A DNA stretch of 64,000 nt, taken from Romeriopsis navalis LEGE 11480. Its GTDB lineage: Bacteria; Cyanobacteriota; Cyanobacteriia; Leptolyngbyales; Leptolyngbyaceae. The stretch lies in assembly GCF_015207035.1 (NCBI RefSeq), contig NZ_JADEXQ010000017.1, positions 1-64,000 of the forward strand. The letters run 5' to 3'. The translations under genes were made by a program, and so were the position numbers. The first letter of the stretch is position 1, and each line of letters starts with the position of its first letter. Positions 1 to 64,000 of this stretch are shown one piece after another. The notes beneath the pieces were generated by a model. The model ran no database searches and was not told the origin of the DNA. It was given only the letters and a program-made list of their open reading frames with translations.

Positions 1-12
1 TATAAGAGACAG
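1..12. other. Transposon-adapter remnant at contig edge
   Basis: The first 12 bases, TATAAGAGACAG, are identical to the last 12 bases of the 19-bp Tn5 mosaic end used in Nextera library adapters. They fall exactly at the window edge and put a stop codon in the frame of the gene that follows. I read them as untrimmed adapter, with real genome starting at about base 13. Confidence 0.85.
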
Positions 13-14
13 AT

Positions 15-458
15 CCGGTTGAGCCACCACCACCCAGTCCGAGCCCTGATCCCACACCACCCAGTCCGAGCCCTGATCCCACACCACCCAGTCCCGAGCC
101 CAGCCCCACATCCACGCCAGACCCAAGTCCAGCACCTGCACCTGCACCCGCACCCGCAACACAAATTGAGCTCCAACGGATTATCATTCCTCAAGGGAAG
201 ACCAACACCCAAATTCAAGGTCAGTCAACCCCGCAAACAACCAACCGTTACCTCGTGCGGGCCAGTGCGGGCCAAATTTTAAAAGTTGGCATCGATGGCA
301 ACGCCAATATCAGCCTGCGCCACCCCGATGGCAATCCAGTTAAAGATGCCAGTGGGGTTAAAGGCCGACAATTTCAACTTCCCAAATCTGGAGACTACAT
401 GATCGATGTGAACAGTGCTGATCCAACGGCCTTTGAGTTAAACGTTGATGTGAAATAA
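15..458 (+). CDS. C-terminal part of a proline-rich, probably extracytoplasmic protein (5' truncated)
   Basis: The reading frame is open from the contig edge to the TAA at 456-458, so this is a 3' fragment of 147 residues. The first ~50 residues are a Pro/Ser/Asp/Thr linker made of near-identical 9-residue units (PSPSPDPTP), encoded by a 27-bp direct repeat. An AP-rich stretch follows, then a compact beta-rich domain of about 90 residues containing RASAGQ and SGDYMIDV. Such tails occur behind linkers in cyanobacterial Ser/Thr kinases and secreted proteins; that assignment comes from memory of the family and the missing N-terminus prevents naming it. bioD starts 33 bp downstream on the same strand. 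The other long frame over 19-282 is only a shadow created by the repeat. Confidence 0.7.
   Translation, partial: PVEPPPPSPSPDPTPPSPSPDPTPPSPEPSPTSTPDPSPAPAPAPAPATQIELQRIIIPQGKTNTQIQGQSTPQTTNRYLVRASAGQILKVGIDGNANISLRHPDGNPVKDASGVKGRQFQLPKSGDYMIDVNSADPTAFELNVDVK
34..96 (+). repeat. 27-bp in-frame tandem repeat encoding PSPSPDPTP
   Basis: The 27-bp unit starting CCAGTCCGAGCC occurs perfectly at 34-60 and 61-87, and a diverged third copy starts at 88. Period 27 keeps the reading frame, so copy-number change would only alter the length of the proline-rich linker. Confidence 0.8.
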
Positions 459-491
459 TGTTAAGGAAATCATCCGGGTGATCCAATCCTC

Positions 492-1190
492 ATGGACGTA
501 CTTTTCATTGCTGGCACCGACACCGATGCTGGGAAAACTGTGCTCACATCGGCACTAGCTGCCTATTGGCTCAAACATTTTCCCGAGCAGTCCCTGGGGA
601 TCATGAAACCGCTACAATCCGGAACGGGCGATCGCGAACATTACACCCAGCTGTTTAGCCTCAATCAAACAGCCGCAGAGCTTAACCCCATTCACTTTGA
701 GGCTCCCCTCGCGCCACCCCTGGCCGCCGACTTAGCCGGGGCCGATGTGCGACTGGATCTGGCTTGGCAAACCTTTGAAAAACTGCGCCAACGATCGCAA
801 TTACTTCTCGTTGAGGGCTTAGGTGGCCTCGGTTCACCCGTAACGCACGAATTGACAGTGGCCGACCTCGCTTGGGATTGGCATTTGCCGACCGTACTCG
901 TGGTGCCCGTCAAGTTAGGGGCAATTGGGCAAGCCATCGCCAATGTCGCCATGGCACGGCAAGCCAAAGTCCACCTAAAAGGCATTGTTTTGAGTTGTGC
1001 AACGCCTTGCACCGCCGAACAGATTGAACAGTGGGCCAATGCCGACATGATTGAGTCTTTCACCAGTATTCCAGTACTGGGTTTGCTGCCCTATCTTGAC
1101 GACCTGAACGATCGAGAAGCCCTCAGCCAAGCAGCGGCCGCCTTAGATTTGGAACAATTCTTCCCGCTGCCCTTCAAGCAAGTTGCTTAA
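492..1190 (+). CDS. bioD: Dethiobiotin synthetase
   Basis: BioD makes the ureido ring of dethiobiotin from 7,8-diaminopelargonate, CO2 and ATP, the step before biotin synthase. The 232-residue length is normal. The N-terminal P-loop GTDTDAGKT (residues 8-16) is the BioD variant of Walker A, and MKPLQSG (~38-44) supplies the conserved Lys of the substrate pocket. VEGLGGLGSP (~105-114) corresponds to the second conserved BioD motif. It is the only biotin gene in the window and follows the truncated gene by 33 bp; cotranscription is possible but unproven. Cytoplasmic. Confidence 0.93.
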   Translation: MDVLFIAGTDTDAGKTVLTSALAAYWLKHFPEQSLGIMKPLQSGTGDREHYTQLFSLNQTAAELNPIHFEAPLAPPLAADLAGADVRLDLAWQTFEKLRQRSQLLLVEGLGGLGSPVTHELTVADLAWDWHLPTVLVVPVKLGAIGQAIANVAMARQAKVHLKGIVLSCATPCTAEQIEQWANADMIESFTSIPVLGLLPYLDDLNDREALSQAAAALDLEQFFPLPFKQVA

Positions 1191-1259
1191 TCCTCAAGCA
1201 ATATCCTCAAACCATGAAATTATCGATTGAGCATGCAGTCACGATCGCCCATGAAAAAT

Positions 1260-1288
1260 GGGACAAACCAGGCAATCTGGCTTGTCCC
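1260..1288 (-). terminator. Rho-independent terminator of the Ala-rich lipoprotein gene
   Basis: GGGACAAACCAG and CTGGCTTGTCCC form a 12-bp stem with one mismatch around a 5-nt loop. On the minus strand the stem is followed by ATTTTTC, so it fits a terminator 48 bp past the lipoprotein stop codon. It lies 70 bp after the convergent bioD and may also block read-through from that side. Confidence 0.75.
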
Positions 1289-1300
1289 AAAATTGGCTGA

Positions 1301-1328
1301 ATCCGGATTCATGCATCCGGATTCACGC
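1301..1328. repeat. Tandem 14-bp repeat in the lipoprotein 3' region
   Basis: ATCCGGATTCATGC is followed directly by ATCCGGATTCACGC (one substitution). It lies between the stop codon of the lipoprotein gene and its terminator. No function is evident. Confidence 0.6.
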
Positions 1329-1336
1329 ATTCAAAC

Positions 1337-1780
1337 TTAGTTCTTCTTATCGCCAGTGACTGCATCCTTAGCGGCATCAGCGGCTTCGCCAGCAGCATCC
1401 TTAGCTGTGCCAGCAGCATCCTTCGCCGCACCAGCAGCATCCTTAGCGCCCTCAGCGGCCTTCTTGGCACCGTCAACTGACATGTCCTTAGCGGCAGCAC
1501 CGGCATCCTTCGCCGCTTCACCGGCCTTAGTTGCCGCTTCACCGGCTTTAGTTGCCGCTTCACCAGCCTTATCAGCCGCGCCCTTAGCAGCACCACCAGC
1601 TGCATCACCCGCTTTCTTAGCCGCTTCGCCAGCCTTGTCAGCCGCGCCTTTAGCAGCACCTGCAGCTTCACCCGCTTTCTCCTGGATCTGAGTCGCAGGA
1701 TCGCCACCAGAACAAGCAGCTACGCCCAAAGTCAAAGCTGCACTTGCTACAGCCAAACCCAAAATTTTCAAGCTTTTCAT
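1337..1780 (-). CDS. Alanine/lysine-rich repeat lipoprotein
   Basis: A 147-residue protein with an N-terminal signal peptide and lipobox LGVAAC, predicting lipidation at Cys23. After the Cys the chain is almost entirely Ala, Lys, Gly, Glu and Asp in imperfect repeats of the KAGEAAxxA kind. This is the composition of long amphipathic helices, as in apolipoprotein-like or LEA-like proteins. It probably lies at the periplasmic face of a membrane as an extended helix. No enzyme motif is present. The repetitive DNA creates long false frames on the opposite strand. Its terminator is at 1260-1288. The exact role is unknown. Confidence 0.75.
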   Translation of the reverse strand: MKSLKILGLAVASAALTLGVAACSGGDPATQIQEKAGEAAGAAKGAADKAGEAAKKAGDAAGGAAKGAADKAGEAATKAGEAATKAGEAAKDAGAAAKDMSVDGAKKAAEGAKDAAGAAKDAAGTAKDAAGEAADAAKDAVTGDKKN

Positions 1781-2002
1781 GAGTCTTTTCCTAAGATGTC
1801 GTCAGTTTTATTGATGGAGGAGCGTCTGCAAGAAATTACGTATCCTGCTGCTATAGGATAAGAGGCTCGACCAGATTTGCAAACCTTTTTTAAGTAATTT
1901 TTAGATTGTATACAGATTGATACAGAAACTATGGGTGTAAAGCCGATTCCGCCACGAAATCGCACCATCAACTCATAAATTTCTAACCTGCAAAGAAAAT
2001 TG

Positions 2003-2296
2003 TTACTGCCAAGTCGATGCCGATCGCAGTTCGATCGGAATATCGCTATCTGGCTCAAACTCTAGCTGCGTTTCGCGCAGGCCAATGTAGCCCGACTCCA
2101 TAAAAAACAGCAGCATCCGGTTGAGCGCATACCAAACTTCCATTTCGTATTCCCACTCACGATCGCGCACCGATCGCACGGCAATCGAACGCAATGCCCA
2201 AAAATAATTGTTCCGCACAACCGAACCGCCCTTCTTATAGGGCGGCACATCTTCGGCATGAATATAAAGAATCTCGTTATCGATCCGAACCCGCAT
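2003..2296 (-). CDS. Conserved-looking hypothetical protein, 97 residues
   Basis: A 97-residue soluble, acidic protein starting MRVRIDNEIL. It has mixed alpha/beta character with aromatic-rich patches (NNYFWALRS, EVWYALNRMLLFFME) and no signal peptide or membrane segment. It lies on the minus strand between the RRM protein gene (57 bp upstream) and the lipoprotein gene. I chose this frame over an overlapping 88-residue frame because the alternative is rich in Cys/Arg in a way typical of shadow frames. I do not recognise the family. Confidence 0.6.
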   Translation of the reverse strand: MRVRIDNEILYIHAEDVPPYKKGGSVVRNNYFWALRSIAVRSVRDREWEYEMEVWYALNRMLLFFMESGYIGLRETQLEFEPDSDIPIELRSASTWQ

Positions 2297-2353
2297 GTTG
2301 ATATCAATGCTCGCGCTGAATCGAGCAACTAGTTGAGTCGAACAACGATTCAG

Positions 2354-2632
2354 TTAATAACGCTGCCGCGGCCGCGCACTGCCTTGCGGTTCTCGAGGCT
2401 TCGCTTTATTCGCTTTTAGCTCACGTCCCATCCACTCCGCCCCGTTCAAGGCTTCAATAATATTCTCTTCATCCACCTCTGGACTCATATCAATAAATGC
2501 AAATCCACGGGGCTTACCCGTTTCACGATCCATTGGTAATTGCACTCGCTTCACCGTGCCATAGGCAGAAAACACCTCTGTAATGGCATCTACCGTCACG
2601 GCGTAGGATAGATTGCCTAAATAAATACCCAT
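2354..2632 (-). CDS. RNA-binding protein with one RRM domain (cyanobacterial Rbp type)
   Basis: A 92-residue single RRM protein. RNP2 is IYLGNL (residues 3-8) and RNP1 is KPRGFAFI (~41-48), both with the aromatic residues that stack on RNA. The tail is short, basic and Arg/Pro/Gln-rich. Cyanobacterial Rbp proteins of this size bind single-stranded RNA and are often cold-induced; that is family knowledge. The leader between the start at 2632 and the divergent peptidase gene is about 300 bp, long enough for the 5' UTR regulation reported for some rbp genes, although no element is recognised in it. Confidence 0.9.
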   Translation of the reverse strand: MGIYLGNLSYAVTVDAITEVFSAYGTVKRVQLPMDRETGKPRGFAFIDMSPEVDEENIIEALNGAEWMGRELKANKAKPREPQGSARPRQRY

Positions 2633-2940
2633 CTAGATTGGTCTCCAACATCCAGGAATTTAACATTCGACTCTTTAAGGTAACATGATCAAGCCTTAAG
2701 TCGCGTCTGCATCTAAATGGTGAACGGATTTTACCGGGCGAGGCTTTCAAGCGGGGACGGCTTCCCTTACAATTCTTAACTATTAGGCAAACTTGCTGAA
2801 ATAAATCCTTTGGAGTTTAGGGTAAGGCGTTTAGATTGGTAGAGTGCGATATGGCCCAATGGGAAGCATGTTTGGTTTAACGCTGACCAGCCACAGTTAT
2901 TTAGCTGGTGATACGAGATCATTTTGGGGGAAGTTATTGG
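2633..2940. other. Intergenic region between divergent rbp and S9 peptidase genes
   Basis: About 308 bp holding the two divergent leaders. A GGGGGAAG sequence at 2926-2933 is a good ribosome binding site for the ATG at 2941 and decides the peptidase start. I see no tRNA, hairpin terminator or convincing promoter pair. Confidence 0.5.
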
Positions 2941-4875
2941 ATGCCTGCTCAATCAATCGCGCGTTACGGTGAATGGAAATCGCCGATCAGCTCTGATCTC
3001 ATCGTGGCAGGTACCGTCGGTCTAGGGCAGATTTGCTTGGACACCGATCGCGTCTACTGGAGTGAATCTCGGCCCACTGAAGCAGGACGCAATGTGATCG
3101 TCAGTTGGCAACCCAACGGCACAACCCAAGAAATTAACCCGGCCCCCTTCAATGCTCGCACCCGCGTCCATGAATATGGCGGTGGGGCGTTCCAAGTGCA
3201 AAACGGCACTGTTTATTTCTCTAACTTTGCGGATCAACAGATTTATCAAGCCCAGACAGATAGCGCCCCAACAGCCCTCACGGCCCCTGGGAAACTGCGC
3301 TACACCAATGTTTGCTTCGATGCCCCCCGCGATCGCTTAATTGCCATTCGGGAAGACCACTCGAATGACGCCCAAGAAGCCGTTAACACCCTCGTTAGTA
3401 TTGATTTGTCCGGCCAGCAGACAGTCTTAGCTGCAGGCCATGACTTTTTTGCCTCGCCGAGTCTGAATGCCGATGCCTCGAAGATCGCTTGGCTGACCTG
3501 GGATCACCCCAATATGCCCTGGGATGGCACAGAAGTTTGGGCCGCCGACATTCAAGCTGATGGCAGTTTGAGTCAGATCACCAAAGTTGCCGGTGGGCCG
3601 GAGGAATCAGTTTTCCAGCCACAGTGGGGACCCGACGGTCAACTTTACTTTGTGAGCGATCGCACCGATTGGTGGAACCTCTACCGCTGGGATGGTCAAG
3701 CCATTGAAGCAATTTGTCCCAAACCGGCAGAGTTTGGTTTACCACAGTGGGTATTTGATATGTCCACCTATGGGTTTGCCGACGCGCATACCCTGCTGTG
3801 CACCTACACCGAAGACACGGGTAAACTCGCCACCATTGACCTCAAGACCCTGAAATTAACCGAAGTCGCGATTCCCTACACCAGTATCAGCGGTCTCCAA
3901 GTCAGCAATGGCATTGCGGCATTCGTCGGCGGCTCGGCACTCCAACCGAGTGCGATCGTCCGACTCGATTTAGCCACGGGTAAAACGCAAGAACTGCGCC
4001 GGGCGACGGATCTAACCATTGATCCCGGCTACATGTCAAAGCCGCGGGTGGTAGAATTCCCGACGGAAAATGGCTTAACGGCCTACGGCCTATATTACGC
4101 ACCAAATAACAAAGACTTTGCAGCACCGGATGATGAACGCCCACCACTACTGGTCAAAAGTCATGGTGGCCCAACGGCTTCCGCCTCCGGTGACTTTAAT
4201 CTGAAAATTCAATATTGGACCAGTCGCGGGTTTGGCTTCCTCGATGTGGACTACGGCGGCAGCACCGGCTATGGTCGCGCTTACCGACAACGACTGAATG
4301 GCAACTGGGGCATCGTCGATGTCCAGGATTGCGTCAATGGGGCGAAATATTTGGTCAACCAGGATGAGGTGGATGGCGATCGCTTAGTCATCGCCGGGGG
4401 CAGTGCCGGGGGCTACACCACGCTGTGCGCTCTCACCTTCTACGACGTATTCAAAGCGGGTGCCAGCTACTATGGCGTCAGTGATTTGGAAGTTCTGGCG
4501 ACGGACACCCACAAGTTTGAGTCTCGCTATATGGACAGCATGATTGGCCCATACCCGGAGCAAAAGCAGATTTACTTCGATCGTTCTCCCATTAATTTTG
4601 TTGATCAGCTTTCCTGTCCGGCGATCTTCTTCCAAGGCGACGAAGACAAAGTCGTGCCACCGAACCAGGCCGAAATGATGGTGGACATGCTAAATAAAAA
4701 AGGCTTACCTGTTGCCTACGTACTATACGAAGGTGAACAACACGGCTTCCGTAAAGCCGAGAATATCAAACGCACCCTGGACGGGGAATTTTATTTCTAT
4801 TCCCAAGTTTTTGGCTTCCAACCCGCCGACAACATCGAGCCCGTTGAAATTAACAACTTAACGGCAAAAGTCTAA
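2941..4875 (+). CDS. S9 family serine peptidase (prolyl oligopeptidase / acylaminoacyl peptidase type)
   Basis: A 644-residue cytoplasmic peptidase. The first ~380 residues form a seven-bladed beta-propeller (repeated W/Y-rich strands such as PEESVFQPQWGPDGQLYFVSD). The C-terminal alpha/beta-hydrolase domain has the catalytic triad: Ser488 in GGSAGG, Asp569 in GDEDKVVP and His601 in EQHGF. The GGSAGGY elbow and the Asp/His spacing are those of dipeptidyl/acylaminoacyl peptidases. Start: a GTG at 2908 would add 11 residues, but the ATG at 2941 has a strong GGGGGAAG site 7 bases upstream and gives the usual family N-terminus. The ABC ATPase gene follows 54 bp later. Confidence 0.9.
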   Translation: MPAQSIARYGEWKSPISSDLIVAGTVGLGQICLDTDRVYWSESRPTEAGRNVIVSWQPNGTTQEINPAPFNARTRVHEYGGGAFQVQNGTVYFSNFADQQIYQAQTDSAPTALTAPGKLRYTNVCFDAPRDRLIAIREDHSNDAQEAVNTLVSIDLSGQQTVLAAGHDFFASPSLNADASKIAWLTWDHPNMPWDGTEVWAADIQADGSLSQITKVAGGPEESVFQPQWGPDGQLYFVSDRTDWWNLYRWDGQAIEAICPKPAEFGLPQWVFDMSTYGFADAHTLLCTYTEDTGKLATIDLKTLKLTEVAIPYTSISGLQVSNGIAAFVGGSALQPSAIVRLDLATGKTQELRRATDLTIDPGYMSKPRVVEFPTENGLTAYGLYYAPNNKDFAAPDDERPPLLVKSHGGPTASASGDFNLKIQYWTSRGFGFLDVDYGGSTGYGRAYRQRLNGNWGIVDVQDCVNGAKYLVNQDEVDGDRLVIAGGSAGGYTTLCALTFYDVFKAGASYYGVSDLEVLATDTHKFESRYMDSMIGPYPEQKQIYFDRSPINFVDQLSCPAIFFQGDEDKVVPPNQAEMMVDMLNKKGLPVAYVLYEGEQHGFRKAENIKRTLDGEFYFYSQVFGFQPADNIEPVEINNLTAKV

Positions 4876-4929
4876 TCAAGTCATAGTCTCATCAAGCTAT
4901 TCCCTGTTTTCTTCACCCACATTTCCCTA

Positions 4930-5808
4930 ATGACCGCCGCTGTATCCCTGCATCAAGTCCAGAAAAGTTTCAATAACGCGGCACCAGTCGTTAACGATCT
5001 CTCCTTCGATATTCAAGCCGGTGAAATGTTCGGTTTACTTGGCCCCAATGGTGCTGGTAAATCGACCACAATTCGGATGATTACCACCCTGACCCAACCC
5101 ACGGGCGGGTTAATCCAGGTTGCAGGCTACGATGCCGTAAAACAAAAATCCAGCGTCAAACAACGAATCGGTGTGGTGCTCCAACAAACCAGCATCGATG
5201 GCGATATGAGCGTCTGGGAAAATATGGAGTTTCATGGTCGACTCCACCACATTCCGACAAAGCAGCGCCAAGAACGAATCGATCGCTGGCTGGATTACGT
5301 CGAGCTGACGGAAAAGCGTGACGACAAAGCCAAGACGCTTTCGGGCGGGATGAAACGCCGGTTACAGATTGCACGGGCCTTGCTCCACGAACCCGGAATT
5401 TTATTTCTGGATGAACCCACGGTCGGACTTGATCCCCAGACCCGTCGTCGCCTGTGGGAAATCATTCGGAACTTAAATAAGACCGAAGGTTTGACAATGC
5501 TATTGACAACGCATTATATGGATGAAGTGGAATATTTATGCGATCGTATCGGCATTATGGACAAAGGTAAGCTGATCGAACTCGGAACGTTAGCGGAATT
5601 GCGCCAAAATCACGGCGAAGGCTTAGTCGTAAAACAGAAGAGCGATGCCAAAAACGGTCAAGCGGAACAATGGGACTACAAGTTCTTTCCAACGCTTGAT
5701 CAGGCAAATCAATTCCTCGATACGCAGTCGGAAAAAACTGGCATGATGACGCGCCCCTCCAACCTAGAGGATATTTTTGTCGAGCTAACTGGTCGGAATT
5801 TGGATTGA
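4930..5808 (+). CDS. ABC transporter ATP-binding protein, DrrA-like, without an adjacent permease
   Basis: A 292-residue ATPase with Walker A GPNGAGKST (~38-46), Q-loop VLQQTS, signature LSGGMKRRLQIARAL, Walker B ILFLDEPTVGLDP and H-loop TTHYMDE. The order and the Met-Lys after the signature are typical of the DrrA/CcmA (ABC-2 exporter) group. The last ~70 residues form the extra C-terminal domain of this group. ABC-2 ATPases normally sit next to a six-TM permease; here the next gene is convergent, so the permease must be elsewhere. Substrate unknown. Confidence 0.88.
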   Translation: MTAAVSLHQVQKSFNNAAPVVNDLSFDIQAGEMFGLLGPNGAGKSTTIRMITTLTQPTGGLIQVAGYDAVKQKSSVKQRIGVVLQQTSIDGDMSVWENMEFHGRLHHIPTKQRQERIDRWLDYVELTEKRDDKAKTLSGGMKRRLQIARALLHEPGILFLDEPTVGLDPQTRRRLWEIIRNLNKTEGLTMLLTTHYMDEVEYLCDRIGIMDKGKLIELGTLAELRQNHGEGLVVKQKSDAKNGQAEQWDYKFFPTLDQANQFLDTQSEKTGMMTRPSNLEDIFVELTGRNLD

Positions 5809-5855
5809 GTTGTGGGGTCAACGCAATCGCCATACGTCACTTAGCCATACATCAC

Positions 5856-7148
5856 TTAGATTGTCGATAGCGGCGAGAACACGGTTAACCCTTTGGGCAC
5901 ACAGGTAAATTCGATCGGATTCGCTTCCAAAATTTCGCCATCAACCACCAACGTCTGAGGCGGATCGGTGGTGACTTTCAGCTGCGCCGTCCGCAAGCAC
6001 ACCAGATTACTATCTTCAAATTGTGACTTCACTAGGGCTGAAGCTAAAAGGGTTGCAGAGGTATTAATGTCCTGAAACAGGGTATTGGATACTGGAATCG
6101 TCACTTCGAGTAATCCATCGTCGGGAATCACTTCCCCAAACCCCTGGGCCATCACGGAAGTCGGCGGGGCGGAATTCGCAATCGTCACCGCACCCGTTTT
6201 AAACTCTAAAATCTCACCATCTAATTCAACCATGACATTGAAATCTTCCTGGGTGAAAAATTGCTGGGCAGCCGAAAAGACATAGGCGAGCGTCCCCAGG
6301 CGATTCTTCAACTCACGACTGGCATTATTCACCATCCCCGCTTCAAATCCCACACCCGCTAATAACACCATTGGCACATCATTGCAGTAGGCGGCATCGA
6401 CCATCCGGGTATTCCCAGAGGCGATCGTTTCAGAAGCCCATTTCAGATCGGTAGGCAATCCCAACGCCACCGCAAAAGCATTAGCCGTCCCCCGTGGAAT
6501 CACCCCTAGCGGAATCCCTGTATTAATTGTGGCCCCCGCAATCGCTGATACCGTACCGTCGCCACCACAGGCAATAATGCAACCCGGCTCCACTTCCGCT
6601 TTGAGCGACTGCATGGCCTCGATCGCTTCTCTCGCTTGCACCGCCGGTTCAATATCCGGTTGGGTGAAAATGGTGTGGAGATTCAGCTGGGGTTCCAGGA
6701 TTTGACGAATCAGGGCCAAGTCACGATCGGGATTACCTTGCCCCGCAACCGGATTGAAAATCAGGTAGGCTTCGCGTCGCTTTGCGACTCCCTGAATCGA
6801 TAATTCCGCCGTCGCAATATTGGTCGCCAAGGGAATTTCGTGCAGGTTGCAGACTCGCAGCAATGCCAGGTAATCGGCCTCATAGGGGTGCGGCTGGAGC
6901 GCATCCATCAGAAAGATCACGCCCATAACTTCACCGGTGACCACCCGCGCCGCCACTTGCACGATGCCCCCTTGGGCACGAGAAGCCAACCGCTCAATTT
7001 CTAGACCCGTTGCCGCCGCGATCGCCCCCCCTGTTTCATCAGTCGCAATCAGGTGATAGCGAGAGAGCGTAGCACGATACTTTTTCGCCAGGGCAACAAT
7101 ATCGTCTTGCTTACTGTCATGGGCAATCAGCGCCACACAAATTGACAT
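5856..7148 (-). CDS. Fusion of a methylglyoxal-synthase-like domain and a YegS/BmrU-type lipid (diacylglycerol) kinase
   Basis: A 430-residue two-domain protein. Residues ~1-120 resemble methylglyoxal synthase (ALIAHDSK near the start, ATDETGG, FLMDALQ, ATNIATAE). Residues ~124-430 are a DAGK/LCB5-type kinase with NPVAGQGNPD, the nucleotide motif CGGDGTVSA and PRGTANAFA. Compared with my recollection of E. coli MgsA, the catalytic Asp71 position (GGDQQV) reads GGIVQV and His98 reads Tyr, while His19, Asp91 and Asp101 positions are kept; the domain may therefore be regulatory. Start: an upstream frame exists to 7193, but ATG 7148 has AAAGGAAA 6-9 bases before it. Convergent with the ABC gene. 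Probably phosphorylates a membrane lipid. Confidence 0.85.
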   Translation of the reverse strand: MSICVALIAHDSKQDDIVALAKKYRATLSRYHLIATDETGGAIAAATGLEIERLASRAQGGIVQVAARVVTGEVMGVIFLMDALQPHPYEADYLALLRVCNLHEIPLATNIATAELSIQGVAKRREAYLIFNPVAGQGNPDRDLALIRQILEPQLNLHTIFTQPDIEPAVQAREAIEAMQSLKAEVEPGCIIACGGDGTVSAIAGATINTGIPLGVIPRGTANAFAVALGLPTDLKWASETIASGNTRMVDAAYCNDVPMVLLAGVGFEAGMVNNASRELKNRLGTLAYVFSAAQQFFTQEDFNVMVELDGEILEFKTGAVTIANSAPPTSVMAQGFGEVIPDDGLLEVTIPVSNTLFQDINTSATLLASALVKSQFEDSNLVCLRTAQLKVTTDPPQTLVVDGEILEANPIEFTCVPKGLTVFSPLSTI

Positions 7149-7264
7149 GATTGATTTCCTTTGCTTACCCAAATTATTGCTGAGACCGATCACCGCACCA
7201 ATCTGGTTCTAGCGTAACGCGGCGCGGCCTCACTGCCAGCTAGAGCGACAAACACCGATATCCA

Positions 7265-8689
7265 CTACGAAGTGAGGCCCGATCGCCGCGACTTTCGCGC
7301 AAACACCCAGCGCAACATCGGCGGGGCCACAAAAGTCGTCGCAATCACCATCAACACGATCGCCACGTTGATCGCCCCAGACAAAGCGCCCGTCGCCGCA
7401 CCTAACCCGGCAAATACCAACCCAACTTCGCCACGCGGCACCATGCCAGTCCCAATCGCCAAGCGATCAACAGGATCTTTGGTCACAAGGAAATATCCAG
7501 CGGCAACTTTACCGACGATCGCCACCACCGTCAGAAACAAGGCAATCACTAAACCCATCCGACTCTCCGGGTCAGCGAGGTTCATCACCGTCAAATCAGT
7601 TTTGGCGCCAATCGTGACAAAAAACACCGTCGCAAATAGGGCAACGAGCGGCTCACAGGCGGCTTCTAAACGCTTCGTTGCTGGTGTATCCCCGAGAATA
7701 ATCCCCGCGGCAAAACACCCCAGGATATCCTCAAGGCCAATGGTGCGCGCCACCATCGACATCAATGACAAAAAGACGATTGCCCCGATCAGCAGGCTAT
7801 AGCGGTTCTTGAGTTTGTCAAGAAAATTGATGTATCGCGGCCCAAATAACTTATTGAGCACGATCGCGCCAACCACAAACAATATGGCACTGAAAATAAT
7901 GCCGACAATACTCCGAAGCTCCACCGATCCATTGTCCGCCACCCCAATCGCTACGGCCAAAATCGCAATGCCGAGGATATCGTCCAACACCGCCGCACCT
8001 AAAATGATTTGCCCTTCTTTGGTATTCAGTACCCCCATATCCTGCATGATGCGGGAAGTAATGCCAATGCTCGTCGCCGTTAATGCCGCCGCCGCAAACA
8101 GCGCCGGAATCGTGGGGAGGTGAAAGATCGCCGTCAACCCCCAAAAGCCTGCCACTAAAGGCAATAACACTCCAGCAAAAGCCACTGACGCCGCTTGGGG
8201 ACCAACTTTAATTAGTTCCTTCAAATCGGCCTCTAAACCAATTTTGAACAGCAATACCCCGACCCCAATCGCGGCATATTCATCGACTAAAATCTTCACC
8301 GGCCCGGCAAAGATTGATTGGATCGTGGTGGTATCACTGGCGGAAATTAGCTGCACGATCGCCACCGCTGATTCAGCCACCGGCCCGCCATTGCCTAACA
8401 TTAAAAAGTGCGCGCCCGAAACCCCGATCGCGAAACCGGCAACCAGTTCACCTAATACTTCTGGCAGGCCAATCCGCACGGCAATTTCACCAAAGAATTG
8501 GGCTGCGACAAAGATCATCACAGTCGTGAGCGTTACAGCGACAGCCAGCGCCTTCGCGTAGGTTTCGGCCTCCGCTCCAGCAGCAGTAGTCGCCAGCAAG
8601 GCAGAGGCAGAAGGCCATAGCCCCGGGATAAGATCATGGCCGATTAACGGCATTAGGCAGACAGTTGGTAAGAACATTTTCTCGCTCAA
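7265..8689 (-). CDS. Na+/H+ antiporter of the CPA2 family (NhaS3/NapA-like)
   Basis: A 474-residue polytopic membrane protein with about 12-13 hydrophobic segments. FGEIAVRIGLPEVLGELVAGFAIG is the family's TM1-TM2 start, ALTATSIGIT is the unwound helix motif, and VLDDILGI carries the paired Asp of electrogenic CPA2 antiporters such as NapA and cyanobacterial NhaS3. It exchanges Na+ (or K+) for H+ at the plasma or thylakoid membrane; NhaS3 in Synechocystis is thylakoid-located, by family knowledge. An N-terminal extension of ~45 residues precedes the first core helix. It lies 83 bp downstream of the RND pump gene on the same strand. Confidence 0.88.
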   Translation of the reverse strand: MSEKMFLPTVCLMPLIGHDLIPGLWPSASALLATTAAGAEAETYAKALAVAVTLTTVMIFVAAQFFGEIAVRIGLPEVLGELVAGFAIGVSGAHFLMLGNGGPVAESAVAIVQLISASDTTTIQSIFAGPVKILVDEYAAIGVGVLLFKIGLEADLKELIKVGPQAASVAFAGVLLPLVAGFWGLTAIFHLPTIPALFAAAALTATSIGITSRIMQDMGVLNTKEGQIILGAAVLDDILGIAILAVAIGVADNGSVELRSIVGIIFSAILFVVGAIVLNKLFGPRYINFLDKLKNRYSLLIGAIVFLSLMSMVARTIGLEDILGCFAAGIILGDTPATKRLEAACEPLVALFATVFFVTIGAKTDLTVMNLADPESRMGLVIALFLTVVAIVGKVAAGYFLVTKDPVDRLAIGTGMVPRGEVGLVFAGLGAATGALSGAINVAIVLMVIATTFVAPPMLRWVFARKSRRSGLTS

Positions 8690-8772
8690 TTATTGAAGAC
8701 TTAAGCCATGCCACAGACCGGCAAAATCGTGCCATGGCAAAGGATCGCCGGGGCCATGGTTAGAGCATCCGC

Positions 8773-11700
8773 TTAGGTCGCATCCGCCCGATCGTGCGGC
8801 GTCAGTTGCAGATACAGCCCAGGCACGACCAGCAGCGCAATCAGCGTGGCGGACATGAGGCCACAGATAATTGCCATACAGAGAGGGAACCACTTGGAAT
8901 CACTTAGGGCCAAAGGAATCAGACCAATGACAGTGGTGAGCGAGGTGGTGACGATCGGTCGAAGCCGATCACTCGCGCCCAACGCGGCGGCATGGCGCAC
9001 ATCAAAGCCCTCGCGGCGGCGTTCATTCATCGTATCCACCATGACAATGGCGTTATTGACCACAATTCCGGTGAGGGAAATGATTCCGATCGCGGCTGGA
9101 AAGGAGAACGGCAAATCCAACAAGACATAACCAAAAATCGTGCCAATCAACGCAAACGGAATTGTCAGAATAATGATCACCGGCTGAGTATAGGAGCCAA
9201 ATTGCAACACCAACACCGCAAACACCAGAAAGATCGCCACAATCAGCATCTGTCCCGCCGAACCAAAAGTTTCACTGCTGGTATCGGCATCACCACCAAA
9301 TCGATAGCTGTAGCCGCGTTGCCAACGGCGAGGATTATCCGCATCATTGGGATCAAACTGCATCGCCTCTAACTTCGGCATCAGCGCGGCTAAGATCCCG
9401 CTGTCAAAATAGCCCTGTCCCGGCATTACCTTGGCCAGCACCGTGACACTCCGCTGGGTATCGCGATGGGTGATCGACAACGGCACCGCACCCTGGACTG
9501 GCTCGAATAAAGCATCCGCCGGGAGCACCTCGCCCGCCGGGGTAATAAAGCGCATCGTGGCAAATTCATCCAGGCGAGAAGGTCCACCGACCTGCCCTTG
9601 CCTCGAAGGCCACTTCGTACTCAGACGAATCTCGAGATCGGCTTTGCCACTTCCCTGAGAAAAGTCACCCACATCGTTATCGATCATCAAGTAACGACCT
9701 TGTCCACCCAGATCTTCCTGATTAATGCCATAAAAATTTAATGCTTCGCGTTTTGGCACGAGTTTGTAATCTTCACGCAAATTGCCCAGGTCATCCCGGA
9801 CATCCATCGTGCCGGGAATCTCCCGTAGGGCCTGTTGCACCTGGCTAGAAATCTGCCGCAGAGTTTGCAGATCTTCGCCATAAAGTTCCACTTGAATCGG
9901 ATCTTCGCTCCCCCCAGCACGCTCGTATTGCACCGCCAAAATCGCGCCTGGGTACTCTTGAACGATGGTGTCATTAAGTTGTTGTCGTAACTCACGGGCA
10001 TATTCAAACGAATCCCGTTGCCGCTGGGAGCGCTCAACTAAAATGGCGGAAAGTCCCACAAAGTAGTCCGCATTCACAGGCTTAATCTCACTGGAGACCA
10101 CCATATTGCTGCGCTGGCCCACTAGCTTCACGACATTCTCAAACACCTTTTGGCCCTGCGGATCGCGATAGTTACGTAACTGCTCTCCCAGGCGATCGGC
10201 CACTTCCTGGGAACGTTCCAAGGTCGCCGCTGGTGGCAATTCCACATTGATGCTCAACTTACGACCTTCACTATCGGGAAACAAGGCAAAGGGCAGCTGG
10301 TTAAAGGCAATCATGGCGCAGACAAATAGGGCCAAGGTACCAGCAGTCCACAGGCGCGCCACATGCCGGTTGGGCACAGTAACTTTGAGGCTCCATTGAG
10401 CAAAGCGCGCAGCAATCGTTTCCGTCAAACGATCGATAAAAGTTTTCGAATGACCCACCGTTGTTTTTCGATCGAGCAAAAACTGCGATAGCGGCACGAC
10501 GATGAGGAGCGCCACACCATAGCTCAGAATCAAGCAAATAATGGCGCTGATCGGAATGAGCCGGACAAACTTGCCCATGGTGCCAGCGATCGCCATCAAG
10601 GGGGCCATCGCCAAAATCGTAGTCAACTGCCCTGAGAACGCAGGCGCGGCATAAGTTCGCACGGTTCTAATTGCCGCCTGATTAAAGCTCAGTCCCTGCA
10701 CCTCAATGCCATCATGCATTCCCTCCAACATCAGAATGAAGACATCCACGAGCAGTCCCAAGGCCAAGATCATACCGATCATCACCATGCTATTCAGGGT
10801 GTAGCCCAAGGCCCAGAGGACAAACGTCGCGCCCAAGAATGTCAGGGGAATCGCTAAGCCCGCAATCAGCGCCTCCCGCCAAGTCAAGGCCACCAATAAA
10901 ATCGCAAACACACAGAGCGATGCCTGCAGAACGTTACTACCCAGATTGTTCAGTTCACGCCGAATCTTATCCGCATCATTATTCAGCACTTGGTAGTTCA
11001 TGTCATGGGGCCACAGCGCCGGGTTCTCCCGCACCAATTCCAGGGTCGCGAGAACGTCGCTCGCCACCTGGCTGGTATCACTCCCCGGCACTTTGACCAC
11101 ATCCAGCACCACCGTCGGGGCAAACGCCTTACCCTGCCAACTCAAACTGGCCCGATTCGTCTCCCGCTCCAGTCCTTGATAGACTTCGGCCACCTCGGCC
11201 AAGCGCACGAGACGATTGTCGTTGAGACGCGTGATCGGCAGCTCTTTCAACGCCTCAAGGCGACGGAAACGACCGTACATTCGCACCTGGGCTCCGATGT
11301 TGTCATCCCGGACCAAATCCCAAGACATATCGCGGTTACCATCGGCGATCGCCTGCCTGACTTGCGTACTGGAAATCCCCAAGGTGGTCAGCCGACTCGG
11401 CCGCATCTGAACATGAATCACATCTTCGCGACGACCCGCGACCCGCACTTCACGGACATTTTTGACCGACTCTAGGCGTTCTTGTAAATCCTCCGCAACG
11501 CGGCTCAGCAGCGGCGCATCCAGGCCCGCTCCCGTTAAAGCCAGCGACAAAATCGGCGCATCTTGTTGGGAAAGTTGTTCAAAGTCAGATTTTTCCCGTC
11601 CAGTCGAGACTGAGGGCAGCTCCGGCTCCGCATCATCCAGCTTACCGCGCAGTTTCTGGATCGATTCGGCGACAGGCGATTCTGCCTTAAAGGCCACGTT

Positions 11701-12093
11701 AACGATCGAGAAGGAATTGAACGTTGCACTCGTAAAGTCATCCAATCCCGGTAGGCTTTTGATTTCTGCTTCGATCTTATCAGTCACCTGATTTTCGATC
11801 GTTTCCGCATCCGTACCAGGCCATACCGTCGTAATCAACGCCCGGGCAATTTTGATATCGGGATCGCCTTCCTTCACCATGGAGAAATACCCCATCACGC
11901 CACCGATAAGCAGCATGATGCAGAGTAGAATCGCAAAAATTTGCCGGGTAAAAAAGAAGGTCATCCAACCCGGAATATCGGCTTGATATGGCTCGGGTTC
12001 GATCATCCCTGAGTCAATCGCTGCTGCAACCCGATCAGGCGCATCGGCTGGCGGTTGATTTGATTCTGCCGGGGACATCTCTTGAGGATTCAC
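8773..12093 (-). CDS. RND efflux transporter, inner-membrane permease subunit (HAE1/AcrB-like)
   Basis: A 1106-residue RND pump: an N-terminal extension of ~35 residues, TM1, a large periplasmic loop, TM2-6, a second large loop and TM8-12. It would expel hydrophobic or amphiphilic compounds in exchange for protons. The TM4 motif reads LGLLVDVFILML where AcrB has two adjacent Asp (GLLVDDA), so only the first Asp remains. The TM10 Lys position reads GIVVNNAIVMVD, a common HAE1 variant. The start codon overlaps the stop of the upstream membrane-fusion gene by 4 bp (ATGA), so the pair is translationally coupled. No outer-membrane factor is encoded nearby; a TolC-like protein elsewhere is presumably shared. 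Confidence 0.92.
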   Translation of the reverse strand: MNPQEMSPAESNQPPADAPDRVAAAIDSGMIEPEPYQADIPGWMTFFFTRQIFAILLCIMLLIGGVMGYFSMVKEGDPDIKIARALITTVWPGTDAETIENQVTDKIEAEIKSLPGLDDFTSATFNSFSIVNVAFKAESPVAESIQKLRGKLDDAEPELPSVSTGREKSDFEQLSQQDAPILSLALTGAGLDAPLLSRVAEDLQERLESVKNVREVRVAGRREDVIHVQMRPSRLTTLGISSTQVRQAIADGNRDMSWDLVRDDNIGAQVRMYGRFRRLEALKELPITRLNDNRLVRLAEVAEVYQGLERETNRASLSWQGKAFAPTVVLDVVKVPGSDTSQVASDVLATLELVRENPALWPHDMNYQVLNNDADKIRRELNNLGSNVLQASLCVFAILLVALTWREALIAGLAIPLTFLGATFVLWALGYTLNSMVMIGMILALGLLVDVFILMLEGMHDGIEVQGLSFNQAAIRTVRTYAAPAFSGQLTTILAMAPLMAIAGTMGKFVRLIPISAIICLILSYGVALLIVVPLSQFLLDRKTTVGHSKTFIDRLTETIAARFAQWSLKVTVPNRHVARLWTAGTLALFVCAMIAFNQLPFALFPDSEGRKLSINVELPPAATLERSQEVADRLGEQLRNYRDPQGQKVFENVVKLVGQRSNMVVSSEIKPVNADYFVGLSAILVERSQRQRDSFEYARELRQQLNDTIVQEYPGAILAVQYERAGGSEDPIQVELYGEDLQTLRQISSQVQQALREIPGTMDVRDDLGNLREDYKLVPKREALNFYGINQEDLGGQGRYLMIDNDVGDFSQGSGKADLEIRLSTKWPSRQGQVGGPSRLDEFATMRFITPAGEVLPADALFEPVQGAVPLSITHRDTQRSVTVLAKVMPGQGYFDSGILAALMPKLEAMQFDPNDADNPRRWQRGYSYRFGGDADTSSETFGSAGQMLIVAIFLVFAVLVLQFGSYTQPVIIILTIPFALIGTIFGYVLLDLPFSFPAAIGIISLTGIVVNNAIVMVDTMNERRREGFDVRHAAALGASDRLRPIVTTSLTTVIGLIPLALSDSKWFPLCMAIICGLMSATLIALLVVPGLYLQLTPHDRADAT

Positions 12094-13721
12094 TGCACGT
12101 TCTCCCGCGTTAGCATCAGCGGCTGAAGCAGCGCCTGTGGCTTTAGACGCTTTGCTTGATCAACGATCTTGACCGGCGTCCCATCGACCAAACGATTTTG
12201 GCCTTCCACAACCACTAACTCGTCCGCCTTGACCCCCGAGATAATTTCTACCCCCGCTAATCCTTCTACGCCCCGCGTCACGCGTCGCCGCTCGACTGTG
12301 CCGTCGGCAGTCTTAACCACAAACACATAAAAGTCTTGCCCCCGCGCCAATACTGCCCCGAGGGGCACCACAATCGCACTAGGATTGGCCACGGTTTCAA
12401 TCCAAACGTACACTCTTGCCCCCACTTTCAGGTTACGAACCTGGCGAAAATTCCGGATTGTCACCTTGGTACCGCGTCCCCCCGGTGTCTGGGACGGACT
12501 AATGGCAAAAACACTCCCCTGGCTACCTCGCGTTTGGGCCAGCTTCAACAAATCCTGGCGATTGGCCCCACTTGCCTGGGCCGCACTGACGGCCTCTTCG
12601 AGCACCACAAATGCCCGCTGCCCCAAACGCACGGCATTCGCATCATCGGCTTGGATTTCCAGCTCAACTTCATAGGTCGAGGGATCGACCACCACAATCG
12701 GGGCCGTTTCAATCAACTTCTGGGGACTACTGGTATTCAGGTATTGCGTATTCCAGTACTCCCCTTTGGCAATATTGATATAGGCCACCACACCATTGAT
12801 GGGAGAGACGAGCTGTGTGTCTTCCAAATCGACGGCGACCTGTCGTTGCTTGGCTTGAGCCGCGGAAATGCTAGAGTCGGTTGTCTTTAAGTCTTCTTGC
12901 GCCGATCGGACTTCCTGCGCCGCAATTTGGAAGGCCGACTGGGCTTGGTCAATGCGATTGCGATACACATCGAGATCGATGGCGGCGACCGCGCCTGCCA
13001 CAAATAAGCGCTTGTAGCGTTGATACTCAGTTTTAGCCAATGTTAGGTCAGATTTCGCCTTCTTTAAATTCGCTTGGGCCTTGACGATCGTCGCTTGGGC
13101 TTGCTTGCGCCGACTATTCGCCACCTGAATATCAGCTTGGGCCGTGGCAATAGTCGCAGTTTGTCGCCGTGCATCAATCGTCGCTAATCGCTGTCCCCGT
13201 GTGACCCAACTACCTTCTTTCAGCGGGATACCATTGGGCCGCGCCACATCGGTAATGTTGCCACTGGCATAGAAATTCAAGACCCGCAGTTTCACCGGCA
13301 ATGCCGTCCCTTCGTCAAATACCCAGCCTTGGGCCAAGGTTCTCCGGGCTGGCACTACCCGCACGGTCAGGCGGGCACTGCGACGATATGCTTTTATGGC
13401 TGGCGGCGTTGCTCCTGGCATAAGCATTTGATACAGTTTCCAACCACCGAACCCCACCAAAGGCAACAGCAGCAAACCAATCACGGGCCAACGTTTCCAG
13501 CCCCGCGCGGCTGGCGGTGAACTCGGCGATTGGGATGGGGTTTCTGGACTGGGCGGAGCCATCGCGCTATCCGGCTCAGTCACAGTTGAGGAATGTAAGT
13601 TTGGATCACCATTCAGGGCCGGATCGTTGGGAGCCTGAACATTTACTTCTGGGGCATTGGGAACGGCATTCGGATGATGCGGATTGGGCTCAGGTGGAAA
13701 ATTTTGTGCTTTTCGATTCAT
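12090..13721 (-). CDS. RND efflux periplasmic adaptor (membrane fusion protein, HlyD/AcrA family)
   Basis: A 543-residue adaptor. The first ~75 residues are Pro/Asn-rich and probably cytoplasmic, followed by one TM helix (~residues 76-95, WPVIGLLLLPLVGFGGWKL). Barrel/lipoyl halves flank a long coiled coil (ATIATAQADIQVANSRRK through QAKQRQVAVDLEDTQ), and SPINGVVAYINIAKG marks the return lipoyl strand. A C-terminal membrane-proximal domain carries VEGQNRLVDGTPVKIV. It connects the downstream permease to an outer-membrane channel. The 4-bp overlap with the permease shows one operon, and the AfsR-like regulator gene ends 110 bp upstream in the same direction. Confidence 0.92.
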   Translation of the reverse strand: MNRKAQNFPPEPNPHHPNAVPNAPEVNVQAPNDPALNGDPNLHSSTVTEPDSAMAPPSPETPSQSPSSPPAARGWKRWPVIGLLLLPLVGFGGWKLYQMLMPGATPPAIKAYRRSARLTVRVVPARRTLAQGWVFDEGTALPVKLRVLNFYASGNITDVARPNGIPLKEGSWVTRGQRLATIDARRQTATIATAQADIQVANSRRKQAQATIVKAQANLKKAKSDLTLAKTEYQRYKRLFVAGAVAAIDLDVYRNRIDQAQSAFQIAAQEVRSAQEDLKTTDSSISAAQAKQRQVAVDLEDTQLVSPINGVVAYINIAKGEYWNTQYLNTSSPQKLIETAPIVVVDPSTYEVELEIQADDANAVRLGQRAFVVLEEAVSAAQASGANRQDLLKLAQTRGSQGSVFAISPSQTPGGRGTKVTIRNFRQVRNLKVGARVYVWIETVANPSAIVVPLGAVLARGQDFYVFVVKTADGTVERRRVTRGVEGLAGVEIISGVKADELVVVEGQNRLVDGTPVKIVDQAKRLKPQALLQPLMLTRENVQ

Positions 13722-13831
13722 AAACCGTACTGATCGCCATGCGGCATTAATAGCGATGCCAATTCACTGAATGGATTTGGATATTTCAAACATAGGGGGA
13801 GCAGCGTCTCCAAAACGTCGCTCAAGCATCC

Positions 13832-15742
13832 TCACAACGTCTCGCCCCAAGCCGCAGGGGTCGCAGGAGTGATCGCCAATAAGCGACGTAAAGATGCAAC
13901 GGGCAAATGGGCCGACGGGATCAGCGCGTCACCCAACTGTTCCAGCAAACGCTCAACCAGATATGCCGCAATTACGGGCAGTTGCTTGTAGCAGCTGTCT
14001 TGGCATTCGATTAGCGATCGCCAGCGCAGTGACTCCAAGGCCGCCATCAACTTTGCCGCTGTACAAGATTGAGGCATATTTGACTTCAGTTCGGTAAAAC
14101 TCGTCCAGCCTGAATGCAAAGCTAGCTGAATCATTACAACTTTTTCCAATGCTGTGAGTCGATCGACTTGAGGCTGAAGTCCACGCTTTATCGGCTCGAT
14201 AAACCAAATTTCTTCATCTAAAAAAGTCGCGATTTCTCCAGCAAAAACATCACGCACCGAACAACAAATGATTTGTAGTGCTAAAGGGATATCGGCATAT
14301 TGCTTGCATAGCAAAACCTTCTCCGATGAACTGCCAACCAAATGTTGTGCCTCAACCAAGGACAAAGCCACCTCCGCCGAACCGGCAACTGCTAAAGTTT
14401 GGATCGCGGCGTTCACCCCAACTAAACTCGCAATTTCAAACGGCTGCTCTCGACTGGTCAGGAGGAGACAGCTCTGATGACAGGCTTGGCCAACCACCGC
14501 CAACAGTTCCGCATAATTTTCATAACCGGTGCGATATTGTCCGGCCATCGCACCAGCCTGAAACAAGATCTCAAAGTGATCGAAAATCACGAGACAACGC
14601 GATTGCCGCAGCCAATACATCAATCGTGCGAGGTGACTACTGGTCTCTTGCTGATTCGACAGCGTCTTGATCAAATCGACAACTACGTCGTTCCTCTGGG
14701 GGCCATGATGGAGCGATCGCCAAATCACACAATCAAACTCCGCCTGTAATTCATGGGCCGCTTTTGCCGCTAATGCGGTTTTACCGACGCCCCCTAAACC
14801 ACAAACTGTAACTAACCGACAACGGTCTTGTATCATCCATTGGGATAGTTGCGCCAGCTCGGCAGTCCGTCCATAAAAGCCGCTTTGATCAGGTGCTTCA
14901 CCCCAATCGATTTGCCGGTGCGGCACCACTGTCTGTGAGGTCGATCGCGCTGCATTACTGGCAGCAGCAGCAGACCGCATTGGGTTAGAGGACGGGCGCA
15001 ATATCGGTATTTCATCCGCGAGTAGTTGTTCATAAAACTGACGCATCGGGCCGCTAGTCACAATGCCAATTTCCTGTTTTAGCCGACTGGCAAACTGTTG
15101 ATACAACTGCAAGGCATTGACCCGCTCCCCCTGACCTACATAAAGTTGCATGAGCATCAGGCAAGCTGACTCATTCAACGGATCGAGCTGGAGCAACTGC
15201 TGGGTATAGGCGATCGCCTCACTATCGTCGCCCACCTCCCCGAGTAAACGACCTAACTCAGCCAACGCCTGAATCACATGCTGGTGTAAACGATGTCGGA
15301 TCGGCTCAATCCAATTGTCGTAGCAGGTTAGCAAAAGCCCATCCTGGTAAAGGCTGATGGCGGCTTTTAAGGTCGCGATTTGACGCGACGGGTCAGCTTG
15401 TTGCACCGCCGCTTGGGCAACCTGCGCTTCAAATTCAGCCACATCGAGCCAACAGGGAAGCTGTGGCTGCCAGTGCACGGTATTTGGCGTCACCTGCAAA
15501 AATCGATCGGCCTGTGGCAAAACTTTTTTGATCCGCGATAGTGCCCGCCGGAGATTGGCTTTAGCTTTTTGGTCAGACACATCGGGCCAAAATACACTGG
15601 CTAACTGCGATCGGGGTTGGGGGGATTGGGTCTGTAAAACAATGTAGGCAAGCAGCGATTGATAGCGTTCGGACTGTAGACCGACAATCGTCTGCTGCTC
15701 AAATGTCAATTTCAAATAGCCAAACAAATTGATCCGGAGCAT
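13832..15742 (-). CDS. AfsR/SARP-like regulator: winged helix, BTAD and NB-ARC-type ATPase
   Basis: A 636-residue regulator. Residues ~1-95 form an OmpR-type winged helix (SERYQSLLAYIVLQ, LASVFWPD, ANLRRALSRIKK). Residues ~100-240 are a BTAD helical repeat domain (WIEPIRHRLHQHVIQALAELG, DPLNESACLMLMQLY). An ATPase follows with P-loop CGLGGVGKTALAAKA (~313) and Walker B RCLVIFDHFEIL. Streptomyces AfsR and SARP activators share this order. The usual long C-terminal TPR sensor is absent, so the protein may sense its signal through the NTPase. It precedes the RND operon by 110 bp on the same strand and is a candidate activator of it; this is inference from position. Confidence 0.8.
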   Translation of the reverse strand: MLRINLFGYLKLTFEQQTIVGLQSERYQSLLAYIVLQTQSPQPRSQLASVFWPDVSDQKAKANLRRALSRIKKVLPQADRFLQVTPNTVHWQPQLPCWLDVAEFEAQVAQAAVQQADPSRQIATLKAAISLYQDGLLLTCYDNWIEPIRHRLHQHVIQALAELGRLLGEVGDDSEAIAYTQQLLQLDPLNESACLMLMQLYVGQGERVNALQLYQQFASRLKQEIGIVTSGPMRQFYEQLLADEIPILRPSSNPMRSAAAASNAARSTSQTVVPHRQIDWGEAPDQSGFYGRTAELAQLSQWMIQDRCRLVTVCGLGGVGKTALAAKAAHELQAEFDCVIWRSLHHGPQRNDVVVDLIKTLSNQQETSSHLARLMYWLRQSRCLVIFDHFEILFQAGAMAGQYRTGYENYAELLAVVGQACHQSCLLLTSREQPFEIASLVGVNAAIQTLAVAGSAEVALSLVEAQHLVGSSSEKVLLCKQYADIPLALQIICCSVRDVFAGEIATFLDEEIWFIEPIKRGLQPQVDRLTALEKVVMIQLALHSGWTSFTELKSNMPQSCTAAKLMAALESLRWRSLIECQDSCYKQLPVIAAYLVERLLEQLGDALIPSAHLPVASLRRLLAITPATPAAWGETL

Positions 15743-15858
15743 CCTAGAGACTCGCCTTGCGATACTTCTACATTCAACAAATGCGGTCGATCAAGTCAGA
15801 TTTTGGGCGATCACTGACTCAACCACATATGCCCAAAAATCGTGGCTGCACGATATAT

Positions 15859-16830
15859 TTAAAGGCCGTTTGGAGCCAGCAGCACCTTACCGTCGCGCTC
15901 ACCGGCCAGGTTATAGGCGACCGCTTCCGCGATTTCATCAAGGCTAAAATGTCGATCGATGGGCGCATGTAACTGACCTTGAGCCACCGCTTGCGTCAGC
16001 TCGCCATACACCTGCATCTGCGCTGCCTGGCTCGCTTGGGAAAACCAATGCACCAACCAAAATCCCCGCACCCGCACATCATTGAAAATGAGTGAACCGA
16101 CATCGATCGAGGCTGGCTGATCTGACATGCCGCCATAAAGCACTAAGGTTCCAGCCGGTTCCAAGGTTTGCGCCAGGCGGCCAAAAGTTACCCCGGCCAC
16201 GGCATCAATCGCCAGTTTCATCGGGGCACCCGTTGCGGCCAGCACTCGCTCTGCGAGATCGGGGCCATCGACCAACACGACATCAGCTCCCGCTGCCTGG
16301 AGCGCTGCCACCGCACTCTCGCGACGCACAATGTAGACCAACTTCAAACCCCGCGCCTGCGCTAGCGGTAAAAGGTAGCGCCCCACCGCTGAGTTTGCCG
16401 CAGACAAGATCACCCAATCACCCGCTTGAAGTTCCACGAACTGGGTTAACAGTAGATAAGCAGTAGCCGGGTTCACCGCGAGCATTGCCAGTTGATCCAA
16501 GTCACCTTCGGGCAACGGCACTAGTTGATCGATATTCCCCACCGTCTCGCTCACCCAAGTACCTTGCTCCGGCAAAAGTACCAGTTGCCCCACGGCAATG
16601 CCATCACCATTAACCTCAACCACGCGACCGATTCCCTCATTGCCGGCGATCGCGGGCATTTGCGGCAGCACTCCATACTGTCCAGCAATTTGCGCAATAT
16701 CCGATGGATTAATCGGGGCTCTGAGCACCTTAATTCGAGCCTGCCCCTCAACCAAATCAGCAGGAGCAGTCTCAACGACTTCCAGCACCGCTGTTGGATG
16801 ACCAAAACGACGATAAATTACCTGTTGCAT
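15859..16830 (-). CDS. Zinc-independent MDR-family oxidoreductase, MECR-like 2-enoyl thioester reductase
   Basis: A 323-residue medium-chain dehydrogenase/reductase. The N-terminal GroES-like half includes INPSDIAQIAGQYG and GNEGIGRVVEV. The Rossmann half has the NADP-binding LSAANSAVGR motif typical of MECR/ETR1 proteins rather than GxGxxG of quinone reductases. The catalytic zinc ligands of alcohol dehydrogenases are absent. By family, it would reduce trans-2-enoyl thioesters or related activated double bonds with NADPH. Start: ATG 16830 with AGGA upstream is preferred to an 18-residue extension. The neighbouring GNAT gene lies 164 bp upstream on the same strand. Confidence 0.8.
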   Translation of the reverse strand: MQQVIYRRFGHPTAVLEVVETAPADLVEGQARIKVLRAPINPSDIAQIAGQYGVLPQMPAIAGNEGIGRVVEVNGDGIAVGQLVLLPEQGTWVSETVGNIDQLVPLPEGDLDQLAMLAVNPATAYLLLTQFVELQAGDWVILSAANSAVGRYLLPLAQARGLKLVYIVRRESAVAALQAAGADVVLVDGPDLAERVLAATGAPMKLAIDAVAGVTFGRLAQTLEPAGTLVLYGGMSDQPASIDVGSLIFNDVRVRGFWLVHWFSQASQAAQMQVYGELTQAVAQGQLHAPIDRHFSLDEIAEAVAYNLAGERDGKVLLAPNGL

Positions 16831-16994
16831 AACGATTGTTCCTAAATTAAATTGGGGACGATTTTGAATCTGAAGCAGAAGCAAGATTACGTTTACAAAG
16901 AGTCAGAAGGTCGCCACATAATTGACAGCAGTAACAATCAAGATCAAATCAGGACTGTACATCCTGTTGAAAATCAAATTACCGACAGCAACTA

Positions 16995-17615
16995 CTACAG
17001 ATCCTGGGACATCAGCCAATACTGCATGCCACTTTTTTCCGGTGTTTCAGTTAGCACTTGTGTAAATCCTAAATACTCATATAAACCAACGTTCTTGGCG
17101 TTTTCGGTGCGCAACCAACAAGTGGAATAACCCCGCTGCCGCATCGTATTCAGAGCCGATTGAATCATCTTTTTCCCCAAGCCTTGTCCCGCATGATCCG
17201 GATGGACACCCACAACCCACAGATAGGCAAAGTCCTGGGGCGCATGCTTGAGTAATGCCTGTTCACAAACCGAATCGTGCGCTTGCAGGCGCTTGAAGGC
17301 AGATAGACCGATCGCTGAGGGTATCCAGATTAAACCACTCCGAAATAATTCCAGCGCTTTCAACGGCCACGAAAATGCATCACCAGACAGCCAAACCAAC
17401 GCACCGCCACCACCCGGCGCAAGCACAACTCCACCACAGCGCAAGCTCGAGCGAATCAGTGGCAAAAATAGCTTGGCCAGTCGCTGTACTCGCGTTTCGG
17501 CATTGGGCAGCAGATAGGACATAAACGGGTCTTGCTCAAATGCCTGGCCTAATACAGCCGCAGCCGTCTTTTGTTCAGTGGCAGTCAAGCAAGCATTGGC
17601 AGAAGTTGCGAACAT
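16995..17615 (-). CDS. GNAT family N-acetyltransferase
   Basis: A 206-residue acetyltransferase. Its acetyl-CoA motif A is VGVHPDHAGQGLGKKMIQSAL (~140-160; the key R/Q-x-x-G-x-G/A pattern is QGLGKK), followed by motif B NVGLYEYLGF (~180-189). N-terminal hydrophobic residues bind the acceptor, which is unknown. It is divergent from a TetR regulator with 152 bp between the starts, and two perfect inverted repeats lie in that gap, so it is the likely target of that repressor. Many GNAT/TetR pairs concern drug or stress resistance; the substrate cannot be read from sequence. Confidence 0.85.
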   Translation of the reverse strand: MFATSANACLTATEQKTAAAVLGQAFEQDPFMSYLLPNAETRVQRLAKLFLPLIRSSLRCGGVVLAPGGGGALVWLSGDAFSWPLKALELFRSGLIWIPSAIGLSAFKRLQAHDSVCEQALLKHAPQDFAYLWVVGVHPDHAGQGLGKKMIQSALNTMRQRGYSTCWLRTENAKNVGLYEYLGFTQVLTETPEKSGMQYWLMSQDL

Positions 17616-17644
17616 GATTTTCTCCTGGGGTTTCAGTACAGCGT

Positions 17645-17671
17645 TTCAGTCCCGTTTCGATCGGGACTGAA
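17645..17671. promoter_or_regulatory. Perfect 10-bp inverted repeat in the GNAT/TetR divergent promoter
   Basis: TTCAGTCCCG and CGGGACTGAA are perfect inverted copies around a 7-base spacer. The element lies 30 bp upstream of the GNAT start codon, where a repressor or an mRNA hairpin could act. It is a candidate TetR operator. Confidence 0.55.
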
Positions 17672-17728
17672 CTTTACGAATGAACTCTCGTCGCTTAAAA
17701 TATGAGTTAAGTTCATGTTTTGAATATA

Positions 17729-17741
17729 TGAGCACTGCTCA
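17729..17741. promoter_or_regulatory. Palindrome TGAGCACTGCTCA upstream of tetR
   Basis: A perfect 13-bp palindrome, TGAGCA-C-TGCTCA, lies 27 bp before the TetR-family start codon. Position and symmetry fit an autoregulatory operator. It differs in sequence from the inverted repeat at 17645-17671, so the two need not bind the same protein. Confidence 0.5.
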
Positions 17742-17767
17742 GGTTTTGTCAAGGAGAAATTGCCATA

Positions 17768-18397
17768 ATGGTTGAAAAATCTGCCGATAATGCATCACGC
17801 GCATGGCGGAAGCCGAAGCAGGCCCGCAGTTTGGCACGTGTGAATCGAATTCTCGATGTGGCCGAAGCGATGTTTGTTCGGGACGGCTATGCGGCGGCAA
17901 CGACAAAACAAATTGCCGCTGAAGCAAAGGTGCCGATCGGTTCGCTTTATCAGTTTTTCCCAGATAAAAGCGCAATTTTGCAGGCGTTGGCGGAGCGCTA
18001 TACGGATTTGCTCAACGCACAGTTGCAGCAGTTTGATACGGAAGCACTGCTCTCGCTGCCACTCCCGGAATACGTGCAGCGGTTCAACGAGAGTATTGAC
18101 CAATTTTTTGCGGATAATCCGGGCTACCGGGCGACATTTATCGAAATCACGACGAGTATGCCAGAAACGGATGAGGCGATGGATCGGCAATTGATCCAAA
18201 CGTTTACTCGCATCTTGCCAAAACTGAATGACACATTAAGCAAAGCCGATTGTGAAGCGATCGCCTTTGTCCTAGTGAAGTCGGTCGGAAATTTGCTTTG
18301 GGTGGCTTCAGGGCAGACACCCGAATTTCGACAACGCTTGGTGCGGGAAACGCAGCAGCTCACGCTGAATTATCTACAAAGTTATTTGCCAAACTGA
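17768..18397 (+). CDS. TetR/AcrR family transcriptional regulator
   Basis: A 209-residue repressor. The N-terminal helix-turn-helix (~residues 18-65) reads VNRILDVAEAMFVRDGYAAATTKQIAAEAKVPIGSLYQFFPDK, the classic TetR pattern with the SLYxFFPDK recognition end. The C-terminal ~140 residues form the helical ligand-binding and dimer domain. It is divergent from the GNAT gene and probably represses it and itself through the palindromes in the shared promoter. AAGGAG is present 9 bases upstream of the ATG. Confidence 0.9.
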   Translation: MVEKSADNASRAWRKPKQARSLARVNRILDVAEAMFVRDGYAAATTKQIAAEAKVPIGSLYQFFPDKSAILQALAERYTDLLNAQLQQFDTEALLSLPLPEYVQRFNESIDQFFADNPGYRATFIEITTSMPETDEAMDRQLIQTFTRILPKLNDTLSKADCEAIAFVLVKSVGNLLWVASGQTPEFRQRLVRETQQLTLNYLQSYLPN

Positions 18398-18433
18398 CTG
18401 AAGTGACAATCGTGATTGCAGAAGTCTCGCCCA

Positions 18434-18889
18434 CTAGCCATCAAAAGTAAACTTAAAAGGGCGCAAGAACTCCAGAAAAAACCACGCGATCGCTAATGGC
18501 AACAACAACAGAAACTCAACTAGCAATAGGGCGGGAATATCGGCAAATTCGATTCCTGGCCCGGATGTGAATAGCCAAATTTTGGACAGCGTATAGAACA
18601 GGGTAATCAGACTAAATAACGTGACAGCCACGCGTCCGCGACGATAACTGAGCCAGCGAAATTGAATGCAGGTGCTGAGCATTAAGGCTTCGATCGATGC
18701 GGCTAGCTGAATCAGTAACCCTCCGAGGCCCAGGGTCAGTGACAGATTTTCAAAGGGTCTCACTTGATCGGAAGTGAGTGCGGCAGAAATCCCATAATGC
18801 AGCCAAGCGGCCAACCCCACTAAAATCAGCCCACCACATAGATAAATCAGTCCAGTAATCAATATTCTTAGTGCTTTAGTAAAAGACAT
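18434..18889 (-). CDS. Four-TM hypothetical membrane protein
   Basis: A 151-residue integral membrane protein with four hydrophobic helices (residues ~8-33, 50-75, 85-110, 118-143) and short loops. It has no catalytic motif. The end FFLEFLRPFKF places aromatic/basic residues at the membrane face. It converges with tetR (36 bp between stops). I do not recognise the family. Confidence 0.6.
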   Translation of the reverse strand: MSFTKALRILITGLIYLCGGLILVGLAAWLHYGISAALTSDQVRPFENLSLTLGLGGLLIQLAASIEALMLSTCIQFRWLSYRRGRVAVTLFSLITLFYTLSKIWLFTSGPGIEFADIPALLLVEFLLLLPLAIAWFFLEFLRPFKFTFDG

Positions 18890-19260
18890 GATGATTCCAG
18901 GACAAGATAATTTCAGAGCAAGCTACCGGCTGAGCTAATTATTTCTTCGACTGGCTTGCGGCTATTCCGGACTAAGCGCCCACACAGCTATTGCATCAGC
19001 GCTCATAAATTTTCTAGGCATCGGTTGACACGCTTATCTCAAAATGCCCAATTTTGGCGTGAGGGGGCACAAGATTCCGTGGAAACCGGAAAAGCAACAA
19101 GTATTTTGCTGGATCAGTCATATTCAGCAGCGCATCCCATAAGGTTTGCGCCGATCGTTGCGAACGATCATCGATCGGACAGGCCATGATTTCACGGGTA
19201 GTCGCGCCAACGGTCAAGCTATAATTGAGATTCAGGAAACTTTTCGAGGCTCAACGTTGA
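18890..19260. other. Intergenic region at left edge of the accessory island
   Basis: About 370 bp between the membrane-protein gene and the antitoxin gene. It contains the minus-strand IS1-like relic listed separately. No terminator, tRNA or intact gene is visible. The antitoxin promoter should lie in the right-hand part. Confidence 0.4.
19014..19217 (-). pseudogene. Fragment resembling an IS1-family transposase
   Basis: A 67-residue minus-strand frame without a good start reads TTREIMACPIDDRSQRSAQTLWDAL in its first half. This closely follows the IS1 InsB pattern (TTREIVG.xIGDRSxxSAxxLWDSLP) as I recall it from cyanobacterial IS1 elements. The second half no longer looks like a transposase. 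I read it as a decayed remnant with no remaining terminal repeats seen. Confidence 0.4.
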
Positions 19261-19593
19261 ATGAATCTTCCGATTTCTCCTGATTCAGGTGATTTTAATC
19301 TACATATTTTGCTGAAATCAGTGGGACCGGGGCAGTTCGAGGCTTCGGTGGCGGAGTTGAGCGACTGCCAGGTCACGGCAGCAACTAAGGAAGCAGCGAT
19401 CGAGAAGCTTCAAGCAATGATTCAGGCAAGTTTATCCGGTACTGAAATTTTGCGTGTCCCAATTACTCGTGCAGAAACTGTGACGGAACAGGAAAATCCC
19501 TGGACTGAGTTTATTGGGATGTATGAAGGTGATGAGGACTTTGAAGAAATCTCTGCATCTCTACGTGTTGAACGGGGATTGAAGCCACTTTAA
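19261..19593 (+). CDS. Antitoxin of a PIN-toxin module (HicB-like N-terminus)
   Basis: A 110-residue acidic protein. Residues ~10-60 (FEASVAELSDC, followed by a helix KEAAIEKLQAMIQASL) resemble the HicB-type antitoxin fold. The tail NPWTEFIGMYEGDEDFEEISASLRVER is acidic and amphipathic, as expected for the toxin-binding part. It starts 12 bp upstream of the PIN toxin gene on the same strand. Small antitoxin-like gene, then PIN gene, is the standard type II toxin-antitoxin order. No DNA-binding domain is obvious, so autoregulation cannot be judged. Confidence 0.7.
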   Translation: MNLPISPDSGDFNLHILLKSVGPGQFEASVAELSDCQVTAATKEAAIEKLQAMIQASLSGTEILRVPITRAETVTEQENPWTEFIGMYEGDEDFEEISASLRVERGLKPL

Positions 19594-19605
19594 GAAGAGA
19601 AGTCG

Positions 19606-20034
19606 ATGACGCTTTGGGTTTTGGATACGGATACGACTTCTCTGGTGCTTAGGCGGCATCCCCAGGTCAGTCAACAAGTTCAGTCGGCCGGTGCAAATGT
19701 TGCAATTTCCATTGTGACGGCACAAGAGCTATTTAATGGCTGGGTGGTTCGGATTAATAATGCTAAAGACAGCAATGAGCTGATTCGGCTGTACGACAGG
19801 TTTGCTGGAATTATTAGGCTCTGCCAGAAGGTTCCAGTTTTGCCGTTTGACCAAGCTGCGGCAGCTCAGCTTGAGACATTGCTGAAGTCCCATCCCAAGT
19901 TAGCGAAACAACGGTTACAGAAGGATATGCGGATTGCAGCGATCGGGCTAGCGAATAATGCCACGATCGTCACTTGCAATTATCGAGATTTCTCCTTAGT
20001 GCCGGGATTATCGATCGTGGACTGGTCTAAGTGA
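19606..20034 (+). CDS. PIN-domain toxin (VapC family)
   Basis: A 142-residue PIN nuclease. The conserved acidic residues are visible: LDTDT near the N-terminus, the Glu in TAQELFNG, the Asp in KDMRIAAIG and the Asp in NYRDFS at the end. VapC toxins cut RNA, often tRNA or rRNA, and are held by the upstream antitoxin. The stop codon at 20034 overlaps the 3' end of the broken integron integrase frame (20027) in convergent orientation, so this module abuts the point where the integrase gene was truncated. Confidence 0.82.
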
Positions 20035-20553
20035 GGCGGAGTTTCGCGATCAGCGTGATGCGGCGGGTGCCACAGCGTACAAATATTTGCTTTTGTTCAA
20101 AATCAATATCTTTCACCCGGAGCTGCATGCATTCTCGTAGTCGTAACCCACTGCCGTAAAGCAGTTGAATCAGCAGATGATGTACGCCATTCATTTGAGC
20201 CAGAATCGCTTGAACTTCTTCTGGGGTAAAGACAACGGGAAGTCGCTGGGGCCGTTTGGCACGGATTGCATTAATCCGGCATGGGAGAGTTTGTTTGAGT
20301 ACGTGGCGATAGAGGAAGAGGATCGCATTTAGTGCCTGGTTTTGGGTTGATGCGGCGACATGCGCTTCGACGGCCAAATGATTGAGAAAAGCCTCGATTT
20401 CTACGACTCCCATATCGCTTGGGTGTTGTTTGTTGTGGAATAAAATATAGCGTCGAATCCACTGGACGTAGGTTTCTTCCGTGCGATAGGAGTAATGTTT
20501 GAGACGAATCGCTTCTCTTACTTGGTCGAGGAGCTTTTGGGTGGCTGAGGCAT
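20027..20553 (-). pseudogene. intI: Integron integrase (IntI-like tyrosine recombinase), frameshifted and 3' truncated
   Basis: From ATG 20553 the frame begins MPQPPK and is then shifted by two extra bases (CCCAAAAG, near 20534-20537). In the continuing frame it reads [23 protein letters not shown] (in part) and runs through the SAM-like DNA-binding domain to the catalytic box I region [17 protein letters not shown]. It then ends after KLRLT at about residue 175 of an expected ~320. The box II His-x-x-Arg and the Tyr nucleophile are missing, so no recombinase can be made. Family: integron integrase rather than XerC/D, from the N-terminal sequence and from the attI-like region and attC-bearing cassette at its 5' side. 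Confidence 0.8.
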
Positions 20554-20704
20554 GATGATGGGATAGGCAGAAAGTTTCAGCCGATCACCCTATAATTGGA
20601 GGATAGGCAGAAAGTTTCGGCTTTTACCCTGGAGATATGCGGAACTTTTCCACCTATCACCCCAGATTTAGGTAGATATGTGGAAACTTTCCACCTACTA
20701 ATAG
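20554..20704. other. attI: attI-like recombination region with four repeats
   Basis: This lies between the integrase start and the first cassette, the place of attI. It contains two identical 19-bp direct repeats (GGATAGGCAGAAAGTTTC plus R) at 20561 and 20601, exactly 40 bp apart. Two related copies follow: AGATATGCGGAACTTTTCC (~20633) and AGATATGTGGAAACTTTCC (~20674). The last contains the perfect palindrome GTGGAAACTTTCCAC (20680-20694). Integrase-binding direct repeats beside the crossover are known for attI1. The crossover should be G20704/TT. The region should also hold the divergent cassette and integrase promoters, which I cannot place. Confidence 0.6.
20561..20621 (+). repeat. Pair of 21-bp direct repeats 40 bp apart
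   Basis: GGATAGGCAGAAAGTTTCAGC at 20561-20581 and GGATAGGCAGAAAGTTTCGGC at 20601-20621 differ at one base. They sit in the attI-like region and are candidates for integrase or regulator binding. Confidence 0.8.
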
Positions 20705-20731
20705 TTAGCACCCAAGAGTCATTGTCGAACT

Positions 20732-20989
20732 ATGGCCGAACCCGTAACAGTCACCATCGGCATCATTGCCGCGCTTGTAAGTGCCATAAGCGCGCTTGTC
20801 AGTATGTTGATGTTCTGGAGAGAAAAGAAATCCACACTCTCGATAAAGCTCAAGCGAGGCAACAAGCTCATCGAGGTTGGAAATCTCGATGAACAAAGCA
20901 CTCGACGTATCATCGAGCAGCTGACGGCGCTGTCAGAGACTGATGACATCACCCTCGAGGTTCGCGAGGGGGTCAAGAATGAGCAGTAA
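20732..20989 (+). CDS. Cassette protein A: small single-TM protein, family unknown
   Basis: An 85-residue protein. Residues ~7-29 form one membrane helix (VTIGIIAALVSAISALVSMLMFW), followed by a basic REKK stop-transfer patch. The remaining ~50 residues look like a small beta/alpha domain (STLSIKLKRGNKLIEVGNL, then a helix DEQSTRRIIEQLTAL) facing the cytoplasm. There is no enzyme motif. The start has no clear Shine-Dalgarno, common for first cassette genes. It overlaps gene B by 11 bp. A small TM-anchored strand/helix domain is a layout also seen in accessory parts of defence or signalling systems, but that likeness is only architectural. Confidence 0.72.
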   Translation: MAEPVTVTIGIIAALVSAISALVSMLMFWREKKSTLSIKLKRGNKLIEVGNLDEQSTRRIIEQLTALSETDDITLEVREGVKNEQ

Positions 20990-21425
20990 ACGTCAGTTGA
21001 AGGAATCCGCTAGTACCGCCGATGGCGTCGCGAGCGCGAGCGGTGGCGCAGCGTTGATTCTGTTTGCCCAGAACTTACCGCCCGAATTCTCAAAATGGAT
21101 CATTCCAGTAGTTCCTGCTCTTTCTATTCTGTTTGTTCCATTGCTCGCGCTCGCAAAGCAATCGATCTACAACAAATACGTCGAAAGTCAGGTGAAAGCA
21201 GAGCTGCGTAAGGTCGACAAACTCGTGGCAGACGTTGACAAAGAAATCTCCAACCTTGACGAATCTGAGCCCGGGCACAGCACCACCCTCAAGAAATTCC
21301 AAGCAGTCCGCAAGAAGCTGCGTGAAAAGAAAGTGACATTGATTCAGGAACGTGCGGACCAAATATCGATCAAACCGGAAGAGCACTACATACGGGACAT
21401 GGTAGCTTCCACTGAGCAACCGTAG
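20979..21425 (+). CDS. Cassette protein B: two-TM protein with C-terminal coiled coil, family unknown
   Basis: A 148-residue protein. I chose ATG 20979, which overlaps the end of gene A and has GAGGGGG about 7 bases upstream; a longer frame from 20943 lacks such a site. After a polar Ser/Ala/Gly-rich start, hydrophobic segments lie at ~22-32 (GGAALILFAQN) and ~40-60 (IIPVVPALSILFVPLLALA). From ~65 to 138 the chain is charged and heptad-like (KAELRKVDKLVADVDKEISNL and on), predicting a long coiled coil. The stop codon TAG is inside the attC start region. No family recognised. Translational coupling suggests that A and B act together at a membrane. Confidence 0.72.
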   Translation: MSSKRQLKESASTADGVASASGGAALILFAQNLPPEFSKWIIPVVPALSILFVPLLALAKQSIYNKYVESQVKAELRKVDKLVADVDKEISNLDESEPGHSTTLKKFQAVRKKLREKKVTLIQERADQISIKPEEHYIRDMVASTEQP

Positions 21426-21518
21426 GGTGCTAACAAAACCATGCACCGGAGTTGCCGATCCGGGCCAAATTTGAATTCCACATCGCTGGCGGCAACCCGG
21501 TGATGGTAAGCGTTACCT
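21425..21518 (+). other. attC: attC recombination site (59-base element)
   Basis: GGGTGCTAAC opens the site and AAGCGTTACC closes it. Between them the two arms pair: ACCATGCACCGGAGTTGCCG (near 21438-21457) pairs with CGGCAACCCGGTGATGGT (near 21490-21507), leaving one unpaired G and one unpaired A in the first arm. Those two extra-helical bases and the ~30-nt variable loop are the hallmark of a folded attC strand. The core is close to attC sites I recall from proteobacterial and environmental integrons. The R' core was split between this end (G/TT at 21512/21513) and the cassette start. Confidence 0.82.
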
Positions 21519-21532
21519 ACACTGCCAGCCCA

Positions 21533-21539
21533 TTCGCTT
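21533..21539. repeat. Target-site duplication, left copy (TTCGCTT)
   Basis: TTCGCTT directly before the left end of the IS256-type element is repeated directly after its right end at 22873-22879. Seven bases is near the 8-9 bp usual for the IS256 family. Confidence 0.7.
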
Positions 21540-22872
21540 GGGAGTGATCGGAATTTTGTGTAAGCGTGAAATGACTTAGTCGTTGAAGCGTTCAGGAAAC
21601 AGGATAGCAAAATGGGAGAGTGCCGCCTTCCAATCTTTGAGTGGTCGGCTCCAGCGTTTGGCAATGTGATTCATGGCGAGATACATCAGTTTGAGCACCG
21701 AGTCTTCATCGGGAAAGACGGCTTTGGTCTTGATCACCTTCCTCAAACTGCGATTGAGGGATTCAATCGCATTAGTGGTGTAGATGACTTTGCGGATGGG
21801 CATGGGGTAATCAAAAATCGGGATGATGTGTTCCCAATGGCGCAGCCAGATTTGGCTAATGGCGGGATACAGTTTATCCCACTTGGCAGCAAAGTCATCG
21901 AGTGCGACTTCGGCCGCTTCCAGGCTGGTGGCTTGATAAATCGGTTTCAGGTCAGCGGCCACGGCTTTGCTCTGTTTCCAGGGTACGTACCGTAAACAGT
22001 TGCGAATCAGATGCACGATACAGAGTTGGATCTGGGTTTGAGGATAAACTGATTCAATTGCTTGAGGAAAGCCTTTCAGCCCATCACAGCAGGCAATCAA
22101 AATATCCTGCAAACCGCGATTTTTAAGGTCTGTGAGCACTTTCAACCAGAACTTTGCGCCTTCCGCTTCGACATCGCCAATCCAGAGACCGAGTAACTCT
22201 TTATTACCATCAGCGTTGATGCCCAAGGCGACGTAGACGGCCCGTTTACTGACCCGTCCCCTTGATGTTGACGTACAAGGCATCGAGGTAAACGATGGGA
22301 TACACCGCTTCTAAGGGGCGCGATTGCCAGGCTTTGACATCGGCACTGACACTATCGGTCACCTCGCTGATTAGCGAGGCCGAAATCTTTGCGCCATAGA
22401 GCTCTTCCAGTTGCGCACTGATATCACGGACGCTGAGACCGCGCCCATAAAGGGCAATGATCTTCTCATCTAATCCGGCCAGACGGCGTTCATGCTTCGG
22501 CACCAGCACCGGTTCAAACTCGCCCTGACGGTCACGGGGGATAGCCAGTTCCAATTCTCCATGATTTGATTGCACCGTTTTCTTGGAGTAACCATTGCGG
22601 CTATTTCGGTTCGCTGATGTCGCCGCAGGCGCATCGGTATCAGATGACAGATGGTGATTCAGTTCCCCCGCTAAAGCACGCTCCACCAGCCGTTTGCTTA
22701 GTTGCTTTAGTAAGCCAGTCTCGCCCAGTACGGTTTCCGGGCTGTGATCATCGGCCAGGAGCTCATCAAGTAACTCATCCACCCGATTCGGGGCTTTCTT
22801 CTTGCGTACCATAATGCGATTTCCTCCATTATTTGGATGATAGATCGCTTACACAAAATTCTGCACACTCCC
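21540..22872 (-). mobile_element. IS256-family insertion sequence (1333 bp)
   Basis: The ends are 27-bp inverted repeats: GGGAGTG, four unmatched bases, then GAATTTTGTGTAAGCG, at 21540-21566 and, inverted, 22846-22872. A TTCGCTT duplication flanks the element on both sides. Inside is one transposase gene on the minus strand, broken by a frameshift. Removing the element restores a junction from the cassette side into the 3' end of the Uma2 gene region, so it inserted just past the integron cassette. With the frameshift it probably cannot move unless another copy supplies transposase. Confidence 0.85.
21576..22812 (-). pseudogene. IS256-family transposase, frameshifted
   Basis: The N-terminal part (22812 to 22246, 188 residues) contains RNSRNGYSKKTVQ, LSVRDISAQLEELYG and the first catalytic Asp in IVYLDALYVNIKG. 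At about 22265-22255 the frame shifts; the C-terminal part then reads GRVSKRAVYVALGINADG, carries the second Asp in IACCDGLKG and the Glu in TTNAIESLNRSLRKV, and ends near 21576. Together they make the usual ~400-residue IS256 DDE transposase, with all three acidic residues present. The shift falls in the G-rich stretch AAGGGGACGGGT. Programmed frameshifting is not known for this family, so I read it as a mutation, or a sequencing error. Confidence 0.85.
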
Positions 22873-22879
22873 TTCGCTT
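22873..22879. repeat. Target-site duplication, right copy (TTCGCTT)
   Basis: Matches 21533-21539 on the other side of the IS256-type element. It ends 6 bp before the stop codon of the Uma2 gene. Confidence 0.7.
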
Positions 22880-22885
22880 CACCAC

Positions 22886-23551
22886 TCACACTCCATCCGG
22901 GTCAACCCCCAACTCCCGCAACTTAGCCGCCAACCGCTCCGTCTTCGACTGTAACCCATCCGCCCGTTGCTTTTCCTGCACCGCCCGCTCCTCCGCTGCC
23001 AAAAGCAAATTCCCCTCGCCATCCCACCAGCGCAACCAAGGCAACTCCTGATTCAAAAATTCTCCCTGCCAAATCCCCAACTCCACACCCATCGGCGCAA
23101 TCGGATAATGGCCATGGTCATTCGGCACACATTGCTGATACCGCCCACCCACTAGCTCATACACCTCAACACTCGCCTTCTCCACTTCATAGATGGCATA
23201 AAACGGAATCCGCACCGCCTGCTCATACACCCAAAACTTACCCGCCTTCGCATCATTGCCCGCAAACAGCGAAGTCCGATCGCGTTCCTCACTCCCATCA
23301 CCGCTGGTAAATTCAATCGCGATCGCTGGCGAAATAATCTCCTTCCACAACACATACGATCGCCGACGTTCACCACTCAACAGAGGTGACACATGCGGCA
23401 CATAAAACCAGTCCGGCGCTTCCGCACCACGCTCCGGTGGGTCAACCAATCGCCAATAAATCCCGCAATCTTGCCCGATCGCATATTGCCCATCCGAATG
23501 TAACGCATCCAAAAATGGGGTAATCGAGCTAGTCAACAGATGAAAATCCAT
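22886..23551 (-). CDS. Uma2 family (DUF820) putative nuclease-fold protein
   Basis: A 221-residue Uma2 protein. The PD-(D/E)XK-like core is visible as AEAPDWFYVP (Asp) and IAIEFTSGDGSEERDR (Glu, with the Asp-rich turn), then FWVYEQAVRIPFYAIYE. A C-terminal coiled-coil tail (AAEERAVQEKQRADGLQSKTERLAAKLRELGVDPDGV) is typical of the many cyanobacterial copies. Start: ATG 23551 overlaps the stop of the upstream dihydroorotase-like gene as TGATG. A longer frame to 23647 would run 97 bp into that gene and is rejected. Biological role of the family is not established. The IS256 element lies 13 bp past its stop. Confidence 0.82.
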   Translation of the reverse strand: MDFHLLTSSITPFLDALHSDGQYAIGQDCGIYWRLVDPPERGAEAPDWFYVPHVSPLLSGERRRSYVLWKEIISPAIAIEFTSGDGSEERDRTSLFAGNDAKAGKFWVYEQAVRIPFYAIYEVEKASVEVYELVGGRYQQCVPNDHGHYPIAPMGVELGIWQGEFLNQELPWLRWWDGEGNLLLAAEERAVQEKQRADGLQSKTERLAAKLRELGVDPDGV

Positions 23552-24792
23552 CAATGGAAAAGTTTCAACGCTTTCCCCTTCACCATTTGCCCCAGCAAAT
23601 GCGTATTCTGACTCAACGAATGCAAGCTCCCACTGTTCACCTGCCACTCCGCCCCAGTGTCAAACAAAACATAACCACTAGTCTCAGATTCAACCGCTGA
23701 AACATTCTGCTGAATACAACTCGCCGCCCGCGAACTCAAAGCGGACCAAAGCTCGATCGCACTCAAGTTTCCTGTCTCAACCAATCCCTGCCACAGCATC
23801 GGCAACGCCAGCTCCAAACCCAAAGTCCCGATCGGTGCTTCCCCAAACGCCACCGTCTTCTCCTCATAGGTATAGGGACTATGATCAACGGCGATCGCGT
23901 CAATCACACCCGTCTTCACCGCTGCCACTAAAGCCTCGCGATCGGCCGCATTCCCCAACGGTGGATTCAACCGCAAATTCGGGTCATAGGTCGCCAAATC
24001 ACTCGTGTCATACAGCAAATGCAACCAAGTCGTACTCGCCGTAATCGGCATACCAGCCGCTTTCGCTTGCTGAATTAACGCCACCGATCGCGCTGTCGAA
24101 ATCCGCATCAAATGCACCGGCGTACCAATCTCCGCCACGAGTTCGATAATTGCCGATAACGCCGTCGTTTCCGCATACACCGGCTGCCCCGGCAACCCAA
24201 ACCGCAGCGCTTCGACCCCTTCTCTGGCCAAACCACCACATGCCAGTGGGACATCGTAGGGCCACAGCATAATCGGCTGCGCCATCGGCTTGGCATATTC
24301 CAAAAATCGCCGCAGCAAACCCAAATTCGTCAATGGTTTGCCATCCGCAAACCCTGCAACACCCGCCAACGCCAAATCACCCAACTCCGTCAGTTGCTCA
24401 CCTTTCACACCCAGGGTAATCGCCCCCCAAGGCTTCAAACTCACAGTCGAATCTGGTTGATGCTGCTGCAACCAGGCCACTGTGCCGGGATTATCGATCG
24501 TCGGACTGGTATTCGGCAACAAGTTTACCTGCCCAAAGCCCCCTGCCGCCGCCGCTGCCGCCAGGGATGCGAGGGTTTCGCGTTCCTCATAACCCGGCTC
24601 ACCTGATCGACTATACAAATCAATCAACGCTGGCCCAAACACCAAACCAGCACCATCGAACACTTCGACATCCGCTGGTGCATCAAGCTGTGACGCAATC
24701 GCGCTAATTTTTCCCGCGTCTAACAACACGTCCATCGGGCGATCGGACTGCGCCACCGGATCAATCACCCGCACCTGCCGAAGCAATTCCAT
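23551..24792 (-). CDS. Dihydroorotase-like protein with lost metal ligands (pyrC-type, probably non-catalytic)
   Basis: A 413-residue amidohydrolase-fold protein of class I dihydroorotase type, as shown by its ends and by LLPNTSPTIDNPGT, WPYDVPLA and VDAIAVDHSPY-like (VIDAIAVDHSPYTYEEK) segments. In active enzymes the first beta strand carries DxHVHLRxPG, where the two His bind zinc; here it reads IDLYSRSGEPG. HVST with its His ligand reads HLMRIST, and the second His is replaced (ITASTTWLHLL). The late Asp in AVDHSP remains. This is the pattern of pseudo-dihydroorotases that support aspartate transcarbamoylase in some bacteria. Whether it does so here is inference. Uma2 is translationally coupled downstream. 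Confidence 0.8.
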   Translation of the reverse strand: MELLRQVRVIDPVAQSDRPMDVLLDAGKISAIASQLDAPADVEVFDGAGLVFGPALIDLYSRSGEPGYEERETLASLAAAAAAGGFGQVNLLPNTSPTIDNPGTVAWLQQHQPDSTVSLKPWGAITLGVKGEQLTELGDLALAGVAGFADGKPLTNLGLLRRFLEYAKPMAQPIMLWPYDVPLACGGLAREGVEALRFGLPGQPVYAETTALSAIIELVAEIGTPVHLMRISTARSVALIQQAKAAGMPITASTTWLHLLYDTSDLATYDPNLRLNPPLGNAADREALVAAVKTGVIDAIAVDHSPYTYEEKTVAFGEAPIGTLGLELALPMLWQGLVETGNLSAIELWSALSSRAASCIQQNVSAVESETSGYVLFDTGAEWQVNSGSLHSLSQNTHLLGQMVKGKALKLFH

Positions 24793-24937
24793 ACCGCTTT
24801 CCCCTCAAAACGCTATAACCGTCGGTTGGGTAGCACAAGCTAAAACCCAACACCTGCCAGCCGATCGCCCAACTAAACCCCAGCAGCGTAACCCAAATTC
24901 CACGGGCGGCAGGGGTTACGCATGCGCTCCACCCATC

Positions 24938-26275
24938 CTACAGCGCACCCGCTGCCGTCTTATCCAGCACCCCACCCAAATGCGTCGTGATATTTGCCGC
25001 GCGAATCATCGGGGCCGCATCGGCACCGTAATTGTAGTCAATCACGCTAACTGCACCATTACCCTGCTTGAAGTTCCAGAAGGAAGAAGCTGGCAACCCA
25101 GCCAAATAGCAAAGAATCGCCTTATTAATTGCATCGTGGGCCACCACCAAAGTCGTGGTTCCGGGCTTCGCGGCCTGCGCGATCGCATCCCACCCTTTCA
25201 CCGCCCGTTGCCAGACATCATCCAGGTTCTCCCCTTCCGGCATCTGCACCACTTCCGGCTTTGTCTGCCATTCCTTCAGCAAACCGGGATAGTCCGCATT
25301 GATTTCCGACTCCAGCTTGCCTTCCCAGAGACCGTGACTGATTTCCCACAGTTGATCTGTAGTTTCGAGCACCACTTGCGGATGGTGTTGCAAAATCAAC
25401 TCCGCCGTCTCCTTGGGCCGGGACATCGAGCTACTGACCGCCGCATCGATCGTCACATCTTTCAGAAATTCACCGGCTTGGGCACCCTGCACCTTGCCAT
25501 TTTCGTTCAAGGGAATATCGATTTGACCCTGGAAACGCCCTTCGCGGTTCCACTGGGTTTCACCGTGGCGCACGAGGAGGAGCCGCACAGCTTGATCATT
25601 GCGTTTTGAGGGGATCGCCTCACCCAAGTGCGATGTGACATTAATCGACTCAAGCTGAACATTATCGCCAAAGCCCCCCTGGAAGTTCAGCACACTAATA
25701 CAGCAGTTGGACTGGTCAATCCGCTGGTAAGACTCGGGACCAAGCCCGATCGCCGATGTAATCAACGCCCGGTTAATCCCGCTGTGACCCACGATCAAAA
25801 TCGTTTTACCGTCACTCTCCGGAATTACCGCTTCCCAGAATGCCTTGGCCCGATCGAACAAATCATGGGTCGGTGAAAAATCAACGGTATTACCCGATGC
25901 ATCCGTGCGTTGCATCTTGAGCAAAGCCGGATTACGCCGCCAATTCTGATACGCCTCCGGATATTGCTGCTCCACCTCATCAAAGGTCAAACCTTCCCAC
26001 TGGGGCAGATTGATTTCTTTGATATGGTCATTGGCCGTCGGTGTCGGCGCATTTTCCAACTGCGCCAAAATCTGCTCCGCTGTCTGAAATGCTCGCTTCA
26101 GCGGACTCGAATAAGCTGCATCAAACTGAATCCCCTTGAGTGCAGCCCCAACCTGAGTCGCCATCGCGATACCTTTGTCGGTCAGGACAGACTGATCATC
26201 AAGGTGGCCCTGCACTCGTCGCTGAACGTTGTAGGTACTTTCTCCATGACGCACGATGATGACGCGGGTTGTCAC
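24938..26275 (-). CDS. Tandem histidine phosphatase (two phosphoglycerate-mutase-like domains)
   Basis: A 445-residue protein made of two complete histidine-phosphatase domains of ~210 residues each. The catalytic motif RHGES is at residue ~9 and RHGET at ~234. Each domain has the second His in GHSGINRA and VAHDAINKA, and the Glu-rich LPQWEGL/SHGLWEGKL region typical of GpmB/CobC-like phosphatases. Cyanobacterial homologues with this double layout are annotated as phosphoglycerate mutase or phosphoserine phosphatase; the substrate cannot be read here. Cytoplasmic. The upstream CPBP gene is divergent, with 150 bp between starts. Confidence 0.88.
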   Translation of the reverse strand: MTTRVIIVRHGESTYNVQRRVQGHLDDQSVLTDKGIAMATQVGAALKGIQFDAAYSSPLKRAFQTAEQILAQLENAPTPTANDHIKEINLPQWEGLTFDEVEQQYPEAYQNWRRNPALLKMQRTDASGNTVDFSPTHDLFDRAKAFWEAVIPESDGKTILIVGHSGINRALITSAIGLGPESYQRIDQSNCCISVLNFQGGFGDNVQLESINVTSHLGEAIPSKRNDQAVRLLLVRHGETQWNREGRFQGQIDIPLNENGKVQGAQAGEFLKDVTIDAAVSSSMSRPKETAELILQHHPQVVLETTDQLWEISHGLWEGKLESEINADYPGLLKEWQTKPEVVQMPEGENLDDVWQRAVKGWDAIAQAAKPGTTTLVVAHDAINKAILCYLAGLPASSFWNFKQGNGAVSVIDYNYGADAAPMIRAANITTHLGGVLDKTAAGAL

Positions 26276-26425
26276 AGCTCTATCCTCAAGAAATTTTCCA
26301 GGGTTGATCTTATCCTGTTACGGGTTTGCCACAATATGACTTGAGCGACTTTTTGGTTCTTCGCACGCTATCCAGTGGATGATGGAACCGAGTTAATGCT
26401 GCTTCATCCTAAAATTTTGTAATCT

Positions 26426-27976
26426 ATGACTGCGAAACGCCTGATTCTCTCACTCATGACCTTTGCGATGGTCTTCCTCGTCGGGGCAGATCTCGCTTCG
26501 AGCTGGGGGAAACCGCAGTTTGCCAGTCGTCTCGGCCTCTACGAAAACGACCTACGGCTGCATACCAGCGAGTGGCAAGGCAGCAATGCTCCGCAGTTGG
26601 CCCGGCAAGTCAATCAAGGCAAACCGCGAGAAGAAGCGCTCACCGCCTATCAAAAGATTCGCGATCGCGCGGGTAAAACCTTCAGCCAAGAACTTTCACA
26701 AATCGACAAACTCCGCCGTAGTGCTGAAGCCGATCGCGTTCTCGTCGCGGATCAAACCGATCGTCAGGTGGCCAAACGCAACGAGCAGATTGAGGAATTA
26801 ACCAAATCGATCGACAAGCAGCAAGTGGCGATCGATGAACTCGATTTACGCATCGGCATCCTGCAAGCCGTCCAAGGCAATCTCACCCAAGCCCAGCAAA
26901 CTTGGGAACCGATGTTGAGTAAAACCAATGTGATTGGCAAAACCGCCCAGTCACTCAGCGCCCTCTGGCAAGATCCCCCGCAACCCGGCGATGAGGCCAT
27001 CCTCAAACGGGGATTGGATAGTTGGTTTCGCTATGCCGCCTTGGCCCAAAATTATACGGTGACGCAGCAGCCGAATCAGCTAGCGAGCTTAAACGAACAA
27101 GAACAGGCGATCGCGCAAAGTTCAGTCATCAAGCTGGGGCTAACGGGGGGAATTTCGATCGTCTCCCTCGTCACCGGCATCGGTGTCTTAATTTTCGTCA
27201 TCGCGCAACGAGCACTCAAGGGCACAGACTCCATCCTGGGAGGGATTTCCGAGATCCGTTGGGACGTGAAGTGGGATTGGGAAATTGTCTGGCAAGTGCT
27301 GATACTGGGCTTCTTCTTTATGGGCCAAGTGCTCCTGCCCGTCATGCTCGGCAGCGTTCAAAGCGCCCTTGGGTTCACCAGCGCTACGATGACCGAACGC
27401 AGCCGTGCCGCTTGGATTTTGCTCAGCTATCTGGGGCTCGCTGGGGGCGGGATCGCCGTACTATACGGTTCGATCAAATCCCATCTGCCGCTCGACAAAA
27501 ACTGGTTTCAGTTTGATCCGCAAGCCAAGTGGGTGCGCTGGGGCTTAGGCGGGTATTTCGCTGCATTCCCCATGGTCGTTGGCATCTCACTGCTCAACCA
27601 GCAGATCTGGCAGGGACAGGGCGGCAGTAATCCCATCTTGTCGATCGCCGCCCAAAATCATGATCCGATCGCCCTGGGTCTAATTTTCTTCACAGCGGCG
27701 ATCGCTGCACCAATTTTTGAGGAAACCTTATTTAGAGGGTTCTTATTGCCATCGCTGACACGCTATATGCCGACGTGGGGCGCGATTTTACTAAGTGGAT
27801 TTATCTTCGCGATCGTTCATCTTAGTTTGTCCGAAGTCTTACCGCTCATGGCTTTAGCGATCGTCCTCGGCTTTGTCTATACCAAGACCCAAAACCTGAT
27901 GGCCTCAATGCTGCTGCATAGCCTCTGGAACAGTGGCACCCTCGTCGCACTATTTCTTCTGGGTGGATCGTCATGA
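26426..27976 (+). CDS. CPBP family intramembrane metalloprotease with coiled-coil extension
   Basis: A 516-residue protein. A signal-anchor helix (residues 5-25) is followed by a soluble, charged coiled-coil region (~55-165, including DRQVAKRNEQIEELTKSIDKQQ). Then come several TM helices, with the CPBP (Abi) domain at ~400-510. All three CPBP motifs are intact: EETLFRGF (Glu-Glu and Arg), FAIVHLS (His) and HSLWNSG (His/Asn). The fold is that of Rce1-type intramembrane proteases. The long N-terminal extension resembles other cyanobacterial CPBP proteins. A small membrane protein gene overlaps its stop by 4 bp. Confidence 0.88.
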   Translation: MTAKRLILSLMTFAMVFLVGADLASSWGKPQFASRLGLYENDLRLHTSEWQGSNAPQLARQVNQGKPREEALTAYQKIRDRAGKTFSQELSQIDKLRRSAEADRVLVADQTDRQVAKRNEQIEELTKSIDKQQVAIDELDLRIGILQAVQGNLTQAQQTWEPMLSKTNVIGKTAQSLSALWQDPPQPGDEAILKRGLDSWFRYAALAQNYTVTQQPNQLASLNEQEQAIAQSSVIKLGLTGGISIVSLVTGIGVLIFVIAQRALKGTDSILGGISEIRWDVKWDWEIVWQVLILGFFFMGQVLLPVMLGSVQSALGFTSATMTERSRAAWILLSYLGLAGGGIAVLYGSIKSHLPLDKNWFQFDPQAKWVRWGLGGYFAAFPMVVGISLLNQQIWQGQGGSNPILSIAAQNHDPIALGLIFFTAAIAAPIFEETLFRGFLLPSLTRYMPTWGAILLSGFIFAIVHLSLSEVLPLMALAIVLGFVYTKTQNLMASMLLHSLWNSGTLVALFLLGGSS

Positions 27977-28251
27977 AGCAAACCAAACTCAAGCCAACCG
28001 CAATCAAACTCAGCGAAATCAAACCGAGCACAAACTTCAAGTCACCCAAAGCGATCGGGCAAATGATGGTTTGGTCTTGCGTTGGCATGGCCTACTTCAA
28101 TTTTTTCTCTAGCCTCAATCTCAGTGCCGGATTGCAATTTGGCTTATCCGGCGTCTTGCCAATGGCTGCGCTGATCGGTTATTTGCTCATGCCCAAACCC
28201 AAAAGCCCGCTAGACCACAGCAACCCGAAAGTTGATGAATCAAGCCATTGA
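27973..28251 (+). CDS. Small two-TM hypothetical protein coupled to the CPBP protease
   Basis: A 92-residue protein whose ATG overlaps the protease stop codon (ATGA), so it is translationally coupled. A polar, Lys-rich N-terminus of ~35 residues is followed by two hydrophobic segments (~33-55 MMVWSCVGMAYFNFFSSLNL and ~62-80 LSGVLPMAALIGYLLMP) and a polar tail. It has no family I recognise. The coupling suggests a partner or substrate of the CPBP protein; this is inference. Confidence 0.65.
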   Translation: MKQTKLKPTAIKLSEIKPSTNFKSPKAIGQMMVWSCVGMAYFNFFSSLNLSAGLQFGLSGVLPMAALIGYLLMPKPKSPLDHSNPKVDESSH

Positions 28252-28396
28252 AGCAATTAGCAAAATCTTGCCAGTCAGCAAAACTAGCAAAATTACACAA
28301 TGAGTGGCGATCGCGTTAAATATCAAGCAGGTTGTTGACTCACATTGAAATTACCCGCAACAACCAGCATTCACGCTTTCATCGCCTCACCCTAAT

Positions 28397-29128
28397 TCAC
28401 TTCACGCCCAATTCTGAGTCACTGTCCCGACGTAATTTCGATTTGCGCCACGCCCCCAGGCCCATCGCGAACAAGCCTGGCAACATCGCGGGGGTCGGGA
28501 TAGTCGATAAGTTGGCACTATAGGAATCGCCATCCAAACTCAACACAAAATCTGCCTGCGCAGTTAACGCATTACCAGGATTAGTATTCGGCAAAACGGT
28601 ATTATCGCTAAACGTAAAATAACCAAACACATCAGCCGTTAAGTCCCGGTCTTGGGGCAAGACCGAACCGTTATGATTTGACTCTCGCAACACCATACGA
28701 TTCAAAGTGAAGGTCCAATCATCCCCAGTTAACCACTGAAATATCGAAGCTGCGCCCCAGTCACGCTCCCAACGATTCACTTCCTGACTCGGACCCGCAG
28801 CCGGATTTGTTACGGTCTTCTCTAACTCATCAATATCCTGAACGACGATGTCAGTTGTCGTATTAGCACCACCCACAAATTCCACCCCAAAGGCAGAACC
28901 ACCAGGCGTGCCATAGGTCATTGACTGATTCACGAGTTCCGCAAAATCAATTTTCGCCAGACTCCCAATCGCAGTTCCCTGAGTCTCCAACCGGCCCATC
29001 CCACCGAAGGATAATCGCTCGAACGTCATCGCTGAAACCGATTGCGGCGTGGCCAACCAGCCAAGGTTAACGGCAGCGGCAGAAAATATCGCGATCGTCC
29101 AGCGATTGCGTAATGAAGTCATCGTCAT
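28397..29128 (-). CDS. Secreted PTPA-CTERM sorting-domain protein
   Basis: A 243-residue exported protein. The N-terminal signal peptide ends near SVSAMT. The C-terminus is the exosortase-recognised signal: TIPTPAMLPGLF, a hydrophobic stretch and the basic tail WRKSKLRR. The body is rich in Gly, Thr and Asp, beta-strand-like, without enzyme motifs. It is probably cut and anchored or released by the cyanoexosortase at 43.2 kb. Start: ATG 29128 has TTGAGGAA 7 bases upstream; a longer frame from 29161 would put a hydrophilic stretch before the signal peptide. Confidence 0.8.
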   Translation of the reverse strand: MTMTSLRNRWTIAIFSAAAVNLGWLATPQSVSAMTFERLSFGGMGRLETQGTAIGSLAKIDFAELVNQSMTYGTPGGSAFGVEFVGGANTTTDIVVQDIDELEKTVTNPAAGPSQEVNRWERDWGAASIFQWLTGDDWTFTLNRMVLRESNHNGSVLPQDRDLTADVFGYFTFSDNTVLPNTNPGNALTAQADFVLSLDGDSYSANLSTIPTPAMLPGLFAMGLGAWRKSKLRRDSDSELGVK

Positions 29129-29681
29129 AGCATCATTCCTCAAGTTTTCGAGCATATCCACACGGCATCCTGTCGCCAGCCAAAATCATGCGGCAACACC
29201 ACTCAAATCAGCCCAAAATTCTTGCCAGCAAACGGTGGAGTAAACCCACCAAATCGCAATCGAAGCTCAGGCCGACAGAATTAATCCGCAGCGGAACACA
29301 GTTGTTTTATCGCGTTAATACAATCAATCAGCCGAAATTAGCAGTTAATCAAGCTGAGTATTGTTAAAAAGCCTATTTTGAAGCCAAGAACAAGGATCAA
29401 ATTGTAAAACCGCTGTTCTCGCAATAAAGCGAATGGATAGAACCTGATTGCCCACATCGTATTTAAACCCGCCCAAAATTCCGGGATTCATTATATTTTT
29501 TTCAGAATTTATTCTTGGAGTTAACTTTCCGCAATCATGCCAGCCTCACGCTTCACTGGCCAGACAGCCCATTTCCACGCTGAAGATGTTGCAGAATTAG
29601 TGACTTTTGCGACGATTTCTCAGTCAATGAACTAGTCTAGAAACAGGATTTGAATCTTTCTGGTGAGGAAATTCTAGGGTT
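29129..29681. other. Intergenic region between PTPA-CTERM and Cu ATPase genes
   Basis: About 550 bp of A/T-rich sequence with both divergent leaders. I found no reading frame with a plausible product, no strong hairpin and no tRNA. Copper ATPase genes are often regulated, but no clear CopY- or CueR-type operator is visible. Confidence 0.4.
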
Positions 29682-32123
29682 ATGGCGATCGCGACAAACG
29701 CACCGTATAGCAGTAGTGTTCAACCCACTGATGTCAACCACGACATCATTACACTCGATGTCATGGGCATGAAATGTGCTGGCTGTGTCCGCGCGGTCGA
29801 AACACAGTTAAATCAGATCCCCGGCATTATCCAAGCAACGGTCAATCTGATCACCGAAGTTGCAACGGTTGAAGTCAATCAAGCGATCGACCCGCAAATC
29901 ATCGCACAGCATCTCACCGATGCAGGATTCCCGAGCCAACCGCGCCAAGCCGCAGGCTTTCAAGCCCAACTAAAAACCGGCTTAGACAACCTCGAAATTC
30001 TGCGCTTTCAGCAAAGTCAACGTCAACGACGGGATTTAATCATCGCGATCGGGCTCCTGATTGCATCCAGCACCGGCCATCTATCCCAGATGCTCGGCTG
30101 GTCGATTCCGGCCCTCACCAACGATTGGCTGCACGGCGCTTTAGCCGCTGCCACCCTCAGTATTCCCGGCCGGGCCATCTTAGTCGAGGGGTGGCAGGGT
30201 CTCCGCCGCAATGCGCCCAATATGAACACCCTCATCGGGTTAGGGGCGGTAACGGCGTTCGTCACCAGTGTCGTTGCGCTCCTATTCCCCCAACTGCACT
30301 GGGAATGCTTCTTTTCGGAACCCGTGATGCTGATCGGCTTTATCTTACTGGGTCGCACCTTAGAAGGGCGGGCGCGCAATCGGGCCGCTTCCGCTTTACA
30401 AGCCCTCGCAGCGCTCCAGCCCAAAACCGCGAGTGTCGTCGGGAAAGACAAACCCCAGCTCAACGTCAACGATATCAACCATGACAGCGCGATTAAACTC
30501 CCCCTCGACTTAGTCCAAGTCGGCGATTGGGTACAAGTGCTACCGGGAGAGCAAGTTCCGGTTGACGGTCAAATTTTGCAGGGCACCAGCACGATCAATG
30601 AGTCCATGCTGACAGGGGAATCGGTTCCCGTGACCAAGCAAGTCGGCGATGACATTTCCGGCGGCACGATGAATCAGTCCGGGGCGATCATTATGCGTGT
30701 CAGTAGCGTTGGTCAAGATACGACCCTCGCACGGATTATCAAGTTAGTCGAAGATGCCCAGGGCCGAAAAGCCCCGATTCAACAACTCGCGGATACGATC
30801 GCCGGTTACTTCACCTACGGCGTCCTGACGATCGCCAGTATTACCTTCCTCTTCTGGTTCTTTATCGGCAGTCACCTCTGGCCCGATGTGGCGATCATTG
30901 CCCATCCGATGGCCCACCATGCAATGGGTGGAATTCATCGCGAAGCCATGCCCAGCATCACCGCCACGCCGATGCTGTTGAGTATTAAACTCACCATTGC
31001 AGTATTAGTGGTCGCTTGTCCCTGCGCTTTGGGCCTAGCAACGCCAACGGCCCTCTTAGTCGGCTCCGGCATCGGGGCTGAACGGGGTTTACTGATTCGG
31101 GGCGGTGACGTTCTGGAAAAAGCCCACAAACTCACCACCTTGGTCTTCGACAAAACCGGTACTTTAACCAAGGGTGAGCCAGAAGTAACGGAAATCTTGC
31201 CGCAAACAGCCGCAATCAATACCGATCAATTGCTCCAAATTGCGGCAACGATCGAAAGTGGCACCCAGCACCCCTTAGCCAGCGCAATCATGGCAGCCGC
31301 CCAAGCCCGATCGCTGCCCCTGCTGCCCGCCACTGACTTTCAAACAATTGCTGGATCCGGGGTGAGCGCAACCGTCACTTGGGCCGCTCAAAACCAGTTG
31401 TTTCAACTAGGCACGCTTACCTGGCTGGAATCGCAGTCAATCGCGATCGCCCAATCCGTTGAGCAACAGGCGCGGGAACTCGCAGGCACAGGCAAAACCG
31501 TAGTCGGAATTAGTTTGGCCGAGCAATTCGTTGGCCTGATCGCGATCCACGATCGCCCCCGTCCAGAAGCGGCCACCGTGATCCATCAATTGCAAAACCA
31601 AGGTATCCAGGTGATGATGCTGACGGGTGATCGCCTAGATACCGCCCATAGCATCGCCCAGACCCTCGGCATCCCCCCCCAGCAAGTCCTCGCTGAAGTC
31701 AAACCCGCGGCCAAAGCGCAGGCGATCGCTCAGCTGCAAACAACCAACAGCAGTAGTCCAACCACCGTTGGCATGGTCGGTGACGGGATCAACGATGCGC
31801 CCGCGCTGGCCCAAGCTGATGTGGGAATTGCCCTCCAGGCGGGGACTGAAGTCGCGACAGAAACGGCTGACATTCTTCTAATGCGAAATTCTCTGAGTGA
31901 TGTTGCGGCAGTTTTGCAGCTCAGTCAATCAACATTCAGCAAAATCCGCCAAAATCTTTTCTGGGCTTTTGTCTACAATGTAATTGCAGTTCCTGCTGCT
32001 GCCGGTGTGCTCTTACCGGCATATCACATCACCCTTTCCCCGAGTAATGCCGGATTACTTATGGCACTGAGTTCAATTAGTGTCGTGACAAACTCCCTAC
32101 TACTACGCTGGAAATGGCGGTGA
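29682..32123 (+). CDS. Copper-translocating P1B-type ATPase
   Basis: An 813-residue P-type ATPase. The N-terminal heavy-metal domain has GMKCAGC (Cys32, Cys35). After two TM helices come TGESVPVTK (actuator), the ion-site ACPCALG in TM6, phosphorylation motif DKTGTLTKG, the HP motif QHPLASA and hinge GDGINDAPALAQADVG. TM7 reads YNVIAVPAAAG and TM8 has MALSSISVVTN, the P1B-1 signature for Cu+. A His/Met-rich loop (HPMAHHAMGGIHREAMP) lies between TM5 and TM6. Cyanobacteria use CtaA and PacS to feed copper to plastocyanin; which one this represents is not decided. No metallochaperone gene adjoins. Confidence 0.93.
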   Translation: MAIATNAPYSSSVQPTDVNHDIITLDVMGMKCAGCVRAVETQLNQIPGIIQATVNLITEVATVEVNQAIDPQIIAQHLTDAGFPSQPRQAAGFQAQLKTGLDNLEILRFQQSQRQRRDLIIAIGLLIASSTGHLSQMLGWSIPALTNDWLHGALAAATLSIPGRAILVEGWQGLRRNAPNMNTLIGLGAVTAFVTSVVALLFPQLHWECFFSEPVMLIGFILLGRTLEGRARNRAASALQALAALQPKTASVVGKDKPQLNVNDINHDSAIKLPLDLVQVGDWVQVLPGEQVPVDGQILQGTSTINESMLTGESVPVTKQVGDDISGGTMNQSGAIIMRVSSVGQDTTLARIIKLVEDAQGRKAPIQQLADTIAGYFTYGVLTIASITFLFWFFIGSHLWPDVAIIAHPMAHHAMGGIHREAMPSITATPMLLSIKLTIAVLVVACPCALGLATPTALLVGSGIGAERGLLIRGGDVLEKAHKLTTLVFDKTGTLTKGEPEVTEILPQTAAINTDQLLQIAATIESGTQHPLASAIMAAAQARSLPLLPATDFQTIAGSGVSATVTWAAQNQLFQLGTLTWLESQSIAIAQSVEQQARELAGTGKTVVGISLAEQFVGLIAIHDRPRPEAATVIHQLQNQGIQVMMLTGDRLDTAHSIAQTLGIPPQQVLAEVKPAAKAQAIAQLQTTNSSSPTTVGMVGDGINDAPALAQADVGIALQAGTEVATETADILLMRNSLSDVAAVLQLSQSTFSKIRQNLFWAFVYNVIAVPAAAGVLLPAYHITLSPSNAGLLMALSSISVVTNSLLLRWKWR

Positions 32124-32409
32124 TCATGATCATCGGTGGGATTTGTGACACGGCAGAAATCCTGTGGTGTAATGGAAAGGGAAACACACATCGCGTTTCA
32201 CGCCGGTTTCAACCGCAGCGAACGTTTCGATGGGGTGGCATTGACCGTCACGTCAATCACTCGCAACAAAATTCGGCATCATCCGGCCGCCAGCGCCATC
32301 GACTACCGGCGTTTTATGCATGACTTTTGTATGTAGTGAAGAAATATCTTAAGTGCGTCATCTTTGTTTTCTGCAATTAACCCGTCATTAGTTGGCCGCA
32401 ACGTTAGCA

Positions 32410-32880
32410 ATGCCTCAAGAACCCCATCAAAATCATTTATTCATTATTGAAGATGAAAAGGGACGTCGGGAATACGTTCTGGATGCGCCGGTCTATTCGA
32501 TCGGTCGGGATCCAAAGTGTGACATCCGACTAGTTTCGCAATTCGTCTCACGCCGTCACGCCACCTTAGTCCAGTTACCCAACGAAGATGGTAGCTACTA
32601 CTACCGGATCGTTGACGGTAATCTCAAGGGTAAAGCTAGCGCCAATGGGTTACTGATTAACGGTCGCAAGTTTCAGAATCATGATTTGAAAAATGCCGAC
32701 CAAATTGTCTTTGGACCACAGGTTCGGGCGATTTACTATCTCCTCCGCCGGGAAGCGATTCAAACCGTTCCACCCGATGAATTTGACATCACCTTGATTA
32801 GTCCCAACATGGTGGGCGACCCCGAAGATAAAAGCCGCATCGAGGACGAGGACGACGGCCAAACGATGAAACTCGCTTAA
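32410..32880 (+). CDS. FHA domain protein
   Basis: A 156-residue protein. The FHA domain (~residues 15-110) shows YSIGRDPKCDIRL, VSRRHATL and ANGLLINGRKF, that is, the Gly-Arg, Ser-x-x-His and Asn-Gly elements that bind phosphothreonine. The tail is short and acidic (EDKSRIEDEDDGQT), including a Thr that could itself be phosphorylated. It is likely a phospho-dependent adaptor for a Ser/Thr kinase. The start is uncertain: ATG 32410 was preferred over an upstream TTG at 32392. A strong hairpin terminator lies 58 bp past the stop. Confidence 0.85.
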   Translation: MPQEPHQNHLFIIEDEKGRREYVLDAPVYSIGRDPKCDIRLVSQFVSRRHATLVQLPNEDGSYYYRIVDGNLKGKASANGLLINGRKFQNHDLKNADQIVFGPQVRAIYYLLRREAIQTVPPDEFDITLISPNMVGDPEDKSRIEDEDDGQTMKLA

Positions 32881-32938
32881 ACTCAGTCACGGTTACCCAG
32901 CATTACGCTGGGGTAGTGCGAACATGCAATTTGCAATG

Positions 32939-32975
32939 CAAAGCCGTCTTCAGGTTGAACCTGAAGACGGCTTTG
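32939..32975 (+). terminator. Strong hairpin terminator after the FHA gene
   Basis: CAAAGCCGTCTTCAGGTT and its exact complement AACCTGAAGACGGCTTTG form an 18-bp perfect inverted repeat with a minimal spacer, followed by TTCCTT. It lies between the convergent FHA and 117-residue genes (63 bp before the latter's stop) and can serve both. Confidence 0.8.
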
Positions 32976-33037
32976 TTCCTTAATCGATTAATCCATCACC
33001 GAATGCGGGGCAATATTCAAACCACAGGCAAGCAAAT

Positions 33038-33391
33038 TTACGAAGCACCTACAACTGATTCAATCAACTTCCATTGCGGTGCATCACTCACGGCTTGGTT
33101 CAGTTGGTTAAACATCTGCTGGCAATGGTTATTGGCTTGAAGCGGCAATTCCTCGTTTTTCAAGACAAATTTCATACTGACGGCCGTATCCGTCGCCGTT
33201 GTCCGATTAATTAACACCTCGGCAGTAACCAGCTTCGGGAAAGGGACATTGCCAGGATTCTCCCGCGCCATGATGTACTCATGGCTCGTATAGAGCACAT
33301 TGAAGTTACAGTCCTCCAGCACCGGCTTCATCGCCTCATGCAAATCATCAACCGAAATTCCTAAAGTCAGAGAACAGGTATAGCGAGCCAT
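33038..33391 (-). CDS. Conserved-looking cyanobacterial hypothetical protein, 117 residues
   Basis: A 117-residue soluble protein beginning MARYTCSLTLGIS. It alternates beta strands with helices (DDLHEAMKPVLEDCNFNVLY, LVTAEVLINRTTATDTAVSMKFVL) and ends in an amphipathic helix. No signal peptide, no enzyme motif. Good coding appearance and an upstream GGGAGGG region support it. Family not recalled. It is divergent from tmk. Confidence 0.65.
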   Translation of the reverse strand: MARYTCSLTLGISVDDLHEAMKPVLEDCNFNVLYTSHEYIMARENPGNVPFPKLVTAEVLINRTTATDTAVSMKFVLKNEELPLQANNHCQQMFNQLNQAVSDAPQWKLIESVVGAS

Positions 33392-33603
33392 CAGCCCTCC
33401 CTGGTATGTAGGTGCGTGTCAGAACTGGAGCCATTTTAGAAGTCAAATCAGCATCTGACAAGCGCGAATGGTCGGCTCACAATCTGTCTCCTCACTCCGC
33501 CCAAATTTCTCACAGTGAATCACCCTAGTTGTCACTTCGCTGCAGCCTATCTGGCTTTCCCCACTCTCCACAAACATGGGACACTCAGGAGACAAAATTA
33601 TTT

Positions 33604-34290
33604 ATGGCCATGCAGTATTCCAGTCATTCATACCCCGGCAAACTAATCGTCTTTGAAGGCGGTGAGGGATGCGGCAAAACCACTCAGCTCCAATTAACAC
33701 AGACATGGCTGAGGGAAAACGATCGACTGCACCAGTTTCACTACGATCGCTTACTCGTTACCCGAGAACCCGGGGGCACTGACCTCTGCGGCCAAATTCG
33801 ACAAGTCCTCTTGGAAAACCATGATGAACCAATGGATCCACGAACTGAGCTTCTCCTCTATGCCGCCGATCGGACCCAGCATGTCGAGCAATGCCTCAAG
33901 CCCGCCTTACAACGGGGTGACTTAGTGCTATGCGATCGCTATACGGATTCCACCGTGGCCTATCAAGGTTATGGGCGCGGGCTTGATCACGGATTAATCG
34001 ACCAACTCAATCAGATCGCCACCGATGGCCTCCAACCAGACCTCACCATCTGGCTCGATCTCGATGTCGAAGTGGGGTTAGCGCGGGCCCAAAACCGTGG
34101 CAAACGCGATCGGATTGAGCAATCGGATTTGGCCTTTCATCAAGCCGTCCGCCAAGGCTTTCAGGCCCTAGCGGAATCGGCACCAGAGCGATTTCAGCGA
34201 ATTGACGCAAGTGAAGCCATTGCAACGGTCCAGCAACAGATTCAAACAGCGATCGTCACGACGTTAAATCAATGGCAAACGCCAGCGTAG
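33604..34290 (+). CDS. tmk: Thymidylate kinase
   Basis: A 228-residue dTMP kinase giving dTDP. The P-loop FEGGEGCGKTTQ (residues ~17-28), the DRY-type motif CDRYTDSTVAYQGYGRG (~112-128) and the LID region RAQNRGKRDRIEQ are intact. An upstream frame runs from 33529, but AGGAG ~12 bases before ATG 33604 and the family's normal length support the shorter start. The DUF3288 gene converges 38 bp downstream. Cytoplasmic, essential in nucleotide synthesis. Confidence 0.93.
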   Translation: MAMQYSSHSYPGKLIVFEGGEGCGKTTQLQLTQTWLRENDRLHQFHYDRLLVTREPGGTDLCGQIRQVLLENHDEPMDPRTELLLYAADRTQHVEQCLKPALQRGDLVLCDRYTDSTVAYQGYGRGLDHGLIDQLNQIATDGLQPDLTIWLDLDVEVGLARAQNRGKRDRIEQSDLAFHQAVRQGFQALAESAPERFQRIDASEAIATVQQQIQTAIVTTLNQWQTPA

Positions 34291-34328
34291 TCTGTCAGTG
34301 GCAAGTCGTGCCAGGGGCAAGTTCTGGA

Positions 34329-34643
34329 TTAGCTCCAGTCCTCTTCATTTTTATTACCCCGCACGGTGTAAACCGGCGTACCCCGATGATGAATCGCCCG
34401 CGTCTTGGCAAATAGCGATTCCTCGGTCAACTGCCAGCGCTGCAAAACTTTATCGAGATCCTTCTGGATATCCCAGGCACCAGGAAAACCTTGATAGCGA
34501 ATTTTTAATCGGGCTAATTCTGCCAAATTTAGATCTGTCGGATCACCGGCCAGAATACTATCCATCACCGCTCGATCTTTGCGCCACAAAGGATGTTGTT
34601 GATCTTTCATCGCCGTCGTTGGCTTGGGCTCAGCCATTTGCAA
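34329..34643 (-). CDS. DUF3288 family protein
   Basis: A 104-residue cyanobacterial protein. The core DQQHPLWRKDRAVMDSILAG, DLNLAELARLKIRYQGFPGAWDIQKDLDKVL and QRWQLTEESLF is as I remember the DUF3288 family. Mostly helical and soluble, function unknown. The start could be the second Met (two residues later). It converges with tmk. Confidence 0.8.
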   Translation of the reverse strand: MQMAEPKPTTAMKDQQHPLWRKDRAVMDSILAGDPTDLNLAELARLKIRYQGFPGAWDIQKDLDKVLQRWQLTEESLFAKTRAIHHRGTPVYTVRGNKNEEDWS

Positions 34644-35089
34644 GTCACCATAGGAAGGGGGTGCTAGGAATTATACGCAAGCACGTCGCTTTCTCAACTT
34701 TTGCCTGAAGTTTAAAGTTGGCAAAGCTCGGAAAAAATCCCGCCATTTGCCGGTGGTGCGATGCTACAAATTAATTTCTAAAACAAAATATTTCATATCA
34801 CTGCAAAATGTCCGGGTTTTATAAACTTTAAGTAAAAACACCGTGTCTTGTGTTGGTCTTGTCATCTATCCTTGGATATAGTTGGAACATCAAGTAAATG
34901 AATCGCTTATTCGGTTGGCCCTAAGATTTACATCGTTAAATCTGTAAGTTGACACCCCTTATCTAACTTTATGTTTATCCAGCGACAGTAATTTTGTTGC
35001 TTATTTAAGTCGAAAAGCCGCGGATATTTGATATCCGCGGCTTTTCTGTGAGATAGCCAGTCAACTAACTTGCGCGCAAACTGCACAAG
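34644..35089. other. Intergenic region with possible small-RNA unit
   Basis: About 445 bp, A/T-rich, without a supported protein gene. It holds a TTGACA box (34949-34954), a TATGTT/TGTTTA sequence 15-17 bases later and a strong hairpin at 35012-35046. Together these could define a plus-strand transcript of ~65 nt; the hairpin equally suits the end of the FTR1 gene on the other strand. Confidence 0.4.
35012..35046 (-). terminator. Hairpin terminator downstream of the FTR1 gene
   Basis: GAAAAGCCGCGGATAT and ATATCCGCGGCTTTTC are perfect 16-bp arms around a 3-nt loop. The A/T ends of the stem supply an A-tract and U-tract on both strands, so it can work in either direction. It lies 44 bp after the iron-permease stop codon. 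Confidence 0.75.
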
Positions 35090-36046
35090 CTATTTCTTGT
35101 TTCCGATTGGCACGACCGAATTGTTTGGCGTCATAGATGGCGTCGCCCGCGAACTTGGCACACTCAGACTAGAGAAGTATGCCCAGCCAACGGAAGCCAG
35201 TAATCCTACGTAGCTAATTAATTCAAGTCCATACAAACGATCGCGATAGCCCAAGAGGGTTTTCAGAATAATGCCGGGGAATCGCCGATCAGGCAATATT
35301 GCACCCAAATCCCACACCAATGGCCCCAATAAACAACTGCCAGCATCGGTGGTGAAGCAAAGTGATTGCCAACGATCGTCCATCTCTGCCAACCGGGCAA
35401 TCCCTTGATCAAGATGGGCCAACATACCAACGGCCAGCCCGCCTACAATCAGCAGCAAGGCCACACCCATCACCTGAAAAAACCGCTGTAGGTTAATCCG
35501 CACACCCCATTTAAATAACAACGTTCCAATCAACGTCGCGCCCACTAACCCCAGCAACGCACCGATCGGGGGCAACCAACCTTGCTGAAACTGGGCCGCA
35601 ATAAATACGACTGTTTCAAACCCTTCGCGCAGAACGGCCAAAAAAATAATCCCAAAAATGCCCCAAGCGGCACCATCATCCGCCGTAATCACACGCTCGA
35701 TTTCTCCCTCAATTGACCGCTTCAGCAACTTCGCTTGCTGCGTCATCCAGATCAACATCCAACTGAGTAACCCGATCGCAATTCCCGCAAAGCCGGCTTC
35801 CATCAACGGCTTAAACGCAGCGGTATCGGGACGTGAATTGCCCATCCACCACAACGCGCCAGTAAAACATAAGCCAATTAATACGCTGCCAAGTAACCCC
35901 GCCGCAATGCCGCCATACACCCAACGCTGGAGTGATAACTGCCCGGCCTGCTTCAGATAAGCCAACACAATCCCCACGACCAATGCCGCTTCAACGCCCT
36001 CACGTAATGTGATCAAAAACGTTGGAATAATTGCACTCAAGTCCAT
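35090..36046 (-). CDS. FTR1-family iron permease
   Basis: A 318-residue, seven-TM permease. The two iron-passage motifs are REGVE (residues 15-19) and REGFE (140-144), as in yeast Ftr1p and bacterial EfeU. Hydrophobic helices fill most of the chain. Cyanobacterial homologues import iron across the plasma membrane; no EfeO/EfeB partner is nearby. A 58-residue membrane protein gene ends 5 bp upstream on the same strand and is clearly cotranscribed. A hairpin terminator follows at 35012-35046. Confidence 0.9.
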   Translation of the reverse strand: MDLSAIIPTFLITLREGVEAALVVGIVLAYLKQAGQLSLQRWVYGGIAAGLLGSVLIGLCFTGALWWMGNSRPDTAAFKPLMEAGFAGIAIGLLSWMLIWMTQQAKLLKRSIEGEIERVITADDGAAWGIFGIIFLAVLREGFETVVFIAAQFQQGWLPPIGALLGLVGATLIGTLLFKWGVRINLQRFFQVMGVALLLIVGGLAVGMLAHLDQGIARLAEMDDRWQSLCFTTDAGSCLLGPLVWDLGAILPDRRFPGIILKTLLGYRDRLYGLELISYVGLLASVGWAYFSSLSVPSSRATPSMTPNNSVVPIGNKK

Positions 36047-36051
36047 GCAAA

Positions 36052-36228
36052 TTAGCCCTTCAACGCTTTGCGGAAGTTCGTGCGATACGATCGACTAACT
36101 AGCAAAATTGGCCAAAACACCGTTAAACCAAGGCGATTCTGCATAAAATTAGTGTTCCGAAACCCACGCCAAAACTTCCACGCACCAAACAAATACACGA
36201 GCAAGAGAACCACCGGGATAGCCTGCAT
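36052..36228 (-). CDS. Small 58-residue membrane protein upstream of the iron permease
   Basis: I translated this short frame by hand. It starts MQAIPVVLLLVYLFGAWKFW (one TM helix, residues ~3-20), continues RGFRNTNFMQNRLGL, has a second hydrophobic patch TVFWPILLVS (~36-45), and ends in the basic tail RSYRTNFRKALKG. AGGAG lies 9 bases before the ATG. The stop is 5 bp before the FTR1 start, so the two are cotranscribed. Family not known to me. It may be a small subunit or regulator of the permease; inference from position only. Confidence 0.75.
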   Translation of the reverse strand: MQAIPVVLLLVYLFGAWKFWRGFRNTNFMQNRLGLTVFWPILLVSRSYRTNFRKALKG

Positions 36229-36500
36229 TGTGAGTTACTCCTAAATAAATCAATTCACTGGGGATTGACCCGCAGATTTATCCTAGCAATTGTCCGAATC
36301 GCGCGGCAGAAACTTCGCCATTGCGCGGCAATGACGCACCGCCATGCCAAAAGGACGACAAGGTTCGGTTCTTTCTACTTAGATGAACTGTCCGGCTCGC
36401 CGAGGCGAGTTAGTATAGATAAGCGGTGGATACAGTGATGACTCGGATACAACCGTCCGTCAAGCTGCCCCGCTGGTTCAGGCATTATTTGGGATCGCAA

Positions 36501-37187
36501 ATGAGTTCACCGATTAAGGCTGTGCAAGCTCCTTATTATGGCGATGTTTCTTATCGCACGCCTCCGCCCGATTTGCCTTCACTCTTGCTGAAAGAGCGAA
36601 TCATTTATTTGGGCTTACCCCTCGTTTCATCGGATGACTACAAGCGTCAATTAGGGGTCGATGTTACACGCTTGATTATTGAGCAGTTGCTATATCTGGA
36701 GTTCGAAGATCCTGATAAGCCGATTTACTTCTATATCAACTCCACCGGGACATCGTGGTATACCGGCGATTCGATTGGGTTTGAGACTGAAGCCTTCGCT
36801 ATTTGCGACACCCTGAAGTACATTAAGCCGCCCGTCCATACGATCTGTATCGGTCAGGCCTTAGGCACCGCTGCCATGATTTTAGGTTCCGGCGAGAAGG
36901 GCTTCCGCGCCAGTCTACCCCACGCAACCATCGTGCTGAACCAGCCGCGTAGTGGGGCTCAAGGCCAAGCTAGTGATATTCAGATTCGGGCGAAGGAAGT
37001 TGTCGCCAATAAGACAGCCATCCTGAATATTTTCGCTGAGAGCACCGGTCAAACCACCGAAAAGCTAGCGAAGGATATGGATCGCATGTTCTATCTCACC
37101 CCCGAAGAAGCCAAAGAATATGGCTTGATCGATCGCGTGTTGGAGAGCACCAAGGAATTACCCAAACAGCTCCCGGCGATGATCTAG
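36501..37187 (+). CDS. clpR: ClpR: catalytically inactive Clp protease subunit
   Basis: A 228-residue ClpP-fold subunit matching cyanobacterial ClpR (IKAVQAPYYGD, RTPPPDLPSLLLKERI, STGTSWYTGD). The nucleophile region reads CIGQALGTAAM where active ClpP has LAASMGAF, so Ser is Gly; the His of IMIHQP is Asn in IVLNQP. Cyanobacterial ClpR forms mixed rings with ClpP3 and works with ClpC. The frame is open back to 36426; ATG 36501 gives the usual N-terminus, though ATG 36438 is possible. First of three tandem clp genes; a hairpin follows at 37195-37224. Confidence 0.88.
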   Translation: MSSPIKAVQAPYYGDVSYRTPPPDLPSLLLKERIIYLGLPLVSSDDYKRQLGVDVTRLIIEQLLYLEFEDPDKPIYFYINSTGTSWYTGDSIGFETEAFAICDTLKYIKPPVHTICIGQALGTAAMILGSGEKGFRASLPHATIVLNQPRSGAQGQASDIQIRAKEVVANKTAILNIFAESTGQTTEKLAKDMDRMFYLTPEEAKEYGLIDRVLESTKELPKQLPAMI

Positions 37188-37194
37188 AAACCCT

Positions 37195-37224
37195 GGGTTG
37201 AAACCTCAATTGGGGTTTCAACCC
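37195..37224 (+). promoter_or_regulatory. Intercistronic hairpin between clpR and the next clp gene
   Basis: GGGTTGAAACC and GGTTTCAACCC pair perfectly around an 8-nt loop, 7 bp after the clpR stop. No U-tract follows, so it may be an mRNA stability or processing element rather than a full terminator. Confidence 0.55.
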
Positions 37225-37272
37225 GCCGGGTATTTGCACTTTGACCACGATTGCATTCGGACTGGTGAACCT

Positions 37273-37944
37273 ATGGCCTTTGGTCGACCACTGCGCGTCC
37301 CCTACAATATTCCTGGCAGTCAGAACTGGCAGTGGGTGAATATTTTCACCCGCCTCGCGCAGGAACGGATTATTTTCATTAACCAGCCCCTGACCATGGG
37401 GCTGTCGAATGAAGTAATTTCCTACATGCTCTTCCTGGATTCCCAAGATCAAAAGCCGATCTACGTTTATATCAACTCGATCGGTGATCCGATCGATGCT
37501 GGGATGGCCGATATTACCGCCGGGATGATGTCCGTCACCGCTGGTCTGGCAATCTACGACACGATGAAAAATATCAAGTCGGAAGTTTTGACGATCGGAA
37601 TGGGCCAAGTTGTGGGCATGGCGGCACTGCTGCTGGCCGCTGGGACCAAGGGTAAGCGGGCTTGCCTACCGCATACGTCCCTCGTCTTGACGCAACCGCA
37701 AATGGGGGCTCAAGGCCAGGCCACAGATATCGAAGTTAGCTCCGCCCAAATGAAACTCAAACGCCAATTGGTCGTTGATTTATTTGCGGAGCATACGGGT
37801 CAAACGGCAGAAAAGATCTTCGGGGATCTTGATCGGACATTCTATATGGGTGCCACCGATGCACAAGCCTACGGTCTGATCGATCGGGTCGTGCAATCCA
37901 TGAAAGATCCGGCAGCGCCGGCCTTAGCTGGCAGTAACCTCTAA
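37273..37944 (+). CDS. Second non-catalytic ClpP-like subunit between clpR and clpP3
   Basis: A 223-residue ClpP3-like protein (N-terminus [12 protein letters not shown]; ClpP3 has [11 protein letters not shown]). The catalytic Ser position lies in [14 protein letters not shown] and reads Gly, and the catalytic His is Thr in LVLTQPQMG, so it cannot be a protease on its own. An 11-residue insertion-like segment ([14 protein letters not shown]) replaces the GGSVTAGM handle. It is therefore a second ClpR-like subunit, but derived from ClpP3 rather than from ClpR. Start: ATG 37273 mirrors the ClpP3 N-terminus; an upstream ATG at 37198 lies inside the hairpin. It is in the same operon as the flanking clp genes. 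Confidence 0.82.
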
Positions 37945-38009
37945 AGGCCAGCGCCACTCCACATCCGTCCATTAACTCATCCCATCATCATTTCCAGGAA
38001 AAAAGCACC

Positions 38010-38612
38010 ATGCCTATTGGAGTCCCCAAAGTCCCGTATCGTTTACCCGGTAGCACCTTCGAGCAGTGGATCGACATTGAAGATCGGATGTTTCGGGAAC
38101 GGATTATTTTCTTGACGGAAGAAGTCGATGATGGCATTGCGAATTCCCTTGTCGCCTACATGCTGTACTTGGATTCCGAGGACAACACAAAACCGATCTA
38201 TCTCTATATCAACTCCCCCGGTGGTTCGGTTACCGCCGGAATGGCGATCTACGACACGATGCAATACATCAAGTCAGAGGTCGTAACCATCTGCGTCGGT
38301 CTGGCCGCTTCGATGGGCGCATTTCTCCTTGCCGCCGGGACTAAAGGAAAGCGGGTCGCCCTGCCCCACGCCCGCATCATGATTCACCAACCCCTCGGTG
38401 GAACTGGGCGCCGTCAAGCTTCCGATATTGAGATTGAAGCGAAAGAAATTGTGCGGATTAAGCATTTGCTCAACGAAATCATGGCCGATCGCTCGGGTCA
38501 AACGATCGAAAAAATCGAACAGGATACCGATCGTGACTACTTCCTGTCAGCCGCTGAAGCCAAGGAATATGGGCTGATCGATCGAGTGATCGAAAGTCAC
38601 AAGAGCGTCTAA
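38010..38612 (+). CDS. clpP3: ClpP3: catalytic Clp protease subunit
   Basis: A 200-residue ClpP with catalytic Ser101 (LAASMGAF) and His126 (IMIHQPLGG) and the [15 protein letters not shown] handle region. The N-terminus [15 protein letters not shown] is characteristic of cyanobacterial ClpP3, which pairs with ClpR in the essential ClpP3/R core. It provides the only intact active sites of the three tandem genes. AGGAAAAAAGCACC before the ATG supplies the ribosome site. A terminator follows at 38711-38748. Confidence 0.93.
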
Positions 38613-38710
38613 GTCCGATTACTGCCGCTAAGCTCATTGACAGGGATTACCGCGACATCGGCATCCATCCAATGACATTGATCCGCGGCAGCGCCTTACG
38701 CAATTCGCCG

Positions 38711-38748
38711 AAAAGGTGGCAGAATGCCTAGAAGCATGCCACCTTTTT
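38711..38748 (+). terminator. Rho-independent terminator of the clp operon
   Basis: AAAAGGTGGCA and TGCCACCTTTT form an 11-bp stem, with the loop holding a small internal GCAT pairing, followed by TTTTTTG. It lies 99 bp after clpP3. Confidence 0.8.
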
Positions 38749-38820
38749 TGTGGGTTGATCTGGCACAATTTACCGACAACAATGCTGCTGTTCGACTTTG
38801 GTTCCCGTTGCTTGATCTGA

Positions 38821-39351
38821 ATGAAGCCACCTGAATGCTATCGGTTACTCGGCCTTCCAGACGGCGCGTCCTATGCGGCCGTCAAATTGGCCTATCGGCG
38901 ACGCGCCCGCCTACTGCATCCGGATGTCAACGGCCAGGATCAAGCCGCTCATGAAAAATTCATTCAGCTCACGACAGCCTATAAACTGCTGCTGAAAGTC
39001 GCTCCACCGGCCCCGCCACCCGCGCCCAAGCTCACAGCAGAACAGCAGCTGAAACAAACCGTCTACGCGCAACTCCAAAATTTACTCAAAAAACAGCGCC
39101 TGCCCCGCTCAATTGCCCTGATCGAAGCCCTAGCGCAACGCCTGCCCCACGATGTCGAGATCAAGCAGTGGCAAGGCATCGTCTATCATCTCTGGGGCCG
39201 GAAGCTGATGCAGTCCGGCAGCTTCGAAAAAGCCCAGGCCTACCTGTTCAAAGCCAAGCGGATTGATCCGAAAAATCAATCTCTGCTGGCTGATATCGAA
39301 CGCGATCTACGACAGATGCGACGGCTACAACGCCAAAGTATCAAGATTTAG
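38821..39351 (+). CDS. DnaJ-domain protein with C-terminal TPR-like helices
   Basis: A 176-residue protein. The J domain (residues ~3-65) has the HPD tripeptide in RRRARLLHPDVNG and needs a DnaK partner. A Pro/Ala linker (VAPPAPPPAPKL) leads to a helical C-terminus of ~100 residues with TPR-like repeats (SGSFEKAQAYLFKAKRIDPKNQSLLADIERDL). No zinc finger or peptide-binding domain, so it is a class C J-protein directing Hsp70 to specific clients. Membership of a particular complex cannot be read. Confidence 0.87.
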   Translation: MKPPECYRLLGLPDGASYAAVKLAYRRRARLLHPDVNGQDQAAHEKFIQLTTAYKLLLKVAPPAPPPAPKLTAEQQLKQTVYAQLQNLLKKQRLPRSIALIEALAQRLPHDVEIKQWQGIVYHLWGRKLMQSGSFEKAQAYLFKAKRIDPKNQSLLADIERDLRQMRRLQRQSIKI

Positions 39352-39792
39352 CCAAATCGCTAATCGCTGACCATAAAAGCAAAGCGTAAATATACGGATA
39401 TATGCCCGGAAAAACCAAAAATATTTCCGTGTTTTCACGCGAATTGCGCGAGAGGTGGTACGCTGAACGATCTTTTCCTAGTAATACGTAGTATAATTAG
39501 CTCATAGGAGTTAATGTTTCAAATTTGAATTACTGTGGTTATTACCCAGATATCATTTTACCAACATTAGGTTTGATAGCGCTGTTAGATGTTCTACAGT
39601 GTCGAAGTTTGTGCGCGATGCCAACTTCCTAAGCTGTAAAGGGTTTGAGTCAGGTTAGTCCGAAACAAATTCCCTAGTTTCAGGTATGTTCATCATGGTT
39701 ACGCATTTAATGAGCGTCCATTTTAATCCAGACTTACTTCGGTCATTTATGACTGCTAGCGTCTTGTTCTCACCGAATATGGGGAGCATTTA
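39352..39792. other. 440-bp intergenic region before the anti-sigma factor gene
   Basis: A/T-rich, without a credible reading frame. It has GGGGAGC 6-8 bases before ATG 39793, a usable ribosome site. I see no tRNA and no strong hairpin. A long untranslated leader or an unrecognised small RNA is possible. Confidence 0.4.
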
Positions 39793-40242
39793 ATGGTTGC
39801 AATGTTATCTCGACCGGCTCGAACACAGTGGCAAGTTATGAGTTTTGCCTCGACACTCTATCTCAGCCCGATCCTTGAATTATTGCTCGAAGCCGTCCCC
39901 CAAGAGTGGCATATGGAAGTGCGCCTGGGGTTGCAAGAAGCGTTAGTTAACGCCGCAAAACACGGCAATGCTCTTGATCCCGGCAAGCAGGTTGAAGTGC
40001 GCTATCAGATCAACAATGGTGAATGCACCTGGATCATCGTTGACCAGGGTTGCGGGTTTGAGCCGCCCGAGGTTTGTCATGCCTGCGAGGCTGAGGATTG
40101 GATTGGTGATGAGCAGGAATGTGGACGGGGATTGTTTATCCTGCACCAAATTTTCGATCAGGTTGCTTGGAGTCCTTGTGGCACTGAACTGCACCTCCGC
40201 AAGCAAATGCGTCATATTGCCCGATCGCCCTATTTGATTTAG
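39793..40242 (+). CDS. Anti-sigma regulatory factor (RsbW-like Ser/Thr kinase)
   Basis: A 149-residue HATPase domain of the RsbW/SpoIIAB class. The N-box EALVNAAKHGN (~residues 49-59), G1 box VDQGCGFEPP and G2-like CGRGLFIL are present. Such proteins bind ATP, phosphorylate an anti-anti-sigma factor and hold a sigma factor. No partner gene is adjacent, so the network is elsewhere. Two Cys in CHACEAEDW between the boxes are unusual. A hairpin follows at 40273-40302. Confidence 0.88.
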   Translation: MVAMLSRPARTQWQVMSFASTLYLSPILELLLEAVPQEWHMEVRLGLQEALVNAAKHGNALDPGKQVEVRYQINNGECTWIIVDQGCGFEPPEVCHACEAEDWIGDEQECGRGLFILHQIFDQVAWSPCGTELHLRKQMRHIARSPYLI

Positions 40243-40272
40243 ACGATTGTCCAACCCAGTTTTTTCGGTATG

Positions 40273-40302
40273 TCGGTCGGTGAGCCTGTTTTCACCGACC
40301 GA
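40273..40302. terminator. Hairpin between the anti-sigma gene and lpxD
   Basis: TCGGTCGGTGA and TCACCGACCGA pair around an 8-nt loop, followed by TTTGG. It lies between two convergent genes and can end both transcripts. The U-tract is weak. Confidence 0.65.
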
Positions 40303-40316
40303 TTTGGTATGTTCAG

Positions 40317-41345
40317 CTAGTCGAGGCCCAAATGCCGCTTAATGCGTCGGAGGGTTTGGTACATTTCTGGCAACCGCTTATAAATCGCGGAGGACTTTAG
40401 ATAAATACTGTGATCGACCGCAGGATAACCAGAAACGGTCTGACCCGGTTTGGTATCGTGATGCACCCCGGAGCGCGAGGAAACCGTCGAACCGTCTCGC
40501 AGCTTGACGTTATTGGCCACGCCCACTTGCCCGGCAATAATCACCCGATTACCAACGACGACCCCGCCAGCTAACGCCGCTTGGGAAGCCATTGCGCAGC
40601 CAAATCCGATCGTGCATCCGTGGCCAATATGCACCATATTATCCAGAATCGTATCGTGTCCCAGACGGGTCTCACCCACGGCAGGACGATCGATCGTACA
40701 GTTACAGCCAATTTCAACGCGATCTTCTAACACCACATAACCCGACTGCTGCATCTTGTACCAACCTTGTTCGGTCGGGACATAGCCAAATCCTTCGCCA
40801 CCGACGATCGAGCCACTGTTAATCACACAGTCTGTGCCGATTTGACTGCGCTCTTGAATCACACAGTTGGCATGTAATAAGGTGCGATCGCCAATCTGCG
40901 CCTCGGGATAGATCACCACATTCGGCCAAATCGCTACGCCATCGCCAATCACGACATTCGCCGCAATTACAGTATGGGCTCCCACCGCGACGTTCGCGCC
41001 AAGTTTGGCCGTCGGATCAATCACGGCGGTCGGATGAATCTGGGCGGCTGGCTGGTGCGGCTGATAAAACACATCAAGCGCTTGGGCAAATGTCAGACGC
41101 GGATAAGCCGATTCAATCCAGGCAATTCCCTGCGCTGTGGCCAACTGCTGCAACGCCGCATTCTTCGGTAGAATCAACGCGCTGGCTTGTGTAGCTTGAA
41201 TTTGGGCGCTGAACCGATCGCTATCGGCATAACTCAGCGTGCCGGGACTGGCACTGTCGATCGCCGCTATCCCCTGAATCTCTAAATCCCCATCGCCCCA
41301 ACTTTGACTTGCTTGGAGCTGCTCCACAAGTGCTGCAAATCGCAT
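40317..41345 (-). CDS. lpxD: UDP-3-O-acylglucosamine N-acyltransferase
   Basis: A 342-residue LpxD, which adds the second acyl chain to UDP-3-O-acylglucosamine in lipid A synthesis. The N-terminal uridine-binding domain (SADSDRF-like ADSDRFSAQIQ) is followed by a left-handed beta helix of hexapeptide repeats (IHPTAVIDPTAKLGANVAVG and on). The catalytic His lies in HIGHGCTIG. The C-terminal helices ICLKSSA-type (YLKSSAIYKRLPEMYQTLRRIKRHLG) complete the family pattern. LpxA, LpxB and LpxC are not in the window. Confidence 0.93.
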   Translation of the reverse strand: MRFAALVEQLQASQSWGDGDLEIQGIAAIDSASPGTLSYADSDRFSAQIQATQASALILPKNAALQQLATAQGIAWIESAYPRLTFAQALDVFYQPHQPAAQIHPTAVIDPTAKLGANVAVGAHTVIAANVVIGDGVAIWPNVVIYPEAQIGDRTLLHANCVIQERSQIGTDCVINSGSIVGGEGFGYVPTEQGWYKMQQSGYVVLEDRVEIGCNCTIDRPAVGETRLGHDTILDNMVHIGHGCTIGFGCAMASQAALAGGVVVGNRVIIAGQVGVANNVKLRDGSTVSSRSGVHHDTKPGQTVSGYPAVDHSIYLKSSAIYKRLPEMYQTLRRIKRHLGLD

Positions 41346-41432
41346 GCCTTACCGCCCTGTCCTAAGAATCACTTCTAATATGCCATCCCACGATCGGTTC
41401 GGCTGGCTCCTGCGCCATTGCGCTACATCACT

Positions 41433-42866
41433 TTACGCAGTTTCACTTTGCAACACGCGACGTAAAAAGGCGACGGCTTCGATATGGGAAGTCTGAGGGA
41501 AGAAGTCAACGGGTTGAACTTTCTCTAACCGATAACGACCATCGGCACAGAGCTGCTTTAGATCACGGGCTAAGGTGGCCGGATTACAACTCATATAGGC
41601 AATCTTTTGGGGATTCATTGCCAGCAGTGAGCCAATCACTTGGGGATCACAACCCTTGCGTGGGGGATCGAGCACCACCATATCCGGCAACTGCTCAAAT
41701 CCACCGAGCAAAGCCTCAACTGTACCGACATGGAATTCAACGTTCTCAATTTCGTTCAGCTTGGCGTTGATACGGGCCTGGGCGATCGCGCTGCCTTGGA
41801 CTTCGATCCCAATGACCCGCATGGATTGTTGCGCAAGGGGCAAGGTGAGGGTGCCGATCCCACAGTAGGCATCAAGGATAATTTCATCGCCGGTTAATTG
41901 CAATTCGTCGCGAATTAACAGGGCGATCGCTTCCGCTTGCTCGGTATAGACCTGGAAAAAGGTTTCGGGCCGCACCTGAAAGGTTAAACCCGCAAAGGTT
42001 TCGGTCAAATATTCGCGACCAACAATACATTCCGTTGCTTCGCCAAAAATCGCATTGGTCTTATCTGGGTTGATGTTCAAACAGACGCCAACTAAACCAA
42101 AGCGTTCGCTCCAAGCATTGGCGACCTGCCAGAGGTCTTTAATTTCTGGGTCTTTGACGACGATCGTCAGCAAGATTTCCCCGGTACGGCGGCCTACCCG
42201 AAGAGAAATATGACGGACACTGCCTTTGTGGGTTTGCTCGTCGTAAATTGGCCATTTGGCGGCCTGAATATCTTGCTTGACGGCGGCCAGGATCGAATCG
42301 AGCCGTTGATCTTGGATCGGACATTGATTCAGATTGACAATGTGGTGACTGCCTTTCTGGTAATAGCCTGCAACAACACGGCCATGAACCAAAGCCTGCT
42401 TGCTGCGCCGTTGGCCTTGGTTTTCAGCCAGGGCAACCGGATAGGTTGATTTATTGCGATAGTGGAGGGCGTTATCTGGGATCAGTACGGGTTCGACTTG
42501 GAGGTCACTAAACCCACCGATGCGGGCCATCGCCTGCACCACGAGATTATGCTTGGCTTCCCGTTGGTAATCGTCGCTGACATGCTGCCACTGACAGCCA
42601 CCGCATTTATCGGCCACGATGCAACTGGGTGAAATGCGGTGAGGCGAGGGTTCAATAATCCCGAGGAGCTTGCCGTAGCCATATTTGGGCTTGACACGGA
42701 CTAAACGCACCGCCACACGATCGCCGGTCACGGTATCCGGCACAAATACCGCCCGTCCTTCAAAGCGGCCAACACCATCCCCCCGATCGCTCAAGTCATG
42801 AATTGTGAGTTCGATCGCTTCGCCCTGCTGCCAACTGCTGGAAGGGGTTGAAGGAGTAGTCACCAT
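41433..42866 (-). CDS. rlmD: 23S rRNA (uracil-5-)-methyltransferase, RlmD/RumA type
   Basis: A 477-residue TrmA/RumA-family enzyme. The N-terminal TRAM domain (~residues 12-75) includes GDGVGRFEGRAVFVP. The [4Fe-4S] Cys set is CIVADKCGGCQW plus NQCPIQD. The methyltransferase part has SAM motif DAYCGIGTLTLPLA, the DPPRKGCD loop and the catalytic Cys in MSCNPATLARD. It methylates one uridine in 23S rRNA; U1939 versus U747 cannot be decided from sequence. Well separated from lpxD (88 bp). Confidence 0.9.
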   Translation of the reverse strand: MVTTPSTPSSSWQQGEAIELTIHDLSDRGDGVGRFEGRAVFVPDTVTGDRVAVRLVRVKPKYGYGKLLGIIEPSPHRISPSCIVADKCGGCQWQHVSDDYQREAKHNLVVQAMARIGGFSDLQVEPVLIPDNALHYRNKSTYPVALAENQGQRRSKQALVHGRVVAGYYQKGSHHIVNLNQCPIQDQRLDSILAAVKQDIQAAKWPIYDEQTHKGSVRHISLRVGRRTGEILLTIVVKDPEIKDLWQVANAWSERFGLVGVCLNINPDKTNAIFGEATECIVGREYLTETFAGLTFQVRPETFFQVYTEQAEAIALLIRDELQLTGDEIILDAYCGIGTLTLPLAQQSMRVIGIEVQGSAIAQARINAKLNEIENVEFHVGTVEALLGGFEQLPDMVVLDPPRKGCDPQVIGSLLAMNPQKIAYMSCNPATLARDLKQLCADGRYRLEKVQPVDFFPQTSHIEAVAFLRRVLQSETA

Positions 42867-43258
42867 AGCGTGGCACCAAAACGAGAAAGGAAACTGACTT
42901 GCAGCACTGCTGCGTTTTTTAAGTCAGTTTACTAGTGTACCAAGGATGGATAGATAAAAGGAAATCGCCGGACAACTCGCAATTAACTTGTCTGACAGAA
43001 AATTTGGGGCCACGGTTGGTCAACCGACGCAGCAGTTATTAATGGGGTATCTCGAACAGTCAGAAAGATCCCACCGAGAGAAATCTTCACGGCGACACTG
43101 CTCAAACAAAAGCATGCTAGTCAGACAAACATAATCCAACTGGCATGAGTTTAGGATGATATTTAATTTCCACGGAGATTTAGGGAAACGTGATTCCGAT
43201 TAGGAGCAGTTAGGCAATGCCTCAATCTAAACGCCAAGGAGAACTCAATGAGCATTAA
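42867..43258. other. Intergenic region before the exosortase gene 3' end
   Basis: About 390 bp. The part next to rlmD holds its promoter. Two very short plus-strand frames (MPQSKRQGELNEH starting near 43218, and a ~20-codon frame from 43248 with AAGGAG before it) are present, but they run into the end of the exosortase gene and are not called. No tRNA or terminator found. Confidence 0.4.
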
Positions 43259-44188
43259 TCATGATGCGTTCTTACGTGGTTGGGATTTATATTCAATAAT
43301 CCACATGGCAATGTAGTAGTAAACGGTAAAGAGAATGCAGGAGAAAATCTGTCCACCGATCGGACCGTGCCAGAAGTCGAATGATTCCTTACCCCAATAG
43401 ACTGACGCGATCGCCAACATCATAATGCGGGGCACGTTAAATAACATCGCTAACGCCCAACCGACAAACATCACCATCGCTGTTCGCAACCGACTCGCAT
43501 TCATAAATTGCCCCATCAGGAAGGCAATCCCGACGGTTGATAGCGCCATATCAAAACCACTACAGCCTGAAGCAACTTCTACTGCACCTTCCGGAAATTT
43601 CACATAAACGCCTTCGGCTAAGGCTTGAAACTGAAACAGATTCAAACTGAAACTGCCAGCCTGAGCCATCAAATGCTCCAATGAATCCTTCGACGTAAAA
43701 AATCGAAATACGCGAATTGCCACGTAGCCAATATTCGGGTACAACGCTACTAAGACCAACATCGCTGCCGACCAAAACCGGGTAAAAAATTCTAATCCCC
43801 AAGTACTCGCAGCCATCCCAACCACAATCAGCATTGCCGCCAGCGCCTGCAGCGAAATCGATGTCGTCCCCACTCTTACAGCCAGAAACATCATCCCACC
43901 ACCTAGCATCAGCACATAGCCGATTAGCCGATCGTCGGATAACGCTTTGTACGATCGCAACTCCTCACGTTGACGATAGAGATTGCGGACGACCAAGGCA
44001 ATAAAACCAAAGTTCAAAATAAAATCTGAACTCCCTTTCAGTAAGTTTTGCCACTGGTGTCCCATGAACGCCACACTATAGACCAGCAAGAGTAAACTCG
44101 CCAGGGTCAGATAACGTCGATGGGCATTACGCGTGGCCGCATGGAGGACAGCTTTAGGCGTAATTTTTATTGATTCTTGAAGCTGCAT
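43259..44188 (-). CDS. Cyanoexosortase
   Basis: A 309-residue integral membrane protease-transpeptidase with ~8 TM helices. The active site shows the exosortase triad: Cys in VASGCSGFDMAL, Arg in NVPRIMML and His in FWHGPIGGQ. It recognises C-terminal PEP/PTPA-CTERM signals after Sec export. Which CrtA/B/C subclass it belongs to is not decided, but the partner gene and substrate suggest the PTPA-CTERM type. Start: ATG 44188 is preferred over upstream frames to 44224. The HpsJ-like gene ends 21 bp before the longer frame, so the two form an operon. Confidence 0.88.
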   Translation of the reverse strand: MQLQESIKITPKAVLHAATRNAHRRYLTLASLLLLVYSVAFMGHQWQNLLKGSSDFILNFGFIALVVRNLYRQREELRSYKALSDDRLIGYVLMLGGGMMFLAVRVGTTSISLQALAAMLIVVGMAASTWGLEFFTRFWSAAMLVLVALYPNIGYVAIRVFRFFTSKDSLEHLMAQAGSFSLNLFQFQALAEGVYVKFPEGAVEVASGCSGFDMALSTVGIAFLMGQFMNASRLRTAMVMFVGWALAMLFNVPRIMMLAIASVYWGKESFDFWHGPIGGQIFSCILFTVYYYIAMWIIEYKSQPRKNAS

Positions 44189-44245
44189 AATCAGGAACAT
44201 CTCCGTCGGGAATGAGCCAATCAATCAAATTTTCCATTTGACAAT

Positions 44246-44860
44246 TTACCGACGGCGCATCCCGTAGCGACCTAAACCAATCAAAGCCAAGCCCGTCACG
44301 AGCAAGTTGCTCACACTCGAAGCACCGGCTTTCACCGTGCTTTTCGTTGCATTTTGCTGCAACTTATCCGACTGCGTGCTGAGCTTTTCTAATGCCTGCT
44401 TAATCTGGTCATCTGTCGGCTTTTGCTTCAGCTTCGGATTGGACTGAGTTGCTTGAATTTGCGTTTCTAGCTGGCTGGCTTGAGCCGTAATTCGATTGTT
44501 CACTTGCTTCTGCAAAACAATGCTGTCACGAATCGACAATGGCACCAGCAAGCAAAAAATCAGACCGACAATCATGCTAGTCATTGCCACTTTTTTCAGC
44601 AGTGGCCGCAGATCAAACGCGCCCATCGTCAAGAAGGCAATACCCAACATAAAGACGATCGAGCGATCGCCCACCTGTTGGACAAAGCTCATGCGCCACT
44701 CTAATGCGCCTGGGTTGGGGGGCGCGAGCAAAATCAAAATATCGAACAGAAAACCAGCCATACAAGCAATCCCCACAATACGGAAAATGCTTTTGCCGTT
44801 GCTGGCTTGGCTCGCTGGATTACCGGCAGAATAGCTAGATGCGGATACTGAAGTTGCCAT
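44246..44860 (-). CDS. HpsJ-like protein associated with a cyanoexosortase
   Basis: A 204-residue membrane protein with three N-terminal TM helices (~22-44, 62-80, 90-112). An extended coiled-coil or helical loop rich in Gln/Lys follows (VNNRITAQASQLETQIQATQ through LSTQSDKLQQNATKS). A last hydrophobic helix ends GRYGMRRR. The layout matches HpsJ-type proteins that accompany cyanoexosortases and hormogonium polysaccharide genes. Role unknown, probably complex assembly with the exosortase. The start is uncertain: a longer frame reaches 44932, and ATG 44860 was preferred by likely N-terminal topology. Confidence 0.72.
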   Translation of the reverse strand: MATSVSASSYSAGNPASQASNGKSIFRIVGIACMAGFLFDILILLAPPNPGALEWRMSFVQQVGDRSIVFMLGIAFLTMGAFDLRPLLKKVAMTSMIVGLIFCLLVPLSIRDSIVLQKQVNNRITAQASQLETQIQATQSNPKLKQKPTDDQIKQALEKLSTQSDKLQQNATKSTVKAGASSVSNLLVTGLALIGLGRYGMRRR

Positions 44861-45302
44861 AAAAATAAGGGGTAATAAAGATATTGTTGTTAGCAATACC
44901 GGCATCAAGGCCGCGACAGCAGCTCGACCCATAGACGTATATTGCGCTATTCCTTATTACAGAGCTGTCAGTAGTTATCCTGACAAAATTTGCAAACTTC
45001 CGATAAATCGTCGAGAAACGCATATGAGCTATTGATAAAGCACACCACACACTCAGGATTTACTAAATAACAGCCGACAATCTCGGGAGTCCACCAAATA
45101 ATCAACCAATCAGCCCATTAAACTCATCAGGCAGGCCAATAAAATCGGTAAACTATCAAATAAAAATTAAGGGTGATGTTCCGACCGGCTCTGGCGAGTC
45201 GCCGAAAAATCACCCTCAAAGTAAATCCATAAAGCACGGAAAAATAGGCAACCTGTATGACGATCAGAGAGCTGATGGTACAGCTAGGCGCAAACTGACA
45301 AC
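44861..45302. other. Intergenic region between HpsJ-like and PTPA-CTERM genes
   Basis: About 440 bp on the minus-strand side between two co-oriented genes. It includes a terminator (45171-45215) for the upstream substrate gene and the promoter of the exosortase operon. No additional gene seen. Confidence 0.45.
45171..45215 (-). terminator. Terminator of the PTPA-CTERM substrate gene
   Basis: GGGTGAT and ATCACCC close a structure with an inner GC-rich stem (CGGC/GCCG). On the minus strand it is followed by TTAATTTTTATTTG, a fair U-tract. It lies 88 bp after the substrate stop codon. Confidence 0.65.
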
Positions 45303-45932
45303 TTAAGCTGAGGCAGTTTTCAACTTTTTCCGCTTCCGCAACACATTAACAGCCATCACTGATAAGCCCGGCAACAGTGCAGGCGTTGGAACGGCAGTGA
45401 TGATCCCGGAGAAGGTCTTCACTCCTGCACCGCTAATCTGAGTTGTCAATTCACCAGAGAAGGGCGTTGGGTCAAATCCATTACCTGTAACAACGCCTTC
45501 TAAGAAGTACTGGCGATCAGACCCTAAAACAGCGGAAGTCAACTCAAACGCAATATTATTCGTACTAAACGTCAACCATGCTGGTAGACTGCCAGCGAAC
45601 GGCACTGGGTCAATATCTTTAATGGTCCCTACTGCTTGGGGTAGACTACCGGTTGTCCCAGGATTAAGCGATGACTCAAAACCACCGGTTGCAGTTGTGA
45701 CAAACACCCAATCCCCAGTTGGTGAGCCAAACGAACCGGACGCAAGAGCGTCGAGAAATTCCTGGAAGTCGATACTCGTATTCGCAGCATCGGCATTCCC
45801 TATAAAGTCAATGCGACTGCCATTGGCAATCCGGGCGGCTTGGGCAGACTGGGGATTCATTGCGACAAAGGCCCCGGCAGCAAGCACAGACACGAGGCCT
45901 GTCCTCATCATGTTGTTTGCGAAACTACTCAT
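45303..45932 (-). CDS. Secreted PTPA-CTERM protein next to the exosortase
   Basis: A 209-residue exported protein. The signal peptide ends near QSAQAARI. The tail is VPTPALLPGLSVMAVNVL followed by RKRKKLK, a clean PTPA-CTERM signal. The mature part is rich in Gly, Thr, Ser and Phe and looks like a beta-sandwich; no enzyme motif. It is probably a dedicated substrate of the exosortase encoded 1.1 kb away. The second substrate is at 28.4 kb. A GTAGG sequence upstream of ATG 45932 supports the start. Confidence 0.82.
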   Translation of the reverse strand: MSSFANNMMRTGLVSVLAAGAFVAMNPQSAQAARIANGSRIDFIGNADAANTSIDFQEFLDALASGSFGSPTGDWVFVTTATGGFESSLNPGTTGSLPQAVGTIKDIDPVPFAGSLPAWLTFSTNNIAFELTSAVLGSDRQYFLEGVVTGNGFDPTPFSGELTTQISGAGVKTFSGIITAVPTPALLPGLSVMAVNVLRKRKKLKTASA

Positions 45933-46618
45933 TCGATAAACCTACTTCAATGTACTTTTGGACAAGGTTCGGTGAGGCTACACAACTGATTCGGCGATCA
46001 ATGGTATTCTCCAACAGCACAGCCACAACACATACTGTGTGATGAGGAGAAATATGAGCCAAATTCAGTGCAAGCAGTCCGTCAGCGACACATTTGGTAG
46101 ATGAAACCTTGAACTCGAGTAACAGCATCGTCAGGATGCCCAGCAAAAAATACCGAAGTTTCCCATATAAGGAATATACCCAAAGATAGATATAATCTCT
46201 CCTAAGATAATAGGCCAGATATCAATGCAATGAGTCACCTATACCCATTAACTTCATATACATTTTACAGAGAAATATCTTCACACAGATTTTACAGTTG
46301 CCCCAATGTGGCGTAACGACATCATGTCAATGGTTTTCTGCCCAGGATATTTCAAGCTGAATATGATGCTAGCAGTAACGTCCATACAGCTCATGGGCTA
46401 GAATAACGAGATAATAAGGGACAGTACGGCTACAAATGTTCTAGTGCAGCCGGGTGAAAGCCATGCATATCAGCTCCATACGTAATGGACGCAATCGGGA
46501 AGACGCTGCTCGATACTCATGCAATATCTAATCATTTTGGGCAGTATAGTTCTATCTATAAATTTTGATTGGCTCAGGGTTTACTAATACGATCGTACTC
46601 AAGGTATTACCTTCTATA
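45933..46618. other. 685-bp region without a gene
   Basis: A/T-rich, with many stops in all frames. Around 46440-46520 a GC-rich stretch with several short complementary segments (GCAGCCGGGTG, GACGCTGCTCG) could fold but matches no RNA family I know. No tRNA, terminator or repeat array was found. The region probably includes promoters for the divergent neighbours. Confidence 0.4.
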
Positions 46619-47131
46619 ATGAGTAACTTTTCCCCACAGTTCTCACCCTATCCGAAACCCCCTTTGAGTTATGAGTTACGGCCATGGTTTGGCGCCATTA
46701 GTCTGAAGCCCGTAACACTCGATGATCATCAGATTTGGCTCGATGGGGAGATTTTGTCCTGGCATAATCTCTACCATATTGAGCTGGCGCAGCTTGATCG
46801 AATTGAGATTTATGGGGCGGCAGTCAGTGGCATTCATGGATTCTATTCGTCGATGTTCCATCAGAAAAGTGTCAAGCCGGAATATGCAGGCATTCTTGAT
46901 GAGCTACGCGTCGCTATCCATGAATGGTTAACGCGGCGATCGTTTTATAACAGCTTCAAGCTACTCAACTGGAGTTACTGGATGCTGCTTCAAGGCATGA
47001 ACCCAATCGACGTCATTTGGCAACATCATAAAAGCCTGGCAAAGTGGAGCAGTTGTGAAAAAACGCAGCTTCAGAACTTACGGGAATGGGCCTCAATAAA
47101 TGAGATAAATCTAGTGGTGCGCCCCAGATAA
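46619..47131 (+). CDS. Hypothetical protein, 170 residues
   Basis: From ATG 46619 the protein begins MSNFSPQFSPYPKPPLSYELRPW and is soluble, Trp/Tyr-rich and mixed alpha/beta (IWLDGEILSWHNLYHIELAQLDRIEIYG). The frame extends back to 46565, but those residues look like leader. It is the only plus-strand gene at this edge and stops 5 bp before the convergent glycosyltransferase stop. I do not recognise the family. Base composition is lower in GC than the housekeeping genes. Confidence 0.5.
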   Translation: MSNFSPQFSPYPKPPLSYELRPWFGAISLKPVTLDDHQIWLDGEILSWHNLYHIELAQLDRIEIYGAAVSGIHGFYSSMFHQKSVKPEYAGILDELRVAIHEWLTRRSFYNSFKLLNWSYWMLLQGMNPIDVIWQHHKSLAKWSSCEKTQLQNLREWASINEINLVVRPR

Positions 47132-47136
47132 AATTA

Positions 47137-48309
47137 CTAAACCTTTGACGGTTTACGCATCGTAGCAAGCAGTCTGGCATCAAGCTGTTGATAAAGCCGA
47201 TCAAGCGTAAACTTCGTGCTTGCATGTGCGTAAGCGTTATGGACAATTTGCGCCATTTGACTTGGCTGAGTAGCGCACTGACACAAACGATCGGCGAGGG
47301 ACGACACATCGCTTAAAGGAGTCAGCCAGCCTGTCTGATTGTGGTGAATCAGCTCAACGGCACCACCGCCCGATGCCGCAATAACCGGGGTTTTGCAGAG
47401 CATCGCTTCAATAATCACACGGCCAAAAGGCTCGGGAGCCGTGGACGTATGGGTAATCAGATCGCAAGCGGTCATGAGCGGGGGAATATCCTGGCGAAAC
47501 CCCAGGAATTTGACACGATCGTGCAACTTCAAACGCTCAACCTGCTGATGGAGATTTTGGACATAGTCGGTTTCCCCAAATAGGGCATCACCGACGAGAA
47601 TGGCGCAGAGATGATCAGGACATCGGGCCAGGGCTTCGAGCAAGATGTGTTGACCTTTCCAGGGAGATAGCCGACTGAAGTGACCAATGATGAAGCGATC
47701 GTCCCACCCAAGCGTATGGCGGATATCTTGCTGCTGTTCGTTAGTGGTCTGGTATTGGGCTGGGTCAAAGCCGTTGTAGAGCACTTCAACAAGCTGGGGT
47801 TTACCACCGGCTTGGATAAACGCCTGCTGAGTAGCCATAGAATTAGCGATGACTTTGGTCGCGCAGCAATTGGCCAGGGTGATGACCACTTTGAGATTAG
47901 TTTGGCTAAAGTGATCGGCAGACAGAATATCGCGCAGATGGTAGATCAAGGGACGGCGAGAGAAGCGACTCGCAATCGCACCAATCACAAATGCCTTGGG
48001 GGTATTTGCATAGATAATGTCATAATCCTGGCTTAGCTGGGCCACACGCCGAATCAGCGGGATAATCTGCCTCAAGGCCTTCAGGCTTTTGACAGCTGTA
48101 CTCTGCTTCCCAATCGAGAGTGGCACTTGAGTAAGCACCCGAGTCGGAATATGGCATGTAGCTAAACGCGCCTGAAATGGTCCATCCGCGAACAACGCAA
48201 CAAGACAACGATCGTCATAATGGATTGCAATATCAAGTAGCGAAAGTTCAGCACCACCAAGCTTTCCACTTTGGTCGAGAAATAGAATTTTAGGCCGCAC
48301 AAATATCAC
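47137..48309 (-). CDS. Glycosyltransferase family 4 protein
   Basis: A 390-residue GT-B enzyme. The N-terminal domain has SGKLGGAELSLLDIA (Gly-rich turn after the first strand). The C-terminal domain has HFSRLSPWKGQHILLEALA and the retaining E-x7-E motif region EPFGRVIIEAMLCKTPVIA. It transfers a sugar from a nucleotide-sugar to a growing polysaccharide; donor unknown. It is the leftmost, and probably last-transcribed, gene of the 16-gene minus-strand cluster. It converges with the hypothetical gene at 46.6 kb. Confidence 0.85.
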   Translation of the reverse strand: MIFVRPKILFLDQSGKLGGAELSLLDIAIHYDDRCLVALFADGPFQARLATCHIPTRVLTQVPLSIGKQSTAVKSLKALRQIIPLIRRVAQLSQDYDIIYANTPKAFVIGAIASRFSRRPLIYHLRDILSADHFSQTNLKVVITLANCCATKVIANSMATQQAFIQAGGKPQLVEVLYNGFDPAQYQTTNEQQQDIRHTLGWDDRFIIGHFSRLSPWKGQHILLEALARCPDHLCAILVGDALFGETDYVQNLHQQVERLKLHDRVKFLGFRQDIPPLMTACDLITHTSTAPEPFGRVIIEAMLCKTPVIAASGGGAVELIHHNQTGWLTPLSDVSSLADRLCQCATQPSQMAQIVHNAYAHASTKFTLDRLYQQLDARLLATMRKPSKV

Positions 48310-48462
48310 ATATAGCTTAGATTGTTAACACAAGAAATAAAGACACTTTTTTGAAAAGCAACCAGAAGGAAGATGATCCTAGCAAGCTGAAGGAATTCAC
48401 TGAAGATGCTTTACAGAAAGTTATTGCCCTAAAATAAAAATCAATGACCACAAACTAGGATA

Positions 48463-49137
48463 TTAACGACGTGTACTCATAACATGTGAAGTCGAATTAG
48501 AAGAGGCTTCTTTCGGGGGAGATTTAAGGGCAAAAACGTACCACAAAATAACACTCATAACCAACATCTCACCGACCTCTTCAATCAACCCCCACAATCT
48601 TTGGCCCCAAGGAAAACTACTATGAAAGAAATCAAATAGAACACCAAAAATAGCTAGAACAACAACCAGCAAAAATAGGCGTTTAGAAATCTGTTTCCCT
48701 CTATGGTTACTAAACAAGTATGCAAAACCAATAAAGGCAAACAAAAAACAGCCAAGCACAAGAGCTGCACCAATTTCCCCAACAGCAATAGCTTGCGAGT
48801 GAAAAATAGATTGCAAGCCGAAATAATTAGCCAGATAAACACCAAATTCTTCATGAATTTTCAAGGAATCGTCTAATAGCAAAAAGAAAAACAGAAAAGA
48901 CCAAGAAAGAAAAATTGCGTGCCGTCTCCTTACAAAGAGAACAAACAATAATGCAGCAATCCAATACTCCTTAATATATTGATATACTTCTGCATATCCA
49001 AGATCTTTACCAATTGAAAACAGCGGGCTAGTCAGCCAACCGATTTTATAGGCAGCAAAAACCACTACAAAAGCAAGATCCCCCAGCAATAATAAAAACA
49101 AAAAGACATTAGATTCTTTTTCAAAATATGAATTCAT
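48463..49137 (-). CDS. Hypothetical integral membrane protein, low GC
   Basis: A 224-residue protein with about 6-7 hydrophobic helices (FLFLLLLGDLAFVVVFAAYKIGW, WIAALLFVLFV, FLSWSFLFFFLLL, and later ones). Charged Asp/Glu pairs (DDSLKIHEEFG, LIEEVGEML) lie at helix ends. The sequence is markedly A/T-rich against its neighbours. It resembles no polymerase or flippase that I know. Position inside the polysaccharide cluster suggests a role in export or modification. The start is taken at the Met before NSYFEKES; a 9-residue longer frame exists. Confidence 0.55.
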   Translation of the reverse strand: MNSYFEKESNVFLFLLLLGDLAFVVVFAAYKIGWLTSPLFSIGKDLGYAEVYQYIKEYWIAALLFVLFVRRRHAIFLSWSFLFFFLLLDDSLKIHEEFGVYLANYFGLQSIFHSQAIAVGEIGAALVLGCFLFAFIGFAYLFSNHRGKQISKRLFLLVVVLAIFGVLFDFFHSSFPWGQRLWGLIEEVGEMLVMSVILWYVFALKSPPKEASSNSTSHVMSTRR

Positions 49138-49183
49138 ATTTACTACTAAATTCGCGATAAACAATAATATTTCTCAAAACAAG

Positions 49184-49969
49184 TTACTTTTCATCTTTCC
49201 TTTTTTCGAGCATTACATACTGTCGATATGAATACTTTCTGACGAATTTCAATTTAAATAGCCATTTATCTATTTCCAGTGATAGCGTTAGTAAACGGCC
49301 TTTCAGAATGTACTGCGAGAACAGTTGCACGAAAACCATTCTTGGGTAAATCACGTCCACATTCAGATATTGGCGGAATAGATTAACTTCGGCCGGTAAT
49401 AGAGGAAATTCATCATCATCACCCCCCTTCGGAATCCATAGTCTGCCGACAATATGCTCCCGAAACCACATTAGTAAATCACTAAATGCATTATTTTCGT
49501 AGAAGAAGGCTTTACCACCACTTTTCAACGTATCTGCCAGCACTTTGGCAAACTCTTCAAATGGCTCAATATGGTGGAGAATCATAAATCCAACAACAAA
49601 ATCAAATTGCCCCAATGATGCAAGATCAAGTGCTGAAGACTGCATTGCCTGAATATTTTTAATTTCGCAGTCTCGACAGAACGTATTCATCCGATCAACT
49701 GCCACAGCACTAATATCAACTGCCGTTACATTGGCACCATGTGCAGCAAGAAATAGGGATGTCCGGCCTTCTCCACAACCAAGGTCTAAAACTCTAGCCC
49801 CATTTAAATCACCAAAGAAATCAACGATTTCTTTGAATTCACGATTATCAGGGATTTTATTCGAATTTTCACACTCCTGATGCCAAAAACGTTCAAGATC
49901 GACACGACTATTAATATAGCGATTATCCCAGAATTGGTCAGGGGATACAGATGATGGAAGATTAGACAT
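49184..49969 (-). CDS. Class I SAM-dependent methyltransferase
   Basis: A 261-residue methyltransferase. Motif I is VLDLGCGEGRTSLFLA (~residues 64-79), followed by the acidic strand end NVTAVDISAVAVDRM and the motif FVVGFMILHHIEPFEEFAKVL. The C-terminal part has a variable lid and ends in a basic tail (VRKYSYRQYVMLEKRKDEK). It likely methylates a sugar or the glycan terminus during polysaccharide synthesis. ATG 49969 was preferred to an N-terminal extension of 7 residues. Neighbouring gene spacing is short. Confidence 0.82.
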   Translation of the reverse strand: MSNLPSSVSPDQFWDNRYINSRVDLERFWHQECENSNKIPDNREFKEIVDFFGDLNGARVLDLGCGEGRTSLFLAAHGANVTAVDISAVAVDRMNTFCRDCEIKNIQAMQSSALDLASLGQFDFVVGFMILHHIEPFEEFAKVLADTLKSGGKAFFYENNAFSDLLMWFREHIVGRLWIPKGGDDDEFPLLPAEVNLFRQYLNVDVIYPRMVFVQLFSQYILKGRLLTLSLEIDKWLFKLKFVRKYSYRQYVMLEKRKDEK

Positions 49970-50067
49970 AGTGAAAAGTAATAATCTCAATAAGAATTTG
50001 CAAGGACTTGAATAATCGTATCTAGAGCAACTTTGATGGAGAAACTCTATAAGATAATTGATACTAT

Positions 50068-51237
50068 CTACAATAATAAACTTTGAAGAATCTGAGGCGC
50101 AATCATTTCCCAGTCAAAGTGCGTTGTAGCATACTCACGACAAGCCTGACGATCGGGCAGCAGCGAGAGATTACATAATAGTTCAATAATTCGTGCGCTA
50201 ATCGACCCAGTACTTGTATCTGTTGTAAGCAACTGTGGACAAAACGGCTGCAGAATTTCTGGCATACCGCCAACTGGAGTCGCTAAGACTGGAGTGCCAC
50301 AGGCCAAAGACTCTAGCAAAATCAACCCAAAGCCTTCGAGCATTTGGCTCGGAACAACAGTCAGATCAGCGGCTTGATAACATAGCGGGAGTTGGTCATC
50401 TGGCACATAACCGAGAAATTTAACGTGGTCTGTAAGATTTAGATCCTGAACCTGGCGTTCCAAGGTCGATCTTTGCGAACCTTTACCCGCGATCGCCAGC
50501 CATACCTCTGGAACTTGCCGCTTGATCACGACTAAGGCGTCGAGTAATTTATCGATCCCCATGCGCTGCACCAATCGCCGAGGCGTAAAGAGCACTGGCC
50601 GATCTAGCGGAAAACCCAGTAAGTTGCGGGCCTGACGACGAGTCAGATTGGCTTGGAATCGTGTGAGGTTAATTCCGCCGGGAATTCGTTGGATTTTCTC
50701 CCAGGGCACATGATAGCGACGATGCAAAATCTCGCCGAAGGCTTGACTGAGGACAATAAATTGGTCGCAGCGCTGGTAAACCCGCTGCTCAAGCCATTTT
50801 TTGCCGAACACACCCAGCAAATTACTGCCTTCACGTTGACTTTCATCGGCCCAGGGACCGTGGAAAGTAAAGGTGATCGGACAATCTTGAGGAAGTTGTG
50901 AAAGTACAGGAAAACTATAGAGCGAAAAATGCAGATTCACGGCATCGACTTGTGGTCGATGCCGCTGGGCGAAATTATGCCGGGCCGATTGCCATCGCTG
51001 GATAAGACTTGCTTGTGAGTCAGCGAGGTGAATCAATTCGAGATTGGCAATCGAGGAATCATTAGGCACATCAGTGGCACATAGCTCAACATAATTACCT
51101 TGTTGGGCCAATGTATGAGTTAAGTCATAAACATAGCGATTCAGACCACCAGGACGATTTGGGAACCACCCCATGCCTACGATACAGAGCTTTGATTGAG
51201 GCAAAAGCGCAGGAGAATTTTGAACGGGATTTTCCAT
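50068..51237 (-). CDS. Glycosyltransferase family 4 protein
   Basis: A 389-residue GT-B enzyme. The N-terminal domain has MGWFPNRPGGLNRYVYDLTHTL, and the C-terminal one has FTPRRLVQRMGIDKLLDALV and the E-x7-E region MLEGFGLILLESLACGTPVLATPVGGMPEIL. The acceptor pocket residues resemble alpha-mannosyl/glucosyl transferases of the WcaI/PimB group, but substrate cannot be fixed. Part of the polysaccharide cluster. Confidence 0.88.
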   Translation of the reverse strand: MENPVQNSPALLPQSKLCIVGMGWFPNRPGGLNRYVYDLTHTLAQQGNYVELCATDVPNDSSIANLELIHLADSQASLIQRWQSARHNFAQRHRPQVDAVNLHFSLYSFPVLSQLPQDCPITFTFHGPWADESQREGSNLLGVFGKKWLEQRVYQRCDQFIVLSQAFGEILHRRYHVPWEKIQRIPGGINLTRFQANLTRRQARNLLGFPLDRPVLFTPRRLVQRMGIDKLLDALVVIKRQVPEVWLAIAGKGSQRSTLERQVQDLNLTDHVKFLGYVPDDQLPLCYQAADLTVVPSQMLEGFGLILLESLACGTPVLATPVGGMPEILQPFCPQLLTTDTSTGSISARIIELLCNLSLLPDRQACREYATTHFDWEMIAPQILQSLLL

Positions 51238-51289
51238 AAAATTAGAGCCATAAGCATACAGCTAACAGATAATTAAACTATTACAATGA

Positions 51290-51748
51290 TTAAATCGAGG
51301 TCGTCCGAGCAATCGGGATTGCGGGGACTCCGACTACCGTTGTATCTGAAGGAACGTCTTTAGTAACAACAGCATTCGCCCCAATTTTGACATTATCGCC
51401 AATTGAAAGACCTTGATTTTCGGGAGAAACAATCACCGCACCTGCACCAATCAAGACGTTATTACCAATATAAATTCGATGTGGTGACCCAATTGCGCTA
51501 CGGACGGCAACAGTCACATGCTGATAAATCCTGACGTTATTCCCGATCGTTACATTGGGATGAATCACAACGCCCAAGCCATAATGCTCAAGCATGAGAG
51601 AATCGCCAACCTGAGCTTCGTAGGGCAAAACTGCATGAAATAACACAAAAATAATTCCCTTAAATGCTTTTGCTAGCCAATTCATTTTGGCTCGATAGCA
51701 CCAACAGGAGATTTGCCACAAAGCAGTTGTAGAAATTTTATTCTGCAT
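51290..51748 (-). CDS. Hexapeptide-repeat acetyltransferase (serine O-acetyltransferase-like)
   Basis: A 152-residue left-handed beta-helix enzyme. A helical start (KMNWLAKAFKGIIFVLFHAV) is followed by hexapeptide repeats GVVIHPNVTIGNNVRIYQHVTV and IGNNVLIGAGAVIV and the closing KIGANAVVTKDVPSDTTVVGVPA. Length and end are like capsular polysaccharide O-acetyltransferases of CysE/WcaB type, so acetylation of a sugar is more likely than of serine. It lies between a GT4 and a methyltransferase gene. Confidence 0.82.
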   Translation of the reverse strand: MQNKISTTALWQISCWCYRAKMNWLAKAFKGIIFVLFHAVLPYEAQVGDSLMLEHYGLGVVIHPNVTIGNNVRIYQHVTVAVRSAIGSPHRIYIGNNVLIGAGAVIVSPENQGLSIGDNVKIGANAVVTKDVPSDTTVVGVPAIPIARTTSI

Positions 51749-51794
51749 TTTTCACACAGCTCGAAATACGTTCATTTGATGAAAAGATAAATAT

Positions 51795-52361
51795 CTAACC
51801 CTTTTTAATTACCTGAAGTTCATAATAGACAGTTTTGGCTGGGAAAATCCAGCAGAGATATCGCTCATAAGTCATTGGAAGGCGATTGAAAATCTGCTTT
51901 GTCAGATACGAAATAATGCCGGTGAAACGCGGTACACCAAACATTCGATGCTTCACCTTCAGCAAACCATGATAAGGCGACAAATAAGAGCTCCCTTGGT
52001 CAAATACGTCAAACGTAAAATATGAGAAGAAGGTTTTATGGGTCGGGTCACGATAGGCATCAGGCCCAGAATAATGTGGACAAGCGACTTTGATCAGAGC
52101 ACCCGGTTTAGCAATACGATGCAGTTCGACAACCGTTTTCATAAAATCATCAACATGTTCTAATGATGAATTACAGACAATTTCATCAAACGTATTATCT
52201 TCAAAGGGATAGGGAAATTGGTCAAAATCATGGACAACATCAACATCCGGAGTTGCAAAACCATCCAGTCCAATGTATCCCGGTTGTTTCTTCTGACCAC
52301 AGCCAAAATCAAGTTTCATAAGTCCTTGGGCAGTTTTACTCAAATTCATAATAGTAGTCAT
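51795..52361 (-). CDS. SAM-dependent methyltransferase
   Basis: A 188-residue methyltransferase. Motif I is LDFGCGQKKQPGYIGLDG, followed by PYPFEDNTFDEIVCNSSLEHVDDFMKTVVELHRIAKPGA, in which the Asp/Glu binds the SAM ribose. The C-terminal lid has the HYSGPDAYRDPTHKTFF pattern of methyltransferases in polysaccharide loci. The frame extends to 52523 but would overlap the upstream GT4 gene by 146 bp; ATG 52361 has AGGAAAG upstream and does not overlap it. Target is probably a sugar residue. Confidence 0.82.
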   Translation of the reverse strand: MTTIMNLSKTAQGLMKLDFGCGQKKQPGYIGLDGFATPDVDVVHDFDQFPYPFEDNTFDEIVCNSSLEHVDDFMKTVVELHRIAKPGALIKVACPHYSGPDAYRDPTHKTFFSYFTFDVFDQGSSYLSPYHGLLKVKHRMFGVPRFTGIISYLTKQIFNRLPMTYERYLCWIFPAKTVYYELQVIKKG

Positions 52362-52377
52362 AATAATTTCGTCTTTC

Positions 52378-53433
52378 CTAAAATTTGGAAGAACTACAAA
52401 TTCTCGGTGACGACATTTGCAAGTCGTCATACAACGTTTCATATGCCATAACGACACGCGGCCAACTGTAATTTTCAGCGCGCCTAATACCTCTCTGAGC
52501 GTAATGTTCACGCAATTCAACATCCGTCAAAACTTGAAGCATTGCATCGCCCAGTTTTGCATCCGGGACGATCATGCCATATTCACCCTCAGCCAATACC
52601 TCTTGAGCACCCGGATTAGGACTGGCAATCGTAGTCGTCCCTGCTGCCATTGCTTCAATATACGGCACCCCAAATCCCTCATAGGTGCTGGGTAAACAAA
52701 ACGCCCAAGCCGATCGAAATCGCTCACAGAGTTCCGCATGAGAGACACGCCCCAAATTCACGATGCCATCTCCTTTTAGAGGCTGATCAGATACCGCCCA
52801 AAGTTCTGCATTCGGTAATTGGGCACGTACTTGATGGCTAAAAATATTTGCTAACCACTGTCCACGCTTACGACCATCGGCAGTCCCCACAAATAAAATT
52901 GTCGGACATGTGGACTTAAGTCCTGGATGAAAGTCCTGCAAATCTACACCACAGGGAATCACACAATCAATATTCGGAATATTTCGGCGCGTTGTTTCCG
53001 AGATACCCACATTAACATCAGCATATCTCGTGCTCTGAACCTCGATGAACGACATTAGCTGCTGATATAGCCTACGACGAAAACGCACAGCAGATTTCGC
53101 CTCGTCCTTTGCCGAACCGTTATAGGTTCTTACTTGGGGATGCGGTTTGGCTAAGAAAAAATTATCACCGTGCGTGTGTACAACATCATAAGCCGCAAAA
53201 TCGGTGCGCGCGAGACAAATGGCAAACCAAAAAGGATTCAAAAATTTTAGCAACAGAGGGTTAGCAGGATATTGATGCACGGCATAGAGGCATTCATCAT
53301 AGCTAGGACTTAATGTAAACATCGTTACCTGATGCCCACGTTGCACCAAAGCATTCGCTATCTTATGGGCTTGGGATGCGACCCCGCCTTTCGATTGATT
53401 CGGCAAATCAACATGCCCCATCGCAATTTTCAT
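52378..53433 (-). CDS. Glycosyltransferase family 4 protein
   Basis: A 351-residue GT-B enzyme. QSKGGVASQAHKIANALV is the N-terminal Gly turn. FVGTADGRKRGQWLANIF opens the C-terminal domain and STYEGFGVPYIEAMAAGTTTIA carries the E-x7-E motif. ATG 53433 (MKIAMGHVD) is used because the 11 residues upstream look like leader. It is separated by 11 bp from the next upstream GT4 frame end at 53478 and so is in the same transcript. Confidence 0.87.
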   Translation of the reverse strand: MKIAMGHVDLPNQSKGGVASQAHKIANALVQRGHQVTMFTLSPSYDECLYAVHQYPANPLLLKFLNPFWFAICLARTDFAAYDVVHTHGDNFFLAKPHPQVRTYNGSAKDEAKSAVRFRRRLYQQLMSFIEVQSTRYADVNVGISETTRRNIPNIDCVIPCGVDLQDFHPGLKSTCPTILFVGTADGRKRGQWLANIFSHQVRAQLPNAELWAVSDQPLKGDGIVNLGRVSHAELCERFRSAWAFCLPSTYEGFGVPYIEAMAAGTTTIASPNPGAQEVLAEGEYGMIVPDAKLGDAMLQVLTDVELREHYAQRGIRRAENYSWPRVVMAYETLYDDLQMSSPRICSSSKF

Positions 53434-53477
53434 AATGATGATCGAGACGCCCAGAGATAGACGCACATAACAACAAT

Positions 53478-54572
53478 TTAGATATCAAGCAAATTATGGA
53501 CAAACGCCTGAAATCGTGGGCGAAGTACGCCATAGTCAAAGCGGTCAGACGCAATCCTTAACGCCTGCTGAGAAAGCAATTCAATCTCCTCCCAGGTGAC
53601 TTGATCAAGCCAATCCGCACAATGTTGATGAAAGGTCTCACTGGCAGGATGGTAGGGCGGTAACGCCCACCCAGCAACATTCACATAGTCATAGAATCCT
53701 GGAATTGGACTCATTGCAACACCCAAACCACATGCCAAGTATTCCGGTAGCTTCGTCGTCAAGCGATACAGTCCTAGCCGATCCAAAGTCTGCGTAACAA
53801 ATCCAATATCCATCGCATTCATGGCATTAACCACTTCATCCTCCGGAATACGGCCAGTAAATACCACTCGCGACTTTAATGATGCGGGAATCGCCCGCTC
53901 CAAATACGCTTGCCCCGTCCCATCTCCAACAATCAACAAAGAAATATCCTGTCGCTGTATTTTTTTCAGCGTTTCGACCATTTCCCAGCCATAACAGTAA
54001 CCATGATTCGCATTCCAGGACATTTTGCCAACCACACCACACACTAAATGATGATCGGGAATTCCATATTGTCGCTTGAGGGCTAATCGTCTGGATTGCT
54101 CAAAACGCGTGAAAATATTGAGGTCTACAGCTCCTTCGATCGTAATACCACGACGGGCACCCAGTTGTAATGCGGCACCTGTGAGGTAAGGCGTCCAACC
54201 CACAAAAGCCTTACAACTACGATATAAGGCTTTTTCGTATACTCCAAATAAGGCGCCCCATAGTGCTCCCTTAGTAACATGAAAAAAGCCGCCGATCGGG
54301 TCGCCAGAAGAAACAATAAAAGGCTGTTTCCAGGACCAATAAGCCCGAATTAAACTAGCACCTGCGCCAATACCACTCCCCTCTTGGTATACCAAGTCCC
54401 ATTGCTGAGAACGTAGCAGCTGCCAAGTCTGTTGTGCTTGCTGCCAACGACTCACAGTCTTATCGAGGTCATGGTAGATTACATCCGCTCGAATACCGTC
54501 AGCTAAACGACGCATCCGCAAACCGTGTAAGTTACCGATTCCGCCAGTATTAATGCAAAGAATTTTTTTCAT
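53478..54572 (-). CDS. Glycosyltransferase (GT4-like)
   Basis: A 364-residue GT-B-type protein. The N-terminus MKKILCINTGGIGNLHGLRMRRLADG shows the Gly-rich turn. The C-terminal domain has GDGTGQAYLERAIPASLKSRVVFTGRIPEDEVVNAMNAMDIGFV and LPEYLACGLGVAMSPIPGF, where the classic Glu is kept (PEYLACG) but the second position is less typical than in standard GT4. Same orientation as its neighbours, in close spacing with the O-antigen polymerase-like gene. Confidence 0.8.
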   Translation of the reverse strand: MKKILCINTGGIGNLHGLRMRRLADGIRADVIYHDLDKTVSRWQQAQQTWQLLRSQQWDLVYQEGSGIGAGASLIRAYWSWKQPFIVSSGDPIGGFFHVTKGALWGALFGVYEKALYRSCKAFVGWTPYLTGAALQLGARRGITIEGAVDLNIFTRFEQSRRLALKRQYGIPDHHLVCGVVGKMSWNANHGYCYGWEMVETLKKIQRQDISLLIVGDGTGQAYLERAIPASLKSRVVFTGRIPEDEVVNAMNAMDIGFVTQTLDRLGLYRLTTKLPEYLACGLGVAMSPIPGFYDYVNVAGWALPPYHPASETFHQHCADWLDQVTWEEIELLSQQALRIASDRFDYGVLRPRFQAFVHNLLDI

Positions 54573-54584
54573 TTAACCAGCCCT

Positions 54585-56012
54585 TCATGATATTGGCGGT
54601 CGAACATAATTTTGATACTGCTGACGTCGATGAAACTTACAACCTGCAATCACAAATCCGGCAAACCCCCATAAAATAACGCCCGACGGGCCTAACATCG
54701 CACTACCAAATGGCAGTTGTAGCAGCGTGGCAATATATATTGCCTTACATGCCTGCAAAAATGTATCTTCATTCTCAATCGGCCGCTTTAGAATCAGGTA
54801 AATCGGAATCAGTAGGCCAGCAAGATAAGGCAAGACGCCAATCCAGCCCAGTGAAAGCAGACTATCCAACAGCGCACTATCAACACCAGGAGCACGGCCA
54901 ATTCCCATGCCAACAAAACTTTCTAGTGCCTGATTGAGATATTTCGCATAGATAGAAAGACGCGCCTGACCACTACCATCACTTTCAAGATCACCGAATG
55001 TTTCGAACCGAGAAACAATGATGTCAGAAAAATTATTACTCCAAACAATCGGCAAGAGCAAACAAGCAATGCACAACATCGCAAACAAAACTCTACGGTG
55101 GAGTCGCGGCTGCGGCATACTAATCAGAAATAGCAGCCCTACTGACCAGCCACCCCAAACCGATCGCACAACCGTCAGCAAAAAACTCAAATAACCACCC
55201 ATACTGGCAACGAGCGCCATCATATTGCATGTACTCAGCTGAATTAACAGTGCAGCGCTTAAGAAGATCGCAAATACACCAGGAGAATCCATCAGGCTAA
55301 ACACTCTAATTCCAAACGGCTGAGGTAGCCCAAAAGAGTTTCCAGCAAGCCCATTGGCACTAATTTGATTCAGCCAATATCTATCCCAAGGGGGCGCAAG
55401 AACAAACTGGACAACACCATATATACCCAAAACAACTACAGACCACTTAAATACCTCAATCGTAACCTCGCGAAATCGTGGATACAAAGACCAATTATCC
55501 ACAATGAAAAATGCAAATAACAAAGGGGCTAACCAATCCAGAAAATCCTTAAAAAAAGACATCAAACTAACATCAGCGATCAAAGCGACGATCGACGCAT
55601 ACAAAACACCCATTATCGGAATCAGCATTGGAACAAGATTCGATTTAACCTTGAGTGCCCGACTCACGACACTAGGGAGAACAGCAAAACCAACAAGATA
55701 GGGTGCACTCAACATCAAACGGTTAGCATCAAAACTTCCACTATTATATTCAACTATTCGCGTAAATCCTGAGGTTAGAATCCATGAACACCAACAGAAA
55801 CCAAGATATAAAGGCCGGTCATTTTTATATAGAAATAGGGCAATCAAGAATGTCAGAAATGGATACAAAAACTTTGCAATAGTCGCCATACCTGGCACAA
55901 AAAAAGCCACACAAACAACTAGATACACGGCAACCATCGGCCAAACTTCAGTATTGCTTGGCGAGTCTTTGGATAAATCTAAAGATTTTTTACTGGATAA
56001 TTTCCGAGCCAT
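54585..56012 (-). CDS. O-antigen ligase/polymerase-like membrane protein (Wzy-type)
   Basis: A 475-residue protein with about 11-12 TM helices and one large extracytoplasmic loop (~residues 205-240, PPWDRYWLNQISANGLAGNSFGLPQPFG) of the kind found in Wzy/WaaL proteins. It polymerises lipid-linked repeat units outside the plasma membrane in the Wzx/Wzy pathway. No sequence signature beyond the topology and a conserved Arg/Gly-rich end loop can be cited. The Wzx-type flippase lies 4.4 kb upstream in the same cluster. Confidence 0.75.
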   Translation of the reverse strand: MARKLSSKKSLDLSKDSPSNTEVWPMVAVYLVVCVAFFVPGMATIAKFLYPFLTFLIALFLYKNDRPLYLGFCWCSWILTSGFTRIVEYNSGSFDANRLMLSAPYLVGFAVLPSVVSRALKVKSNLVPMLIPIMGVLYASIVALIADVSLMSFFKDFLDWLAPLLFAFFIVDNWSLYPRFREVTIEVFKWSVVVLGIYGVVQFVLAPPWDRYWLNQISANGLAGNSFGLPQPFGIRVFSLMDSPGVFAIFLSAALLIQLSTCNMMALVASMGGYLSFLLTVVRSVWGGWSVGLLFLISMPQPRLHRRVLFAMLCIACLLLPIVWSNNFSDIIVSRFETFGDLESDGSGQARLSIYAKYLNQALESFVGMGIGRAPGVDSALLDSLLSLGWIGVLPYLAGLLIPIYLILKRPIENEDTFLQACKAIYIATLLQLPFGSAMLGPSGVILWGFAGFVIAGCKFHRRQQYQNYVRPPIS

Positions 56013-56226
56013 AATTTACACTACAGTCTAAATATTAAAATATTTCAAGCCTTGAAAATACATTCACTCTTATCATTTAAATTGAATTAGAAACCATTTT
56101 CAGACAGGATAAAAAACCGCCAAAATGGATTTATAAAGCATAATTCAGATTAAAGTTGGCAGCATTCGAATCTCGCACCTCATGCTTATTGAGTACATCA
56201 AATATTCTCAATTCCTGATCAATCTA

Positions 56227-57153
56227 TTAGCGACTATGACTCCAACTAGATAATCCTTGCCAACGCCCACGCATAGAAGAGCAATACTTCTGCCAAGCAA
56301 TGAGACCATCACGTGGCAAAAATCGCAATAGCTGAATCAAGCCAAAGCTACCCCGATGACCAACAATACAAGCCCATAGCATAAACACAATCCGCCTGAT
56401 TGGCGACAAATGTTTGAGCAAAGCCACAGTCTCATTATGAGCTAAGTTAGCAGTCGCCAATGGATGAAATCCTTCCCGCTGATCTTCATCAAATCTTTGG
56501 CTTGGGTAGTGATCAACTTGCAAAGAGGGATCATAAAGAATTTTCCAGCCACTTTTTTTAACTCGCAGACAAAATTCAATCTCAAAATGAATCTGTGCTC
56601 CTGAGCCTTTCATCGATGGATCGAATAACTCTCCATCAATCGCCGCTTGCCGAAAACTCATATTCACACCTTTTAAGACATCTACTTCACGGGCTGCACC
56701 ACTACCAGCATGGTGATTTCCAATCACCTTTCCAAACCATTTAACCTGACCCACAACTGAATGCTGAATATCTAGCAATTTTCCGTTTAAATAGACACAG
56801 TCCCGGCCACCGACTCCACCAATCTTCATATCAGCTTGGTAATGTTGTTCGAGCTTTGCCAACCAATCAGGATGTGCAACTGCATCATCATCAGTAAACA
56901 CAACAATATCGCCATTCGCATTCGCTAAACCCAGATTCATGGCTGCGATGACACCTGGCTCAACGACAGTTACCATCCGTAATGGCAACAGACCAGCATC
57001 GTAATGTTTAATAAATTCCCACGTCTGGGCATCAGTATCACGCATCACGACAATCAGCTCATCAACTGGCCGAAATTGCTGCTGAATAGCACCTAGACAA
57101 CGCTCCAAATCTTGGGGACGTCGATAACTAGGAATAATAAGTGTAATTTTCAT
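56227..57153 (-). CDS. Glycosyltransferase family 2 protein
   Basis: A 308-residue GT-A enzyme. The start MKITLIIPSYRRPQDLERCL is the nucleotide-binding strand, and FTDDDAVAHPDWLAKLE supplies the DxD-like metal site. CVYLNGK, GVNMSFRQAAIDGELFDPSM and EIEFCLRVKKSGWKILYDPSLQVDHYPSQRFD are the acceptor loop and catalytic Glu/Asp regions. ATG 57153 is preferred over 57183, because the extra 10 residues (MMIRAREGCI) look like leader. C-terminal hydrophobic patches suggest membrane contact. Donor sugar unknown. Confidence 0.85.
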   Translation of the reverse strand: MKITLIIPSYRRPQDLERCLGAIQQQFRPVDELIVVMRDTDAQTWEFIKHYDAGLLPLRMVTVVEPGVIAAMNLGLANANGDIVVFTDDDAVAHPDWLAKLEQHYQADMKIGGVGGRDCVYLNGKLLDIQHSVVGQVKWFGKVIGNHHAGSGAAREVDVLKGVNMSFRQAAIDGELFDPSMKGSGAQIHFEIEFCLRVKKSGWKILYDPSLQVDHYPSQRFDEDQREGFHPLATANLAHNETVALLKHLSPIRRIVFMLWACIVGHRGSFGLIQLLRFLPRDGLIAWQKYCSSMRGRWQGLSSWSHSR

Positions 57154-57276
57154 GATACAGCCCTCTCTTGCCCGGATCATCATCGTAATTCGCCATAAAT
57201 CTTGGATCTTGAATCACTCAGAATAACAATCAAACAATAAAATAGCTTTACCATTAAAAAGAAGCATATTCACATG

Positions 57277-58113
57277 TTATGGAGTCATAATGTAGCGAAG
57301 TGCTAGGGAAGTCGATTTAAAAGCTGCATAACAACCACGAAAGCCAGTTCGTCGAACCAATGCCAAGCAAAGTTTAGGTGGTGCCAAAAGCAAAAAAATG
57401 CTACTCTTCACAATTGCCTTTTCATAATGCCAATAGGCTTTAAAAGTTGCATAGAGACGAGAGGCCTCTGTATAGGATTGATACTCATCCCGATTCACAG
57501 GTGAAGGATAATGATGCACGTATAGGTCTTCACTATATTGAATGCGATATCCGCAAGAAATCGCGTGTCGTGCAACATCAATCTCATCGCTCCCATAGCG
57601 CAACTTTTCATCAAACTTAATCGATTCAAATAATGCAGCTGGAAAAAATGTTGAGTTAATTACGAGCGCATGATAGTCACCCAACGGTAAAACATGCTGA
57701 AAACCCCAGAAATCAGGATTATGAGGGGTAACTTTACACACAGGTTCCGATCGATGATTCAGCTCATAGCCAGTGACGATCGTCCGCTCTGGCAAAGACG
57801 CTAAAACTGATACCGCCCGCGCAAAGAAATCCGGCTCCACACAGACATCATCATCAATAAACAACACATAATCCTGAGTCACAGCCCGTAAACAAGCATT
57901 CCGGTTTGCCCCTAAGCCTTGACTCGGTCCGCGCTGATAAATTACACCGGGATACCGCGCAACCACCGCTTGAGCCGGTTGAGCATCAGCACTATCATCA
58001 CTGACAATCACTTCATTCGGTCGCGGGTGAGCCGCATAAACACTGCTAAGACATTTATCCAAATCGACGGGACGATTATAAGTACAAATACAAAGACTAA
58101 TACGCGGATTCAT
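57277..58113 (-). CDS. Glycosyltransferase family 2 protein
   Basis: A 278-residue GT-A enzyme. ISLCICTYNRPVDLDKCL is the first strand and FIDDDVCVEPDFFARAV carries the DDD metal site. The acceptor/catalytic part is YGSDEIDVARHAISCGYRIQYSEDLYVHHYPSPVNRDEYQ. The C-terminal ~50 residues are hydrophobic and may associate with the membrane. Second of three consecutive GT2 genes; 41 bp separates it from the next. Confidence 0.86.
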   Translation of the reverse strand: MNPRISLCICTYNRPVDLDKCLSSVYAAHPRPNEVIVSDDSADAQPAQAVVARYPGVIYQRGPSQGLGANRNACLRAVTQDYVLFIDDDVCVEPDFFARAVSVLASLPERTIVTGYELNHRSEPVCKVTPHNPDFWGFQHVLPLGDYHALVINSTFFPAALFESIKFDEKLRYGSDEIDVARHAISCGYRIQYSEDLYVHHYPSPVNRDEYQSYTEASRLYATFKAYWHYEKAIVKSSIFLLLAPPKLCLALVRRTGFRGCYAAFKSTSLALRYIMTP

Positions 58114-58154
58114 AATTCATTAATTGACTCATTACAACTTCGATCACTCCAATA

Positions 58155-59063
58155 TCAAGCCCACCAATACTTCCACCAACGTAACGCTGACTTAAGTCGA
58201 GCAAGTATTCTTGGCTCCCAAGGATTTGCCAACTCCAACCACATCAGACGGCCAATATTAGTTTTATCTCCCAACAAACATTGCATTCGGCAATATGGCA
58301 AATGATCATTTAAGCTCACTTGCACCGATCGCCCCTGCTCCCGCAGCACTTGATTAACCATTGCCATGCGTGTTTCATAATAGGCCTTTTCCCGTGCTTG
58401 AATCTGGGCATCATGACTCCAGTTATTCGCATTATGTATCCGAAACAACGATAGGGGCGTCTCAATTCCAATCACCGCCCCAAAAAACGGGGCCAAATCA
58501 GCCAGATATGTATCAGCACAAAGGCGATACGGCACTTCCGGAATTGGCAACACCTGCGCCATAAAGTCCCGCGTAAAACTCAAACCAGTTGATGGTGGAA
58601 ACGGCCACCAGCCGCCCATCGTGATCACTTGGTTTTGAACATCGGCTCGAATCACCGGATAAGGTGGCCAAGGTAAACCCTGGGACTGCCGATCGATGTC
58701 AATGTTTTGAACCCGATGATAAATCACCGATGCGGCTTCTGACTGCGCAAAGGCATTCACCACCGATTGAACCTTATCCGGCAACCAAATATCATCGGCA
58801 TCCAGGATACAAATAATCTCGCCTCGGCTCGCCCGAAATCCAGCATTAAAAGCCGAAGCCTGACCACCATTGTCTTTGAAAATTGCTTTCACTTGCGGCT
58901 CATACTGACGGATCACCGCAGGAGAATCATCCGTCGAACCGTCATCCACAACAATAATTTCTAAATGTGGATACGACTGCTGTAAAGCACTTTGAATTGC
59001 CTGCTCAATAAATTGGGCGTAGTTATAGTTATTAATTAAAACAGTAACTAACCAATCGTTCAT
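58155..59063 (-). CDS. Glycosyltransferase family 2 protein
   Basis: A 302-residue GT-A enzyme. VTVLINNYNYAQFIEQAIQSAL is the first strand and CILDADDIWLPDKV the DxD site. The middle contains the conserved GASAFNAGF-type segment (GGQASAFNAGFRASRGE) found in chain-forming GT2 enzymes. The C-terminal half is rich in Arg/Trp. Third consecutive GT2 gene, downstream (minus strand) of the GT4 gene at 59.2 kb. Confidence 0.87.
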   Translation of the reverse strand: MNDWLVTVLINNYNYAQFIEQAIQSALQQSYPHLEIIVVDDGSTDDSPAVIRQYEPQVKAIFKDNGGQASAFNAGFRASRGEIICILDADDIWLPDKVQSVVNAFAQSEAASVIYHRVQNIDIDRQSQGLPWPPYPVIRADVQNQVITMGGWWPFPPSTGLSFTRDFMAQVLPIPEVPYRLCADTYLADLAPFFGAVIGIETPLSLFRIHNANNWSHDAQIQAREKAYYETRMAMVNQVLREQGRSVQVSLNDHLPYCRMQCLLGDKTNIGRLMWLELANPWEPRILARLKSALRWWKYWWA

Positions 59064-59156
59064 AACCTAAAAACACCCCAGACTTGCGATAATCGAAATA
59101 GGCAAAGCGATGTTAAACCTCAATTTTTGGAGCCATAGGATGCATATTAAGACTCG

Positions 59157-60347
59157 TTAGGCTTCTGGCATATCTTGTAAGGAGTGAACGGCATCGCTCA
59201 AGACAGGCAAACTCAGACACTGCTCAAACATATCCACATACTGGTCAGTCAGGACATCCCAGCTAAATTTCTGATAGGCATATTGATGACGTTGCTGCTT
59301 TTGATCGAGGGTATCTTGTACTGGCAATAATTGCGCAATCAATTCCTGTAATCCGTGCAGCTGTGAGAAGTCAGCATAATGGCCATATTCCCCAAGAGCA
59401 TCATGGGTCACTTGGTAATCATGCACCAAACAGGGCAATCCATAGGATGAGGCTTCTAGTAAAACGCGAGGTAGGCCCTCACGTAACGATGGTAAAACGA
59501 ATAAATCAGCGACTTTATAGTAATCCGAGATTTGATCTGCGGGCACTGTCCGAATCTGAAAATTAGCGTCTCCCAATTGCGCTTGAGCCAACTGGATAAT
59601 CTCAGCGCTTTCGTTCCCTTGATGGCCCAGCATCAAGACATACGGTCGTGGCGCGGGTAACTGTGCCACCTCTCGAATCAAATAGTCAAGCCGCTTATGG
59701 GATTTATCAATTGAGGCAACTGACAACAAAATTTTCCGCCGCATTGGTAAACCTAAGTTAGCCCGCAATGACTGCTGCGATTCGGGTTGTAAATAATCTA
59801 GTTCAGGCGGCATTGGTGCACCATAGGGCAACACAATTTGTCGATCCGCCATCAAACCATTATCCAAGGCTTTCTGATAGTGAATTGAGGCAACTTGATG
59901 AACATAATCCCACCGCGACAAGTTGTACAGTCGATCGGTTGGGCCACCATTCGAAAAAAGTAATTTATAGGAAGCATTGGTATAGTTTCGCCAGTGCCAC
60001 AGCAAATCCCCCAGGCTTTCATCGCTAAAATAAATTACATCTGGCTCATGGCGATAGATATATGGCAGCAATCCAACAAAAAAGGAGAGTTGCTCCGTAA
60101 AATACGGCCCCCCATGTCCCGTCAAACGACCAATCACACGACTAGCCTGCACTCCTAGCCAAGTATCACGGGGCAAATGCCAAATGCACTTTTCTTGCGC
60201 ATTTGACTGACCCGCACCTTTATACAAACGCATCGATAACGACGGATGAGCCGACAATCGGTCAAAACACTGACGGGTAAATGACTCATACCCACGATTG
60301 ACCCGCCCCAAGCCGGTACATGGCATAAAAATTTTAAGCTGATGCAT
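59157..60347 (-). CDS. Glycosyltransferase family 4 protein
   Basis: A 396-residue GT-B enzyme. The start MHQLKIFMPCTGLGRVNRGYESFTRQCFDRL is compatible with the Gly turn. ILLSVASIDKSHKRLDYLIREVAQL opens the C-terminal half, and the retaining motif is PSLREGLPRVLLEASSYGLPCLV. Second half carries the nucleotide-sugar pocket. The flippase gene ends 52 bp upstream in the same direction. Confidence 0.85.
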   Translation of the reverse strand: MHQLKIFMPCTGLGRVNRGYESFTRQCFDRLSAHPSLSMRLYKGAGQSNAQEKCIWHLPRDTWLGVQASRVIGRLTGHGGPYFTEQLSFFVGLLPYIYRHEPDVIYFSDESLGDLLWHWRNYTNASYKLLFSNGGPTDRLYNLSRWDYVHQVASIHYQKALDNGLMADRQIVLPYGAPMPPELDYLQPESQQSLRANLGLPMRRKILLSVASIDKSHKRLDYLIREVAQLPAPRPYVLMLGHQGNESAEIIQLAQAQLGDANFQIRTVPADQISDYYKVADLFVLPSLREGLPRVLLEASSYGLPCLVHDYQVTHDALGEYGHYADFSQLHGLQELIAQLLPVQDTLDQKQQRHQYAYQKFSWDVLTDQYVDMFEQCLSLPVLSDAVHSLQDMPEA

Positions 60348-60399
60348 AAGTCATATCCTTAAATCGTAATGACACAACCAATTATCGATAAGCCACACA

Positions 60400-61728
60400 C
60401 TATAAAAAACGTTGCTTCAACCGCGTGAAGTGCGCTAAATCAGACCGATTGAGCCAAAGGCTCGGCGGTGAAACTTTCAGAACTAGGGGATAACAAGCCA
60501 ACACCACTCCCAAGCGAAACATCGTCGACACCAACAGCGAAATGCTCGCACCAACCAGACTAAATTGCGGAATCAGCACGACCATCATTACCACATTGAT
60601 CAATAAACCAATGCCTTGAAGCAGCATCGGAATTTCCGGCTTACCCACAGACATAAAGGTCTGAGCCAATACCCAAGTCAGACCACTCAATACAACCTGT
60701 AAAAGTAAGATCCGAAAAATCGGCACTGCGCCGACGAATCGATCACCATATAGCAATATTAATATTTCACCACCAAATAGCCCCACTAGGAGTGCTGTCA
60801 TGCCCGTCAAGAACGTACTCACCCGCGCCGATTTTCCGACGATTGCTACAACCTCAGCAACCGGCTTCGCAGAGGTCTTAGGAAATAGCACTGAAATCGT
60901 CGAACTATGCAAAATACTCAACATTCTCGAAAGACTGAGTGCGATTGTATAAATGCCCATCAAAGCCGGTGCCAGCATTCCCACAACTAAGACCCGATCA
61001 ACCTGCCCCGACACACTACCAAATAGATCAATTCCATAGGAGCGCATGCCATAACTCAACAACCGTTTGGTATTCTGACCAACGCCCTCAAACTTAAGCG
61101 GAAACGTGAGCAGCAAATCACGCAACAACCAAAATAAAGTTAATAAACCCGCCACAGAATAAGTTAAGGCCGCTGTCGTAGGAGTCAGCAAGTGAGTCAG
61201 CACCAATCCACTCAACCCAATCAGCGTAATAATTGGCGCGAGATAACGACCGCGATTAGCCGCACCAAATTTTTCTGCTGCTTCCATCGCTGAAACACAA
61301 ACAAGCGACATTGACGCCACTGGCGCAAACAACATAAACCACTGAGCACTTCTAATGACATCAGAGGGATATTTTGACAGCCAGATCGGCATACCAAAAC
61401 AGCCAACTATCGTTGCAAAGCATCCCGTTAGAGCACTAAGCAACAACGCTGTCGAAACAATCTGAGACTGTTGTTGTGGGTGCTTCTTAACTTGATAAAT
61501 CAACGCCATGGGAACACCCAACGTCAAAATATACGCTAGGAACTGTGGCCATAGCAAAATTGCGGCTTGCTCACCCCGACCTCCCGGACCTAATGCCCGT
61601 GCCGTGATCATGCCAGTGAGGATATTCAATACAATAAACAATACTCTTGCGAACGTCGTTTGCACAGCAGCAGCAGCACCACTTTCACCTTTAACAATCA
61701 ATGAAACAATCGGACCAATAAAATTCAT
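60400..61728 (-). CDS. Oligosaccharide flippase (Wzx / MATE-like polysaccharide exporter)
   Basis: A 442-residue polytopic protein with ~12-14 TM helices of the polysaccharide-biosynthesis (RfbX/Wzx) family. The start VSLIVKGESGAAAAVQTTFARVLFIVLNILTGMITARALGPGGRGEQA shows the PGGRG loop typical of this family. It flips the undecaprenyl-linked repeat unit to the outer leaflet, matching the Wzy-like gene at 54.6 kb. ATG 61728 with AGGGG five bases upstream is used rather than the GTG two codons earlier. Confidence 0.85.
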   Translation of the reverse strand: MNFIGPIVSLIVKGESGAAAAVQTTFARVLFIVLNILTGMITARALGPGGRGEQAAILLWPQFLAYILTLGVPMALIYQVKKHPQQQSQIVSTALLLSALTGCFATIVGCFGMPIWLSKYPSDVIRSAQWFMLFAPVASMSLVCVSAMEAAEKFGAANRGRYLAPIITLIGLSGLVLTHLLTPTTAALTYSVAGLLTLFWLLRDLLLTFPLKFEGVGQNTKRLLSYGMRSYGIDLFGSVSGQVDRVLVVGMLAPALMGIYTIALSLSRMLSILHSSTISVLFPKTSAKPVAEVVAIVGKSARVSTFLTGMTALLVGLFGGEILILLYGDRFVGAVPIFRILLLQVVLSGLTWVLAQTFMSVGKPEIPMLLQGIGLLINVVMMVVLIPQFSLVGASISLLVSTMFRLGVVLACYPLVLKVSPPSLWLNRSDLAHFTRLKQRFL

Positions 61729-61790
61729 TGACACCCCTAGAGTTACGGCAAATACAGATCATCAGAAGACATGATTTAAGGTTAAAAGCT

Positions 61791-61816
61791 GAGCTGAAAA
61801 CTTTATTTTTCAGCTC
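61791..61816 (-). terminator. Terminator between the FkbM-type methyltransferase and flippase genes
   Basis: GAGCTGAAAA and TTTTCAGCTC pair perfectly around a 6-nt loop. On the minus strand the stem is followed by AGCTTTTAACC, a short T-run. It lies 68 bp past the FkbM gene stop and 63 bp before the flippase start, so the upstream FkbM/HepC-like transcript may partly end here. Confidence 0.65.
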
Positions 61817-61884
61817 ATGGTCAAACTCACTCAAGGTTTAAGGTGAGATTGACTGCTTAAAACCAGCTAAAATATAAACAGACT

Positions 61885-62664
61885 TCAACGCGTAAATACA
61901 TTAACTGTCACAGGATCACTCGGCTTACCATGCAAAATTGACTGATTAACCAAACCAAATTCAGCCAATAGCATGCAGCATCGTTGAGTATTACATAAAT
62001 TGTGATGCATCTCGAAAACCGCCATTTTTACACGCTTAAATAATTCTCCATAGTTTTGAATAAATAGCTCTTCTGACCCTTCAATATCGCATTTCAGCAA
62101 ATCAATTGATGATGCGCTCGGCAACAGTTCATTCAAGTCAATAAATGGGACTTCCACGGATTCACTAGCATCATCAGTTGCCACATCAACCAACCGATTC
62201 ATCGCAGAAAATTGCGTTTGGCGAATCTTCGCGCTACCAGTCCGATGTCCAACCAATCCATGAATTGGCTTCAGCGAACCATCCAAATCAGGATTCATAC
62301 CGACTAACGCTTTGAGATCGTTAAAAACCGCTGGACTTCCTTCAATCGCCCACACCTCAACAGGAATTTTTTTCAGCCGAGCCTGGTCAGTTGCCCGCAT
62401 GGCGAAAAAGCCCACATTAGCACCAATATCCAGAATTCGTAATGATTGTCCAGCAACTGCTTGCTCAAACATCATTTGGATTGGTGCATCATATTCCTGA
62501 TTGACGAAAATCTCATTAAATACCCACCAATCAGAACGGGAATTAACTTGTATATCAATACCCGAACGCAATTGGCACTTTAAACCAAGAAAATCCCAAC
62601 GACTTTGGCTAAATTTCCATCGCAATTTAGAAAGCGCATATTCCCGAGCACGAGCAAACATCAA
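61885..62664 (-). CDS. FkbM family methyltransferase
   Basis: A 259-residue methyltransferase of the FkbM type. The motif LDIGANVGFFAM (~residues 68-79) binds SAM. VEVWAIEGSPAVFNDLKALV and SIDLLKCDIEGSEELFIQNY, with the ..KCDIEGxE signature that defines the family, follow. Family members in polysaccharide loci O-methylate sugars. It precedes the HepC-like sugar transferase gene (62.7 kb) by 80 bp and is downstream of it on the minus strand. Confidence 0.87.
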   Translation of the reverse strand: MMFARAREYALSKLRWKFSQSRWDFLGLKCQLRSGIDIQVNSRSDWWVFNEIFVNQEYDAPIQMMFEQAVAGQSLRILDIGANVGFFAMRATDQARLKKIPVEVWAIEGSPAVFNDLKALVGMNPDLDGSLKPIHGLVGHRTGSAKIRQTQFSAMNRLVDVATDDASESVEVPFIDLNELLPSASSIDLLKCDIEGSEELFIQNYGELFKRVKMAVFEMHHNLCNTQRCCMLLAEFGLVNQSILHGKPSDPVTVNVFTR

Positions 62665-62744
62665 TTTTTCTCACTTAACAAAATATCGACTTAACCATAA
62701 GAATGCGCGACAGCAGCTCTCATGAAATATATTAGGCCAAGAAA

Positions 62745-63575
62745 TTAAGACTCATCGGCTAACAGGCGCGGCGCGGTCAACAATAAATAACCAAAATCGC
62801 GGCGCAATGACCAACTCAAGAGATACTGCACGTCTAAACAATCCAGAAAATCATAGTCCTTTAACGCCAAACGACTCTCTAACATCCACGCCCCAGTAAT
62901 TCCCGGCAACGCATTTAAACGATTGCGAAACTCGGGCTCGATCGACGGCACATCCGACAACCGGCGGGGACAAGCACCAACGATACTCATCTCCCCTCGT
63001 AATACATTCAGAAACTTTGGCAACCGATCGAGCCGATAGCGCCGCATCCAGTCGGCCATTTTTAAGGGTTCACCGGCATTCGTCTGCGTCCGGAAATAAA
63101 AGGCGCGGTACAACCGCCCCCTTGCCCCGACTTGCCACTGCCGCACCAACAACGACTCGGAGGAAGCCTGCCGCAGCAACACAGCCAACAGCACCAACAC
63201 CGGCGTCAACAGCAGCAAAATCCCGAGGGATACGAGCCGATCGACCACGCACTTCAGCCACCAATGCAAGGGTTTGCGCTTCTGCGGCAAATTTGCATCC
63301 CCCGGCAAACTCAAAAACACCTCGCAGTCCGCCGCGGCACAAACATCCGCCCAAAACAGCAGCTCTTCCCGGCCTAAATCGCGGCCCAGCTTCACTCGCG
63401 TCACCCGCGATCGACGCAAACAAGCCACCGCTCGATCCAGCTCCCGCACATATAAGGCCGTCGCGGAAGTTGCCCGCCGGACGATCAAATTATTACCGCG
63501 CCACAACAAACGATACCGACCGCAGGATTCATACTCTGCCTGTAGATCGCGTAACTGCTGAAAACCAGTATGCAT
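62745..63575 (-). CDS. HepC-like sugar transferase (polyprenyl glycosylphosphotransferase)
   Basis: A 276-residue protein. The C-terminal half is the bacterial sugar-transferase domain, with a membrane hairpin (LVSLGILLLLTPVLVLLAVLL) followed by DWMRRYRLDRLPKFLNVLRGEMSIVGACPRRLSDV, that is, the R-x-x-R-D/L-P-x-x-x-N-V-x-x-G-x-M-S-x-V-G-P-R-like block. It transfers a sugar-phosphate to undecaprenyl phosphate and so starts each repeat. The N-terminal ~90 residues resemble the HepC group of cyanobacteria. The P of GPRP is ACPR here. The frame extends to 63656; ATG 63575 matches the expected family start. It is the first-transcribed gene of the cluster. Confidence 0.8.
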   Translation of the reverse strand: MHTGFQQLRDLQAEYESCGRYRLLWRGNNLIVRRATSATALYVRELDRAVACLRRSRVTRVKLGRDLGREELLFWADVCAAADCEVFLSLPGDANLPQKRKPLHWWLKCVVDRLVSLGILLLLTPVLVLLAVLLRQASSESLLVRQWQVGARGRLYRAFYFRTQTNAGEPLKMADWMRRYRLDRLPKFLNVLRGEMSIVGACPRRLSDVPSIEPEFRNRLNALPGITGAWMLESRLALKDYDFLDCLDVQYLLSWSLRRDFGYLLLTAPRLLADES

Positions 63576-64000
63576 AAAATCCACCTTAAGGGATAGGAAT
63601 CCGAAGTAAAGCAACATCAACAACAGGCATTCGCCCATCTCGTCGCATTCACACATTAAGTAGCGTTCGTATTAAGTCCGATTGACCCAGGACTACGATG
63701 TACCGGGATACAAGTCCCAAATCAAAAGCCATCCTGTCCCCAGCAGTTACAGCCCAACCACTGCAACCACATTTAAAAATAAAGTCGCCCAGAATAATTA
63801 AGTTAATTACATATATCTCATTCTACAGAGATATACCGTAAGGCTCAGGAGAGAATTCAAAATCACTCCGTATTCTTTACAGGTCTTGATTCAAATTACT
63901 CAGCAATTCTGCGGATAAGTCAGGATTTCCACACATTCGATGCAGCTCGTCGCTCATGCGCAGCGAAAACTCGGTAATGCAGCGCTCAAACTGCAATCAG
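63576..64000. other. Leader region at the right window edge, with a possible short frame
   Basis: About 425 bp upstream of the HepC-like gene, presumably carrying the promoter of the polysaccharide cluster. A minus-strand frame of 39 codons (63877-63996, starting TTG, reading LQFERCITEFSLRMSDEL near the edge) looks protein-like, but an in-frame TGA lies immediately before it. It may be a small protein or the end of a gene with an error. It is not called as a CDS. Confidence 0.35.

What the first reader, a model, noticed from the sequence alone, without database searches (positions are those of the whole stretch)
20732..21425. Unassigned two-gene cassette encoding coupled membrane proteins
Cassette protein A (85 residues, one TM plus a small strand/helix domain) overlaps protein B (148 residues, two TM plus a long coiled coil) by 11 bp. 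Neither matches a family I know. Integron cassettes often carry toxin-antitoxin, anti-phage or drug-tolerance genes. A coupled membrane pair with a cytoplasmic coiled coil could be a membrane-acting defence pair (one sensing, one disrupting or anchoring) or a two-part transporter accessory. This is the best candidate for an undescribed system here.
Basis: partly seen in the sequence, partly recalled or inferred. Interest (0 to 1): 0.78.

Follow-up and report, generated by a model that had tools for sequence, protein, structure and literature searches.

The report
Orphan membrane gene pair in integron cassette
A cyanobacterial genome carries a mobile gene cassette with two small overlapping genes for membrane proteins that have no recognisable close relatives; the cassette is real, but whether the pair forms a defence or any other system is not shown.

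Summary
ORF A (20732-20989, 85 aa) and ORF B (20979-21425, 148 aa) overlap by 11 bp and fill one integron cassette, 20705-21512, between an attI and an attC. The boundary is supported comparatively: about 20 related attI copies in this genome and its family keep the attI sequence up to about GTTAG, then diverge, several into ORFs closed by canonical attC sites. Codon-position G+C supports coding; codon usage is atypical for the genome. A has one clear TM helix and a predicted cytoplasmic alpha/beta domain. B has one clear TM, one marginal hydrophobic segment and a coiled coil. Neither passes any family threshold. The only lead is a weak likeness of A to EACC1, the small TM component of caspase-linked conflict systems: a sub-threshold Pfam hit, and a best genomic hit that is the 5' gene of a caspase pair. 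A profile from cyanobacterial EACC1-like proteins did not recognise A. Best guess, low confidence: A is a membrane regulator coupled to effector B. The integron platform is dead (truncated integrase, adjacent IS256-like element).

The parts
20732..20989 (+). ORF A, 85 aa: one TM helix, then basic stretch and predicted strand-strand-helix-strand domain
20979..21425 (+). ORF B, 148 aa: marginal hydrophobic segment, one strong TM, long cytoplasmic coiled-coil helices; overlaps A by 11 bp
20966..20972 (+). Shine-Dalgarno-like GAGGGGG for B, inside A
   Evidence: read
20705..21512 (+). complete gene cassette (808 bp), from attI G|TTAG to attC G|TTACC
   Evidence: 10-nt inverted pair; attI paralogs diverge at this point; attC
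20634..20708 (+). conserved attI core, about 75 bp, with GATA..GGAAA..TTTCC repeats
   Evidence: about 20 copies in own genome and family ending at or near GTTAG
21425..21517 (+). attC site of the cassette, shown to the crossover and next bases; bottom strand folds with an extrahelical base
   Evidence: (z -2.8)
19913..20560 (-). truncated, interrupted integron integrase gene (intI); open part 20027-20413
   Evidence: TIGR02249 5.7e-46; model positions 1-209 of 315 with two stops, no complete intI in the genome
21549..22863 (-). insertion sequence (IS256-like by reading) just downstream of the cassette; transposase in two overlapping ORFs
   Evidence: ORFs; 17 of 18 nt terminal inverted repeats

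Best explanation
Shown: a complete integron gene cassette, inserted at a conserved cyanobacterial attI, carrying two overlapping orphan genes for small membrane proteins. Inferred: A and B form one inner-membrane complex. A is tethered by its single TM with its small alpha/beta domain in the cytoplasm and is the sensing or restraining part; B is anchored by one or two TM segments, oligomerises through its cytoplasmic coiled coil and is the membrane-acting part; overlapping genes keep the two in fixed ratio. The closest working analogy is the EACC1 type of two-gene membrane conflict module, with the caspase partner replaced by a small coiled-coil membrane protein. With the integrase broken, the cassette is a fixed resident. 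The confidence given is for the inferred mechanism; the cassette itself is near certain (about 0.95).
For: Cassette boundaries. Overlap and Shine-Dalgarno. Topology. EACC1-like plan of A: Pfam EACC1 is its best family hit (E = 0.0097, below cut-off); its best hit in 386 cyanobacterial genomes is a 141-aa TM protein directly upstream of a caspase-domain gene, found reciprocally, 23.5 bits against 9.7 for the best of 2000 shuffles. [quoted passage not shown]
Against: The similarity of A to the EACC1-like protein comes mostly from the TM part: the soluble part of that protein gives A only 2.8 bits. A profile of other cyanobacterial EACC1-like proteins does not recognise A (2.3 bits). A lacks the N-terminal alpha+beta extension of EACC1. 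B has no caspase or any other catalytic domain. No second A-B pair exists in the data searched. No interaction, toxicity or expression data.
Confidence: 0.25

Rival explanations
1. Ordinary orphan cassette: the pair gives an envelope, stress or transport-accessory trait useful in its donor and has nothing to do with phage defence.
For: Cassettes mostly carry genes of unknown function and often membrane or exported products (PMC10963911; PMC8352920). Genes read next to the related attI sites are diverse and mostly not defence-like.
Against: None specific; no known accessory family matched.
Confidence: 0.35
2. Toxin-antitoxin-like pair: B disrupts the membrane when alone and A, co-translated and membrane-bound, neutralises it, so that the cassette is kept.
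For: Two small overlapping genes on a cassette; toxin-antitoxin pairs are listed among common cassette contents (PMC10963911).
Against: No toxin-antitoxin family matched; membrane-bound antitoxins are unusual (general knowledge); single cassettes need no stabilisation in a large array here, as only one cassette remains.
Confidence: 0.15
3. Silent remnant: the genes are intact but not expressed or selected in this host, because the integron platform is dead.
For: intI truncated with stops and no complete intI in the genome; IS256-like element abuts the cassette; no sigma-70-like promoter found on the + strand; codon usage unlike the host's.
Against: Both ORFs intact; a TATAAT in the attI (about 20590) is kept in the aligned paralogs and could be a promoter missed by a strict two-hexamer scan.
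Confidence: 0.2

Closest known systems
Integron gene cassettes (attI / attC / IntI)
   Same: attI, cassette ends, attC with bottom-strand hairpin, integrase remnant and conserved boundary all present
   Different: integrase truncated; a single cassette; two genes instead of the usual one
EACC1 two-gene membrane conflict system (PF19953; Kaur et al. 2020, PMC7159879)
   Same: 5' gene encodes a small single-TM protein with an alpha/beta extension, followed closely by a second gene
   Different: A is below the Pfam cut-off and lacks the N-terminal extension; B has no caspase or cyclase domain
SLATT-type 2TM effectors of conflict systems (from memory)
   Same: B: TM-hairpin-like N-terminal half followed by cytoplasmic helices
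   Different: no SLATT model among Pfam matches of B at E up to 10; first TM of B is marginal

Membership tests
Integron gene cassette | recombination at attI: sequence conserved up to G|TT, then different cassettes | tested here: met
Integron gene cassette | attC at the 3' end whose R'' is complementary to the cassette start and whose bottom strand folds | tested here: met
Integron gene cassette | adjacent integron integrase gene | tested here: met
   present but truncated:
EACC1 conflict system | 5' component passes PF19953 or a profile of EACC1 proteins | tested here: not met
   E = 0.0097, 16.3 bits against cut-off 23.6; 2.3 bits with a profile of three cyanobacterial EACC1-like sequences
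[quoted passage not shown]
   one TM and C-terminal strand-strand-helix-strand present; N-terminal extension absent
EACC1 conflict system | 3' gene usually with a caspase (or cyclase) domain and variable effector | tested here: not met
   no such domain in B
SLATT 2TM effectors | match to a SLATT family model | tested here: not met
   no SLATT model among the Pfam matches of B
A-B as a recurring two-gene system | A and B found together in other genomes | tested here: not met
   no second pair; distant pairs below the sensitivity of these scans, and metagenomes, are not excluded
Toxin-antitoxin pair | B toxic alone, A neutralising | not testable with these tools
   needs expression experiments

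The most novel reading that the evidence does not exclude
A minimal, cassette-borne relative of the EACC1 membrane conflict systems: a shortened EACC1-like sensor coupled to a new coiled-coil membrane effector in place of the caspase protein, small enough to travel as one integron cassette.
Probability: 0.12. Interest if true: 0.62.

Novelty: new member of a known kind. Interest (0 to 1): 0.3.

Why it matters
If A-B acts as a pair it would be a compact two-protein membrane module on a cyanobacterial integron cassette, testable from one plasmid. As it stands it is one more orphan cassette. The more solid result is its setting: a strongly conserved attI family, with several copies per genome and single cassettes, in one cyanobacterial family, which offers a way to mine their cassettes.

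Tried and rejected
Family searches of A and B in Pfam, NCBIfam, PADLOC and PHROGs and sequence search of the PDB: only weak hits. Foldseek against PDB with the single-sequence models: nothing at E <= 0.001. A query with conservative substitutions, made only to widen the peptide patterns, found nothing in genome contigs or viral contigs. B hits in cyanobacteria look like coiled-coil or TM chance matches: partial matches inside long ORFs or in frames with stops. Calothrix plasmid hit of A: 29 residues inside a very long protein, rejected. The 908-aa and magnesium-chelatase-like context of the G070 hit and the RNA-methyltransferase ORF under the G145 hit made those matches chance. EACC1 Pfam search in cyanobacteria: none over cut-off, but a sub-cut-off hit in the host's own family (G185) is a real EACC1-caspase arrangement, so sub-cut-off hits can be real. 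Rfam on 19000-24000: nothing.

Full report
What is there. Reading 20732-21425 gives two ORFs on the + strand: A, 85 aa, 20732-20989, and B, 148 aa, 20979-21425, overlapping by 11 bp (ATGAGCAGTAA). A Shine-Dalgarno-like GAGGGGG sits 6 nt before the B start. G+C by codon position in both ORFs follows the pattern of the window's genes, and the called frames are the best of the three + strand frames; codon usage scores well below the host genes, as expected for acquired DNA. Length alone would not prove coding, since 5% of shuffles give an ORF of 148 aa or more. The coding case rests on the periodicity, the overlapping start and the way the two ORFs fill the cassette.

It is an integron cassette. 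A perfect 10-nt inverted pair, GTTAGCACCC and GGGTGCTAAC, marks the cassette start and the start of its attC. The attC (21425-21517) folds on the bottom strand with an extrahelical base, z = -2.8. Upstream, on the other strand, lies a truncated integron integrase (TIGR02249, E = 5.7e-46 on the open part; model positions 1-209 of 315 with two stops, and no complete intI elsewhere in the genome). The strongest evidence is comparative. The 200 bp before the cassette recur in the same genome on contigs C14 and C102; the similarity stops at GTT(AGCA) and different genes follow, a 572-aa SelO-like protein and a 278-aa methyltransferase-like protein (names by reading only). In the same family about 20 further copies share the core TCTGCCTATCACCCCTGATTTAGGTAGATATGTGGAAATTTTCCACCTACTAATTGTTAG and then diverge. 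Several are followed by a canonical attC whose R'' is complementary to that cassette's own start, clearest in L100, L102, L094, L104, L103, L107 and L091. The cassette is therefore 20705-21512, 808 bp. Terminal inverted repeats matching at 17 of 18 positions at 21549 and 22863 show an insertion sequence (IS256-like by reading of its transposase) just downstream.

What the proteins look like. A has one strong TM, then a basic stretch and a strand-strand-helix-strand unit, placed in the cytoplasm by the positive-inside rule (orientation inferred). B has a marginal hydrophobic segment, one strong TM, and two long helices predicted with fair to good confidence even without an alignment. Structure searches gave nothing.

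Relatives. B has none: no family, nothing in plasmids, phages, IMG/VR or GTDB contigs, and only chance-like matches in 386 cyanobacterial genomes. A has no close one. The concatenated pair was absent from the other 41 genomes of the order. The contig scans need exact or near-exact short peptides, so distant pairs are not excluded.

The EACC1 lead. The best Pfam hit of A is EACC1 (PF19953, E = 0.0097, below cut-off), over the TM and the strand-strand-helix unit. [quoted passage not shown] The best hit of A among 386 cyanobacterial genomes is a 141-aa TM protein directly upstream of a caspase-domain gene. The two find each other reciprocally and the score exceeds every one of 2000 shuffles (23.5 against 9.7 bits); hhalign of the two single sequences gives 93% probability. 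Against this: the soluble part of that protein alone gives A 2.8 bits; at E = 1.7e-4 per genome about 0.07 such hits are expected over 386 genomes; and a profile from three other cyanobacterial EACC1-like sequences (G185 and Pseudanabaena pPg_01, each next to a caspase gene, and Nostoc pn3) does not recognise A (2.3 bits). A is EACC1-like in plan; membership is not established.

How it may work. I commit, at low confidence, to a membrane complex in which A senses or restrains and B acts, by analogy with EACC1 modules. Shown: cassette, gene overlap, membrane segments in outline. Inferred: A-B interaction, direction of control, any toxic or defence role. The rival readings (ordinary envelope trait, toxin-antitoxin-like pair, silent remnant) together are more likely.

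Verdict. This is a new orphan member of a very common kind, integron cassettes with membrane proteins of unknown function.

Noticed in passing
window 20500-20710; L055, L056; L091-L107 in relatives: A conserved attI-like core of about 75 bp occurs many times per genome in this cyanobacterial family (at least 10 matches in one genome, G392), most copies without an integrase nearby, each followed by a different sequence and several by canonical attC sites: single-cassette integrons scattered over the genome.
   Followed up: partly
window 20561-20697: Repeats GATAGGCAGAAAGTTTC / GATATGTGGAAACTTTCC, four copies 32-41 bp apart, between intI and the cassette, with a TATAAT kept in the aligned paralogs; candidate integrase-binding repeats and cassette promoter.
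   Followed up: partly
window 19261-20034 (+): A 110-aa protein and a PIN-domain VapC-like protein (NF047863 E = 9.7e-13), probably a toxin-antitoxin pair, sit where the 3' end of the integrase gene should be.
   Followed up: no
window 21549-22863: IS256-like transposase split over two overlapping ORFs in different frames, with good terminal repeats but no matching target duplication seen by eye; possibly frameshifted.
   Followed up: no
L037 4785-9077 (-): An EACC1-like small TM protein next to a caspase protein of 1287 aa whose later part reads as Hsp70/actin-like, followed by a long TM coiled-coil protein of 729 aa, in a cyanobacterium; the EACC1-like protein misses the Pfam EACC1 model.
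   Followed up: partly
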